From contig NZ_LMHZ01000031.1 in NCBI RefSeq assembly GCF_001428545.1, positions 52,796 through 95,504 of the forward strand: a stretch of DNA of 42,709 nt. The letters are read 5' to 3'. Position 1 is the first letter of the stretch. Each line of letters begins with the position of its first letter. The notes beneath the pieces are model-generated. The model worked only from the letters and a program-made list of their open reading frames with translations. It was not told the DNA's origin and did no database searches. Shown in pieces: positions 1-42,709 of this stretch. The position numbers and the translations under genes were made by a program. Source of the DNA: Noviherbaspirillum sp. Root189. GTDB taxonomy: Bacteria; Pseudomonadota; Gammaproteobacteria; Burkholderiales; Burkholderiaceae_D.

Positions 1-118
1 TGCATACCTGGGTAATGGTCATCCCACTCAAGCGCAGCATGACGGCACGTCGCCGGCGTTCATTCAGCACGGCAACCGGCAGTCGTCTGGAATCGGTCCG
101 CTCCATGGTCGCCTCCAT
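1..118 (-). CDS. IS630-family transposase, N-terminal part, runs off the left edge
   Basis: The minus strand opens with ATG at 118 (or the in-frame ATG at 106) and reads MERTDSRRLPVAVLNERR, then an Arg-rich helix and LSGMTITQV, still open at base 1. This is the usual start of IS630-type transposases with an N-terminal helix-turn-helix. Only about 39 residues are visible, so integrity cannot be judged. A C-terminal piece of the same transposase type lies at the other edge of the window in the same orientation. Family assignment is from recognition of the N-terminal pattern only. Confidence 0.6.
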   Translation of the reverse strand, partial: MEATMERTDSRRLPVAVLNERRRRAVMLRLSGMTITQVC

Positions 119-248
119 ATCGTCAGCCTGTTTCGATTAAGAGAGGAGTACCCTGCCTGAAATTCCGTCAACGCGATACTGCAACACTTAGCTCTTGTTC
201 CCTGTGAAATGCTTCAAAGAAAACTCGGTGCAATAAAGCTAAGCCGGA

Positions 249-392
249 TCAATAATGCAACGGAACCCATAATGCCGCCCAAGGCATGATCCGATCCATC
301 GTCTGCAGAAATTCGTCACGCCGCGTCGGCTTGCGGTATTGCTCGAATCCTCGGTCCTGGGCCATCGTCAGGGTCTGCTGCTTCATCTTCAT
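249..392 (-). pseudogene. IS5-family transposase N-terminal remnant
   Basis: A 47-codon minus-strand frame begins MKMKQQTLTMAQDRGFEQYR and continues KPTRRDEFLQTMDRIMPW before ending in unrelated residues and TGA at 249-251. The pattern matches the N-terminal head of IS5-type transposases (MKQQTLA...FEKYRKPTRRDEFL...MDRIVPW). The catalytic DDE domain is absent, so this is a dead stub cut near residue 38. It shows that DNA left of the catabolic island has been rearranged by insertion sequences. Confidence 0.7.
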
Positions 393-684
393 TCTTACGT
401 ATTGAACTCAATAGGGTATTAACGCTTGGCAAAAAATCTCGTTTACCTGTTCAGCGAAGCCTTAGTTCGTTCTTAAATTGTCGCCTAAATTCGGGACTCC
501 TGAGTAATGTCCGCTGGGTTGCTCTTCTCGGTAGAACGCTAATTAGTAATGCGTAACACACGCGTATATCGAAACAGCATGCTCAACCTTGCAAAACAAT
601 TTAGCACTCTGAGCAACTGGCGGCCAACCAATACTATCTACGGTACGCTCGTCAAAGCGCGGGAAGATAACGGCAAAAACATGA
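393..684. other. Intergenic stretch, no gene recognised
   Basis: No open frame with recognisable protein character was found on either strand. It lies between the IS5 remnant and the promoter of the acyl-CoA dehydrogenase operon. It probably contains leftover sequence from insertion events, but no clear terminal repeats were seen. Confidence 0.5.
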
Positions 685-713
685 TTGACAAGGGTAAGGG
701 CCGCGAACATAAT
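685..713 (+). promoter_or_regulatory. Sigma-70-type promoter for the acyl-CoA dehydrogenase operon
   Basis: TTGACA at 685-690 is a perfect -35 hexamer. A 17-bp spacer follows, then CATAAT at 708-713, five of six matches to TATAAT. Transcription would begin near 720, leaving a leader of about 145 nt before the start codon at 866. The candidate operator at 713-730 overlaps the expected start point, a typical place for a repressor. Confidence 0.6.
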
Positions 714-730
714 TGACCGGCGAGTAGAAT
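713..730. promoter_or_regulatory. Candidate operator, site A
   Basis: The 18-mer TTGACCGGCGAGTAGAAT matches the site at 5221-5238 at 14 of 18 positions. It starts on the last base of the -10 hexamer, so a bound protein would block initiation. The binding protein is inferred to be the TetR regulator at 17868, but nothing in the sequence proves this. Confidence 0.45.
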
Positions 731-865
731 GAATGTACAATAAGTAAAACATTTTTCCAAGAGGTCGAATGGCGGCGATAAAAGTGCTCCGGAAAGCCTG
801 ACGGCATATGGCCCGCATCGATCACTACAACAAGGCGCCGCGAGGCCCCATTCAAAGGAGATATG

Positions 866-2011
866 ATGTCCGATACTTCCGCAGTCTTCCTAAGCGAACA
901 GGAAGTCATGATCCGAGACTCCGCGAGAAAGGTGGCCAACGAAGTTGTGGCGACTACCGCGGCCGCGCGCGATCAGTCGCAAGCTTGGCCACATGACGAG
1001 CTGAAATCTGTTGGGGCGCTCGGCTTTATGGGGATGTTGGTGCCAGAAGAATATGGCGGGTCGGGCGCAAGCTTTGTCGAATACTGTCTGGCCATTGAAG
1101 AGTTCGCGGCGGCGGATGCTGGATTTGCGACTATCGTCCATGTCCACAACAGCCTGGGTCTGACGCTGATGTGGTCGGCAAGCGAAGAACAGAAGCGTAA
1201 ACACTTGCCAAAGCTTGCCAGCGGTGAACACATTGGCGCCTTCTTGCTTACCGAGCCTCACGCTGGATCCGACACCGCGGCATTTCGCACCTCCGCGCGA
1301 CGAGATGGCACTGAATATGTCCTGAACGGCAGCAAGCAATTCATTTCCAACGGCAGCGAGGCGGGCTTGGCGATCGTGCTTGCGGTCACCGATCCAACCG
1401 CCGGCAAGCGCGGGAAAAGCTTGTTCCTGATCGACCCGAAGCAGCCCGGATATGAGGTCGCTCGGGTTGAAAGTAAATATGGTCAGCACACTGCCCATAT
1501 CGCGCAGATTGAATTGAAAGATTGTCGTGTGCCAGCCCAAAATCTCATTGGTGTAGAAGGCGCAGGCTACCAGCAAACGATGGCATTACTGTCGCACGGA
1601 CGCGTCGCAATTGCGGCGCAGGCCGTCGGGGTGGCTCGTGCTGCGCTGGAGGCGGCCTTGCGGTATGCCAAGGACCGGGAAGCGTATGGCGCCCCGATCA
1701 TCAACTTGCAGGCGGTCAGCTTCGACTTAGCAGACATGGCGATGCACGTAGAAATCGCGCACCAGTATGTTTTGCATGCCGCACGCTTGGTCGATGCAAA
1801 CGTTCCGTGTGCGAAGGAGGCGTCGATGGCAAAGCTGTTCGCTAGCGAGATGGCTGAGAAGGTGTGCTCTACTGCGCTACAACTCCATGGTGGGTACGGC
1901 TACCTCAAGGATTTCCCCGTCGAACGCTATTGCCGGGACGTTCGTGTTTGCAAGATCTATGAAGGCACGAGCCATATTCAGAAGCTCATCATTGCACGTA
2001 GCCTGGCCTAG
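866..2011 (+). CDS. Acyl-CoA dehydrogenase
   Basis: A 381-aa flavoprotein that would introduce the 2,3-double bond into an acyl-CoA and pass electrons to ETF. The N-terminal helical domain is followed by the FAD-contact motif LTEPHAGSD, a middle beta domain, and a C-terminal helical domain with KDREAYG, LQLHGGYGY and IYEGTS. E366 in the last motif is the expected catalytic base. Length and motif order are normal for the family. Two ATGs adjoin (863 and 866); 866 is preferred because AGGAG at 856-860 then has a 5-nt spacing. The MBL-fold gene starts 7 bp after the stop, so the two are probably co-transcribed from the promoter at 685. Substrate is unknown; the context suggests an alkanoyl or arylalkanoyl-CoA. 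Confidence 0.93.
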   Translation: MSDTSAVFLSEQEVMIRDSARKVANEVVATTAAARDQSQAWPHDELKSVGALGFMGMLVPEEYGGSGASFVEYCLAIEEFAAADAGFATIVHVHNSLGLTLMWSASEEQKRKHLPKLASGEHIGAFLLTEPHAGSDTAAFRTSARRDGTEYVLNGSKQFISNGSEAGLAIVLAVTDPTAGKRGKSLFLIDPKQPGYEVARVESKYGQHTAHIAQIELKDCRVPAQNLIGVEGAGYQQTMALLSHGRVAIAAQAVGVARAALEAALRYAKDREAYGAPIINLQAVSFDLADMAMHVEIAHQYVLHAARLVDANVPCAKEASMAKLFASEMAEKVCSTALQLHGGYGYLKDFPVERYCRDVRVCKIYEGTSHIQKLIIARSLA

Positions 2012-2018
2012 GTCCACC

Positions 2019-3086
2019 ATGAACGCTGAAGACAAAGACAGCGCTGCTGCCAAGCCAGGCTTGATCTATCCGTGTGGGGCGGTTCCCGAGGTGGGAGCCG
2101 CCAAGGAAATCGCGCAGGGGGTACAGTGGATACGTATGCCTCTGCCGTTCCAACTCGACCATATCAACATGTGGGCAATCCGTGACGGTGCCGGCTGGGC
2201 GCTGGTGGATACCGGCATCTGGTCGTCCGATACGGTGGCAGCTTGGCGCCGGTTATTTTCTGGCGCGCTTGGCGATCCTGTGACGCGTGTCTTTGTCACC
2301 CATATGCATCCAGACCATATCGGCATGGCGGGCTGGCTGACCCGGAAGTTTGACTGCAAGCTATGGATTAGTCGTTTGGAGTACCTAAGCTGTTGCGTGC
2401 TAGGCGGCGATACCGGTCGTGAAGCGCCGGAGGACGCCGTGCAGTTCTATCGTCGGGCCGGTTGGAATGACGAAGAAATCGATAATTACCGCACGCGGTT
2501 CGGTGGTTTCGGCAAAATGATCTATGCTCTGCCCGACAGTTATCGGCGTCTTCGGAGTGGCGAGGAGCTTCATATTGGCGGGCGGCACTGGCGTGTCGTG
2601 GTGGGCACTGGCCATTCGCCAGAGCACGCTTGCCTGTACTGCCCCGAGCTAAAGCTGTTGATCTCCGGCGACCAGATATTGCCGCGCATATCGTCCAACG
2701 TCTCGGTATTTCCAAGTGAGCCGGAAGCAAACCCACTCTCGGACTGGCTGGATTCGCTTGAGAAATTGAGGTGCGAGGTGCCGGACGACGTGCTGGTGCT
2801 TCCTTCACATAATGAGCCATTTCATGGCTTGCACCACCGGATCGACTCTCTTCTGCAGAGCCAGCACCGGGCGCTCCAACGGCTGCGGCAAGCTCTGTGC
2901 GAACCGCGGCGTGTGATTGACGTATACGGGGCACTGTTCGCCAGGGCCATCACCTCGGACCACCATTTGATGAGCATGGCGACGGGAGAAAGTCTGGCTC
3001 ATCTCAACTATCTTGTGGCCCGGGGTGAAGCATCGGTCCGAATCGAGGGCGACGGCTGCGCTTGGTATCAGCTGGCCGCCGCCTAG
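2019..3086 (+). CDS. MBL-fold metallo-hydrolase
   Basis: A 355-aa protein with the metallo-beta-lactamase signature HMHPDH, giving metal ligands H95, H97, D99 and H100. Further ligand candidates are the His residues of GTGHSPEH, the Asp of SGDQILP and the His of LPSHNEP. The fold covers glyoxalase II-like thioesterases and other hydrolases, so a thioester hydrolase role in this CoA pathway is plausible but inferred. The start at 2019 is chosen because it lies just after the dehydrogenase stop; the frame stays open further upstream but only across the neighbour's coding sequence. No strong Shine-Dalgarno is seen, which would fit translational coupling. The gene is convergent with the ligase on the other strand, with only 10 bp between stops. 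Confidence 0.85.
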   Translation: MNAEDKDSAAAKPGLIYPCGAVPEVGAAKEIAQGVQWIRMPLPFQLDHINMWAIRDGAGWALVDTGIWSSDTVAAWRRLFSGALGDPVTRVFVTHMHPDHIGMAGWLTRKFDCKLWISRLEYLSCCVLGGDTGREAPEDAVQFYRRAGWNDEEIDNYRTRFGGFGKMIYALPDSYRRLRSGEELHIGGRHWRVVVGTGHSPEHACLYCPELKLLISGDQILPRISSNVSVFPSEPEANPLSDWLDSLEKLRCEVPDDVLVLPSHNEPFHGLHHRIDSLLQSQHRALQRLRQALCEPRRVIDVYGALFARAITSDHHLMSMATGESLAHLNYLVARGEASVRIEGDGCAWYQLAAA

Positions 3087-3096
3087 TAGCCATTCG

Positions 3097-4317
3097 CTAA
3101 GTACCACTCTTGCGATCTACCACCAGTACGGTTTCCGCTGCCAGAGCATCGACCGCCAGCCATTCGATGTGATCGGGCTTGAGACGGGACAGGATCTGGA
3201 ATTCTTGGGCCACCGTCTGCGCCAGAGCATCACGTCGTGCCGAGGGTTCGACTGCCAAGCGTAGTGTGACCTCCTCGCGGTTCCCGGGACAGGTGATCAC
3301 CGCCTGAGCGGCGCGCACGCCGGGAACGCGGATGGCCAACTCCTCCAGTTGGCGAGGATAAATGAAAATCTCCCTGGCCTTGACCGCCTGCCCGACTCGT
3401 CCCTGTATGAGGCCGAGTCTGCTAACGCATCCATCATCATCGGTTTCGAGCGCGCAGGCGACGTCGCCGGTGCCGAAACGAATCAGTGGCCAGCCTGGCG
3501 AAAGCGTGGTAACGACGATCTGACCTGGCGTGCCATCGACCACTGGCAAGCCGGTGACTGGGTCGCAAATCTGCACCAAGCGGTCATCGTGTACTGCATA
3601 ACCTTCTTGGCCTTCCTGTTCGTAGCCAATCAATCCAAAATCGCCGGTGGCGTAAGCAGAGAAGGTTCGAATGCCGTAGCGTTCCTCGAGGCGGCGGCGC
3701 TTGCCGATCCAGTCTCCCATCTCGCCGCCCAGTAGAGCAGACCGGACTTTCCAAGCTCGTGGCAGGTCGTGCCCGACGCCTTCCAATGTCTCGACCAAGG
3801 TCATGAAAAAAGCCGTGGAAGCGCAGATGCACGTGACACCCAGGTCGAGCACAATCTTCGCCTGCAATTCAGCGCCGCCGGTCCCGGCAGGAATGACGGT
3901 GGCGCCGCAGGCGACAATGCCCTGGTCGAGCAGAAGGCCGGCGGGAACGAGGTGATAGGACCAGGTGTTCAGAACGCGGTCACCCGGGCCTACACCGGCA
4001 GCCTGAAACACCCGTGCAAAACCATGCCCATCCCGGTCGGAGTGCAGGTGCGGTTCGTTCAGGGGGCCGGGCGAGACAAAGATGTGCGCGATATCCTCTT
4101 CCCGAGCGGCGAGGAACCCGCCGAACGGTGGATGCGATTGCTGAAGCGCTAGCAGTTCGTCCTTGCTGGTGACCGGCAGACGCGTCAGATCCCGAACAGT
4201 GCGCAGGTCTACTGGCGTCATCCCGGCTCTTTCATAGATTGCCCGTATGGCTGGTGCCATCTGCCAAGCGGTTTCCTGCGTGGCACGCAGACGGGCGAAG
4301 CGGTCGATGGGTGTCAT
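3097..4317 (-). CDS. Phenylacetate-CoA ligase-like (PaaK-type) AMP-binding enzyme
   Basis: A 406-aa adenylate-forming protein resembling PaaK-type ligases, which make aryl- or acyl-CoA from acid, ATP and CoA. Visible features are the PaaK-like N-terminus (ETAWQMAPAIRAIYERAGM, LPVTSKDEL), the core GGEMGDW and YATGDFGLIGYE, and the C-terminal lid region RVGQAVKAREIFIYPRQLEE. The usual Ser/Thr/Gly-rich phosphate loop is replaced by FVSPGPLNEP, so catalysis may differ from classical PaaK. AAGGAGAG precedes the ATG with good spacing. It lies 27 bp after the enoyl-CoA hydratase and forms a two-gene operon with it, opposite in direction to the main run. Exact substrate unknown. Confidence 0.82.
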   Translation of the reverse strand: MTPIDRFARLRATQETAWQMAPAIRAIYERAGMTPVDLRTVRDLTRLPVTSKDELLALQQSHPPFGGFLAAREEDIAHIFVSPGPLNEPHLHSDRDGHGFARVFQAAGVGPGDRVLNTWSYHLVPAGLLLDQGIVACGATVIPAGTGGAELQAKIVLDLGVTCICASTAFFMTLVETLEGVGHDLPRAWKVRSALLGGEMGDWIGKRRRLEERYGIRTFSAYATGDFGLIGYEQEGQEGYAVHDDRLVQICDPVTGLPVVDGTPGQIVVTTLSPGWPLIRFGTGDVACALETDDDGCVSRLGLIQGRVGQAVKAREIFIYPRQLEELAIRVPGVRAAQAVITCPGNREEVTLRLAVEPSARRDALAQTVAQEFQILSRLKPDHIEWLAVDALAAETVLVVDRKSGT

Positions 4318-4344
4318 GGTCTCTCTCCTTGCAGACAGGCGTTC

Positions 4345-5133
4345 CTAGCGACCGGTGAACACCGGCGCTCTTTTTTCGTTAAATGCGGCCAAGCCTTCCT
4401 TCATGTCCGCGCTATGGGCATGCACCTCGGAAGCCAGCAGTTCCAGCCGCAAGGCCGATTCGATCGGCTGGGCCATTCCATCATCAACCAGTGCCTTCAT
4501 TCGGCGCAAGCCGAGAGGGCTCTTCCGGGCTAGCGTGGCAACCAGCTTGCCGGTAGCGGAAAGCAGCTCTGCATCTTCCACCACCTGGTTCACCAGGCCG
4601 GCCGCCAGCAATTCCTCGGCCGGCAGGAATTCTCCCGTATAGAGCAGATACTTCGCACGAGTCGGTCCAATCTTTCGCGGCAGTCGTACCGATCCGCCGC
4701 CGCCCGGAAGCAAGCCGTAGTTGGAGTGCGCGTCGCCCAGCTTGGCCGAGCGGGCCGCGATTACCAAATCACAGCACAGTACCAGCTCAAGGCCGCCGGC
4801 GAGCGCCAAGCCGTTAATTGCGGCAATGACCGGCATCGGAAAGCTCTCCACGCGGTTCATCAGGGCCAGTACCTCGCTCAGGAAGTGCCGTGTTCCATTG
4901 TCAGTGTCCCCGACCTGGCTTTGCACGTACTTCAAATCGGCGCCGGCGCAGAAAGCGCGTCCATTTCCGGTCAGCACCACGGCACGTACGCCGTTAGTGT
5001 GCTGCGCCTGATCCAAGGCTCGGGAAATTCCGGCCAGCACCCGTGGCGTCAATGAGTTCATTGCTTCAGGGCGGTTTAGGGTGATCCACATGGCGCCGTC
5101 GCGCACCTCGGAAATGATCTTTTCCTCATTCAT
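4345..5133 (-). CDS. Enoyl-CoA hydratase/isomerase (crotonase) family protein
   Basis: A 262-aa crotonase-fold protein. The oxyanion-hole segments are NGRAFCAGADL near the N-terminal third and NGLALAGGLELVLCCDL after it, followed by HSNYGLLPGGGGSVRLPR and RKSPLGLRRMK. Length is normal. Such enzymes hydrate 2-enoyl-CoA in beta-oxidation, and Glu-rich positions in the second half suggest an active hydratase, but isomerase or hydrolase activity is possible. The start at 5133 (MNEEKIISEV) has AGGAG about 8 nt upstream; longer in-frame starts run into the divergent promoter region and are less likely. First gene of the minus-strand pair with the PaaK-like ligase. Confidence 0.9.
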   Translation of the reverse strand: MNEEKIISEVRDGAMWITLNRPEAMNSLTPRVLAGISRALDQAQHTNGVRAVVLTGNGRAFCAGADLKYVQSQVGDTDNGTRHFLSEVLALMNRVESFPMPVIAAINGLALAGGLELVLCCDLVIAARSAKLGDAHSNYGLLPGGGGSVRLPRKIGPTRAKYLLYTGEFLPAEELLAAGLVNQVVEDAELLSATGKLVATLARKSPLGLRRMKALVDDGMAQPIESALRLELLASEVHAHSADMKEGLAAFNEKRAPVFTGR

Positions 5134-5188
5134 GGGCTGTCTCCTCTGGTTTGGATTGAGTATCTTATCTTGAACTATTTTCTTCCAA

Positions 5189-5218
5189 TTGGAAAGCCAA
5201 ATAATTATGTGGTAATTT
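5189..5218 (+). promoter_or_regulatory. Tentative promoter for the CoA-transferase gene
   Basis: In the 185-bp divergent gap, TTGGAA at 5189-5194 and TAATTT at 5213-5218 are separated by 18 bp and sit just before the candidate operator, as at site A. The match is weaker than the 685 promoter. The whole gap is markedly A/T rich compared with its neighbours, as expected for a promoter region serving both strands. Confidence 0.3.
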
Positions 5219-5220
5219 AT

Positions 5221-5238
5221 TTTACCGGGCGGTAGAAT
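5221..5238. promoter_or_regulatory. Candidate operator, site B (best copy)
   Basis: TTTACCGGGCGGTAGAAT contains the inverted repeat TACCG-GG-CGGTA. It lies between the divergent hydratase and CoA-transferase genes, where one bound repressor could act on both. Related 18-mers occur at 713, 6428, 17802 and 40189. Assignment to a TetR-type protein is inference. Confidence 0.5.
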
Positions 5239-5318
5239 TAAAACTCGAATTCTCTGACATGCTGTGGAGTTCACGAGTTCGGATCGGTGGCTTTTTTGTT
5301 TCGCATGAGAGGAAAGCA

Positions 5319-6416
5319 ATGATTCTCCCGCTTGAAGGCATACGTGTTCTTACCCTGGCCGAACAGTATCCCGGACCGTTCGCCACTCTGGTGGCCGCCG
5401 ATCTCGGCGCCGAGGTAATCATCGTTGAACGAAGCTCCGGAGACCCGGCGCGCCAATATCCTGGCTTTCACGCGTCACTGAACCGGAACAAGAAGTCGGT
5501 GGTGTTGGATCTGAAGACGGAGCAGGGCAAGGAAAGTCTGCGTAATCTGATACGTGGCGCCGACGTCCTGATGGAGGGATATCGGCCCGGGACTATGGCT
5601 CGCCTCGGATTCGATTACGCCGCCACAGCCACAATCAATCCGCGCATGGTCTATCTGTCTATCTCGGGGTTCGGGCAAACCGGCCCTTATCGCGATCGGC
5701 CGGCGCACGACTTGTCATATCAGGCGCTGGCCGGCCTCCTGTTTCGCCAAGTGGAAAACGGCCGAATCGAAGCACCGCCGGACCTTGCGATCGGCGACCT
5801 ATCGTCCGCAATGTTCGCATTGACCGGCATGCTGTCGGCCCTGCTGCGACGCGAGCGCACCGGCCAGGGTACATATGTTGACGTTTCCATGACGGACTGC
5901 TTGGTTTCATTGATGACTGCCATGCTGGCGCCGCGCATGAACGGCATGAATGAGGGTTTCGTCAACGATGAGCCAGGTTACGGCACGTTCGAATGCGCGG
6001 ATGGAAAGTTGCTGACGCTGTCAATCGCGCATGAGGACTGGTTCTGGCAACCGCTGTGCCCGCTGTTGGGTATGGACGACGTGGCCACGTTGCAGCATTC
6101 GGAGCGCGTCGCTGAGCAGGCCGTATTGCGAGCGCGAATCGCAGCCGCTTTGAAGCACCGAACGCGAGAAGAATGGGGCGCCGAGTTGGACCGGGCTGGT
6201 ATTCCGTGGGGGCCGGTCAATTCCCTGGAGGAAGTGGTCGCCGACGAGCATTTCCGGCATCGCGGTATGTTCAGGCAAGTGGCGCGTAACGACGGTGGCT
6301 CTTCTTGGCACGTGGCACAGCCGTTGGTATTCGGTGGCTTCCACCCCGGACCGCTGACCGACGTTTCTCCCTTGGGAGCGGACACAGAGGCCGTGCTGAC
6401 CAACCGCAGAAACTAA
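5319..6416 (+). CDS. CaiB/BaiF family III CoA-transferase
   Basis: A 365-aa family III CoA-transferase, which moves CoA from a donor thioester to a carboxylic acid through an aspartyl-CoA intermediate. The N-terminus LPLEGIRVLTLAEQYPGPFAT, the segment LNRNKKSVVLDLKTEQGK and ISGFGQTGPYRDRPAHDL are family hallmarks. D160 in AIGDLSS sits where the catalytic Asp is expected. GAGAGGA precedes the ATG at 5319 with normal spacing, and the in-frame upstream ATG (5259) lies in the A/T-rich leader. It could activate the imported acid by exchange, or recycle CoA from the pathway product. The enzyme is slightly short for the family but has both ends. Confidence 0.9.
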   Translation: MILPLEGIRVLTLAEQYPGPFATLVAADLGAEVIIVERSSGDPARQYPGFHASLNRNKKSVVLDLKTEQGKESLRNLIRGADVLMEGYRPGTMARLGFDYAATATINPRMVYLSISGFGQTGPYRDRPAHDLSYQALAGLLFRQVENGRIEAPPDLAIGDLSSAMFALTGMLSALLRRERTGQGTYVDVSMTDCLVSLMTAMLAPRMNGMNEGFVNDEPGYGTFECADGKLLTLSIAHEDWFWQPLCPLLGMDDVATLQHSERVAEQAVLRARIAAALKHRTREEWGAELDRAGIPWGPVNSLEEVVADEHFRHRGMFRQVARNDGGSSWHVAQPLVFGGFHPGPLTDVSPLGADTEAVLTNRRN

Positions 6417-6427
6417 CCGACAAGTAA

Positions 6428-6445
6428 ATTCTACTTACCCGTTAG
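6428..6445. promoter_or_regulatory. Candidate operator, site C
   Basis: ATTCTACTTACCCGTTAG is the reverse-strand version of the 18-mer, with 12 of 18 positions shared with site B and the ATTCTAC end intact. It lies 12 bp after the CoA-transferase stop and before the thiolase gene. This is the weaker of the three sites in the island's main operons. Confidence 0.3.
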
Positions 6446-6480
6446 ATACACAATTTACTATGCGATAACATTTGTGTATC
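6445..6480. repeat. 9-bp perfect inverted repeat upstream of the thiolase gene
   Basis: GATACACAA at 6445-6453 is repeated inverted as TTGTGTATC at 6472-6480, with 18 bp between. The arms are separated by about two and a half helical turns, which suits a dimeric regulator as well as a hairpin. No T-run follows, so it is not a classical terminator. Confidence 0.5.
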
Positions 6481-6481
6481 G

Positions 6482-6506
6482 TGTCTGCAAGACCGTTGTG
6501 CAGACA
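6482..6506. repeat. 8-bp perfect inverted repeat upstream of the thiolase gene
   Basis: TGTCTGCA at 6482-6489 pairs with TGCAGACA at 6499-6506 around a 9-nt loop. It directly follows the repeat at 6445-6480. It may fold in RNA between the CoA-transferase and thiolase genes and act as an attenuator or mRNA-stabilising stem; the role is inferred. Confidence 0.45.
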
Positions 6507-6539
6507 AAGAAAACAATTTGGATGATGGAGGAGTGACAC

Positions 6540-7778
6540 ATGGAACCGATTTATGTGGTGGGCGTTGGCATGACGCCGTTTGGACGCTACCTGGATGTCA
6601 GCATGAAGGCCCTGACCCGACAGGCGGTCGAAGCAGCGTTGGCCGATGCGGGGCTTGGCAAGGAGGCGCTGGAAGCGGCTTTCTTCGCCAATGCGTCGCA
6701 GGGCCACATGGAAGGCCAACACATGATTCGCGGTCAGGTGGCACTACGGGCGATGGGGTTGGGTGGCATCCCGGTTGTCAACGTGGAGAATGCGTGCGCC
6801 AGCGGAAGCAGCGCTTTCACTCTTGCGGTTAACCACCTGCGCGCCGGAGCCGCCGATGTGGCGCTGGCAGTCGGCACTGAAAAGATGTACTCAGCGGACC
6901 GCGACCGCATGTTCTCGGTGTTTGACAGCGCCTGGGACGTGCACGAGGCCGAGCAGATCCGCGAGCGCTTGCTGCAACTAGGTGAGGGTGTCGCAGTCCC
7001 AGAGGGAAGCGTCTCGTCCAAGCCGTACAGTGTTTTCATGGATGTGTATGCTGCGTTCTCCCGCACGCACATGAAGCGCTTCGGCACAACGCAAAGACAG
7101 CTTGCCGCGGTGTCAGCTAAGAATCACGCTCACTCCGTTCACAACCCCCTCTCACAATATCGCAATTCATATACGGCCGACGAGGTTCTGGCAGCCCCTC
7201 CAATTACCTATCCGCTGACCTTGCCGATGTGCTCGCCGATTTCCGACGGATCTGCCGCTGCCATCGTTTGCACCGCAGCGGGCCTGAAGCGCTGGAATAT
7301 CGACCCGTCGCGCGCGATCCGTGTACTGGTCTCGATCGTCCATACCGGGTCAGACCGTGACGATGCCGAATACCGCAATCACTGCACCGCTCTGGCTGCG
7401 CGCCGCGCATACGAGCTGGCCGGCGTAGGGCCGCGCGACATCTCGGTGGCCGAAGTTCATGACGCCACCGCGATGGGAGAAATCATTCAGATCGAGAATC
7501 TCGGTTTCTGCGAGTTCGGTGAAGGCGGCCCATTTTCGGAGCGCGGTGAAACCAGCATTGGCGGTCGGATTCCGGTCAATCCCTCCGGTGGCTTGGAGTC
7601 CAAGGGACACCCTGTAGGCGCCACTGGTATCGCCCAGGTGCATGAGTTGGTGACCCAGTTACGCAACGAGGCTGGCGTCCGGCAGGTGGCCGGCGCGCGA
7701 CTGGCGCTGGCTGAAAACGGTGGTGGGCTTCAGGGCATCGAAGAGGCGGTCGCCTGCGTCACCATCCTGGGTCGCTAA
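6540..7778 (+). CDS. Thiolase-like protein (SCP-x/lipid-transfer type)
   Basis: A 412-aa thiolase-fold enzyme. C86 in ENACASGSSAF is the expected nucleophile. VHDATAMGEI and GHPVGATG supply the His residues. The C-terminal CxG motif of classical biosynthetic and degradative thiolases is replaced by ENGGGLQG, which is the SCP-x style. Such enzymes cleave branched or bulky 3-oxoacyl-CoA, or act as thiolase-like aldolases when paired with a DUF35 partner; no DUF35 gene is seen here, so 3-oxoacyl-CoA thiolysis is the simplest reading. GGAGGAG stands before the ATG. Likely first gene of a long + strand operon with the ligase, SDR and transporter genes. Confidence 0.88.
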   Translation: MEPIYVVGVGMTPFGRYLDVSMKALTRQAVEAALADAGLGKEALEAAFFANASQGHMEGQHMIRGQVALRAMGLGGIPVVNVENACASGSSAFTLAVNHLRAGAADVALAVGTEKMYSADRDRMFSVFDSAWDVHEAEQIRERLLQLGEGVAVPEGSVSSKPYSVFMDVYAAFSRTHMKRFGTTQRQLAAVSAKNHAHSVHNPLSQYRNSYTADEVLAAPPITYPLTLPMCSPISDGSAAAIVCTAAGLKRWNIDPSRAIRVLVSIVHTGSDRDDAEYRNHCTALAARRAYELAGVGPRDISVAEVHDATAMGEIIQIENLGFCEFGEGGPFSERGETSIGGRIPVNPSGGLESKGHPVGATGIAQVHELVTQLRNEAGVRQVAGARLALAENGGGLQGIEEAVACVTILGR

Positions 7779-7842
7779 AACATCGATCGCAAGCTGCAAG
7801 CTGGCGCAGACCAGCGACGCAGCTTTGACGAGGAGACGACAA

Positions 7843-9396
7843 TTGCGTTTAGCAGATTATTTCGACGCGGCCGCGGCGAACTTTCCGCGGCATGAGGCCT
7901 TCTTGGATGGGCAAACGCGCCTAATCTACAGAGAGGCACAGGAAATGGTGCACGCCACGGCGCACGCTCTGGCCCGTGAGCCGGGTCTACGTGACGGTGC
8001 TCATATCGCGATTTACGCACCAAACGATTACCGCATCAGCTTGCTTCAGATTGCGGTCAATCGGGCGGAGATGGTTTGGGTCGCGCTACATACGCGCAAT
8101 TCACCAGCCACCAATCTGGCGATGCTGCGATACGCCGACTGTGACCTGATTTTTTTCCACAGCAGCTTCGAGCATCTCGTGCCGTCCTGGAAGGCTGACC
8201 TGCCGCAAGTGCAGCGCTTCATATGCATCGATCGGCCGTCCGAGCACGGGGAGTTCCTGTACACCTGGTTGGCCGCACATCGCGAGCCGTACGTTGCCAT
8301 GCCGGAAGACCCTCAGCGAGCGACAGTATTACAGCCGACCGGTGGCACGACTGGCCCGTCAAAGGGTGCGCTACATTCCCACCGCTCGCTGGAAATGACG
8401 CTGATTTCCATCTTCGATATGCTGAAGATTGACTGGGGCTCTCGTATTCTGGCCGTCGCGCCTCTGACGCATGCCGCCGCTATGATCACCTTGGCCGGCG
8501 CCACCCGCGGCGCTTGCACGGTGGTGCTGCCCGGCTTCGACGCGCAAGCGGTTCTGGCCACGATCGAGCGCGAGCGCATCACCCATCTATTCATGCCGCC
8601 TACCGTCGTGTACGCCCTGTTCGCGACGCCGCAAGTCGCGATGACGGATCTAAGCTCGCTACGTTGCCTGGCAGTCGGCGCCGCCCCAATTGCGCCGGAA
8701 AAGCTCAAGGAAGCGGTGAGGGTGTTCGGGCCAGTGATTTATGAGGTGTACGGCCAGAGTGAATGCCTGTTCCCGGTAGTAGCCAAGCAGCCGGAGGACT
8801 ACATCCGTGCAGACGGCAGCTTCGATGAGGAGGCGCTACGCTCAGCCGGACGCGCCGTTCCCTATGCCCGCGTCGGAATCATGGACGACGACGGCAAGTT
8901 GCTCGCTCCCGGCGAAAAGGGCGAGATCGTGGTGCGATCTTCCATGGTGATGAAGGCCTATTACAAGAAGCCGGAGGAAACGGCGGAAGTGTCTGGATTC
9001 GGCTGGCATCACACCACTGACATCGGCATCAAGGATGCGCGCGGGCTAATCACCATTGTCGACCGTAAGAAAGACATGATCGTCAGTGGAGGGTTCAACG
9101 TCTTTCCGAGCGAGATCGAAGCCGTGCTCAACACTCATCTTGCTGTTCTGGACTGCGCCGTCGTCGGCGTGCCCGACGAGAAATGGGGCGAGGCGGTGAA
9201 GGCGGTAATCCAGCTGAAACCGGGCCATCAGGCTAGCAGCGATGATCTCATTTCGCTCTGCAAGCGCGAACTCGGCAGCGTCAAAACACCAAAAAGCATT
9301 GAATTCTGGGACGAACTACCACGCAGCGCTGTCGGCAAAGTGCTCAAGCGCGACATACGGGAAAAGTACTGGCAGGGCCAGTGGCGTTCAGTGTGA
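7843..9396 (+). CDS. AMP-dependent acyl-CoA synthetase/ligase
   Basis: A 517-aa adenylate-forming ligase. The phosphate loop QPTGGTTGPSKG, the YEVYGQSE core, the hinge VDRKKDMIVSGGFNVFPSE and the catalytic Lys in PRSAVGKVLKR are all present. It would convert a carboxylate, ATP and CoA to acyl-CoA, AMP and pyrophosphate. The start is unusual: AGGAG at 7831-7835 is followed after 7 nt by TTG at 7843, and no suitable ATG lies nearby. An upstream in-frame ATG at 7720 lies inside the thiolase gene. The gene is 64 bp after the thiolase. The island has two further ligases, so substrates of different chain length or isomers may be activated separately. Confidence 0.88.
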   Translation: MRLADYFDAAAANFPRHEAFLDGQTRLIYREAQEMVHATAHALAREPGLRDGAHIAIYAPNDYRISLLQIAVNRAEMVWVALHTRNSPATNLAMLRYADCDLIFFHSSFEHLVPSWKADLPQVQRFICIDRPSEHGEFLYTWLAAHREPYVAMPEDPQRATVLQPTGGTTGPSKGALHSHRSLEMTLISIFDMLKIDWGSRILAVAPLTHAAAMITLAGATRGACTVVLPGFDAQAVLATIERERITHLFMPPTVVYALFATPQVAMTDLSSLRCLAVGAAPIAPEKLKEAVRVFGPVIYEVYGQSECLFPVVAKQPEDYIRADGSFDEEALRSAGRAVPYARVGIMDDDGKLLAPGEKGEIVVRSSMVMKAYYKKPEETAEVSGFGWHHTTDIGIKDARGLITIVDRKKDMIVSGGFNVFPSEIEAVLNTHLAVLDCAVVGVPDEKWGEAVKAVIQLKPGHQASSDDLISLCKRELGSVKTPKSIEFWDELPRSAVGKVLKRDIREKYWQGQWRSV

Positions 9397-9485
9397 CCGA
9401 TCGAGCACCGCGTCGGTAGGAAGGGGCGGTCGACCCGAGCGGTCGTTTCATAGACATCTACCTAAGACAAAAAGGAAATTAGTAC

Positions 9486-10247
9486 ATGAACGTCAACAAC
9501 AAAGTCGCCGTCGTCACGGGAGCCGCATCCGGCCTGGGATTGGCCACTTGCAAGGCCTTGTCCGCAGCGGGGGCCAAGGTGGTGGGCTTCGATCTGGATG
9601 GTGAGGCAGTGCAGGCCGCGCTGGGTCCGGATATCAAAGGACTGGCGGTTGATGTCGCCAATGAGGGCGATATAAAGACTGGCATCGACACCGTTCTGGA
9701 ACTGCACGGCGCCATCCATATCGTGGTCAATTGCGCCGGCATCCTCGGCCCTTGCAAAACATTGTCGAAAGGCCAGATGTTCCCGACCGAATTGTGGGAA
9801 CGCGTTATCGCTGTGAACCTGAGCGGCACCTTCAATATGGTCCGCCATGCGGCGCTTGCCATGTCGCGCAACGAGTCGGACGAGAGCGGCGACCGCGGAA
9901 TCTTCGTCAATACTGCCTCCGGCGCCGCCTGGCAGGGGCAGATGGGGCAGGCCGCATACAGCGCCAGCAAGGCCGGCATCATCGGCATGACCCTACCAAT
10001 CGCGCGCGACCTGGCCGAGCACGGCATCCGCGTGGTCGCGATCGCACCTGGGCTGTTCGATACTGGCATGGCGGCGGGCATGCCGCCCAAGGTGGCGGAT
10101 AAGCTCATCAATAACATGGTGCTGTACCCAGCTCGCATGGGTCAGCCGGAAGAGTTCGCTGGCTTGGTGCGCCATATCGTGGAAAACCCTTATATCAACG
10201 CCACCACCATCAGTATCGATGGAGGCGGTCGGGTGGGCACGCGCTAG
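9486..10247 (+). CDS. SDR-family 3-hydroxyacyl-CoA dehydrogenase-like protein
   Basis: A 253-aa short-chain dehydrogenase/reductase. The cofactor motif TGAASGLG is at residues 11-18, followed by NCAG, then S145, Y158 and K162 of the YSASK motif. The Asp after the second strand (FDLDG) favours NAD(H). The overall sequence resembles type-2 3-hydroxyacyl-CoA dehydrogenases, which would supply the third beta-oxidation step between the hydratase and thiolase. That substrate assignment rests on context. AAAGGA precedes the ATG; the 89-bp gap after the ligase shows no clear terminator. Confidence 0.88.
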   Translation: MNVNNKVAVVTGAASGLGLATCKALSAAGAKVVGFDLDGEAVQAALGPDIKGLAVDVANEGDIKTGIDTVLELHGAIHIVVNCAGILGPCKTLSKGQMFPTELWERVIAVNLSGTFNMVRHAALAMSRNESDESGDRGIFVNTASGAAWQGQMGQAAYSASKAGIIGMTLPIARDLAEHGIRVVAIAPGLFDTGMAAGMPPKVADKLINNMVLYPARMGQPEEFAGLVRHIVENPYINATTISIDGGGRVGTR

Positions 10248-10348
10248 CGAACGTACTGAGATGGGCGCAGAATGAACGCTGGCCGCAGCGAATCCTTGGT
10301 GCAGGAGCCATGAGCCGGCGCAGCGCAAGAAAAACGACAGGAGACGAG

Positions 10349-11182
10349 ATGAGACAAGGTATCCACGCAGCCGGGGGCGGCGTGAGCGCGCCCCGGGTTG
10401 CGGCGCAAGACGCGCCCGTGGTGCTGGCGGCGGAGGGAATTCGCATGGCATTCGGCGGCATCGTCGCGCTCGACAATGTGTCGGTCGAAGTCCGCGCCGA
10501 CGAGCTGTTCGCCATCATCGGCCCGAACGGCGCCGGCAAGACTTCCCTAATGAATTGCCTGAGCGGATTCTATCGCCCGCAGCAGGGCCGCATCCTGCTC
10601 AAACAGCAGGACATCAAGGGCAAGCCAGTACACGAGATCGCGCGATCAGGGCTCGCCCGGACGTTCCAGGGCACGCATATTTTTTCCGGAATGAGCGTGG
10701 TGGACAACATCATGGTGGGCCGCCACATCCACATGCGTGCCACATTGCCGGAAGCGTTTTTCTATTTCAACCGGACCCGGCGCGAAGAGTTCGAGCATCG
10801 TGAAATCGTCGAAGAAATCATCGAGCTGCTGGAGATCCAGTCGATCCGGCATCAGCCGGTTGGGAGCCTCGGTTACGGTTTGCGCAAGCGGGTCGACCTC
10901 GGCCGCGCCCTGGCCCAAGAACCGAAGATCCTGCTGATGGACGAGCCGATGGCGGGCATGAACTCGGAAGAGAAAGAAGACCTCGCCCGTTTTATCCTCG
11001 ACGTGCGCGAAGCCAAGCGCATTCCGGTCGTGTTGGTCGAACATGACATGGGTGTCGTCATGGATCTGGCCGATCGCATTGCGGTACTCGATTTCGGCCG
11101 CAAGATTGCGGACGGTATCCCCGCCGAGATCCAGGTTGATCCGGCGGTCCTGAAAGCCTATCTTGGCGACGGAGGAAAATGA
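10349..11182 (+). CDS. Branched-chain-amino-acid-type ABC transporter ATPase (LivG-like)
   Basis: A 277-aa ATPase of the HAAT importer class. Walker A is GPNGAGKTS, Walker B is ILLMDEPMAGMN, and the signature is the degenerate LGYGLRKRVDLGRAL. An unusually long N-terminal leader of about 25 residues (MRQGIHAAGGGVSAPRVAAQ) precedes the domain. Start 10349 follows AGGAGACGAG; an in-frame ATG at 10310 is less well placed. The stop overlaps the following ligase start as ATGA. With LivF, LivH, LivM and the binding protein it forms a complete importer; in this context the substrate is likely the carboxylic acid degraded by the island, not an amino acid. Confidence 0.9.
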   Translation: MRQGIHAAGGGVSAPRVAAQDAPVVLAAEGIRMAFGGIVALDNVSVEVRADELFAIIGPNGAGKTSLMNCLSGFYRPQQGRILLKQQDIKGKPVHEIARSGLARTFQGTHIFSGMSVVDNIMVGRHIHMRATLPEAFFYFNRTRREEFEHREIVEEIIELLEIQSIRHQPVGSLGYGLRKRVDLGRALAQEPKILLMDEPMAGMNSEEKEDLARFILDVREAKRIPVVLVEHDMGVVMDLADRIAVLDFGRKIADGIPAEIQVDPAVLKAYLGDGGK

Positions 11183-13146
11183 TGTTAACCATGTCAACGC
11201 TTCCGCAACTGCTCCAGCAGCATGCGGACCGGACGCCGGAGCGCCTGTCTCAACGTCATAAATATCGCGGGATCTGGCGCGATTTCAGCTTCGCCAAGGT
11301 CCAGGAAAACGTACGTGAGCTGGCACTTGGCCTGCATCGGCTCGGTATGCAGCGCGGTGAAACGATTGCCATCATCGGTGAAAACGAACCCGAGCACTTC
11401 TGGGCTGAATTCGCGGCACAGGCACTGGGTTGCAAGGCCGTCTCCCTTTACCCCGACCTGACAGCGGAGGAAGTTGCCTACGTTCTCGAAGACAGCGAAA
11501 CGGTGTACCTGTTCGCCCAGGACCAGGAGCAAGTCGACAAGGGCTTGGCTATCAAGGACCGTCTACCGCTCCTGCGAGGGATCACCTATTGGGACGACAC
11601 CGGCATGTGGTCCTATCGTCAGGATGTGCTGCGCACGGTGACCGCATTGCAGGAGGAGGGCCGACGCCTGCATCGCGAACAGCCCGAGCTGTACCGCGCT
11701 TTTTTGCAAGAGGGCAAGCCAGACGACATCGCGGTGCTTTCATACACCTCGGGGACAACCGGCAAGCCCAAGGGCGTGATCCTGAGCCACAAGTACCTGA
11801 TAGACAATGCACAGCGCGTCATCGACGCTACCGGTGCCAAGCCGGGCATGGAATATCTCACCTATATCGCTCCGGCGTGGGCGACCGAGCAGATCATCGG
11901 CATCACGCTCGGCGTAGGCCTGCCCTTCGTGGTGAATTTTCCGGAGGGGCCGGAACAGGTGCTGAGCAATATCCGGGAGCTGGCGGTGGAAGCGATGGTG
12001 TTCGCTCCCCGCCAGTGGGAAAGCCTGGCATCGACCATGCAGGCGCGCATGCTTGATGCCGGCAAGATCAGCCGCAGCGTCTACGAGTGGGGCTTGAGTA
12101 TCGGCCACGAAGTCAATGTCGCGCGCTTGGAGGGGCGGCCGGTCAGCACGCGAGCTCGCCTGGCATTCCCGCTGGCCGAGGCGCTGGTGCTGAGGCCGTT
12201 GCGCGATCAACTGGGCCTGACCCGTCTCCGGATTGCCGGCTGCGGCGGTTCGACCATGGCGCCGGACGTGTTTCGGATGTTCCATGCGATCGGCGTGCCT
12301 TTGCGTAACATCTACGGATCGACCGAGACCGGCCTGCTGACCATGCATCAGGGCGACTGCTACGACTTGGAAACGGTTGGGCACTGGCTGCGTGCCCATC
12401 CCGATGCCGATGCGCCGCTGGAATGGCAACTGACGAAGGAAGGCGAGTTGCAGATTCGCGGTGGCACGCACTTCCGCGGCTACTATCGCCGCTCCGACGC
12501 GTCCGCCGAAAAAGTCGTCGACGGATGGTTTTGCACCGGCGATGCGGTCACGCGTAGCAAGCGCGGCGAGTTGGTGTTCCTGGAGCGCATGAGCGACCTG
12601 CGGGGTCTCGCGTCGGGGGAAAGCTTCCCCCCGCAATTCGTCGAAACGCGCTTGCGTTTCAGCCCTTTCATCAAAGACATCATGACAGTCGGTGACGCCA
12701 CGCGAGAGTTCGTCGTGGCCCTGATCAACATCGACATGAACGTAATGTCACGCTGGGCCGAGGAAAAGAACCTCAGCTTTTCCACCTTCACCGACTTGTC
12801 GCAGAAGCCCGAAGTGGCGGAATTGCTGCGCACCGAGATCCAGCGCGTCAATTCCTTCCTGCCCGCCCATGCGCGGGTTCGCCGTTTCGCCAATTTTCCG
12901 AAGGAGCTGGACCCGGATGAGGGCGAATTGACGCGTACGCGCAAACTGCGACGCGAATTCCTGGAGCAGCGTTACGCCGCCGTGATCGACGGTCTGTACG
13001 CCGGGGCCGATGCGGTCGATATCCAGATTCCCGTCACTTATCAGGACGGGCGCCAGGGCAGCCTGGCTGCCCGGGTTGCCATTCACGACAGCGAGACGTC
13101 GGCGCCGCGCCGCGGGGAAGCTGTCGTCCAGCGGAGGGTAGCATGA
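11179..13146 (+). CDS. Long-chain-type acyl-CoA synthetase embedded in the liv-like operon
   Basis: A 655-aa AMP-forming ligase with SYTSGTTGKPKG as phosphate loop, IYGSTETG, and GWFCTGDAV with FLERMSDL at the hinge. The protein resembles FAA1/FadD15-like ligases in size. Its start overlaps the LivG-like stop and its stop overlaps the LivH-like start, so expression is tightly linked to transport. A ligase inside a HAAT operon is a known arrangement in aromatic and fatty-acid uptake clusters and suggests uptake followed at once by CoA trapping. ATGs at 11179 and 11182 are both possible; GGAGG is at 11171. Confidence 0.9.
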   Translation: MMLTMSTLPQLLQQHADRTPERLSQRHKYRGIWRDFSFAKVQENVRELALGLHRLGMQRGETIAIIGENEPEHFWAEFAAQALGCKAVSLYPDLTAEEVAYVLEDSETVYLFAQDQEQVDKGLAIKDRLPLLRGITYWDDTGMWSYRQDVLRTVTALQEEGRRLHREQPELYRAFLQEGKPDDIAVLSYTSGTTGKPKGVILSHKYLIDNAQRVIDATGAKPGMEYLTYIAPAWATEQIIGITLGVGLPFVVNFPEGPEQVLSNIRELAVEAMVFAPRQWESLASTMQARMLDAGKISRSVYEWGLSIGHEVNVARLEGRPVSTRARLAFPLAEALVLRPLRDQLGLTRLRIAGCGGSTMAPDVFRMFHAIGVPLRNIYGSTETGLLTMHQGDCYDLETVGHWLRAHPDADAPLEWQLTKEGELQIRGGTHFRGYYRRSDASAEKVVDGWFCTGDAVTRSKRGELVFLERMSDLRGLASGESFPPQFVETRLRFSPFIKDIMTVGDATREFVVALINIDMNVMSRWAEEKNLSFSTFTDLSQKPEVAELLRTEIQRVNSFLPAHARVRRFANFPKELDPDEGELTRTRKLRREFLEQRYAAVIDGLYAGADAVDIQIPVTYQDGRQGSLAARVAIHDSETSAPRRGEAVVQRRVA

Positions 13147-14030
13147 TTATTGAGTTTCTGAATTACCTGATCAACGGCGCACTGATCGGATTGCTGTATG
13201 CGCTGATCGCCATGGGCTTCGTGGTGATTTACCGCGCTTCCAAGGTGTTCAACTTTGCCCAGGGTGAGCTGGTCGTGTTCGGCGGCTTCCTGGTCTGGTG
13301 GATGGTCATGGAGCTCGGCTTGACGATGTGGACCGGTTTGCCCCTGGCATTTGCCGCCGCCGTCGCGTTCGGCCTCTTGATCGAGCGCCTATTTTTCTCG
13401 CGCTTAGTAGGCGAATCGGTCTTCTCGATGGTGATGGTAACCATCGGCCTGCTGATCCTGATCCGCGGCGTCATCCTGGTTGCCTTCGGCCCCCAAGTGC
13501 GACCATTCCCCATTGTATTCCCGCTGGCGCCCATCATGGTCGGTGACCTGCTGATTCCACGCTCGCTGCTCTATGGGGGACTGCTAACCATCGTCATCGG
13601 TCTCGGCTTGTCCTGGTTCTTCAACAAGACCCGGGCCGGCCTGCGCATGACTGCGGTGGCGGAAGACCACCAGGTTGCGATGTCGATGGGAATCTCTGTG
13701 CGGCGATCCGTGGCCTTTGCCTGGGCTCTGGGCTCGGTGCTCTCGACCTTGGGCGCTATCGTCTATCTGAGCGGGAAATCACTCAACCTGCTGACATCGG
13801 AAATCGGCATGGCCGCTTTGCCTGTCGCACTCTTGGCCGGCCTCGAATCGATTGGCGGCCTGTTGCTGGCTGGGCTGCTGGTTGGCATCGTCCAGGGGCT
13901 GGCGATGGCCTACCTCGATCCCCTGGTAGGCGGCGCAGTGGGCTCCGTACTGCCGTTCATCATCATGCTTTTAGTGCTGCTGATCAGGCCGACCGGCATG
14001 TTCGGCTGGAAGACTATCGAGAGGGTATAA
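13143..14030 (+). CDS. ABC transporter permease (LivH-like)
   Basis: A 295-aa inner-membrane protein with about eight hydrophobic segments. It opens with MIIEFLNYLINGALIGLLYA and includes YRASKVFNFAQGELVVFGGF and GLRMTAVAEDHQVAMSMGI, the latter the usual coupling-helix region of LivH permeases. Overlaps the ligase stop by four bases and is followed after 3 bp by the LivM-like permease. Confidence 0.92.
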   Translation: MIIEFLNYLINGALIGLLYALIAMGFVVIYRASKVFNFAQGELVVFGGFLVWWMVMELGLTMWTGLPLAFAAAVAFGLLIERLFFSRLVGESVFSMVMVTIGLLILIRGVILVAFGPQVRPFPIVFPLAPIMVGDLLIPRSLLYGGLLTIVIGLGLSWFFNKTRAGLRMTAVAEDHQVAMSMGISVRRSVAFAWALGSVLSTLGAIVYLSGKSLNLLTSEIGMAALPVALLAGLESIGGLLLAGLLVGIVQGLAMAYLDPLVGGAVGSVLPFIIMLLVLLIRPTGMFGWKTIERV

Positions 14031-14033
14031 ATC

Positions 14034-15086
14034 ATGGATCCAGCAGGCGTATTTGCAACCAGCTTTGCACGGGATCAGGCGCTGATCCGCACCTCCAAGC
14101 AGCGCTTGGCCCTGGTCTTGTTCGCATTGTTCATGGCGGCCCTGCCGCTGCTGTTCGAGCCGCGCATCGTCGCTATCGTGACCACGATGCTGATCACGGC
14201 GGTGGTGGTGCTCGGCCTTCAGATCAACACCGGCTTGGGAGGGCAGATTAATCTTGGGCAAGCCGCGTTCATGGGCGTCGGTGCCTACACCACGGCGATC
14301 CTAGCCAGCAAGGCCGGATGGCCAATCTGGGCAGCGCTACCGGTGGGCGGCGTGGCAGCTGCCGTTTTCGGCTTCATCTTCGGCATGTCGGCGGTTCGCA
14401 TCAAGGGCTTCTACTTGGCCCTGACCACCATTGCAGCCCAAATCCTGTTCCACTTCCTGGTGCTAAACCTACCCGCCTCCTGGCTGGGTGGTTCGGCCGG
14501 CATCACGGTACAGCCAGCAGAGATTCTGGGGTTCAATCTTGATTCGGACCGCTCTATCTACTACCTCTGCTTAGCAGTGACAGTACTTATGCTATTCGGG
14601 GCCTACAGCGTGGCGCGCAGTCGGCATGGACGTGCGTTTCTAGCGGTGCGCGACGACGATGTCGCCTCCGGGATGATGGGGATCAACGTGGTGCGCACCA
14701 AGGCGGTGGCTTTCCTGCTAGGCGCCTTCTATGCCGGAATTGGCGGTGGCTTGTGGGCGTACTATGTTCGCTTCGTCGCCGTCGACCAATTCACGCTGTT
14801 CCACTCGATCTGGCTAATCGCCATGATCATCGTCGGCGGCATCGGCTCAATCACCGGAGCGCTGATTGGCGTATTCGTGATCAAGCTGTCGCAGGAGATC
14901 ATCATTTCAGCCGGTTCCACGATTGTGGAGCATGTGCCGTCCCTGGGCGGCGACATCGTCTTCGCCGCCATGAATATCTTCCTGGGAGCGATGATCGCCG
15001 GCTTCCTGATATTCGAGCCGCGCGGCCTGATGCACAGATGGCAAATCCTCAAGCGCTCCTACCGCTTGTGGCCATTTCCCTATTGA
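14034..15086 (+). CDS. ABC transporter permease (LivM-like)
   Basis: A 350-aa membrane protein with multiple hydrophobic segments and the LivM hallmark INTGLGGQINLGQAAFMGVG near residue 66, then RSRHGRAFLAVRDDDVASGMMGI as the coupling region. It pairs with the LivH-like permease to make the membrane channel. It carries a longer N-terminus before the first membrane helix than many LivM proteins. The 75-bp gap to the binding-protein gene has GGAG before the next start. Confidence 0.92.
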   Translation: MDPAGVFATSFARDQALIRTSKQRLALVLFALFMAALPLLFEPRIVAIVTTMLITAVVVLGLQINTGLGGQINLGQAAFMGVGAYTTAILASKAGWPIWAALPVGGVAAAVFGFIFGMSAVRIKGFYLALTTIAAQILFHFLVLNLPASWLGGSAGITVQPAEILGFNLDSDRSIYYLCLAVTVLMLFGAYSVARSRHGRAFLAVRDDDVASGMMGINVVRTKAVAFLLGAFYAGIGGGLWAYYVRFVAVDQFTLFHSIWLIAMIIVGGIGSITGALIGVFVIKLSQEIIISAGSTIVEHVPSLGGDIVFAAMNIFLGAMIAGFLIFEPRGLMHRWQILKRSYRLWPFPY

Positions 15087-15161
15087 GAAGAAAACAGGGC
15101 GGCGGGATACGACGTCTCCCTTGTCGGTGCGTTTGTTCAATAACTATCAAGGAGATAAAAA

Positions 15162-16424
15162 GTGGGTACTTTCTACAAAAAGTTCAACAAGCGTCCGCTC
15201 CGTGGATATGCCTGGTTGCTCGGAGCGGGTGGCGGCCTGAGCATGCTACTCGCTGCCAGCGGCGCGCAGGCCCAGACCACCTACAACCTCGCCGGTTTGG
15301 CCGATTTCACGGGGCCCTACGCTGACATCATGATGGACCTCGCGGGCTGCCGCCGCGGCGTGGTCGACTGGTGGAACGCCGAGGTCGGGAAAGAACTGGG
15401 TGTCGCGCTGAAAATCAAGGATTACGACACCCGCTACGACGTGGCGCAGGTGGCAAGCCTTTGGCCGGGGGCTAAATCGGAATTGAATCCGATCCTGGTG
15501 TTCGGCATGGGCGGCCCGGATGCCGCCGCGTTGCAGGAGCGTCTGCCGAACGACAAGGTGCCGATGATCATGGCCACCGCTGGTTACGGTTACGGCTGGA
15601 AACCGAATCCCTGGGTCTTCAATGCGCGCCCCACCTATCCGCACGAGGCGACGGCTTTCATGGAGTGGTTCCGCAAGAAACGCGGCGGCGACGCTCCGCT
15701 GAAGCTGGGCATCATCTCCTCTGAGGCTTCCCCCGCCTACGTAGACATCCATAAGGGTATGGAGAAATACGCTAAGGAGAATCCGAAGCTGCTGGAAGTG
15801 GTCGAAACCATCTATACCGAAGTGCAGCCGACCGATCTGACTCAGCAGGTAGCACGACTGGTGCGCAAGGGCGTGGAAGTCATCCAGATCCAGACCAACA
15901 CGGCTGCCGTGGTGGCGACCCGGCGCGCGCTGCAAAGTCTGGGCAAGACTAATATCCCGATCATGATGAGCGCCCATAACAGCCTGCTGGCTTCTGGCAA
16001 GGCCATTGGCGGTCTTACACAAATGGAAGGCAATTACGAAGCTTACGGCATGGCCATCCCAACCGAGGATAAGACCACGGCGCGCGGGTTTTATGAAAAG
16101 CTTCGTGACAAATACAAGGTCACTGCTGGCTACAACGTTGCATGTCTCATGGGCCTGAACCAGGCGATCGTGGCGGTGCGCACGATCGAAAACGCGGCGA
16201 AGGCGGTAGGCCCGACTAAGCTGACCGGCGAAGTCGTGCGTAAGACGCTGGTGACAACGCCGATCACGGCCGAACAAAGCTTCAGTGTATTGCCGACGTT
16301 GACCTATTCCGAAGAGGCTCCGTTTCCAACGCGCGGCTTGACGGTGAACATTGGAATGGTGCAAGGCGGTAAGTACACGATTGTGGATCAGAACGTGGCC
16401 GTTCCGATCCTGACCAAATGGTAA
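15162..16424 (+). CDS. Periplasmic substrate-binding protein of the ABC importer (LivK-like)
   Basis: A 420-aa exported binding protein. It starts at GTG 15162 after AAGGAG. A basic N-terminus, the hydrophobic segment YAWLLGAGGGLSMLLAASG and a probable cleavage site after AQA (near residue 37) form a signal peptide. The mature part begins TTYNLAGLADFTGPYADIM, as in type I periplasmic binding proteins for amides and aromatic or aliphatic acids. It sets the specificity of the importer. The residues seen do not let me name the ligand. Confidence 0.9.
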   Translation: MGTFYKKFNKRPLRGYAWLLGAGGGLSMLLAASGAQAQTTYNLAGLADFTGPYADIMMDLAGCRRGVVDWWNAEVGKELGVALKIKDYDTRYDVAQVASLWPGAKSELNPILVFGMGGPDAAALQERLPNDKVPMIMATAGYGYGWKPNPWVFNARPTYPHEATAFMEWFRKKRGGDAPLKLGIISSEASPAYVDIHKGMEKYAKENPKLLEVVETIYTEVQPTDLTQQVARLVRKGVEVIQIQTNTAAVVATRRALQSLGKTNIPIMMSAHNSLLASGKAIGGLTQMEGNYEAYGMAIPTEDKTTARGFYEKLRDKYKVTAGYNVACLMGLNQAIVAVRTIENAAKAVGPTKLTGEVVRKTLVTTPITAEQSFSVLPTLTYSEEAPFPTRGLTVNIGMVQGGKYTIVDQNVAVPILTKW

Positions 16425-16434
16425 GACCTGCGTG

Positions 16435-16456
16435 ACGCGCTCCGCAAGGGGCGCGT
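16435..16456. repeat. Hairpin between the binding-protein and LivF-like genes
   Basis: ACGCGC at 16435-16440 pairs with GCGCGT at 16451-16456 around a 10-nt loop. There is no T-run. Stems at this place are common after binding-protein genes and can protect the abundant upstream message; that role is inferred here. Confidence 0.4.
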
Positions 16457-16476
16457 GAACTGCTTGGGAGAGAGAC

Positions 16477-17265
16477 TTGCTTGAATTGAATAACGTGGAA
16501 GCGCTGTACAGTGACGTCATCCTCGCCGTGAAAGGAATTTCGGCTAAGGTTCCGAGAGGGAAATGCGTGACTTTGCTAGGCGCCAACGGGGCTGGTAAAA
16601 GCACAACCCTGAAGGCCATTTCGAACCTGATCAGTTGCGAGGACGGCCGAGTTTCAGGCGGCGGTATTTCCTTCGACGGGGCGCCGCTGACTAATCTGGA
16701 GCCGTCGAATATCGTCCGGCATGGCATCGTGCATGTGGCCGAAGGACGGCAGGTACTGCGGCACATGACGGTCGAGCAGAACCTTATCGTCGGCGGCCAC
16801 ATGGTGGGCGGAGCCGAGGCGCGCCGGCGTCTGGACCAGGTGTACCAGCGCATCGGCCGCCTCGCAGCTTTGCGCGGGCGCACCGCAGGTTATCTGTCGG
16901 GTGGCGAACAGCAGTTGCTGGTGATTGGCCGTGCCCTGATGGCTGATCCCAAGCTGGTGATGATTGACGAGCCTTCACTAGGTTTGGCGCCGCTAATGAT
17001 CGAAGAAGTGTATGCCTTGCTGGCGCAATTGAAGGCGAGTGGCCTCACGCTTTTGATCGTGGAGCAGAACACGCGCGTTGCGCTCGACTTGGCGGATTAC
17101 GGCTACGTGATGGAAAATGGCCGCATCGTGCTTGAAGGCGCCGCCGGCGACCTTAAGACGAACGAGGATGTGCGTGAGTTCTACCTCGGCCTGACCGTGG
17201 ATGGTGAGCGCAAGAGCTATCGTGACATGAAGCATTACCGTCGGCGCAAGCGCTGGCTCGGCTGA
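16477..17265 (+). CDS. ABC transporter ATPase (LivF-like)
   Basis: A 262-aa second ATPase of the importer. Walker A is GANGAGKST, the signature is YLSGGEQQ, Walker B is LVMIDEPSLGL, and the H-loop region reads LIVEQNTR with the switch His replaced by Asn, as in many LivF proteins. The start is TTG at 16477 after GGGAGAGAG; no ATG competes. The tail (YRDMKHYRRRKRWL) is basic and longer than usual. Confidence 0.9.
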   Translation: MLELNNVEALYSDVILAVKGISAKVPRGKCVTLLGANGAGKSTTLKAISNLISCEDGRVSGGGISFDGAPLTNLEPSNIVRHGIVHVAEGRQVLRHMTVEQNLIVGGHMVGGAEARRRLDQVYQRIGRLAALRGRTAGYLSGGEQQLLVIGRALMADPKLVMIDEPSLGLAPLMIEEVYALLAQLKASGLTLLIVEQNTRVALDLADYGYVMENGRIVLEGAAGDLKTNEDVREFYLGLTVDGERKSYRDMKHYRRRKRWLG

Positions 17266-17291
17266 GCTGGGAAACGGTAGAGGAGGAAAGC

Positions 17292-17680
17292 ATGACCGAT
17301 ACGCAGGAGGAACTGGTTACCCGCTCGAAGCGTGACGCGGTGACCTATCGAGCCTGAACCGGCCGCATTACAGCAATAGCCTGCCGGCGGCGATGATCGA
17401 TGCACCTTGCACCGGCGCCTGCTCGAACTACGCTCAGAAACATGCATCGGCGTGATCGTGCTGAGCGGTGTCGGCCAAAGAATTTTTTGCGCCGGGCACA
17501 AACTGAACGAGTTCAATGATGAAAAGGACCCTGAATTTTTCAAGGCCGTTTCTGTGCGGTGCTCGGCCGGTGCAAGCGATGCGCGGGTAGCCGCAAATCG
17601 TAATCGCACGCGTGGAAGGCATCGTGGGCCGCCGAGCTGGATGCGGCGATGGCAGCATTGACAAGCGAGATTGAGTGAAT
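17292..17680 (+). pseudogene. Decayed enoyl-CoA hydratase
   Basis: AGGAGG stands before ATG 17292, but the frame MTDTQEELVTRSKRDAVTYR ends at TGA after 21 codons. The crotonase pattern continues in shifted frames: LNRPHYSNSLPAAMIDA, then IGVIVLSGVGQRIFCAGHKL with NEFNDEKDPEFFKA (the oxyanion-hole region), then PQIVIARVEGIV. At least two or three indels and an in-frame stop break it, and the second half is missing. The retained ribosome site and operon position show it was the last gene of the transporter operon. The intact hydratase at 4345 may have taken over its role. Confidence 0.75.
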
Positions 17681-17801
17681 TGCGCTGCCTGCTGCTATAA
17701 ATAATTGCAAGGCGGTGTCCGAAGAAAGGGTTCATGCTGTCTTGATCATTCCGGTTGATGTGGAAATGCAACCACGACGCGGCCAGCCCCGGGCTTTATA
17801 A

Positions 17802-17819
17802 TTGAATCTTTGGTAGGAT
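17802..17819. promoter_or_regulatory. Possible half-operator upstream of tetR, site E
   Basis: TTGAATCTTTGGTAGGAT keeps the right half (GGTAG-AT) of the 18-mer in register but not the left half, 10 of 18 positions against site B. It lies 49 bp before the TetR start, where autoregulation would act. Weak evidence on its own. Confidence 0.2.
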
Positions 17820-17867
17820 CTTTTATCAACAAATAGATTGTGAACGCACAGCGACAAGGGAACCAAA

Positions 17868-18551
17868 TTGACAAAGGTAGGAAGCATCACCGAACGCGCT
17901 GAGGCGAAGAAGGCGGGCACTAAGAGGGGGGCTACAGCGCCCAGAAGATGGAACAATTTGGTCAACAGCCAAGACGAACAATACCAGTTGAAACGGCAGG
18001 CGGTGATCGCGGAGGCCGCGCGCGCGTTTGGACATCGTGGTTACCAGAACGTCTCACTGGATGAGATTGCGAAAAGCCTAAATGTGACCAAACCAGCCTT
18101 GTATCACTACTTCAAGAGTAAGCAGGAATTGCTATACGAATGCCACAATCTGTCGATGGATATCGGCGATAGGGCACTTGAAGAGGCCATGACAACAGGA
18201 AAAAATGGCCTCGAAAAACTTGAAAAGTTTGTGTTGATTTACATCCGCGACCTGGCGAGCGAGCTGGGGGCTTCGGCTGTTCTTCACGAATACAGCGGTA
18301 TGACACCTAACGACCGCAAGCGGATCATGGCGCGCCGTCGGCAATTCGATCTGCGCCTGCGGGCCTTGATCGAGGAGGGCATAGACGACAAGACTATTGC
18401 CGATTGCAACCCAAAACTTGCGGTATTCTGGTTCATGGGCACGATCACCAGCATTCCACGCTGGTACAGGCTTGACGGCGATCACTCCGGCACCGACATC
18501 GCCCAAGCTTTCGTCCAGTTTCTAGTGAAGGGAATTCAAGGTCGGAAGTGA
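17868..18551 (+). CDS. TetR/AcrR-family transcriptional regulator
   Basis: A 227-aa regulator. The N-terminal 40 residues are basic and Ala-rich, then comes the helix-turn-helix (VIAEAARAFGHRGYQNVSLD, EIAKSLNVTKPALYHYFKSK, about residues 44-84). The C-terminal half is helical and would bind ligand, most likely an acyl-CoA of the pathway. The start is TTG 17868 after AAGGGA. It is the only regulator next to the catabolic genes and reads in the same direction, so it is the best candidate for binding the recurring 18-mer. Its stop codon coincides with the left junction of a truncated IS1182 transposase, so the last residues may have been altered. Confidence 0.9.
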   Translation: MTKVGSITERAEAKKAGTKRGATAPRRWNNLVNSQDEQYQLKRQAVIAEAARAFGHRGYQNVSLDEIAKSLNVTKPALYHYFKSKQELLYECHNLSMDIGDRALEEAMTTGKNGLEKLEKFVLIYIRDLASELGASAVLHEYSGMTPNDRKRIMARRRQFDLRLRALIEEGIDDKTIADCNPKLAVFWFMGTITSIPRWYRLDGDHSGTDIAQAFVQFLVKGIQGRK

Positions 18552-19774
18552 CGCGCGCCTATCGAGGACGCGGATCGGCGGCGCATCATCCGGCCGTTCT
18601 GCTTGGGTTATTGATCTATGGCTACGCCACCGGCGTGCCGTCCAGCCGCAAGATCGAGCGCGCCACCTACGAATCGGTGGCGTTTCGCTACATTGCTGCC
18701 AACACGCATCCGGACCACGATACGCTGGCCACCTTCCGCCAGCGCTTCGGCAGCCAGCTCGAACAGCTGTTTGTCCAGGTTCTGGTGCTGGCGCGGGAAA
18801 TGGGCATGCACAAGGTGGGCAAGATCAGCGTGGACGGCACCAAGATCAAAGCCAATGCCGGCAAACACAGGGCGCTGTCGTGGGGCCATCTGGTGAAGAT
18901 CGAGAAGCTGCTGCAGGACGAGGTAAAGCAATTGCTGGCGCTGGCCGAAAGCGAAGACCGCAAAAATGTGCCGGACGGGATGAACGTGCCGCAGGAGATT
19001 GGGCGGCGCCAGGAACGGCTGGCGGCGCTGGGGGAGGCCAGGCGCAAGCTGGAAGAACGGGCGCGCGAACGCGATGCAATCGAACAAGCAGAATACGAGG
19101 GCAAGGTAGCGCGCCGGGATGCGCAGCGCCAGGCGGGCAAGAAGCCGCGCGGCAAGGATCCGGAGCCGCCGGCAACGGGGCCACAGGACAAAGACCAGAT
19201 CAACCTGACGGATGATGAGTCGCGCATCATGAAGGTTTCCGGCGGCGGCTTTGAGCAATGCTACAACGGCCAGTGCGCGGTCGATACCGGCAGCCTGCTG
19301 ATTGTCGCCACCGGCGTAACACAGGCGTGCAACGACAAGCAGCAGGTCATGCCGATGCTGGCCACGCTCAAGTCGCACGAAGTCGGATTGGGCTTGCCGC
19401 AACAACTGTGCGCCGACACCGGGTTCTTCAGTGCGGCCAACGTGAACGCGTGTGTGGACGCGGGGATTGAGCCGCTGATTGCGATGGGGCGGGAAGCGCA
19501 TTACCCCGGACTATTGGCTCGCTTGACGGAACCGGCGCCATTGGCTGAAGATGCCGATGCACTGGCGCAGATGGCGCATCGTCTGAAGACGGGTGCGGGC
19601 CGGGCGGATTATGCGTTACGCAAGCAGACGGTGGAACCGGTGTTCGGCGTCATCAAGCATGTGATGAAATTCAGGCAGTTCCTGTTGCGCGGCATGGAAA
19701 AAGTCCGTCACGAATGGAGTCTGGTCGCGCTGGCATGGAACATGAAGCGCATGAGCACATTGAACAGGGCGTAA
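18548..19774 (+). pseudogene. IS1182-family transposase, 5'-truncated
   Basis: A 408-codon frame opens at GTG 18548 with TRAYRGRGSAAHHPAVLLGL, which in complete IS1182 transposases lies some 50 residues inside the protein. The rest follows the family closely: SSRKIERATYESVAFRYIAA, HPDHDTLATFRQRF, VDGTKIKANA, a long charged insert, DDESRIMK, ADTGFFS and the C-terminal KQTVEPVFGVIKH. The missing N-terminus means the element lost its left end, so it is probably not mobile. No ribosome site precedes it. The right end may be near 19942 (CCTGAGTCCGACAGACTCC), but no matching left repeat exists. It overlaps the tetR stop by four bases. Confidence 0.85.
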
Positions 19775-19958
19775 CGCGAAAAAAAGCGGCCGGGGTCAGT
19801 TCAGTGCGCTTGTCAGGCGCAACATTCGCTCCGCCTTGTGCCGATATGCCTGTTTCGGTAATGCGCAACACCCGCAACTTTGCGTTCATTTCCCGTAACG
19901 CTGAAAAATTGAATTGAAAACCTGAGTCCGACAGACTCCTGGCCTGTCGTGCAGTGTT

Positions 19959-20354
19959 TCAATGGGCTTCGATTACCTGGTCGGTCGATTTGGTAGTAAA
20001 GATTCTGACGGTAAGTTCGCGCAAGCGCAAACGCGGTATCTTTGTCCGGCCTTCGCCGTTGACCATTTCCACAATCCCGGCTTCGACTAGCTTGGACAGA
20101 GTGCGACTGACATTGGGCTCAGCACGCTGAACCAACTCGGCCAGTTGTGCAACCGACTGCGGATGTTGAGTGTCGATAACGTCGAGAAGGTGCCGGTTTT
20201 CTTGATTCAACAGGCGTGTGACTGCCTCAGCCGATGAGAAGATCGCTTGGCCAGCGTCTTCCGATGGAGCGCGTTCGCCTTTTGCGACTGAGACCATTTC
20301 GTCGCGGAGCGAGCGCAGTGACCGGATACTTGGCTTACGTGTGTTTGTCATCAT
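19959..20354 (-). CDS. HTH antitoxin/regulator (TumA-like, HVO_A0114 type)
   Basis: A protein of about 131 aa with a winged helix-turn-helix of MarR/ArsR style in its second half: HPQSVAQLAELVQRAEPNVS, then RTLSKLVEAGIVEM and a beta-wing ending KIPRLRLREL. It should neutralise the toxin encoded just upstream and repress the shared promoter. The frame extends to an ATG at 20372, but GGGAG favours 20354 or 20351. It overlaps the toxin frame by about 20 bp, giving translational coupling. The toxin-first order matches what I recall of TumE-TumA modules. Confidence 0.72.
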   Translation of the reverse strand: MMTNTRKPSIRSLRSLRDEMVSVAKGERAPSEDAGQAIFSSAEAVTRLLNQENRHLLDVIDTQHPQSVAQLAELVQRAEPNVSRTLSKLVEAGIVEMVNGEGRTKIPRLRLRELTVRIFTTKSTDQVIEAH

Positions 20355-20730
20355 CTTCTCCCGTGTAGTCATTGGGGATTCCTAATTCCGCTGCCTTTTT
20401 TTCCACGGCGGCGAAGAAGTCGACCAATAAGGTGGTGGCGTCCACATATTTATAAGGCCGGCCCTTGTCGGTTTCGTCGCGGTGCCAATGGTCAGCTTCC
20501 ATTGGACCGCTAATGAATCTGCTTCCTACGTGCGGCACCGGATGGGCGTTGTCGAAACCAAGAATGCGCGCTCCCTCCGGGTCATGCATGGTGAAGCTGT
20601 AGTACAAGCCGTGCGGCCTTTCTTCGTTTGGGTTTATTTGGTAGATCACGAAGCGTAGGCTATGGCCGGACGTGAATTCATAACTTGTATTGTTGTAGCT
20701 CAGTAGTTGTTCTAGACCATAGTCCGTCAT
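20335..20730 (-). CDS. TumE-like toxin (DUF6516 type)
   Basis: A 131-aa protein, MTDYGLEQLLSYNNTSYEFT, with FVIYQINPNEERPHGLYYSF, ARILGFDNAHPVPH and a conserved-looking WHRDETDKGRPYKY segment. This style fits the TumE family of toxin-antitoxin toxins (recognised from memory). Target and mechanism cannot be read from the sequence. AGGA is 6 nt before the ATG. The downstream HTH gene overlaps it. The pair may stabilise the accumulation of mobile DNA around it. Confidence 0.7.
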   Translation of the reverse strand: MTDYGLEQLLSYNNTSYEFTSGHSLRFVIYQINPNEERPHGLYYSFTMHDPEGARILGFDNAHPVPHVGSRFISGPMEADHWHRDETDKGRPYKYVDATTLLVDFFAAVEKKAAELGIPNDYTGEDDDKHT

Positions 20731-20753
20731 GGAAGTTCCTATCTTGTGATGAT

Positions 20754-20782
20754 AAGATATGATATCTTCCCTTTTGACGCAA
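20754..20782 (-). promoter_or_regulatory. Promoter and palindromic operator of the toxin-antitoxin pair
   Basis: On the minus strand TTGCGT (20782-20777) and TATCTT (20759-20754) are spaced by 17 bp. The 15-bp perfect palindrome AAGATAT-G-ATATCTT at 20754-20768 covers the -10 element. A palindrome in this position is the usual operator for autoregulation by an antitoxin. The toxin ATG is 24 bp downstream. Confidence 0.55.
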
Positions 20783-21195
20783 CCTGAATGTGGTCAAAAC
20801 GGGCAGAGAAAATGCATATTAATCAATTCTTAGGTATGCTGTTACAGGAACGCTGCATTTTGATTTTTGCAATTCTTTCCAAATTAGTTAGTTGCGCCGA
20901 CTGTCAAAGCGAAACCTCTTGTCGTGAATGAACAAACGACTTTCCTAAGCGAAATCTAGAACATTTCCATTCTGCCCTGTTTGATGCTATCGGGCGCGTC
21001 TATGTCAATCCACGAAACCGATTCCCGAAGAGTTGTGCAAGGGAGCGACCTATTAGAGTAGAGATTGTGGGAGCCCCCGACATGCAGTTCGAATAGAAGA
21101 TACGCACCAATGAATTAATTGCATTGGTAGTGAGTAATTCTCCATAACAACACCGCCGCTTCAACAGCGGCGTTGGCTTGTATTGCCAGAACACT
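20783..21195. other. Intergenic stretch, one hairpin, no gene recognised
   Basis: No convincing coding frame. A perfect 7-bp stem (CGCCGCT at 21154-21160, AGCGGCG at 21166-21172, loop TCAAC) is present without a T-run on either strand. The stretch ends at the left end of an IS630-type element. Confidence 0.4.
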
Positions 21196-21197
21196 TA

Positions 21198-22327
21198 CTA
21201 ATCCGTACATAAGTATGCGAACGTTTATTGCTTTTCATTGTCTGAAGATCATGTGGGCGAGGGAGGCTGAAGATGCGCGAAGACGATGGACGCAAGCTGT
21301 CACATGAGACCCTGGAAGAACTGCGCATTCGTGCCGTGCGCGCCGTCGAGGCGGGCGAGTCCCCGGAGCAGGTGGTGGCGGCATTGGGATTTTCTCGACC
21401 ACGTATCTATGAATGGCTGGCCAGTTATCGGGAAGGTGGCATTGCTGCACTACGCGCCAAACCCATACCCGGACGCCCCTGCAAGCTCGATGCCAACGGA
21501 CTGCGTTGGGTCTACGACACCGTCACGACGCACAATCCGATGCAGATGAAGTTCGAGTTCGCGCTGTGGACCCGGGACATGGTGCGGGAACTGATTCGTG
21601 AGCGGTTCGATGTCCGCCTGTCCGAGGTCTCGGTCAGAAGACTGCTGCGCAAGCTGGGGCTGTCGCCGCAACGGCCATTGGCGCGAGCCTACCAGCGTGA
21701 TCCGGTGTTGGTCGAGACATGGTTGCGTGAACAATTTCCAGCCATTCAGAAAGAGGCCAAGCGTGTGGGGGCGTCTATTTTCTTTGCCGATGAGGCCAGT
21801 GTCCGTTCTGATTATTCACAGCGGTACCACCTGGGCTGCGGTGGGGCAGACCCCAATCATTGAACGCACCGGTGCACGGCACACCTTGAACATGATCTCG
21901 GCCGTGAGCCCGCGGGGCGAATTCCGGTTCATGTGCCATGAAGGCAAGTTCAATACCACGCTGTTTATCGAATTCATGCAACGCCTGCTCCACCACCGCA
22001 GTACGCCAATCTTCCTCATCGTGGATGGCCATCCCGTGCATCGGGCCGGCGCAGTCAGGAAGTTTGTCACTGACAATCAGGATCGTATCCGCTTATGGCG
22101 CCTGCCTTCTTACAGCCCTGATCTCAATCCTGACGAACTCGTGTGGGCGCATCTGAAGCATCACAAGATCGGCAAAGTGGCCATCACCGGCCCTGACAGG
22201 ATGAAGCAGCGTGTCATTGCATTCTTGCGCTCGCTACAGAAAACGCCAGCATTAGTGCGCGCCATGTTTCAACACCCTAGCGTTCGTTACGCCGCATAAC
22301 ATGTTCGGTTACTTTCTTCCGGCTTAG
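21198..22327 (+). mobile_element. IS630-type insertion sequence, complete ends
   Basis: Imperfect terminal inverted repeats start CTAATCCGTACATAAGTA on the left and CTAAGCCGGAAGAAAGTA on the right (read inward), both followed by a CGAAC match. TA dinucleotides flank both sides (21196-21197 and 22328-22329), the target duplication expected for IS630. The length is about 1.13 kb. It encodes one transposase, frameshifted in this copy. It inserted between the TA module and the recombinase region. Confidence 0.75.
21273..22299 (+). pseudogene. IS630-type transposase with a frameshift
   Basis: The first frame encodes an HTH head ([40 protein letters not shown]) and reaches the first catalytic Asp in [12 protein letters not shown], then stops at 21861. 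The rest of the DDE domain continues one frame over: [28 protein letters not shown] (second Asp) and LPSYSPDLNPDELVWAHLK (catalytic Glu region). An extra T at 21815-21816 accounts for the switch: removing it restores SDYHSGTTW. It may be a mutation, or a sequencing error in a short T run. Programmed shifting is possible but no slippery heptamer is seen. Confidence 0.8.
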
Positions 22328-22445
22328 TAAATGCAGTCGATTCCCACTTCAACATCAAAACGGCAGGTCTTGCAAAACGGAGGGAGTCCATAGATAGTTT
22401 GTTGAAATCAGAAATACAGGTTAATGCCGCCCCCTTTCGTCGACA

Positions 22446-23130
22446 AAAGTAAAATTGGCTGAAACGCGTAAGTAATTTTAGCTACATATCCGTCCTTGAG
22501 AAGCTTTTCTTAACTCAATCAATCACTTACGCTGACGCTGAAATGCGCTGAGATCACATGGAAGACCGACTACGAAGTAAATTTAGCTACAAAAATCGTT
22601 TTCATCGTGCGCCAAAATATTCATAGGTATAAGCAGCATCATCGAACAAGCTCAATTGCGCTTCGCGTTGGTTCCGTATTGGTCAGCTGTTATCAGCGAT
22701 GAACAGGAGTGCCTGACGATCTTTGTCTTTGACCCAATACGTAACGAGGTTTTGTCTCCTCATCAAGTCCGAGATAGGCTGTCCGTTCTCATACAACTGG
22801 ACCGATGGATCAGCTTCATGCAACCCAATGAGTGAAAGCTGTCTCACCAAAGCATTGAAGTCGGCGTTTAATCTTGAGGCCGTAGGTGCCGATTTTCCGT
22901 GTTCCACGCGGGCGACCCATTGGCGCAGGCACCTGAAAGAACGTTGTTAGTTTTGTCATGCCGACAACGCACGTACACGAATCGCCAAAGTCAAAGCTAC
23001 GAATAGCCAGAATTACTTCCCTCTGATACGAAACTCCAAACTTACTTCGTTTTGTGTGCCAGTAAATTTAGCTGAAAATCGGCTGCTACAGGGGGAAAGA
23101 CCTGCAAAAGCTGTAGCCAAAATTACTTCC
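22446..23130. repeat. Array of at least seven copies of a 16-19 bp motif in both orientations
   Basis: Consensus GAAGTAAnTTTnGCTACA. Plus-strand copies are at 22446-22464, 22469-22486, 22574-22591 and 23059-23077. Minus-strand copies are at 23004-23020, 23034-23049 and 23112-23130. The best pair, 22574 and 23112, differ at only a few central bases. Copies lie in two groups, with a gene fragment between them, just beyond the 3' end of the tyrosine-recombinase operon. This resembles arrays of arm-type sites at ends of site-specific recombination elements, but no recombination event is documented by the sequence itself. Confidence 0.6.
22683..22946 (-). pseudogene. Fragment of an Xre/HipB-like HTH protein
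   Basis: An 87-codon open frame with no proper start reads FRCLRQWVARVEHGKSAPTA and then a helical tail to DRQALLFIADNS. RQWVARVEHGK resembles the recognition helix and following turn of small Xre-type antitoxins, whose first helices would lie upstream where a TAA interrupts. A GTG at 22907 could start a 74-aa peptide but would lack most of the DNA-binding domain. It is probably a truncated regulator. No toxin-like frame follows it. Low confidence in family. Confidence 0.35.
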
Positions 23131-23334
23131 ATCGACGCCGGTCAGCTCAATGTTAAAGCGATCATTTCCGTCAATACGGCTCAGACCGTACGCTTACGGA
23201 AACCCGTCGGTCGCATCCCGCCATATAACGCCTGATTGGACCGCTACGCCGTCTTGCGCGTGTCAACAGAAACGATGAGCGCGGGCTATCAGGAAATCCG
23301 ACAGGCAGGTAAGGGGCGAACTCGGAAGTTCGTA

Positions 23335-23355
23335 ATCTGACACATCCTGTCAGAT
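23335..23355. repeat. 8-bp perfect stem after the recombinase operon
   Basis: ATCTGACA (23335-23342) and TGTCAGAT (23348-23355) form a perfect stem with loop CATCC, 36 bp beyond the stop of the last recombinase-operon gene. A second small stem (CGAACT/AGTTCG) lies just before. No T-run follows on the minus strand, so termination would be weak or factor-dependent. Confidence 0.4.
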
Positions 23356-23390
23356 CAAGTCACAACTAATACATATCATGCCGTGCATGC

Positions 23391-23870
23391 TCAACGTCGC
23401 TTCGTATCTGCTCGTTGGTTTGGATATTTCTCCGCTTGCATTGTCGATACCGTGGTATCCGGCATGGCTCCAAGCGCCGCAAGCTTTTCCCGTACATCAC
23501 GATACTGTTCATAAAACTGCGCCCACTTGTTGAAGCCTCCAATGGCGCCAACCGCGCGCAGCATTGCCAAGTGCGAAGCGATCAGGAGCTGCATGTTGTG
23601 CTCGAGCTCGACGATACGATGTTCCTTTTGTTCGAGCGCTGCCGCGGCATCCACACCAGACTGCTTTCCAACACGACCACGCCACCGTCGATACTCGGTC
23701 TGGCGCTCCTGGTATTGCGCAAGCAGCTGGCTTCGCGCTTGGTTGCGGGTAATGGATGACGCCGCCGTGATTGAAGGATGCAAACGAGCCACCGCACGTG
23801 CAGTGATGGCCTGGTCAGTGGCGAGCATCATCTCCAGTATCTCTCGCATCTCGGGATCGTGATCTTGCAT
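23391..23870 (-). CDS. Small coiled-coil protein of the recombinase operon (TnpC/DUF6262-like)
   Basis: About 159 aa, starting MQDHDPEMREILEMMLATDQ. It has an N-terminal helical part with an HTH-like stretch (AITARAVARLHPSITAASSI) and then long charged helices (QLLAQYQERQTEYRRWR; EQKEHRIVELEHNMQLL) that look like coiled coil. AGGAG lies 5 nt before ATG 23870. It follows the third recombinase by 13 bp. Position and shape recall TnpC of Tn554, an accessory factor for orientation and frequency of transposition; that equivalence is inference. The frame is open upstream to 23951 but that part overlaps the neighbour. Confidence 0.6.
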   Translation of the reverse strand: MQDHDPEMREILEMMLATDQAITARAVARLHPSITAASSITRNQARSQLLAQYQERQTEYRRWRGRVGKQSGVDAAAALEQKEHRIVELEHNMQLLIASHLAMLRAVGAIGGFNKWAQFYEQYRDVREKLAALGAMPDTTVSTMQAEKYPNQRADTKRR

Positions 23871-23883
23871 CGTATCTCCTCGT

Positions 23884-26205
23884 TCAGTCATCCAGCACTC
23901 CAGACCTCTTGGTTGTCGATAGATCCACACCGTCCGGGAAGACGCGTTCACCCGGCGCTGTTACAAGTAATTTCTGCACACCGGCCAGACGTCTTTCAGC
24001 ATGGTCCATTTGGTTCTTCCAACCGAGGCTCGTTGTAGGCCGCGATTTTATCGTCTCGATCGCCGCTTTAAACTTTCCTTCGAGCCGCTTTAGGTTTTGC
24101 CGGTTTTCAGGCAAGTCGGTTGCCGAGAGATGGCGGCAATTCGCGAAGCACTCCAGGTGTTTGGGGCAGGGATCGACGGTAAACGAGTTCAGGCAATGCC
24201 CGTAAGGCGTAGCATGGAATCCGTCTGCTTCTACGCGCAAATATTCAAAAGCGGCCGAATCTCCCTCAGCCGACTGGATACGTCGGAACGCGTCCACAAT
24301 CGGGCCATTGGCTTTTCCGGCCTTGATCATCCTGGCGACCGTGCCAGATTTCTCACCCAGAATGATCTCAACTTCATGCGGAATCTCTATTTGATCGAGT
24401 TCTTCCGCTAGACTGCGGTGATCGTATTCGTAGCTCTGGGCGACACTGCGCCGGTTAAATCTTTTCGAGATTATCGTATCCGCAACGCCCAGCCGGAACA
24501 GTTCGGTGTTTTGCAGGTGTCGCAGTGAGTGCGAATTGATGCTTCTGACTCTATCTTCGTCTGTTGCACCGTAACGCTCAAACAATGACGGAATACGCGT
24601 CGCATCTCCTAAGGCATAACCAATAAACAATGGGTCAGGGCGGCTCACTGCCATGCAACGTGTAATGTCGCATATCCCTTCATTACGCTCCTCCACAAGT
24701 GAACGCTTCGGTTGCAAGAACAGAAACTCCCACGATTGGATAGCGCCATTTTCCGTCGATAACGGAGCCATGTCGGATACCTTTGTCGGTGTTGTCGCTC
24801 TGATGTGTTCCTCCAGTTCTCCGACATTGAGATAGGTGTCGCCCCAAGACATGCGACGATCCCTGGCAATGGGTGCACCACCGGCATTACGGAACCACAC
24901 GACCGTTTCACCATTTTGCATCTGCTTTTGCAAGCGGTTCCCAAACATATAAACCGCCATATCAAGCTTGCTCGATTCGCGTCCGTAATTCTTGTTCTGG
25001 TATTGATGCAGCTCCTGAAGCACACTCGGATCGAACGTCTTCCGATATCGTTCCAAGAACGAACTGCAGTCGATGTCCAGCCAGATCGGGTTTCCCGTCA
25101 CACGTGTATATAGTTCGATGAAGGGAACGACATCATTCTCCCGATACCACGGCAGAAGACGCCCGGTCTCGCATTGCAACTTGAGTGTGTCCCGTAACGG
25201 TTGAGTAAGCTGCGCAACGCGGTCAAGCGTCTCGGTCAGCAGCTGACGGAACATGTCTGGTACCGGTTGCGTGTTTTCCCGGAGGATGCGGCTATCCGAC
25301 TCTTCGGACTGTTGCTTCTCGGCGAAGTGCCGCAGCATCAATGACGTCGAGATGCCGCCAATCTCGCCGGCCGGCTGCCCTTTGGAATCCACATAGACTC
25401 GCTCGCGTTTCCAGTCGACCGGCAGCAGGGCGGCTTCTCCAATACGGAAGCCGGATATGACCATGGCACGAATCGCTGCAAACCGCAATTCGTCCATGAA
25501 CGTGCGCGGCTTTTCGGTCATGACGATGCGGACCAATTCCCAGAACGCACGACGCTCCGGCAGTCGCTCGGCCCGCTTGCGTTCCTCCAGATTGGCACGC
25601 AGCTCGTCTTCCGACATGGTGTGCTTCGATTTCGACCTCCTGACCGGTAAGCGGGTTACGTCAAGCGTGGGATACATCTGACCAGCGTCACAGACATGAT
25701 GCGCATCGAACACCACTTTCACGATGGCGACTACTAGGTCGCCCAGTTTTCCAGATGCCTGAATCGCCTTGCCTACTTGAATTGCCGTGTGCAGATCATC
25801 CAAGTTGAGTTGCCATGGTTCCTTGCCGACGCATGTGGCGATGACCCGTAAGGGCCGGACAATATGCTTGTACACGTGTGCTGTGGTGTTCCGCTTGAAC
25901 AGCAATTGCTCGGCGACGGCTGCCTTAATTATGTCTTGCCAACCAGCAGAGAGCGGTTTGCTGTGCAATGGCTCCAGACCATTCGAGGCGCGCTCCATGT
26001 TTAGTATGGCCAAGGCCTTACTATCGGCTCCGAGATCGCGCAGGTAGTAGGTGGGGGGAGGAACGTCGGCTACACAGGCAGTTAGATTCCAACCCACTCC
26101 GTCTTGTGCGATTCCCTTGTCGTCCAAAGGAATGTCCCAACGAAGTCCTTTTCCCTCGGCCAGTGTTTGGCCAAGCTCGATGAAGGCTCGGTAATTTCGA
26201 TTCAT
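23884..26205 (-). CDS. Large tyrosine recombinase, third of a trio
   Basis: A 773-aa protein. Candidate catalytic residues are R254 (SGFRIGEAALLP), H559 and R562 (NSHSLRHLQN) and Y592 or Y594 (AQSYEYDH). The 300-residue gap between the first Arg and the HxxR box is very long for the family and contains a large insert (about 290-540). A Cys/His cluster near 660-690 (YGHCLNSFTVDPCPKHLECF, then NCRH) may bind zinc, similar to the second protein of the trio. The start ATG overlaps the stop of the preceding gene (ATGA). The role is DNA strand exchange with its two partners. Confidence 0.75.
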   Translation of the reverse strand: MNRNYRAFIELGQTLAEGKGLRWDIPLDDKGIAQDGVGWNLTACVADVPPPTYYLRDLGADSKALAILNMERASNGLEPLHSKPLSAGWQDIIKAAVAEQLLFKRNTTAHVYKHIVRPLRVIATCVGKEPWQLNLDDLHTAIQVGKAIQASGKLGDLVVAIVKVVFDAHHVCDAGQMYPTLDVTRLPVRRSKSKHTMSEDELRANLEERKRAERLPERRAFWELVRIVMTEKPRTFMDELRFAAIRAMVISGFRIGEAALLPVDWKRERVYVDSKGQPAGEIGGISTSLMLRHFAEKQQSEESDSRILRENTQPVPDMFRQLLTETLDRVAQLTQPLRDTLKLQCETGRLLPWYRENDVVPFIELYTRVTGNPIWLDIDCSSFLERYRKTFDPSVLQELHQYQNKNYGRESSKLDMAVYMFGNRLQKQMQNGETVVWFRNAGGAPIARDRRMSWGDTYLNVGELEEHIRATTPTKVSDMAPLSTENGAIQSWEFLFLQPKRSLVEERNEGICDITRCMAVSRPDPLFIGYALGDATRIPSLFERYGATDEDRVRSINSHSLRHLQNTELFRLGVADTIISKRFNRRSVAQSYEYDHRSLAEELDQIEIPHEVEIILGEKSGTVARMIKAGKANGPIVDAFRRIQSAEGDSAAFEYLRVEADGFHATPYGHCLNSFTVDPCPKHLECFANCRHLSATDLPENRQNLKRLEGKFKAAIETIKSRPTTSLGWKNQMDHAERRLAGVQKLLVTAPGERVFPDGVDLSTTKRSGVLDD

Positions 26206-27743
26206 GCCTCTCTTTCCTCAATCTCGGTGATGACGATCTGTATCTCTGCAATTGTCCTTTGCAACTGCAGGTAGGCCGGTGATCGAGTGTCACCACGGGA
26301 ACTTTGGTCGAAGAACAGCACTACGCCCCGCATGTCAGCCAGCACCTGTTCATGGAATGCTTTGTCGTGCACCGGCATGAACTTGCGACAGCCATAGCAG
26401 GAAGTTACTGGGTTATAAGGGCAGGCCGGCTGCCCGGATGTGCAGCCGCCGATACCGGCGATCGGAATTCCGTGAGGTACGGCCGCAATCTGTTGCTCGC
26501 CTTTCAGCTCTGCCAATTCCTCCGGAGAGATGAAACGATCGTGGGCTATTTTCGCGACGCGCTGGTACACGGCCGAGGCACCGAGAGCGCGGTTAATGCG
26601 CTCCGCATGCGATGCCGACGTGGCGTAATACACGAGCCCCGTGCTTGTATGCGCATGACCAAGGAATTCCGCCAGTTCTTCGTGACTTGCGCCGGCATCA
26701 ACAAGGCGTTGTGCCGCAGTGTGGCGAAGATCTGTCGCCGTGCCGATGTCGTCCGAGTCCAGCAGCGCCCTGACGAGCGTGGAGATTCTATTGCTAACTT
26801 CCCAAGTCGATTCAACCTGGAAGAACTTCACTGAACCTGTAATACCCTCAGCATCCAAATGTGCTTTCCATTGAACGAAGAGCGGTGCCCATTCGGCCTT
26901 GACTCGCCGGGTCATAGGAATTCTTTTGCCACTGCCGCGTTGCTTGGCCATGTGGAAGGTCAGGTGCACCGCCGGGTAGTCAGAGATGTCATCGTTCCAA
27001 ATTCGGACATGGCGAACGTCGAGCATCGCAATTTGAATCGGTCGCATTGCAAACTGGTAAGAACAGAGCAGCATTCCGGCATCCGCCAATTCGCTTAGCG
27101 AGGGGCGCGTTGCAGCACTTTGCGCCAACCGTTCGACGACATCATCCAAATGCCGGACAATCCGCGCTTCTTCGTCGACAGACAGAAATACATCGCCCGA
27201 TCGGACACCAGCATATCTATCACTGACGGGTAAGGGCAGTGAGGTGTGGATGTAGGCCACGTAGTCGCTGGCCCAACCATTCAATCGATACGCACATAAA
27301 AGTTGCAACAGGTATTTGGCAGCCATATACGCGCTAGTCGGCAGGGCCCGTACGCGCAACGCTTTCCAGACCGAGCCAATCCGTGTGGGGCCGGCGCTTA
27401 CGAGCGCCGTAACCTCTGCCTGCGTTAAGTGCTGTGCGGAGGCTAGGTACGCCGCTACAGTCCCGACGCTCAAGTCCTCGGCAACGATGAGGGCAAAGAC
27501 ATGTTTGAAGATGACGTTCCTCTCGGGGCCAAGGCGCGCAAAGTCCAGTCGATTTCGACGTCCACCGTACCGCAGCTCGAAAATCGCTTGGCCTTCGGGA
27601 TTTCTGATCGATCTGATTGCATCATCAAACTCATCGTAGTAACGGAGCACCGAGGGCAGCTTGGGCAACGACGCGCAGAGGTGGGCGAGCACATCATTGT
27701 CGTCACCGCCAGCATGGAACCCTAGACGCTGTGACTTTTCCAT
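26202..27743 (-). CDS. Tyrosine recombinase, second of a trio
   Basis: A 513-aa recombinase. R234 (FAMRPIQIAML), R340 in TDLRHTAAQR, H363 in FLGHAHTS and Y372 or Y373 give the catalytic set, with Thr in place of the first His of the HxxR box. After the catalytic domain a Cys-rich segment (GGCTSGQPACPYNPVTSCYG, CRK) suggests a zinc-binding tail like that of TnpB of Tn554. The start codon directly follows the stop of the first recombinase. A strictly coupled gene order is typical of recombinase trios. Confidence 0.8.
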   Translation of the reverse strand: MEKSQRLGFHAGGDDNDVLAHLCASLPKLPSVLRYYDEFDDAIRSIRNPEGQAIFELRYGGRRNRLDFARLGPERNVIFKHVFALIVAEDLSVGTVAAYLASAQHLTQAEVTALVSAGPTRIGSVWKALRVRALPTSAYMAAKYLLQLLCAYRLNGWASDYVAYIHTSLPLPVSDRYAGVRSGDVFLSVDEEARIVRHLDDVVERLAQSAATRPSLSELADAGMLLCSYQFAMRPIQIAMLDVRHVRIWNDDISDYPAVHLTFHMAKQRGSGKRIPMTRRVKAEWAPLFVQWKAHLDAEGITGSVKFFQVESTWEVSNRISTLVRALLDSDDIGTATDLRHTAAQRLVDAGASHEELAEFLGHAHTSTGLVYYATSASHAERINRALGASAVYQRVAKIAHDRFISPEELAELKGEQQIAAVPHGIPIAGIGGCTSGQPACPYNPVTSCYGCRKFMPVHDKAFHEQVLADMRGVVLFFDQSSRGDTRSPAYLQLQRTIAEIQIVITEIEEREA

Positions 27744-28964
27744 TTAGCGTCCCTTCGGCAACGCACGTAGTAATGCCGCGCGATCATCAAACGCGTCGTT
27801 CCATACGGTAGCGAGACGATCTTCAAACACGGCACGTGCATAACGCGATGGCATCGCTGATGTCTTTGACCAGCCGAAGAATGTACGCAGCTTTTGAAGC
27901 GATTCCTCCAGCGAGTCGCCTTGCTGCAGCAGTTGATGCAGCCGCATTACGGCACTGGTATGGCGCAAGTCATGTGGCGTAACGGACCGTTTTCCAGCGC
28001 GATCGCTAAGTTGTTTCAGTACATCTGCCGGCAGTCGCTGCGAGACCTTCGTAAACGCCTTCGTCAGCGCTTCCGTTGATAGCGGCATATTTGCCTGCGA
28101 ATTCAGAAGAAACGAGTGTTGCGGTTGGCCACGGAAGTTTTGGGCGTAGCTATCAATGGTGTGTGCCGTCGCCTCGCTAACAGGAACCTGTCGGATGGAA
28201 GCGGCTGTCTTAATCCCAGGCTTCGAATATCGTGGGTCGCTCCCGGTATCCTCATACGGGTTTTCCTGCACATTAATCCAATATCGTATCCTGCCTTGTT
28301 TTGGATCGAATGCGCTCTTGATACAGTCCACCGGCAATAGGAGTACCTCGCCGCGCCGCAGGCCCTGATGCAACATCAAGATAAAGGATACAAACACTCG
28401 CCAACGTGTCCGGCTTCGCGGAAACGGGTTCAGCGACGATTCCGGATCCAGCAACTCATACAGGGTCTCTACAGTGGTCGCCGGTAGTGATCGGATTGTC
28501 TCAATGGGCTTGGCCTTGTGTACATGAAGCTGTCGATAGAGCAGCGAGAGAGGTTGCAGCCGTTCCTCGATGCTGCGTATCAAATGGCCTGCCTGGCTCT
28601 TTGAAACCCATGTCAAGACCGAGGAAACGAATCCCAATCCGGTCTGCCAGCGCTTTTCGTCGCCCTCGGTGGTTCGTGGCTGGTTTCGGATCGATACGAA
28701 CCAGGATTCCAGGATGGTGGCCAGCACGTCGTCGTTCAGAGTTCCCAACGCATCATCCAGCGCAGCCCATCCGAGCAACAGATCAGCGTGCTGGTAGAGA
28801 TGTTCAATGTGTCGAAGCTTTTTAAGATGGGTGGAATCGGCCAGATGGGCAGCTGACATCGCCGACCAGACAGATGCCCAGTAACGTGGCAATCCGTATT
28901 CGTCGACAAGAGCTGGCCCGCGAAGATTGCGTGGTACCGAGTTGTCGAAGAGTTGGATAACCAT
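27744..28964 (-). CDS. Tyrosine recombinase, first of a trio
   Basis: A 406-aa site-specific recombinase. Catalytic residues are R203 or R204 (QGLRRGEVLLLP), H331 and R334 (HDLRHTSAV), W365 (FFGWSKTS) in place of the second His, and Y375 (SRYARAVFED). The N-terminal 190 residues would form the DNA-clamp domain. The start at ATG 28964 is preferred over TTG 28988; neither has a clear ribosome site. It is the promoter-proximal gene of a four-gene operon. Confidence 0.85.
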   Translation of the reverse strand: MVIQLFDNSVPRNLRGPALVDEYGLPRYWASVWSAMSAAHLADSTHLKKLRHIEHLYQHADLLLGWAALDDALGTLNDDVLATILESWFVSIRNQPRTTEGDEKRWQTGLGFVSSVLTWVSKSQAGHLIRSIEERLQPLSLLYRQLHVHKAKPIETIRSLPATTVETLYELLDPESSLNPFPRSRTRWRVFVSFILMLHQGLRRGEVLLLPVDCIKSAFDPKQGRIRYWINVQENPYEDTGSDPRYSKPGIKTAASIRQVPVSEATAHTIDSYAQNFRGQPQHSFLLNSQANMPLSTEALTKAFTKVSQRLPADVLKQLSDRAGKRSVTPHDLRHTSAVMRLHQLLQQGDSLEESLQKLRTFFGWSKTSAMPSRYARAVFEDRLATVWNDAFDDRAALLRALPKGR

Positions 28965-29191
28965 TTTCGCACGTAGGAAAACGAGCAACGCATAAAAAAT
29001 ACCATTTATACAATTAAAGTTGCAATAGTTTTAAAAATTCACCCTCTAGAACGCAACACTTAATAAGGTGCCAGTCCGGACCATAACTTTATTTATGTTA
29101 AATAGATCGCACACTTTTTAATAGCGTGTCACTTTCCTTGCTGCTAGTTTTATTCACCGGTGAATAAAATCATTCCATAACAAATCTACTT
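28965..29191. promoter_or_regulatory. A/T-rich leader of the recombinase operon with a 22-bp perfect palindrome
   Basis: The region upstream of the trio is A/T rich. At 29148-29169 there is a 22-bp perfect palindrome centred on ACCGGT with arms beginning TTTTATTC. It has no unpaired loop beyond the centre and is better explained as a dimer-binding site than as a terminator. It lies about 185 bp before the first recombinase start and close to the end of the divergently placed small gene. A weak match to the seven-copy motif (CTACTTTTAGCT) is at about 29186-29197. Confidence 0.4.
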
Positions 29192-29428
29192 TTAGCTCTG
29201 CTTCTGTACTTTCCGATTTTTTGGTGCCGCGGTACGTTCCAGTTGTTTTTGGCCCCGCGTGATCACGTTGCGGAAAATCTCTGCCGTGATGCGCATTCTC
29301 GCAGCATCGGCAATGCCGTAGCGATTTAAGGGATTGGTACCACCCTTTGAGGTTGTCATTCGCGTTGCCATCATTTGCCTTCGCTGTACATTTATCCAGT
29401 GTACCTGTTTTCCCCAAATCCAGTCCAT
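29192..29428 (-). CDS. Small unrecognised protein
   Basis: A 78-codon frame begins 2 bp after the GNAT stop (MDWIWGKQVHWINVQRRQMM) and ends in a Lys/Arg-rich tail (APKNRKVQKQS). The part NPLNRYGIADAARMRITAEI looks protein-like but I do not recognise it. A competing 110-aa frame in another register covers the same DNA, so the real frame is uncertain. If translated it would be coupled to the GNAT gene. Confidence 0.3.
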   Translation of the reverse strand: MDWIWGKQVHWINVQRRQMMATRMTTSKGGTNPLNRYGIADAARMRITAEIFRNVITRGQKQLERTAAPKNRKVQKQS

Positions 29429-29430
29429 TC

Positions 29431-30087
29431 CTAGGTAGGCTCGGCTTGATTCCGAGCAGACTCTTTGACGCCATGATCATTTCCATGCGAACGAAGGCGC
29501 TGCGCTAGCACCAGCTTGACAGTCGATGCAAATGCCTGTGCACCAATACGATAAGTGCAGTATGAGGTTACCGCATCACTGCCTGGCTGGACTGCATCAA
29601 ATCCCTCCTCCGGTACCAGTTGCATGCCGAATGACCTGGCAAGAATGGTTGACCGTTCGTTTGACGCCTGTGATTGGATGTTGACGAAGCCAATTTTGGG
29701 GATTTCGTTGAAAAGAGCATGAAATGCCAAGGCCGCAAGGAGCTTGGCCAATCCCCTACCCTCCACATCACTAAGCAATGCATAGGCGAGATTGCAGCCA
29801 TGCTTGCCACTCTCAGCACGAATATGCGTAGCCCAAGCGGCAGCGACCAGTTGACCATGCGAGCTAGCGGTAAAGCAGAATGGAGCTGTCGGCGTGTAAT
29901 GCCAGCCAGCCTTGTTCACGGCATCGTGGCCTGGGCCAATGACATCGGCAAAGCGTTTGATGTTTGCCCACACCAGCGCCTGTGTGCGTCGGGAAAACAG
30001 TCGACGGCCCTCTAGGAAAATGGCAAATTCATCGAAATGACCAATCAGCTCCGGTGCCGGATCCGAAGCGTTCCAACGAATGCGCAT
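29431..30087 (-). CDS. GNAT-family N-acetyltransferase
   Basis: A 218-aa protein with an acetyl-CoA binding signature VEGRGLAKLL near residue 110, after the strand NLAYALLSD, followed by VNIQSQASNERSTILARSFG, the typical alpha4 region with Asn. The N-terminal 60 residues are less typical. Acceptor unknown. It lies on the minus strand between the recombinase operon and unknown genes, and may be cargo of the element. The last 30 residues are basic and low in structure. Confidence 0.65.
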   Translation of the reverse strand: MRIRWNASDPAPELIGHFDEFAIFLEGRRLFSRRTQALVWANIKRFADVIGPGHDAVNKAGWHYTPTAPFCFTASSHGQLVAAAWATHIRAESGKHGCNLAYALLSDVEGRGLAKLLAALAFHALFNEIPKIGFVNIQSQASNERSTILARSFGMQLVPEEGFDAVQPGSDAVTSYCTYRIGAQAFASTVKLVLAQRLRSHGNDHGVKESARNQAEPT

Positions 30088-30286
30088 GTGACTAAAACAT
30101 CAAACTCGGGGAATGTGATACAAGGTGTCGCGGCAACGCGCCCAGAATGCTTTTCTGTCCATCGCGAGTTTCAGGTAGCGCTTTAGCGTGCGTCCGCCAT
30201 AGCCAGAGCCAGCGGATATAAAGACCGCCGCGGTTGATTAACGCGCATTAAGGCTGCATCTTGCCGTTCCATCCGATCCAGTCAGC

Positions 30287-30676
30287 CTAAATGTCGTATC
30301 GGGCAAGCATGGCTTCGACACTCAAGGACCGTCCCGGTTGGGTGATACCGGCCGCTGCATCGCTGTCATCCCTTTTCTTGCGTCGGCCTGTTTGGGGAGC
30401 CGTCATGGCCAACAGCTGCTCACGCAGATGCCTGGCCAGGGAAATGCGCTTCTGGGACCGCTTCAGGTCGATGCGGCTGTGGTACTGAAAACCGTCTTCG
30501 AAAGTGATCTGGATCTGGCATTGACGTTCACCCTGTTCTGGCGCATCGCTGGCCCAGCGTTCCAGTACCGCGTTGGCTAACGCCAACGTACTGACACGTG
30601 CCTGTGCGACGACGCCGTCAATGCGTTCAATCAGAATCCGAGCGATATCGATTTTGTCACCATGTTCAATGACCAA
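30287..30676 (-). CDS. Unrecognised 129-aa protein
   Basis: The protein begins MVIEHGDKIDIARILIERID and has a strand-rich centre (QCQIQITFEDGFQYHSRID) followed by a basic helix and a low-complexity tail with RRKKRDDSD. I do not recognise a family. Its balanced composition and length support a real gene. It is on the same strand as the GNAT gene, with about 200 bp between, and follows a minus-strand terminator by about 100 bp. Confidence 0.5.
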   Translation of the reverse strand: MVIEHGDKIDIARILIERIDGVVAQARVSTLALANAVLERWASDAPEQGERQCQIQITFEDGFQYHSRIDLKRSQKRISLARHLREQLLAMTAPQTGRRKKRDDSDAAAGITQPGRSLSVEAMLARYDI

Positions 30677-30769
30677 TTTCCATCCTTTGGCGCGCCGTTG
30701 CGCGCGTCTGCGGAAGCATCAAGACTTCCACTGTCAACCTGTTTACCCCGGCCAGGCAACAGCACAACG

Positions 30770-30801
30770 AAAAAAGCCCGCACTCCTTGCGGTATGCGGG
30801 C
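30770..30801 (-). terminator. Rho-independent terminator on the minus strand
   Basis: On the minus strand GCCCGCA (30801-30795) pairs with TGCGGGC (30782-30776) around a 12-nt loop, followed by six T. It would end a transcript coming from higher coordinates. No convincing protein gene ends just upstream; the CheY-like gene ends nearly 700 bp away. Confidence 0.65.
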
Positions 30802-31478
30802 CAATCCAATTCCAGGAGAGTTGGAGGAGACCGGGACATCTTACCGTCCAACAGCACCGTCGTCTTCTTTCAAATGCGAATGACAGACATTCCCAAACGA
30901 CATAACACTCGCCCATCACCGTTTGCACTTACTACGTTGTGCAGTCCGGGTCCGCGGTGTGACAGTGAAATCAGTCCGCGTTCCGGTGTGATAAACCTTG
31001 AGCGGCAAATAGAGCCGCACCTTCTCTTCCGAAACCGGGGCGCCAGGTCAAAATCCCTGTACCTCATCACATTCATCTCGGTTTATATGATACCGATCCT
31101 CAGACTTTGGACAATACATCGCTGGATCATTATGTCCTCTGCCACAAACAGAGCGCCATGGGTTGCGCAGCAATTCAGATTAACGAGACCGTCGCACTGC
31201 TATGCGCTTTGGTTGTTCATCCTGTGACCAAGGGAATAACATGAATCTTCGCTTGCTTTAGGTAGTCGAAGCGTATGCATACAGGCAGGCGCGAGAGAGA
31301 TCCGGGCGGGCGTATCCGAACACGGGTTTTTAAGCGCGCTCTGCTATCATCGTGAAGCTCTTTGCCAGCGCTTTCCTCTTCTATCTCAGCGCACCGTACC
31401 GATCCGGAAAGTCGCGAAAATTGAAGTTTTCTATGCAAGTCTTTCGACGCGGCGGAGGAAGCCTGTTCCGGGTACAGC
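30802..31478. other. Non-coding stretch, no gene recognised
   Basis: No frame with protein character on either strand. The strong minus-strand terminator at its left border leaves room for an RNA gene or a long 3' leader of the CheY-like gene. No tRNA-like fold was noticed. Confidence 0.35.
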
Positions 31479-31904
31479 CTATACGCTAGAGATTTGCCTT
31501 TTATTAAGGCTGACAGATGCCTTCTCCATTGGCTGTGAGCGCGCTCCTTTGGCCAGCTGGTAAATGGCGAGCTCGAGCTGGCGCATGTTATAGGGCTTCG
31601 GGAGAAGGGCAAATTCGAAGTCCATACGGTCCGCTACCAGAAAGCCGGTTCCGGATGTCAGCAACACTTTAATATGCGGCTGCATGGCCACAGCCTTCGC
31701 GGCCAGTTCGAGGCCTGACATGCTAGGCAAGTGAATATCTGCTAGGAGAAGTATGTAATCGTTCTCCACCAGCAATTCCAACGCTTCCTCGGTCGTAGAA
31801 ACGCTTTGCACCGACATGTTCAGCATCGCAAGCATATCGCTCGTCAGATGCCTTAATGAGAAGTCGCCTTCCACAAGTAAAATCGTTGGTGCATCACGTT
31901 TCAT
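31479..31904 (-). CDS. CheY-like single-domain response regulator
   Basis: A 141-aa receiver domain. D56 (LLLADIHLPSMSG) is the phospho-acceptor, T83 lies in LLTSG and K103 in LLPKPYN. The acidic pocket is VEGD at 11-14 in place of the usual DD pair, so phosphorylation may be changed. No output domain follows, so it would act through a partner protein. No histidine kinase gene is near, which suggests it is a stray part of a larger system or cargo. Confidence 0.8.
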   Translation of the reverse strand: MKRDAPTILLVEGDFSLRHLTSDMLAMLNMSVQSVSTTEEALELLVENDYILLLADIHLPSMSGLELAAKAVAMQPHIKVLLTSGTGFLVADRMDFEFALLPKPYNMRQLELAIYQLAKGARSQPMEKASVSLNKRQISSV

Positions 31905-32258
31905 TTGATTCTTTACATCCCTGCAAGATGCCTAACCCGATTGAGTAGATACAGGCGATAAAAATCCCTGTTTTGACACTGATCTAAAATATTCCCCAGC
32001 ATCCACAAATCACCCAACCTTTGCCAATCCTTTTCGGCTTTTCCTTGTGACTAGAATTCCAAACTTCGCCATGACTTCCGTATCGGCGAGCTTTTCGTTA
32101 ATGATGGCAACCTGCCAGGAGAGGTGGCCCCATTTGGTTGGACACGAATTTGACTTCGTTAAGTGGAGCTTTGCGGATGTAGGGTTATCCACGGCGCCGC
32201 TCGCCTCCCGATGCGCAGGGGAAGAGCGTGCGGCGCGGTGGGTAACCTGGCCTGCCAT

Positions 32259-32460
32259 CTACGCCGCCTGTTGCAACGCGGGCAGGTTGGCGAAGTAAAA
32301 CGCATTCGGCGTGTGGCCGTCAAGCGCGCTGTGCGGCCGCCGGCTGTTGTAGAACTCCAGATAGCGCCCGATGCCACTGCGTGCCGCGCTCATCGTCTCG
32401 TAGGCGCGCAGGTACACTTCCTCGTACTTGATCGACTTCCATAGCCGCTCCACGAACACG
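32259..32460 (-). pseudogene. IS3 orfB, C-terminal part
   Basis: Minus-strand codons NVFVERLWKSIKYEEVYLRA through NSRRPHSALDGHTPNAFYF complete the DDE transposase, including the Glu of VERLW. The part is separated from the N-terminal portion at 35832-36457 by the 3.37-kb insert. Joining both sides at the shared TTG restores an uninterrupted frame of 276 aa through GCWRD-NVFVERLW. So the interruption is clean, with no loss of bases. Confidence 0.88.
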
Positions 32461-32461
32461 T

Positions 32462-32755
32462 TGGAACAAGCAGTCAACTGCGCCTGTTAAGCCCAATCAA
32501 ATCCGGCGTTTCCGAATAACACATCCCTATCACCCCCTCTTCACACAGGAATTCGAGCTAGTTCTTCACGCGCAAAACTGGCATGAAGACCGGGCTTGGT
32601 TTCACGACGCCACAGGTCGTCTGCGCTCCCTCCCAGCCATATGGACTAGCCTGGTGGCCGAGGATCCGTTCAATATGGTGTCTGCCGGACGCGCCGCATT
32701 TCGCGTCGAGGAGTTGCTTGAACTGGTGTGTTTGCTTCGTGAAAGTAAGTCATGA
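32462..32755 (+). CDS. DUF5372-like protein, body without start codon (left end of the element)
   Basis: The frame reads WNKQSTAPVKPNQIRRFRIT, then HPYHPLFTQEFELV, NWHEDRAWFHDATGRLRSLP, WTSLVAEDPF and AGRAAFRVEELLELV to TGA at 32753-32755. This matches the DUF5372-like proteins that I recall next to such recombinases. No ATG, GTG or TTG lies in frame before the conserved part; the frame runs through the left junction into IS3. The missing start, ribosome site and first five codons are found in the same register at 35815-35829. In the integrated copy this gene may be silent or use a poor start such as ATA. Confidence 0.75.
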   Translation, partial: WNKQSTAPVKPNQIRRFRITHPYHPLFTQEFELVLHAQNWHEDRAWFHDATGRLRSLPAIWTSLVAEDPFNMVSAGRAAFRVEELLELVCLLRESKS

Positions 32756-32965
32756 TTCGGTTTTTCGGGTGCAAACTTGATTATGCCGTAAGTGTTAATG
32801 CAATGATGTCCATGGCGCCAAATTGTCTAGGAGCTCCTCGGTCAGTGACGTCGACCGTTTGCCACGTAAAGTCAGATAGATCTTTACACGCGGAGCTTGA
32901 CATCGGTCCATGCAGGTACATAATTAACATTACACGTACTTGCTTTATCTTCTCTGGAGAAGCGC

Positions 32966-33427
32966 ATGGCTGCAGACCGAGGCAAAGAACAGAAACGACG
33001 TGGATTGAAGCAACAATCAACCCTCAATCCTCATCCCGATGCTGTTACCCATGCGCTGTTCCAAGGCAACGATTTCTTCGATCCTCACGACCTGTTGCAG
33101 GTGAAGTACGAAATGCTACGTTTGGTCAGCGTCGAGAAGCGGCCGGTCAGCGAAGCCGCCAAGGCATTTGGTTTCTCCCGACCGTCGTTCTATCAAGCGC
33201 AAGCGGCCTTTGCACAAGGCGGGTTGGCCGGTCTGATTCCGCAGAAGCCTGGGCCTCGCGGCGGCCACAAATTAACGTCAGCCGTTATGGAATTCCTCGT
33301 TCAGGCACGTGTAGCCGAGCCCTCTCTACGCTTCGAACGATTAGCGAGTCTGGTACAAAAGACCTTCGGCGTACAGGTACACCCACGCAGCATCGAACGG
33401 CAGTTCTTACGCAAAAAAAAACCGTAA
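32966..33427 (+). CDS. Helix-turn-helix protein of the serine-recombinase element
   Basis: A 153-aa protein starting at ATG 32966 after GGAGA. It has a basic N-terminus, PHDLLQVKYEMLRLVSVEKR and an HTH of transposase type (VSEAAKAFGFSRPSFYQAQA), then GLAGLIPQKPGPRGGHKL and a second small helical domain (LASLVQKTFGVQVHPRSIER). The fold resembles the DNA-binding heads of IS481/IS630 transposases. The frame ends at TAA right after an A9 tract. A -1 shift there would fuse it to the next frame, giving about 255 aa. It is presumably an accessory DNA-binding factor for the recombinase. Confidence 0.75.
   Translation: MAADRGKEQKRRGLKQQSTLNPHPDAVTHALFQGNDFFDPHDLLQVKYEMLRLVSVEKRPVSEAAKAFGFSRPSFYQAQAAFAQGGLAGLIPQKPGPRGGHKLTSAVMEFLVQARVAEPSLRFERLASLVQKTFGVQVHPRSIERQFLRKKKP
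33413..33421 (+). other. A9 tract, candidate -1 frameshift site
   Basis: Nine consecutive A lie at the end of the HTH frame, two codons before its TAA. The downstream frame (-1) is open to 33735. Runs of A are established sites of ribosomal or polymerase slippage in insertion sequences. A homopolymer length error or mutation is the alternative. Confidence 0.5.
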
Positions 33428-33735
33428 TAAATTCTCCCCTGTCATTGCCTGGCAGCGCATCTCGCAACGATGCATTGATCTCGCGTTACGAAGACTTGCG
33501 TCGCCAGGTCCTTGAACGCTCACGCTGCACATCCCGCGCTCAGGGGCGTGCGGTCTTGATACGTAGCGGGATGAGGATCTGGATGCAAACCTGGACTCAA
33601 TGCCCTGTTGAGTTTCCAGCGCCGCCGCGAGCGCCTGTGGGTGATGAAGAAATGCTTCCTTCAGGAATGCGGCAAGATATAACGATGATCTTGGCAGGCA
33701 TGCTCCTCTATGGTCATCAGGAGTTGAGAGTATGA
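33424..33735 (+). CDS. C-terminal frame, probable extension of the HTH protein or coupled small gene
   Basis: This frame has no clear start (a TTG at 33445 is possible). It reads ISRYEDLRRQVLERSRCTSR, AQGRAVLIRSGMRIWMQTW and ends with ITMILAGMLLYGHQELRV, overlapping the recombinase start by four bases. From memory, related elements have a short protein with YE-LR, RxQG and WM-W features directly before the recombinase. Either it is made by frameshifting from the HTH gene, or separately by coupling. Function unknown. Confidence 0.55.
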   Translation, partial: VINSPLSLPGSASRNDALISRYEDLRRQVLERSRCTSRAQGRAVLIRSGMRIWMQTWTQCPVEFPAPPRAPVGDEEMLPSGMRQDITMILAGMLLYGHQELRV

Positions 33736-35813
33736 ACAGCGACCCACATCAAAAGGTCCAGATCGGCCACCTTCAGCGTGACGCCTATCTCTATGTGCGC
33801 CAGTCGACGTTGAGACAAGTGTTTGAGAATACGGAAAGCACCAAGCGTCAATACGCGCTGCGCCAGCGGGCTATTGCCTTGGGATGGCCTGAGGACAGAA
33901 TCATTGTGATCGACAATGACCTTGGACAATCAGGCGCTTCATCAGCGGACCGTGAAGGCTTCCAGCGCCTTGTAGCCGAGGTCGGTGTTGGGCATGCCGG
34001 GATCGTGCTCGGGCTGGAGGTATCACGTCTAGCGCGCAATTCCACAGACTGGCATCGGCTTCTTGAGATCTGCGCGATTACAGATACGCTCATCCTTGAT
34101 GAAGATGGCGTTTATGATCCGGCGCACTTCAATGATCGGCTCTTGCTGGGACTGAAGGGGACGATGAGCGAGGCAGAATTGCATGTGCTGAGGGCACGAT
34201 TGCAGGGGGGAATCCTGAGCAAGGCCAGGCGCGGCGAGTTGGAAATGCGCCCGCCCGTCGGGCTCATCTACAATGCCGAGGGCGCCATCACCCTCGACCC
34301 TGATCAACAGGTGCAGCACTGTCTACGTTGGCTGTTCACCACGTTCCGGCGTACCGGATCAGCGATGGCCACGGCGAGAATTGCCCGTCAAGAAGGATTG
34401 GCATTCCCGCGCCGGTGCGGCAAGGGAGTTCACAAAGGCGAATTGCTATGGACCGGTCTCGATCACAGCCAGGTACTACGCATCTTGCACAACCCAAGAT
34501 ATGCCGGCGCATTCGTCTATGGCCGCACCCATATGCGCAAAACAGTTGATGGGTCAAGCCATATGCAGCGCCTGCCGCAAGATCAATGGGATACGCTGAT
34601 TCCGAATGCACACGCTGGATATATCACCTGGGAAGAGTATGAATGGAACCAGAGACGCCTACATGAAAGTGCACAGGCGATCGGTTCCGATCGGCGCCGC
34701 GGCCCTCCACGCGAAGGCCCCGCGCTACTGCAGGGATTGGTAGTCTGTGGGCGCTGCGGCGGGCGTATGACGGTTCGCTACCATAGTCGCAACAAACAAT
34801 TATGTCCTGAATATGTCTGTCAACGCGAAGGCATTGAGCACGCTGAACCCGTCTGCCAACGTGTCTGCGGCGTTGGCATCGACCAAGCCATCGGTGACCT
34901 ACTCATTGAAGCGGTCAACCCAGTGGCCCTTGAGGTGACACTGGCTGTGCAGCGCGAACTTCAGGCACGCATGGACGAAGCAGAGCGACTGCGTCACAAA
35001 CAAGTCGAGCGTGCTCAGTATGAAGCCGATTTGGCTCAGCGCCGTTATATGCGCGTTGATCCCGACAATCGACTGGTTGCCGATTCCCTTGAAGCGGACT
35101 GGAATCAAAGATTGCGCGTCCTGGCTGAGGCACATGAGGAATATGGGCGTCGCCACGAACAGGATAGGCGCATCCTTACGGACGAACAGCGTACGACCAT
35201 CCTGGCACTCGCCACAGACTTCCCGCGTCTGTGGCGTGACCCTCGTACGCCAGATCGCGAACGCAAGCGAATGATTCGACTCCTTCTAGAAGATGTGACC
35301 TTGAATCGGGATCATCAAATCACCTTGCAGATTCGTTTCAAGGGCGGTGCCCACAAGACGCTTAACCTGCCTCTGCCAATGTCATCCTGGCAAAAAATCG
35401 TTACACCTGCAGAAGTAGTCGCTCAAATCGATGAACTGCTTAACCACCATACGTACTTGCAAATTGCGACTATCCTTAATGAGCGAGGTATCGTCTCGGG
35501 CGCCGGCAAGCGCTTTAACTCTCATATGATCGCTCGTCTTCAACGTAGCTATGGGCTCAAGTCGCGCTACGATCGATTAAGGGAGACTGGGCTGTTAACG
35601 CTTCACGAAATGGCTGATGCGTTGCACCTCTCACCCACTCATGTAAAGATATGGAATCGCCATGGCCTGATTCGTGGACATGCTTACAGTGACAAGAACG
35701 AGTGTTTGTATGAACCGCCAGGTAACAATCCGCCACGGAAATCGCTGGGCGTGAAATTCTCCCGGCGGCTTGCCGACTCACGGGTCGTTACTGATCGCAC
35801 TGGAGAGGTGTAG
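33732..35813 (+). CDS. Large serine recombinase
   Basis: A 693-aa recombinase with three parts. An N-terminal resolvase-type catalytic domain has S25 in YVRQST, GQSGASSADREGF and LEVSRLARNS. A recombinase domain (about 190-330) contains VGLIYNAEG and ILHNPRYAGAFVYGR. A zinc ribbon begins LVVCGRCGGRMTV, followed by a coiled region (MDEAERLRHKQVERAQYEAD). The C-terminal third has an additional HTH-like stretch (LTLHEMADALHLSPTHVKIW). It should integrate and excise the element at a short core. The stop TAG is one base before the ATG of the split DUF5372-like gene. Confidence 0.92.
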   Translation: MNSDPHQKVQIGHLQRDAYLYVRQSTLRQVFENTESTKRQYALRQRAIALGWPEDRIIVIDNDLGQSGASSADREGFQRLVAEVGVGHAGIVLGLEVSRLARNSTDWHRLLEICAITDTLILDEDGVYDPAHFNDRLLLGLKGTMSEAELHVLRARLQGGILSKARRGELEMRPPVGLIYNAEGAITLDPDQQVQHCLRWLFTTFRRTGSAMATARIARQEGLAFPRRCGKGVHKGELLWTGLDHSQVLRILHNPRYAGAFVYGRTHMRKTVDGSSHMQRLPQDQWDTLIPNAHAGYITWEEYEWNQRRLHESAQAIGSDRRRGPPREGPALLQGLVVCGRCGGRMTVRYHSRNKQLCPEYVCQREGIEHAEPVCQRVCGVGIDQAIGDLLIEAVNPVALEVTLAVQRELQARMDEAERLRHKQVERAQYEADLAQRRYMRVDPDNRLVADSLEADWNQRLRVLAEAHEEYGRRHEQDRRILTDEQRTTILALATDFPRLWRDPRTPDRERKRMIRLLLEDVTLNRDHQITLQIRFKGGAHKTLNLPLPMSSWQKIVTPAEVVAQIDELLNHHTYLQIATILNERGIVSGAGKRFNSHMIARLQRSYGLKSRYDRLRETGLLTLHEMADALHLSPTHVKIWNRHGLIRGHAYSDKNECLYEPPGNNPPRKSLGVKFSRRLADSRVVTDRTGEV

Positions 35814-35814
35814 T

Positions 35815-35831
35815 ATGAAACAAAAGCCTTG
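35815..35831 (+). CDS. DUF5372-like protein, start codon and first five codons (right end of the element)
   Basis: GGAGAGG (35802-35808) lies 6 nt before ATG AAA CAA AAG CCT, after which the element ends in TTG. In place the frame runs into IS3 DNA (CRASSLCRPC, then stop). If the right end is joined to the left end at the shared TTG, the frame continues TGG AAC AAG and encodes MKQKP followed by WNKQS and the conserved DUF5372-like body, 102 aa in total. Confidence 0.7.
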
Positions 35832-36457
35832 TCGCGCCAGCAGCCTTTGCCGTCCATGCTGATGGCGATGTCGTGGTCCTTGAGCAGCTGCGTGAATTCG
35901 AGGCTGGTAAACTGACTGCCCTGATCGGTGTTGAAGATTTCCGGCGCGCCGTAGCGCCGGATCGCCTCCTGCACGGCCTCAATGCAGAAATCCGTCGTCA
36001 GCGTGTTCGACAGACGCCATGACAGCACGCGTCGGCTGGCCCAGTCCATCACCGCAAACAGGTACACGAAGCCACGCTTCATCGGGATGTACGTGATGTC
36101 AGCGGCAAACACCTGGTTGGGCCGACTGATCTCCAGATTGCGCAGCAGGTACGGATAGACCGGATGTGCGGGATGGCGGCGGCTGGTATTGGGCTTCTTG
36201 TATAGCGCCTCGATGCTCATCTTCTTCATCAGCGTGGCCACATGCTTGCGGCCGACCTGATGGCCTTCCCGCTTGAGCATGTCGCGCAGCATGCGGCTGC
36301 CGGCAATTGGATGCTCCAGATGCAGTTCATCCATGCGGCGCATCAGCGCCAGCTCGGCTTCACTGGCCTCCTGGGGACGGTAGTACGCCGTCGAACGCGC
36401 CAGCGACAGAATCTGACATTGCTGCGTCACCGGCAGAGCGTGGGTGCGATCGATCAT
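35832..36457 (-). pseudogene. IS3 orfB, N-terminal part
   Basis: Starts MIDRTHALPVTQQCQILSLA at 36457, overlapping the orfA stop. The HTH_21-like region is followed by the integrase core: [10 protein letters not shown] (first Asp), IFNTDQGSQFTS (second Asp) and ISMDGKGCWRD, where the insert cuts. The remaining residues before the natural stop are at 32259-32460. In place, the frame continues into the serine-recombinase element for some 45 foreign codons. Confidence 0.88.
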
Positions 36458-36765
36458 TTCCTTGCGCTCAGCAATCCCGCTTTGGTGAGCGCGCCGCTTA
36501 AAAAATCGATCTCCAATGCCTGCTGTCCGATCTTGGCGTGCAACTCCTTCAGATCCGGCAAGCTCTCTTTCTCGCCGGCCGCAGTGCCGCCGTCAAATAC
36601 GTCTGCCGCCCGCTCCAGCAACTGCCGCTTCCACTCGGTTACCTGGTTCGGATGGACTTCGTATTGCTGCGCTATCTCGGTCAATGTCTTGTCGCCGCGT
36701 AGCGCCGCCAATGCCACCTTGGCCTTGAAACTCCCTGAGTGATTCCGCCTCGTTCTCTTGGTCAT
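36454..36765 (-). CDS. IS3-family orfA transposase protein
   Basis: A 103-aa HTH_Tnp_1 protein: MTKRTRRNHSGSFKAKVALA, LRGDKTLTEIAQQYEVHPNQ and VTEWKRQLLERAADVF, with a leucine-zipper-like end. AGGAG lies 7 nt before ATG 36765. It overlaps orfB by four bases (ATGA). OrfA binds the terminal repeats and can be fused to OrfB by -1 frameshifting in this family. Confidence 0.88.
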   Translation of the reverse strand: MTKRTRRNHSGSFKAKVALAALRGDKTLTEIAQQYEVHPNQVTEWKRQLLERAADVFDGGTAAGEKESLPDLKELHAKIGQQALEIDFLSGALTKAGLLSARK

Positions 36766-36921
36766 GCTGTTGCTCCTGTAATCGGCCTTGCGGCCGAGAT
36801 TGTGAAGCAAAGCTGCCACTTATCCTACTGTCCGAATTTCTGGGGCCACCTCTGGGATAGCTTTCACGGGCGCTGTCAACTTAACGTCACCGGAGCAAAA
36901 AGAGGACTGTCCGACCGTTGC

Positions 36922-37179
36922 TTAGAATAAGGTAGACGAATGATGGGTGACGCCGGCGAGGTAATGCGAGACGGCGAAGCGTCTGGTCAGCTGAGTGCGA
37001 TGCTGCACTACGCCCAGATGCTGACGCCTAATCGCAAAATGCTGCCGGATCGGCCCGAAGTTGGACAAAAATTGTTGGGTACGCCCGGGTGTGCGAAAAC
37101 CCTTCATCCAGCGTTCGCGTTCCCGTGTCGGTTGATGACTATGCTCGGCCCGGTTGTTGACCCTGGTTGCCGCTTTCAT
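36922..37179 (-). pseudogene. IS6-family transposase, C-terminal remnant
   Basis: About 85 codons: VNNRAEHSHQPTRERERWMK, GFRTPGRTQQFLSNFGPIRQ and HFAIRRQH. This is the end of an IS6-type DDE transposase, with the catalytic Glu of NNRAE. The N-terminal two thirds are absent, and no IS6 terminal repeat was identified. It lies between the IS3 element and the right-hand metabolic genes. Confidence 0.75.
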
Positions 37180-37741
37180 GAAGACATGTTTAACCGCCGC
37201 GACCGCGCAATTCTCAAATTAAATACAGTACGTTTGACATCTGTAATCATCAAGGCCTCTGTTCATTGAATAAATGTGAACAAAGCTTCAACACAGAAAA
37301 TCGCTATCGTAGCCCATCTAAAATTGACCCTGCCTCGGTTCTACGTACAGCGTGTCACGCATGTGAACACGTTCATAGCAAAGAGTGGGAAAAGTTAAGA
37401 ATCAACTTTCGCGACATCCGCCCGACCTGGAGCTATACGATTAAACCAAGACCTTCCTGAATCAATTAATTTGATCAAGTTATTTACCGCTAATTCTTTA
37501 CCTCTATCCGACGCTATTTCATGGCATCGGTATGTCTATACCAAGAGCAGTAAGACTTGGTGCTTGTCTACGACAAATACAGCCGGGGTCGATTCGTAGT
37601 GGCGCATCTTCATTGGTAAGAGCCGGAGTGATGGCGCATAAGCATAGATGGGAGAAAGCCCGATATAACTCAGTTGGCATACGATTTGCATAAACCGTGG
37701 CGCAGGGAAAACTGCGAATTATAAACTTTAGGGAGTTAGGA
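37180..37741. other. A/T-rich intergenic stretch before the second CoA-transferase
   Basis: No gene recognised. The DNA is clearly richer in A and T than the catabolic island. A short inverted repeat ATCAA-TTAAT-TTGAT lies at about 37461-37475 and may be a regulator site. The promoter for the next operon should lie here, but no clear hexamer pair was chosen. Confidence 0.35.
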
Positions 37742-38971
37742 ATGCGATCCAGTGAAAAAAACACGCATAAGGATATCGATAAGCGCCCACTTGCTGGAAT
37801 CCGTGTGCTCGATATGACACGTGTGTTTTCAGGTCCTTGGGGTACGCAAATTCTTGGCGATCTCGGTGCCGACGTTATCAAAATAGAGCAGCCTGGTCGG
37901 GGCGATGATCAGCGTCGTCTCGGCCCCCCCTTCCTCCTGGACCGAAGCGGCCAGAAAACCAGCGAATCTAGTTACTATCTTAGCGTAAACCGCAACAAAC
38001 GTTCAGTCGCTTTAGATATTAAAACACTGGAAGGACAAGAGGCTATCAAAAAACTAGCTGAAAAAAGCGATGTTTTTATCGAGAATTTCAAGGTGGGTAA
38101 TCTAGCCAAATACGGCCTCGATTATGAAAACCTGGCAAGCATCAATCCGCGCATCATATATTGCTCAATCAGCGGCTTTGGCCAAACTGGACCGCGGAGC
38201 CAACAGATGGGTTATGACACCGCAATCCAGGCTATGTGTGGCGTTATGAGCGTAACAGGCAAGCCAGATGAAGAACAAGGTGGTGAGCCGTTGAAGGTCG
38301 GGCTTGTTTTATCTGACATGATGGCGGGCACTTATGCAGCGATGGCCATCCAAGCCGCCCTCTATGCACGTGACACACGGGAAGATGCACTCGGTCAATA
38401 CATTGACATATCGATGTTCGATGCTCAGTTGGCCGCCATGTCACATCAAGCTAGCCATTATTTGGTTTCGGGCCAAATACCCGGTCGGTTTGGTAATGGA
38501 GCACCGTCGGTTTCCCCATCAAATGCATTTCGCTGTATGGACGGAAAAATTGTGATTGTTGCAGGAAACGACGATCAATTCCGGCGATTATGCAACGTTC
38601 TTGATCTACTCGAATTAGTAGAGGATGAGCGTTACCTAAGTAACAGCATGCGGGTCGTTAATCGCCACTCTCTCCACAAAATAATTGAGGACAAGCTCAG
38701 AATTAATACGAAAACCTATTGGTTGAAGATATTGGAAGAGGCGCATCTTGTGGCCGCTCCGATTAATACACTCGATGAAGCGCTTGCGGATCCGCAAGCT
38801 CACGCACGAGAGATCGTTCGGCACGTTGAGCATATTAGTGGCGGCACCGTCCCACTTGTTACATCGCCGATGCGTCTGTCGCGCACTCCGCTTGACCGGT
38901 ATGCAGCGCCGCCAACTTGCGGCCAGCATACCGCAGAGGTGCTTGAAGAATTACTCGGAATATCTCGATAA
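37742..38971 (+). CDS. CaiB/BaiF family III CoA-transferase
   Basis: A 409-aa enzyme. RPLAGIRVLDMTRVFSGPWG opens the family domain; LGADVIKIEQPGRGDDQR, LSVNRNKRSVALDIKT and SISGFGQTGP follow. D192 in LVLSDMMAG is the expected catalytic Asp. Start 37742 is chosen for GGGAG about 7 nt upstream; an in-frame ATG at 37697 is possible. It is only distantly like the CoA-transferase at 5319 and its codons are more A/T rich, so it was probably acquired separately. The 37-bp gap to the Bug receptor gene suggests an operon. Confidence 0.9.
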   Translation: MRSSEKNTHKDIDKRPLAGIRVLDMTRVFSGPWGTQILGDLGADVIKIEQPGRGDDQRRLGPPFLLDRSGQKTSESSYYLSVNRNKRSVALDIKTLEGQEAIKKLAEKSDVFIENFKVGNLAKYGLDYENLASINPRIIYCSISGFGQTGPRSQQMGYDTAIQAMCGVMSVTGKPDEEQGGEPLKVGLVLSDMMAGTYAAMAIQAALYARDTREDALGQYIDISMFDAQLAAMSHQASHYLVSGQIPGRFGNGAPSVSPSNAFRCMDGKIVIVAGNDDQFRRLCNVLDLLELVEDERYLSNSMRVVNRHSLHKIIEDKLRINTKTYWLKILEEAHLVAAPINTLDEALADPQAHAREIVRHVEHISGGTVPLVTSPMRLSRTPLDRYAAPPTCGQHTAEVLEELLGISR

Positions 38972-39008
38972 AGCCAATAATAATCTTATCCTTTAATAGG
39001 AGACAAAA

Positions 39009-39965
39009 GTGATAATACGTTCCATCTTGCCGATAATTTTTGCCTGTATGATGCCACTCGCTTCTTTTGCACAAGGTGTCCCGACCAGGATAATAGTGCC
39101 GTTTGCTGCTGGTGGTGCCACAGACGCAGTTGCACGAGGATTGGCCGCACGCTTGGCAGACAGCTGGAATCAAACGGTGATTGTTGAGAACAGACCGGGT
39201 GCAGCAGGAACTATAGGTTCACGTCATGTCGCCTCATCTCCGCCAGATGGGCGAACATTATTGATTGTTGCAAGCGGCCATGCGATCAATGAGTTGGTGC
39301 ATGAAAAGCTGCCCTATAAGACGCTGGATGACTTTACGCCTATTGCACAAGTTGTCGATGTGCCGAATGTATTGCTGGTGCCGAAGGATAGTCCGTATAA
39401 AAACGTTATGGAACTGGTATCAGCCTCCAAAGAGAATCCTCGCGTTTTGTCGTATGGTACCTCCGGTGTAGGAACCTCTGTTCACCTGGCCGGCGAACTG
39501 CTTAAAGCCATGACCGGTGCAAGTATGGAGGTAATATTTTTCAAGGGAGATTCAGAGTCCCTCATCAATGTCGTCGGCGGGCATATCCCCGTTAGCATAA
39601 ACACTGTTCCGGGAGCCAAAAAGCAGATTGACGGCGGCAATGTGCGAGCACTTGGCGTGACATCAAGGCAACGCGTGCCAAGTTTGGGAAACATTCCGAC
39701 AATCGCTGAGTCAGGAGTATCGGGCTATGAGGTCAGCACTTGGTTCGGTATTCTTGGACCCAAAGGCATGAATCCAGAATCGGTAAGGCGTATAAACGCT
39801 GACATCCATACTGCCATGGCTTCCCCGAATTTCGCTAAACAATTGACCGATATGGGAATGATTATCAAAGTCGGCACACCTTCTGATTTTGATGATTTAA
39901 TCCGTAGTGAGATCAACAAATGGCGACCTATAGTCAAGCGCTTGGACTTGCGTGGAAAGAATTAA
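39009..39965 (+). CDS. Bug-family (TctC-like) periplasmic solute-binding protein
   Basis: A 318-aa exported receptor. It starts at GTG 39009 after AGGAGA. The signal peptide IIRSILPIIFACMMPLASFA ends near residue 22. The mature protein shows the Bug hallmarks PTRIIVPFAAGGATDAVARG, VIVENRPGAAGTIGS, YGTSGVGTSVHLAGE, VPSLGNIPTIAESGVSGYEV and WFGILGPKG. These receptors bind carboxylates, and are often found with CoA-transferases in Burkholderiales. No TctA/TctB membrane genes are present here, so it may serve a transporter elsewhere or signalling. Confidence 0.92.
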   Translation: MIIRSILPIIFACMMPLASFAQGVPTRIIVPFAAGGATDAVARGLAARLADSWNQTVIVENRPGAAGTIGSRHVASSPPDGRTLLIVASGHAINELVHEKLPYKTLDDFTPIAQVVDVPNVLLVPKDSPYKNVMELVSASKENPRVLSYGTSGVGTSVHLAGELLKAMTGASMEVIFFKGDSESLINVVGGHIPVSINTVPGAKKQIDGGNVRALGVTSRQRVPSLGNIPTIAESGVSGYEVSTWFGILGPKGMNPESVRRINADIHTAMASPNFAKQLTDMGMIIKVGTPSDFDDLIRSEINKWRPIVKRLDLRGKN

Positions 39966-40005
39966 CCGGACGTCGTCTGATCGCATGTCGTTTAACGGCG
40001 GAGAC

Positions 40006-40152
40006 TCAAGCAGCGATGCCAACGCGTTGCTCTTGCTTTGCGCTGGCGAACAAATTAATTTGCTCTGTGCCGTCGCCGGTCACCGCCGGGCCTTCAATCC
40101 TGTAGTGCTGAAAATTGCCAGTTAAAAGCGTAAATACTGCGTGATTCGTCAC
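40006..40152 (-). CDS. Possible 48-aa protein, unrecognised
   Basis: A minus-strand frame from GTG 40152 reads TNHAVFTLLTGNFQHYRIEG, then PAVTGDGTEQINLFASAKQE and ends QRVGIAA. Its composition is protein-like, and it may be the C-terminal stub of a lost gene or a small gene. Only a poorly spaced GGAG lies at the start. I cannot assign a family. Confidence 0.25.
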   Translation of the reverse strand: MTNHAVFTLLTGNFQHYRIEGPAVTGDGTEQINLFASAKQEQRVGIAA

Positions 40153-40188
40153 TCCAATTACAGAGCTAGTATTATCGGAAAATAACTC

Positions 40189-40206
40189 GTCCTACCGCCC
40201 GGCGAT
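40189..40206. promoter_or_regulatory. Candidate operator, site D, upstream of the ETF-QO gene
   Basis: GTCCTACCGCCCGGCGAT is the inverse of the 18-mer; 13 of 18 positions match site B including an 11-base identical block CCGGGCGGTAG (read on the minus strand). It lies 386 bp before the ETF-QO start in an otherwise empty 626-bp stretch (39966-40591) in which no large gene is seen. It may link ETF-QO to the regulation of the left-hand island. Confidence 0.35.
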
Positions 40207-40591
40207 TAAACTTCATTGATGAGACAGGCTGCAATATTGTCATGACGTGCCGCTACGATCGTACGGAGCCTAGGCAGGATTTGCTACTTAAGGACGCAGT
40301 ACCTGTACGCCAGAACGTGCATAGCGTAGAGCGGCGCGTCGAAGTCATGTTGGAAATTTGGGCCACGTTTGTCAACAACACCGAAGACGTATTTTGTTGT
40401 GAGCAATATTCCACGCAGGTCTAGAGGCAGTGGTCGTAGCGAACATGTCACTCGCGTCATGGTCTAGTGGCATTTTAAAGGATGGACAAAGTTGTTCAAT
40501 GCATTATGTGAACGCACTTAGTTCTTAAACACACTTCGATTCACTTTCGACGTGCAGAGTAACTTACTATCAAATACTGCTTTTATTCTTT

Positions 40592-42268
40592 ATGACCATC
40601 GGTTTAAACCTTATAGAACAATACGGCCCGCGCGAAGCGATGGAATACCATGTCGTCATTGTCGGCGGCGGTCCGGCCGGGCTGTCGGCCGCCATTCGCC
40701 TCAAGCAGCTGGCCGCCGAACAAGGCCGCGAAGTGTCGGTCTGCGTGTTGGAAAAAGGCAGTGAAGTCGGCGCCCATATCCTGTCGGGCGCCGTCATGGA
40801 CCCGATCGCCATCAATGAACTGTTCCCCAACTGGAAGGAACTCGGCGCGCCACTCCATACCCCGGTCAGCGAAGACCGCTTCCTGTTCCTGAGCGAAACC
40901 AAGGCCACCAAAACCCCCGGCTGGATGCTGCCGGCCTGCTTCCAGAACCATGGCAACTATGTGATCTCGCTGGCCAATGTGGTGCGCTGGCTGGGCCAGC
41001 AGGCCGAAGCCCTGGGCGTGGAAATCTTCCCCGGCTTCCCGGCGGCCGAAGTGCTGTACACCGACGACGGTGCGGTCAAGGGCGTGGCCACCGGCAACAT
41101 GGGCGTGGACCGCCATGGCAATCCCACCGACGCCTTCCAGCTGGGCATGGAACTGCATGCCAAGTACACCTTCTTTGCCGAAGGCGCGCGCGGCCATCTG
41201 GGCAAGCAACTGATGACCAGGTACCACCTCAACAAGGACAGCGACCCGCAAACCTATGCCATCGGTATCAAGGAACTGTGGGAAATCGATCCGAAGATGC
41301 ATCAGCCCGGCCTGGTGATCCACACCGCTGGCTGGCCGCTGGATGCCGATACCTATGGCGGCTCGTTCCTGTATCACCTGGAAAACAACCAGGTCGCGGT
41401 CGGCTACGTGGTTGGCCTGGCGTACCAGAACCCGTACCTGTCGCCGTACGAGGAATTCCAGCGCTACAAGACGCATCCGGCCATCCGCACGTTCTTTGAA
41501 GGCGGCAAGCGCATTTCCTACGGTGCCCGGGCATTGGTGGCCGGCGGCCTGCAGTCGCTGCCCAAATTCACCTTCCCGGGCGGGGCGCTGATCGGCTGCG
41601 ATGCCGGCTTTTTGAATGCGGCGCGCATCAAGGGCAGCCATGCGGCGATGAAGACTGGCATGCTGGCCGCTGAAGCGGCGTTTGCGGCGCTGGGGCAAGC
41701 GCGCCAGCAGGATGAATTGACGGCGTATGCGGACGGCTTCAAGGCATCGTGGCTGCATGAAGAGTTGCACAAGGCGCGCAACTTCAAGCCGTTCATGGCC
41801 CGCGGCTTGTACACCGGCACGCTGATGGTGGGGATCGATCAGGTGCTGTTTCGCGGCAAGGCGCCGTGGACCTTGCGCCACAAGCATGCCGACCATGAAT
41901 GCCTGCGTCCGGCCTCGGAATTCCAGCCTATTCAGTACCCGAAGCCGGATGGCAAGCTGACCTTTGACCGCCTGTCGTCGGTGTTCATTTCCAACACCAA
42001 CCATGCCGAAGAGCAGCCGGTGCACCTGACGCTGGAGTCGTCACGAATTCCGGTGGAAATTAACTTGAAGCGCTTTGCCGGTCCAGAGCAGCGCTACTGC
42101 CCGGCGGGCGTGTACGAATTCGTCAGGGAAGAGTCGGGTGAGGACCGTCTACAGATCAATGCGCAGAACTGTGTGCATTGCAAGACCTGCGACATCAAGG
42201 ATCCAACCCAGAATATTGTCTGGGTCACGCCCGAGGGCGGCGGCGGTCCCAACTATCCCAATATGTAA
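40592..42268 (+). CDS. Electron transfer flavoprotein-ubiquinone oxidoreductase
   Basis: A 558-aa membrane-associated enzyme that passes electrons from reduced ETF to quinone. The FAD motif VVIVGGGPAGLSAA is near residue 22, followed by EKGSEVGAHILSGAV, then SFLYHLENNQVAVGYV, YGARALVAGGLQSLPKF and FPGGALIGCDAGFLNAARIK. The [4Fe-4S] cluster is held by C503 (RYCPAGVYE), C527, C530 and C533 (NCVHCKTCDIKDPTQN). All four are present and the length is normal. It serves acyl-CoA dehydrogenases such as that at 866; no etfA or etfB gene is in the window. The start is less sure because the first residues (MTIGLNLIEQYG) differ from the common one and no strong ribosome site is seen. The high G/C codon use contrasts with the preceding 3 kb. 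Confidence 0.95.
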   Translation: MTIGLNLIEQYGPREAMEYHVVIVGGGPAGLSAAIRLKQLAAEQGREVSVCVLEKGSEVGAHILSGAVMDPIAINELFPNWKELGAPLHTPVSEDRFLFLSETKATKTPGWMLPACFQNHGNYVISLANVVRWLGQQAEALGVEIFPGFPAAEVLYTDDGAVKGVATGNMGVDRHGNPTDAFQLGMELHAKYTFFAEGARGHLGKQLMTRYHLNKDSDPQTYAIGIKELWEIDPKMHQPGLVIHTAGWPLDADTYGGSFLYHLENNQVAVGYVVGLAYQNPYLSPYEEFQRYKTHPAIRTFFEGGKRISYGARALVAGGLQSLPKFTFPGGALIGCDAGFLNAARIKGSHAAMKTGMLAAEAAFAALGQARQQDELTAYADGFKASWLHEELHKARNFKPFMARGLYTGTLMVGIDQVLFRGKAPWTLRHKHADHECLRPASEFQPIQYPKPDGKLTFDRLSSVFISNTNHAEEQPVHLTLESSRIPVEINLKRFAGPEQRYCPAGVYEFVREESGEDRLQINAQNCVHCKTCDIKDPTQNIVWVTPEGGGGPNYPNM

Positions 42269-42291
42269 TGTTCACTAATACCAATCCCAAG

Positions 42292-42616
42292 TCATAACAT
42301 ACCGTCGTTGGTAGCCAGGTTGGCCCAGGTACGCGTGCATAGTGAACGGATCGCACCGGGTATTTGGGTGAAGGCGTTCCAGGCATCGCAGCAGACATCG
42401 ACGATCTGCTCATAGCGGTCGTCACACCGATTAGCCAAGCTGCGGTCACGCAACTGCTGCCATACTTGCTCAGTCGGATTCAGTTCCGGCGAGCCGGTAG
42501 GAAGCGGCAACAGCGTTAAGTTGGGCAAGCACGGCAGCTTTGTGGTCGTATGCCAGCCGGCCCGGTCAAGTAGCACGACTGCGTGGCGCCCCTCGGGAAC
42601 GGCGGCACTGATTGAA
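42292..42616 (-). pseudogene. IS630-family transposase, C-terminal part, cut by another IS
   Basis: Minus-strand codons read SISAAVPEGRHAVVLLDRAG, WHTTTKLPCLPNL, SPELNPTEQVWQQLRDRSLA and end NLATNDGML. The second Asp (LLDRAGWH) and catalytic Glu (PTEQVW) of the DDE domain are present. The frame is open up to about 42616, where unrelated DNA starting GTAGCCCCC begins, so the N-terminal part has been separated. Transposases of this type begin like the fragment at the left window edge. The natural 3' end of the element lies near 42275, a few bases after the ETF-QO stop. Confidence 0.8.
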
Positions 42617-42709
42617 GTAGCCCCCTGATTCTCCGGACCATCGGTATTCCTTAAAATTGCAACTAGGAATACTGCTATGGATATGCCTATGCCTTCGGGA
42701 AGAAGTCGG
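42617..42709 (+). mobile_element. Left end of a further insertion sequence, possibly IS66-like
   Basis: From GTAGCCCCCTGATTCTCCGG the sequence no longer belongs to the IS630 transposase. ATG 42676 opens MDMPMPSGRSR, reading off the right edge. The GTA terminus and this peptide start resemble IS66-type elements with their small TnpA protein, but too little is visible to be sure; IS3 is an alternative. Confidence 0.4.

Follow-up and report, generated by a model that had tools for sequence, protein, structure and literature searches.

Can a mobile element carry a gene that is complete only in its circular form? The question is raised by a serine-recombinase element of Noviherbaspirillum sp. Root189, which lies in a stretch of 42,709 nucleotides (the window; contig NZ_LMHZ01000031.1, positions 52,796 to 95,504), and in which, according to a sequence-only reading, a DUF5372-like gene is divided between the two ends. 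This is confirmed: the DUF5372 gene is whole when the element ends are joined, and the split recurs in relatives across phyla. The best explanation as a whole, which we regard as very probable, is that of a split DUF5372 gene in the recombinase operon, made from the circle and beheaded by integration.

Anatomy of the element

The features of the element and its target are collected in Table 1. At the right end, the recombinase stop codon TAG (35811-35813) is followed by a single T and then by ATG AAA CAA AAG CCT (35815-35829), with GGAGAGG ahead of this ATG at 35802-35808. At the left end, a frame of 97 codons (32462-32752, stop TGA at 32753-32755) matches PF17342 (DUF5372) with an E value of 3.1e-23 and 82 bits, the Pfam cut-off being 25. 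Joining the ends at the core gives a single gene of 102 codons with no stops. As had been claimed, the left frame has no start of its own: in the window, the stretch from the junction to the conserved HPYHP motif contains no in-frame ATG, GTG or TTG, and neither does the left flank as far as its in-frame stop, which lies 33 nt upstream.

The placement of the boundary at TTG was also borne out. When the window flanks were joined at this trinucleotide and aligned with an uninterrupted homologous insertion sequence (IS) on another contig of the same genome (C33), 229/294 positions were identical, the junction was ungapped, and a single 3-base gap occurred elsewhere. The boundary is therefore right and the target loses nothing; the span of 3,371 bp originally given counts the core twice, and the element measures 3,368 bp.

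Table 1. Features of the element and its target, in window positions
Feature	Position	Strand	Remarks
Whole element, single TTG core copy	32464..35831	+	3,368 bp; core TTG at both ends; ungapped empty-site homologue
Left core TTG (att)	32461..32463	.	Crossover presumably within TT
Left att half: TT - 14 nt - ACTGCGCC arm	32461..32484	.	
Headless DUF5372 body, 97 codons plus stop	32462..32755	+	PF17342, E 3.1e-23
Likely promoter TTGACA-16-CATAAT of the HTH-ORF3-recombinase operon	32897..32924	+	Similar boxes in relatives
Helix-turn-helix (HTH) protein, 153 aa	32966..33427	+	PF13518 and other matches
A9 run, likely slippage site (HTH-ORF3 fusion, -1 frame)	33413..33421	+	
ORF3, -1 frame, no own start assigned	33430..33735	+	Stop overlaps recombinase start
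Large serine recombinase, 693 aa	33732..35813	+	Resolvase, Recombinase and Zn_ribbon_recom domains
DUF5372 gene head: GGAGAGG ribosome site + ATG AAA CAA AAG CCT	35802..35829	+	
Right att half: GGTGTAGT arm - 14 nt - TT	35807..35830	.	
Right core TTG	35829..35831	.	
Target: first part of rve-type transposase frame	35831..36592	-	HTH_21 and rve matches

Four genes are seen in the element (HTH, ORF3, recombinase and DUF5372), and a Pfam search with ORF3 gave no match. The recombinase is of the large serine type, with Resolvase, Recombinase and zinc-ribbon domains all present, and the short identical core (TTG) at both ends and the absence of target loss are those of large serine recombinase elements. 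Membership of the IS607 family, in which the DNA-binding domain precedes the catalytic domain, was rejected because the Resolvase domain comes first (residues 18-169 of 693). The interrupted transposase, which we take to be IS3-like, is cut just before the codon of its presumed catalytic Glu.

The box TTGACA-16-CATAAT lies ahead of the HTH gene, in the gap that follows the DUF5372 stop. Promoter-like boxes in this gap had a mean of 2.3 mismatches in 50 elements, against 4.0 in simple base shuffles, the best box having 4 or 5 mismatches in nine of the 50. At the end of the HTH gene, at least 7 A stand in a row in 52/56 loci, and the -1 frame is open to the recombinase start, again in 52/56, the +1 frame also being open in 23. 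HTH and ORF3 are thus probably fused by slippage at the A run. From the position of the promoter box and the gene order, the order in a circle would be promoter, HTH-ORF3, recombinase, DUF5372.

The split gene in relatives

A scan for the recombinase, with one genome per species, gave 143 relatives, of which 80 were kept; by record title these include Burkholderiales, Acidobacteria, Planctomycetes, Chloroflexi, Bacteroidetes, Verrucomicrobia, Myxococcales and Actinomycetes, many being metagenome bins, in which stray contigs are possible. DUF5372 was matched in 71/80, and the order and spacing of DUF5372, HTH and recombinase recurred among them. To set the ends, we relied on the recombinase-site arms (right GGTGCAGT-N14-TT, left TT-N14-ACTGCACC), independently of reading frame. 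The exceptions were the right ends of L025, L028 and L059, taken at the contig end, and three left cores set by eye, those of L120, L124 and the second copy in the Root189 genome, the last having a poor arm for which the automatic search offered other TTs. Both ends were placed in 57 of the 80 relatives, the left alone in 5, the right alone in 16 and neither in 2; in L030, L064, L069 and L081, DUF5372 was present and the arm-based search found no left core. Together with the window, the second own-genome copy and two plasmid copies, the 57 make up 61 two-ended elements and, with identical joined genes counted once, 54 distinct joined genes. These 54 distinct elements measure 3,248-3,506 bp (median 3,356).

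Comparison of related elements, in line with the check originally proposed, confirmed the split at opposite ends, the joined frame being open from the start to DUF5372 in 54/54. Between the junction and the HPxHP motif, stops occur in 31/54 and 43/54 in the other two frames and in 0/54 in the DUF5372 frame, so that the open joined frame exceeds chance. It is also kept in L079, L080 and L082, whose left pieces differ in length. Next to the arm stands ATG in 32 genes and GTG in 19, so that 51 have ATG or GTG directly adjoining it; in the other 3 a start stands one codon later, a TTG after CAG in 2 (L048, L049) and an ATG after CTG in 1 (L082).

The closeness of the right-end start to the recombinase stop also proved general, the distance being at most 11 nt in 58 of 64 distinct right ends. 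The two overlap in 38 (-11 in 25, -4 in 13), while the start follows the stop by 1-11 nt in 20 (+1 in 6, +8 in 7, +11 in 7) and lies further away in 6. Shine-Dalgarno-like words were found in 63/64 right ends, by a lenient test and with words that partly overlap the recombinase arm. These are the start position and the words that translational coupling to the recombinase would need.

The DUF5372 family was also sought directly, in 60, 61 and 60 genomes drawn from the relatives of the window and from the families of two genomes already known to carry the element. Sixteen places scored above the Pfam cut-off. In nine of them both ends are present and the joined gene is open, and seven have one end unusable (contig ends, inserted elements, decay); four places under the cut-off were left out of the counts. 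L110, L115, L120 and L124, among the nine, are new relative to the recombinase set; L111, L114 and L125 are also among the nine. L120 represents a second subfamily, where joining at a shared GTC instead of TT (a junction chosen by hand) gives an open gene; in L120 an ATG lies one codon past the junction, and an internal start is possible.

Integrated copies and selection on the gene

An in-frame stop is reached in the flanks of 41 of the 54 distinct copies, and 29 of these flanks have no ATG, GTG or TTG before it. The other 12 carry an in-frame start ahead of the stop, and in one S. fredii plasmid copy (L129) the target supplies an in-frame ATG, so the suggestion that target DNA may decide expression describes something that can happen. 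A start inside the left end, named beforehand as the observation that would tell against the split, is not the rule; yet 18/54 hold some in-frame ATG, GTG or TTG before HPxHP, many of these being a GTG two codons before the motif, inside the domain. In 19/41 copies, a start is absent both from the flank and from the element before HPxHP. Public annotation places the DUF5372 start inside the element in 4/4 annotated cases examined. The joined junction was absent from 79 and 3 plasmid records, from 30 host genomes (searched with a pattern that would catch 35/54 junctions), and from 369 genomes of the class and the viral contigs searched, the pattern for these last two being two bases stricter.

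The codons of the DUF5372 domain show a third-position excess, with 134, 122 and 362 differences at positions 1, 2 and 3 in 16 pairs; recombinase codons 11-200 gave 228, 146 and 894 in 15 of the same pairs (one skipped). Synonymous and non-synonymous codon differences numbered 252 and 222 in the domain, against 789 and 266 in the recombinase, and codon constraint is weaker in the DUF5372 domain than in the recombinase. From the third-position excess in the domain, selection acts on the protein even though a start is missing from most integrated copies, and translation from the circle would be the simplest source of it. In the gene head and the first left codons no such excess was found (4, 14, 13 and 20, 22, 16), so that the DNA there may be held by recombinase binding; for the head codons, that test cannot separate DNA binding from coding.

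The last result bears on a quite different account, in which the start codons and the open frame are a by-product of the recombinase binding site, and DUF5372 is made in any state from a weak internal or target start. The attP is indeed a near-palindrome, GGTGCAGT-N14-TT-N14-ACTGCACC, with the start adjoining an arm, and the missing excess in the head, the internal starts and the flank starts (as in L129) all agree with this account. Binding leaves unexplained, however, why stops are confined to the other two frames, why the start lies so near the recombinase stop, and why the frame is kept despite differing left lengths. We consider it very unlikely, and return to a gene split by attP.

Target choice and movement

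In 51/60 left flanks (47/56 distinct), TTC or CTC stands exactly at -13 relative to the core; among flanks of at least 40 nt, this offset scores 47/56 and the next best 11/56. Read antisense, this is a Glu codon, 10 bp from the insertion, and presumably that of the catalytic Glu of DDE transposases. Many left flanks begin, antisense, like the Glu region of such enzymes (VFVERLWKSIKYEE, GRVERANQTLQ, AYAERFVRSIK), and 25 of 41 right-flank frames of at least 80 aa, obtained from 68 flanks, match the rve integrase core. The targets are mostly transposase genes. The Glu codon is absent in nine flanks, six of which (L052, L055, L057, L066, L068, L074) seem to represent a different type of target.

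In Paraburkholderia nodosa, four copies are identical but differ in their flanks, an indication of recent movement. The identical copies in Polaromonas (four) and ACC003 (two) may have travelled with the host IS, since they share flanks.

Proposed mechanism and the role of DUF5372

The element of about 3.35 kb would be one operon, running from the promoter through HTH, ORF3 (probably slippage-fused) and recombinase to DUF5372, with attP inside the 5' end of this last gene, about five codons in. In the circle, translation would continue from the recombinase stop into the overlapping or adjacent DUF5372 start and yield the 102-residue protein. Integration at the TT core of a transposase gene would place the ribosome site, together with the start and five codons, at the right end, leaving the headless body on the far side of the promoter, where DUF5372 would normally no longer be made. 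That DUF5372 is translated from the circle only is, we infer, quite probable.

Most likely, the protein would be a partner of the recombinase at the circle stage, which might for instance promote attP x attB or impede the reversal, and integration by itself would then switch this partner off; as an assignment of function, such an integration partner is tentative and on balance doubtful. With the same split gene, DUF5372 could instead be a recombination directionality factor (RDF), made in circles, under whose action other copies would be excised and integration delayed. Many known RDFs are small proteins encoded beside the recombinase, as DUF5372 is, and the P. nodosa copies point to recent movement. 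It is the integrated state, however, that requires an RDF, and there the DUF5372 gene is headless; the protein also has no sequence match among solved structures. This role seems unlikely. Maintenance of the circle, or repression of the operon promoter, is a further role compatible with the same split gene. A structure model of DUF5372 (pLDDT 80.9) weakly resembles SH3/KOW-like barrels, but this fold match is in the common range, and no replication gene is seen among the genes of the element, which makes such a role distinctly improbable.

Returning to the circle-stage partner and its operon, a broader reading can be framed for the family: widespread minimal serine-recombinase elements would parasitise ISs at the catalytic-Glu codon of the transposase, with attP as a state switch, and the DUF5372 protein would be produced only in the circle, coupled to the recombinase, and beheaded by integration. 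We lean moderately towards this reading.

Relation to known systems

In IS911, IS30 and IS2, the circle junction assembles a promoter for the transposase. The likeness is that joined ends create an expression signal; the difference is that the present element assembles a reading frame with its ribosome site and start. A literature search, whose scope took in few subscription papers, gave no mention of DUF5372, and nothing on this element among the matches listed.

The nearest precedent is the switch of mycobacteriophage BPs and its relatives, where attP lies inside the repressor gene 33 and integration removes the repressor C-terminus, leaving an active shorter repressor (PMC4557955). In the present element, too, attP lies within a reading frame, so that in both systems integration alters the gene product. 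They differ in that integration here deprives the gene of its ribosome site and start, which should silence it, and in that the BPs gene encodes a phage repressor, whereas this is a 3.35-kb element with four named genes. The 19 copies without a start in flank or element speak against an active shortened product of the BPs type in those copies.

Large serine recombinase elements, including multi-targeting ones, one of whose recombinases has a TT core, resemble the present one in the Resolvase-Recombinase-zinc ribbon protein, the TT core and the lack of target loss (PMC10083194). The DUF5372, HTH and ORF3 partners set the present element apart, as do the transposase targets at Glu codons and the gene split by attP, and DUF5372 was not found in the main text of that paper (PMC10083194).

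If true, the mechanism would be a compact switch, kept across phyla, in which the arrangement of the DNA alone, circular or integrated, decides whether a protein is produced. It would also suggest a function for DUF5372 that can be tested, account for the internal starts in the annotation of the family, and make the protein a candidate for a new integration-control factor of serine recombinases. By aiming at a transposase codon that is widely conserved, the element would show a route to abundant, dispensable targets in many genomes.

Reading frames of the element

The start of the DUF5372 gene, whose ribosome site, start and first five codons lie at the end of the element opposite to its body, is placed internally in the public annotation of four copies (L087, L088, L129 and L130), where the opposite-end head was missed. 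In a copy on an S. fredii plasmid (L129), an in-frame ATG for DUF5372 comes from the target DNA. The A9 run at the HTH/ORF3 junction is probably a programmed slippage site, and a run of at least seven A residues ends the HTH gene in 52 of 56 loci. The usual HTH spacing is absent from a second subfamily (L119-L123), and in one of its members, L120, both ends share GTC in place of TT.

Positions of features in the window and in a related element
Feature	Position	Strand	Observation
A9 run, end of HTH gene	window 33413-33421		-1 frame open into ORF3
Three adjacent genes	window 23884-28988	minus	Phage_integrase domains in two
Left flank with left core	window 32448-32463
Region with target-supplied ATG for DUF5372, L129	L129:3960-4130

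Elsewhere in the window, the three adjacent genes presumably resemble a recombinase-in-trio set; the third had no Pfam match.

Target choice

Loci L052, L055, L057, L066, L068 and L074 appear to form a subgroup with a target of another type; the L052 flank, for example, reads like a CPxCGG-containing protein, possibly an IS91-like one. Among the distinct left flanks of the window element and its relatives, 47 of 56 carry TTC or CTC, the antisense of a Glu codon and the sequence to which the family directs its insertion, at -13 from the left core. The genes hit by the family are for the most part transposase genes, and insertion sequences are probably parasitised by these elements.
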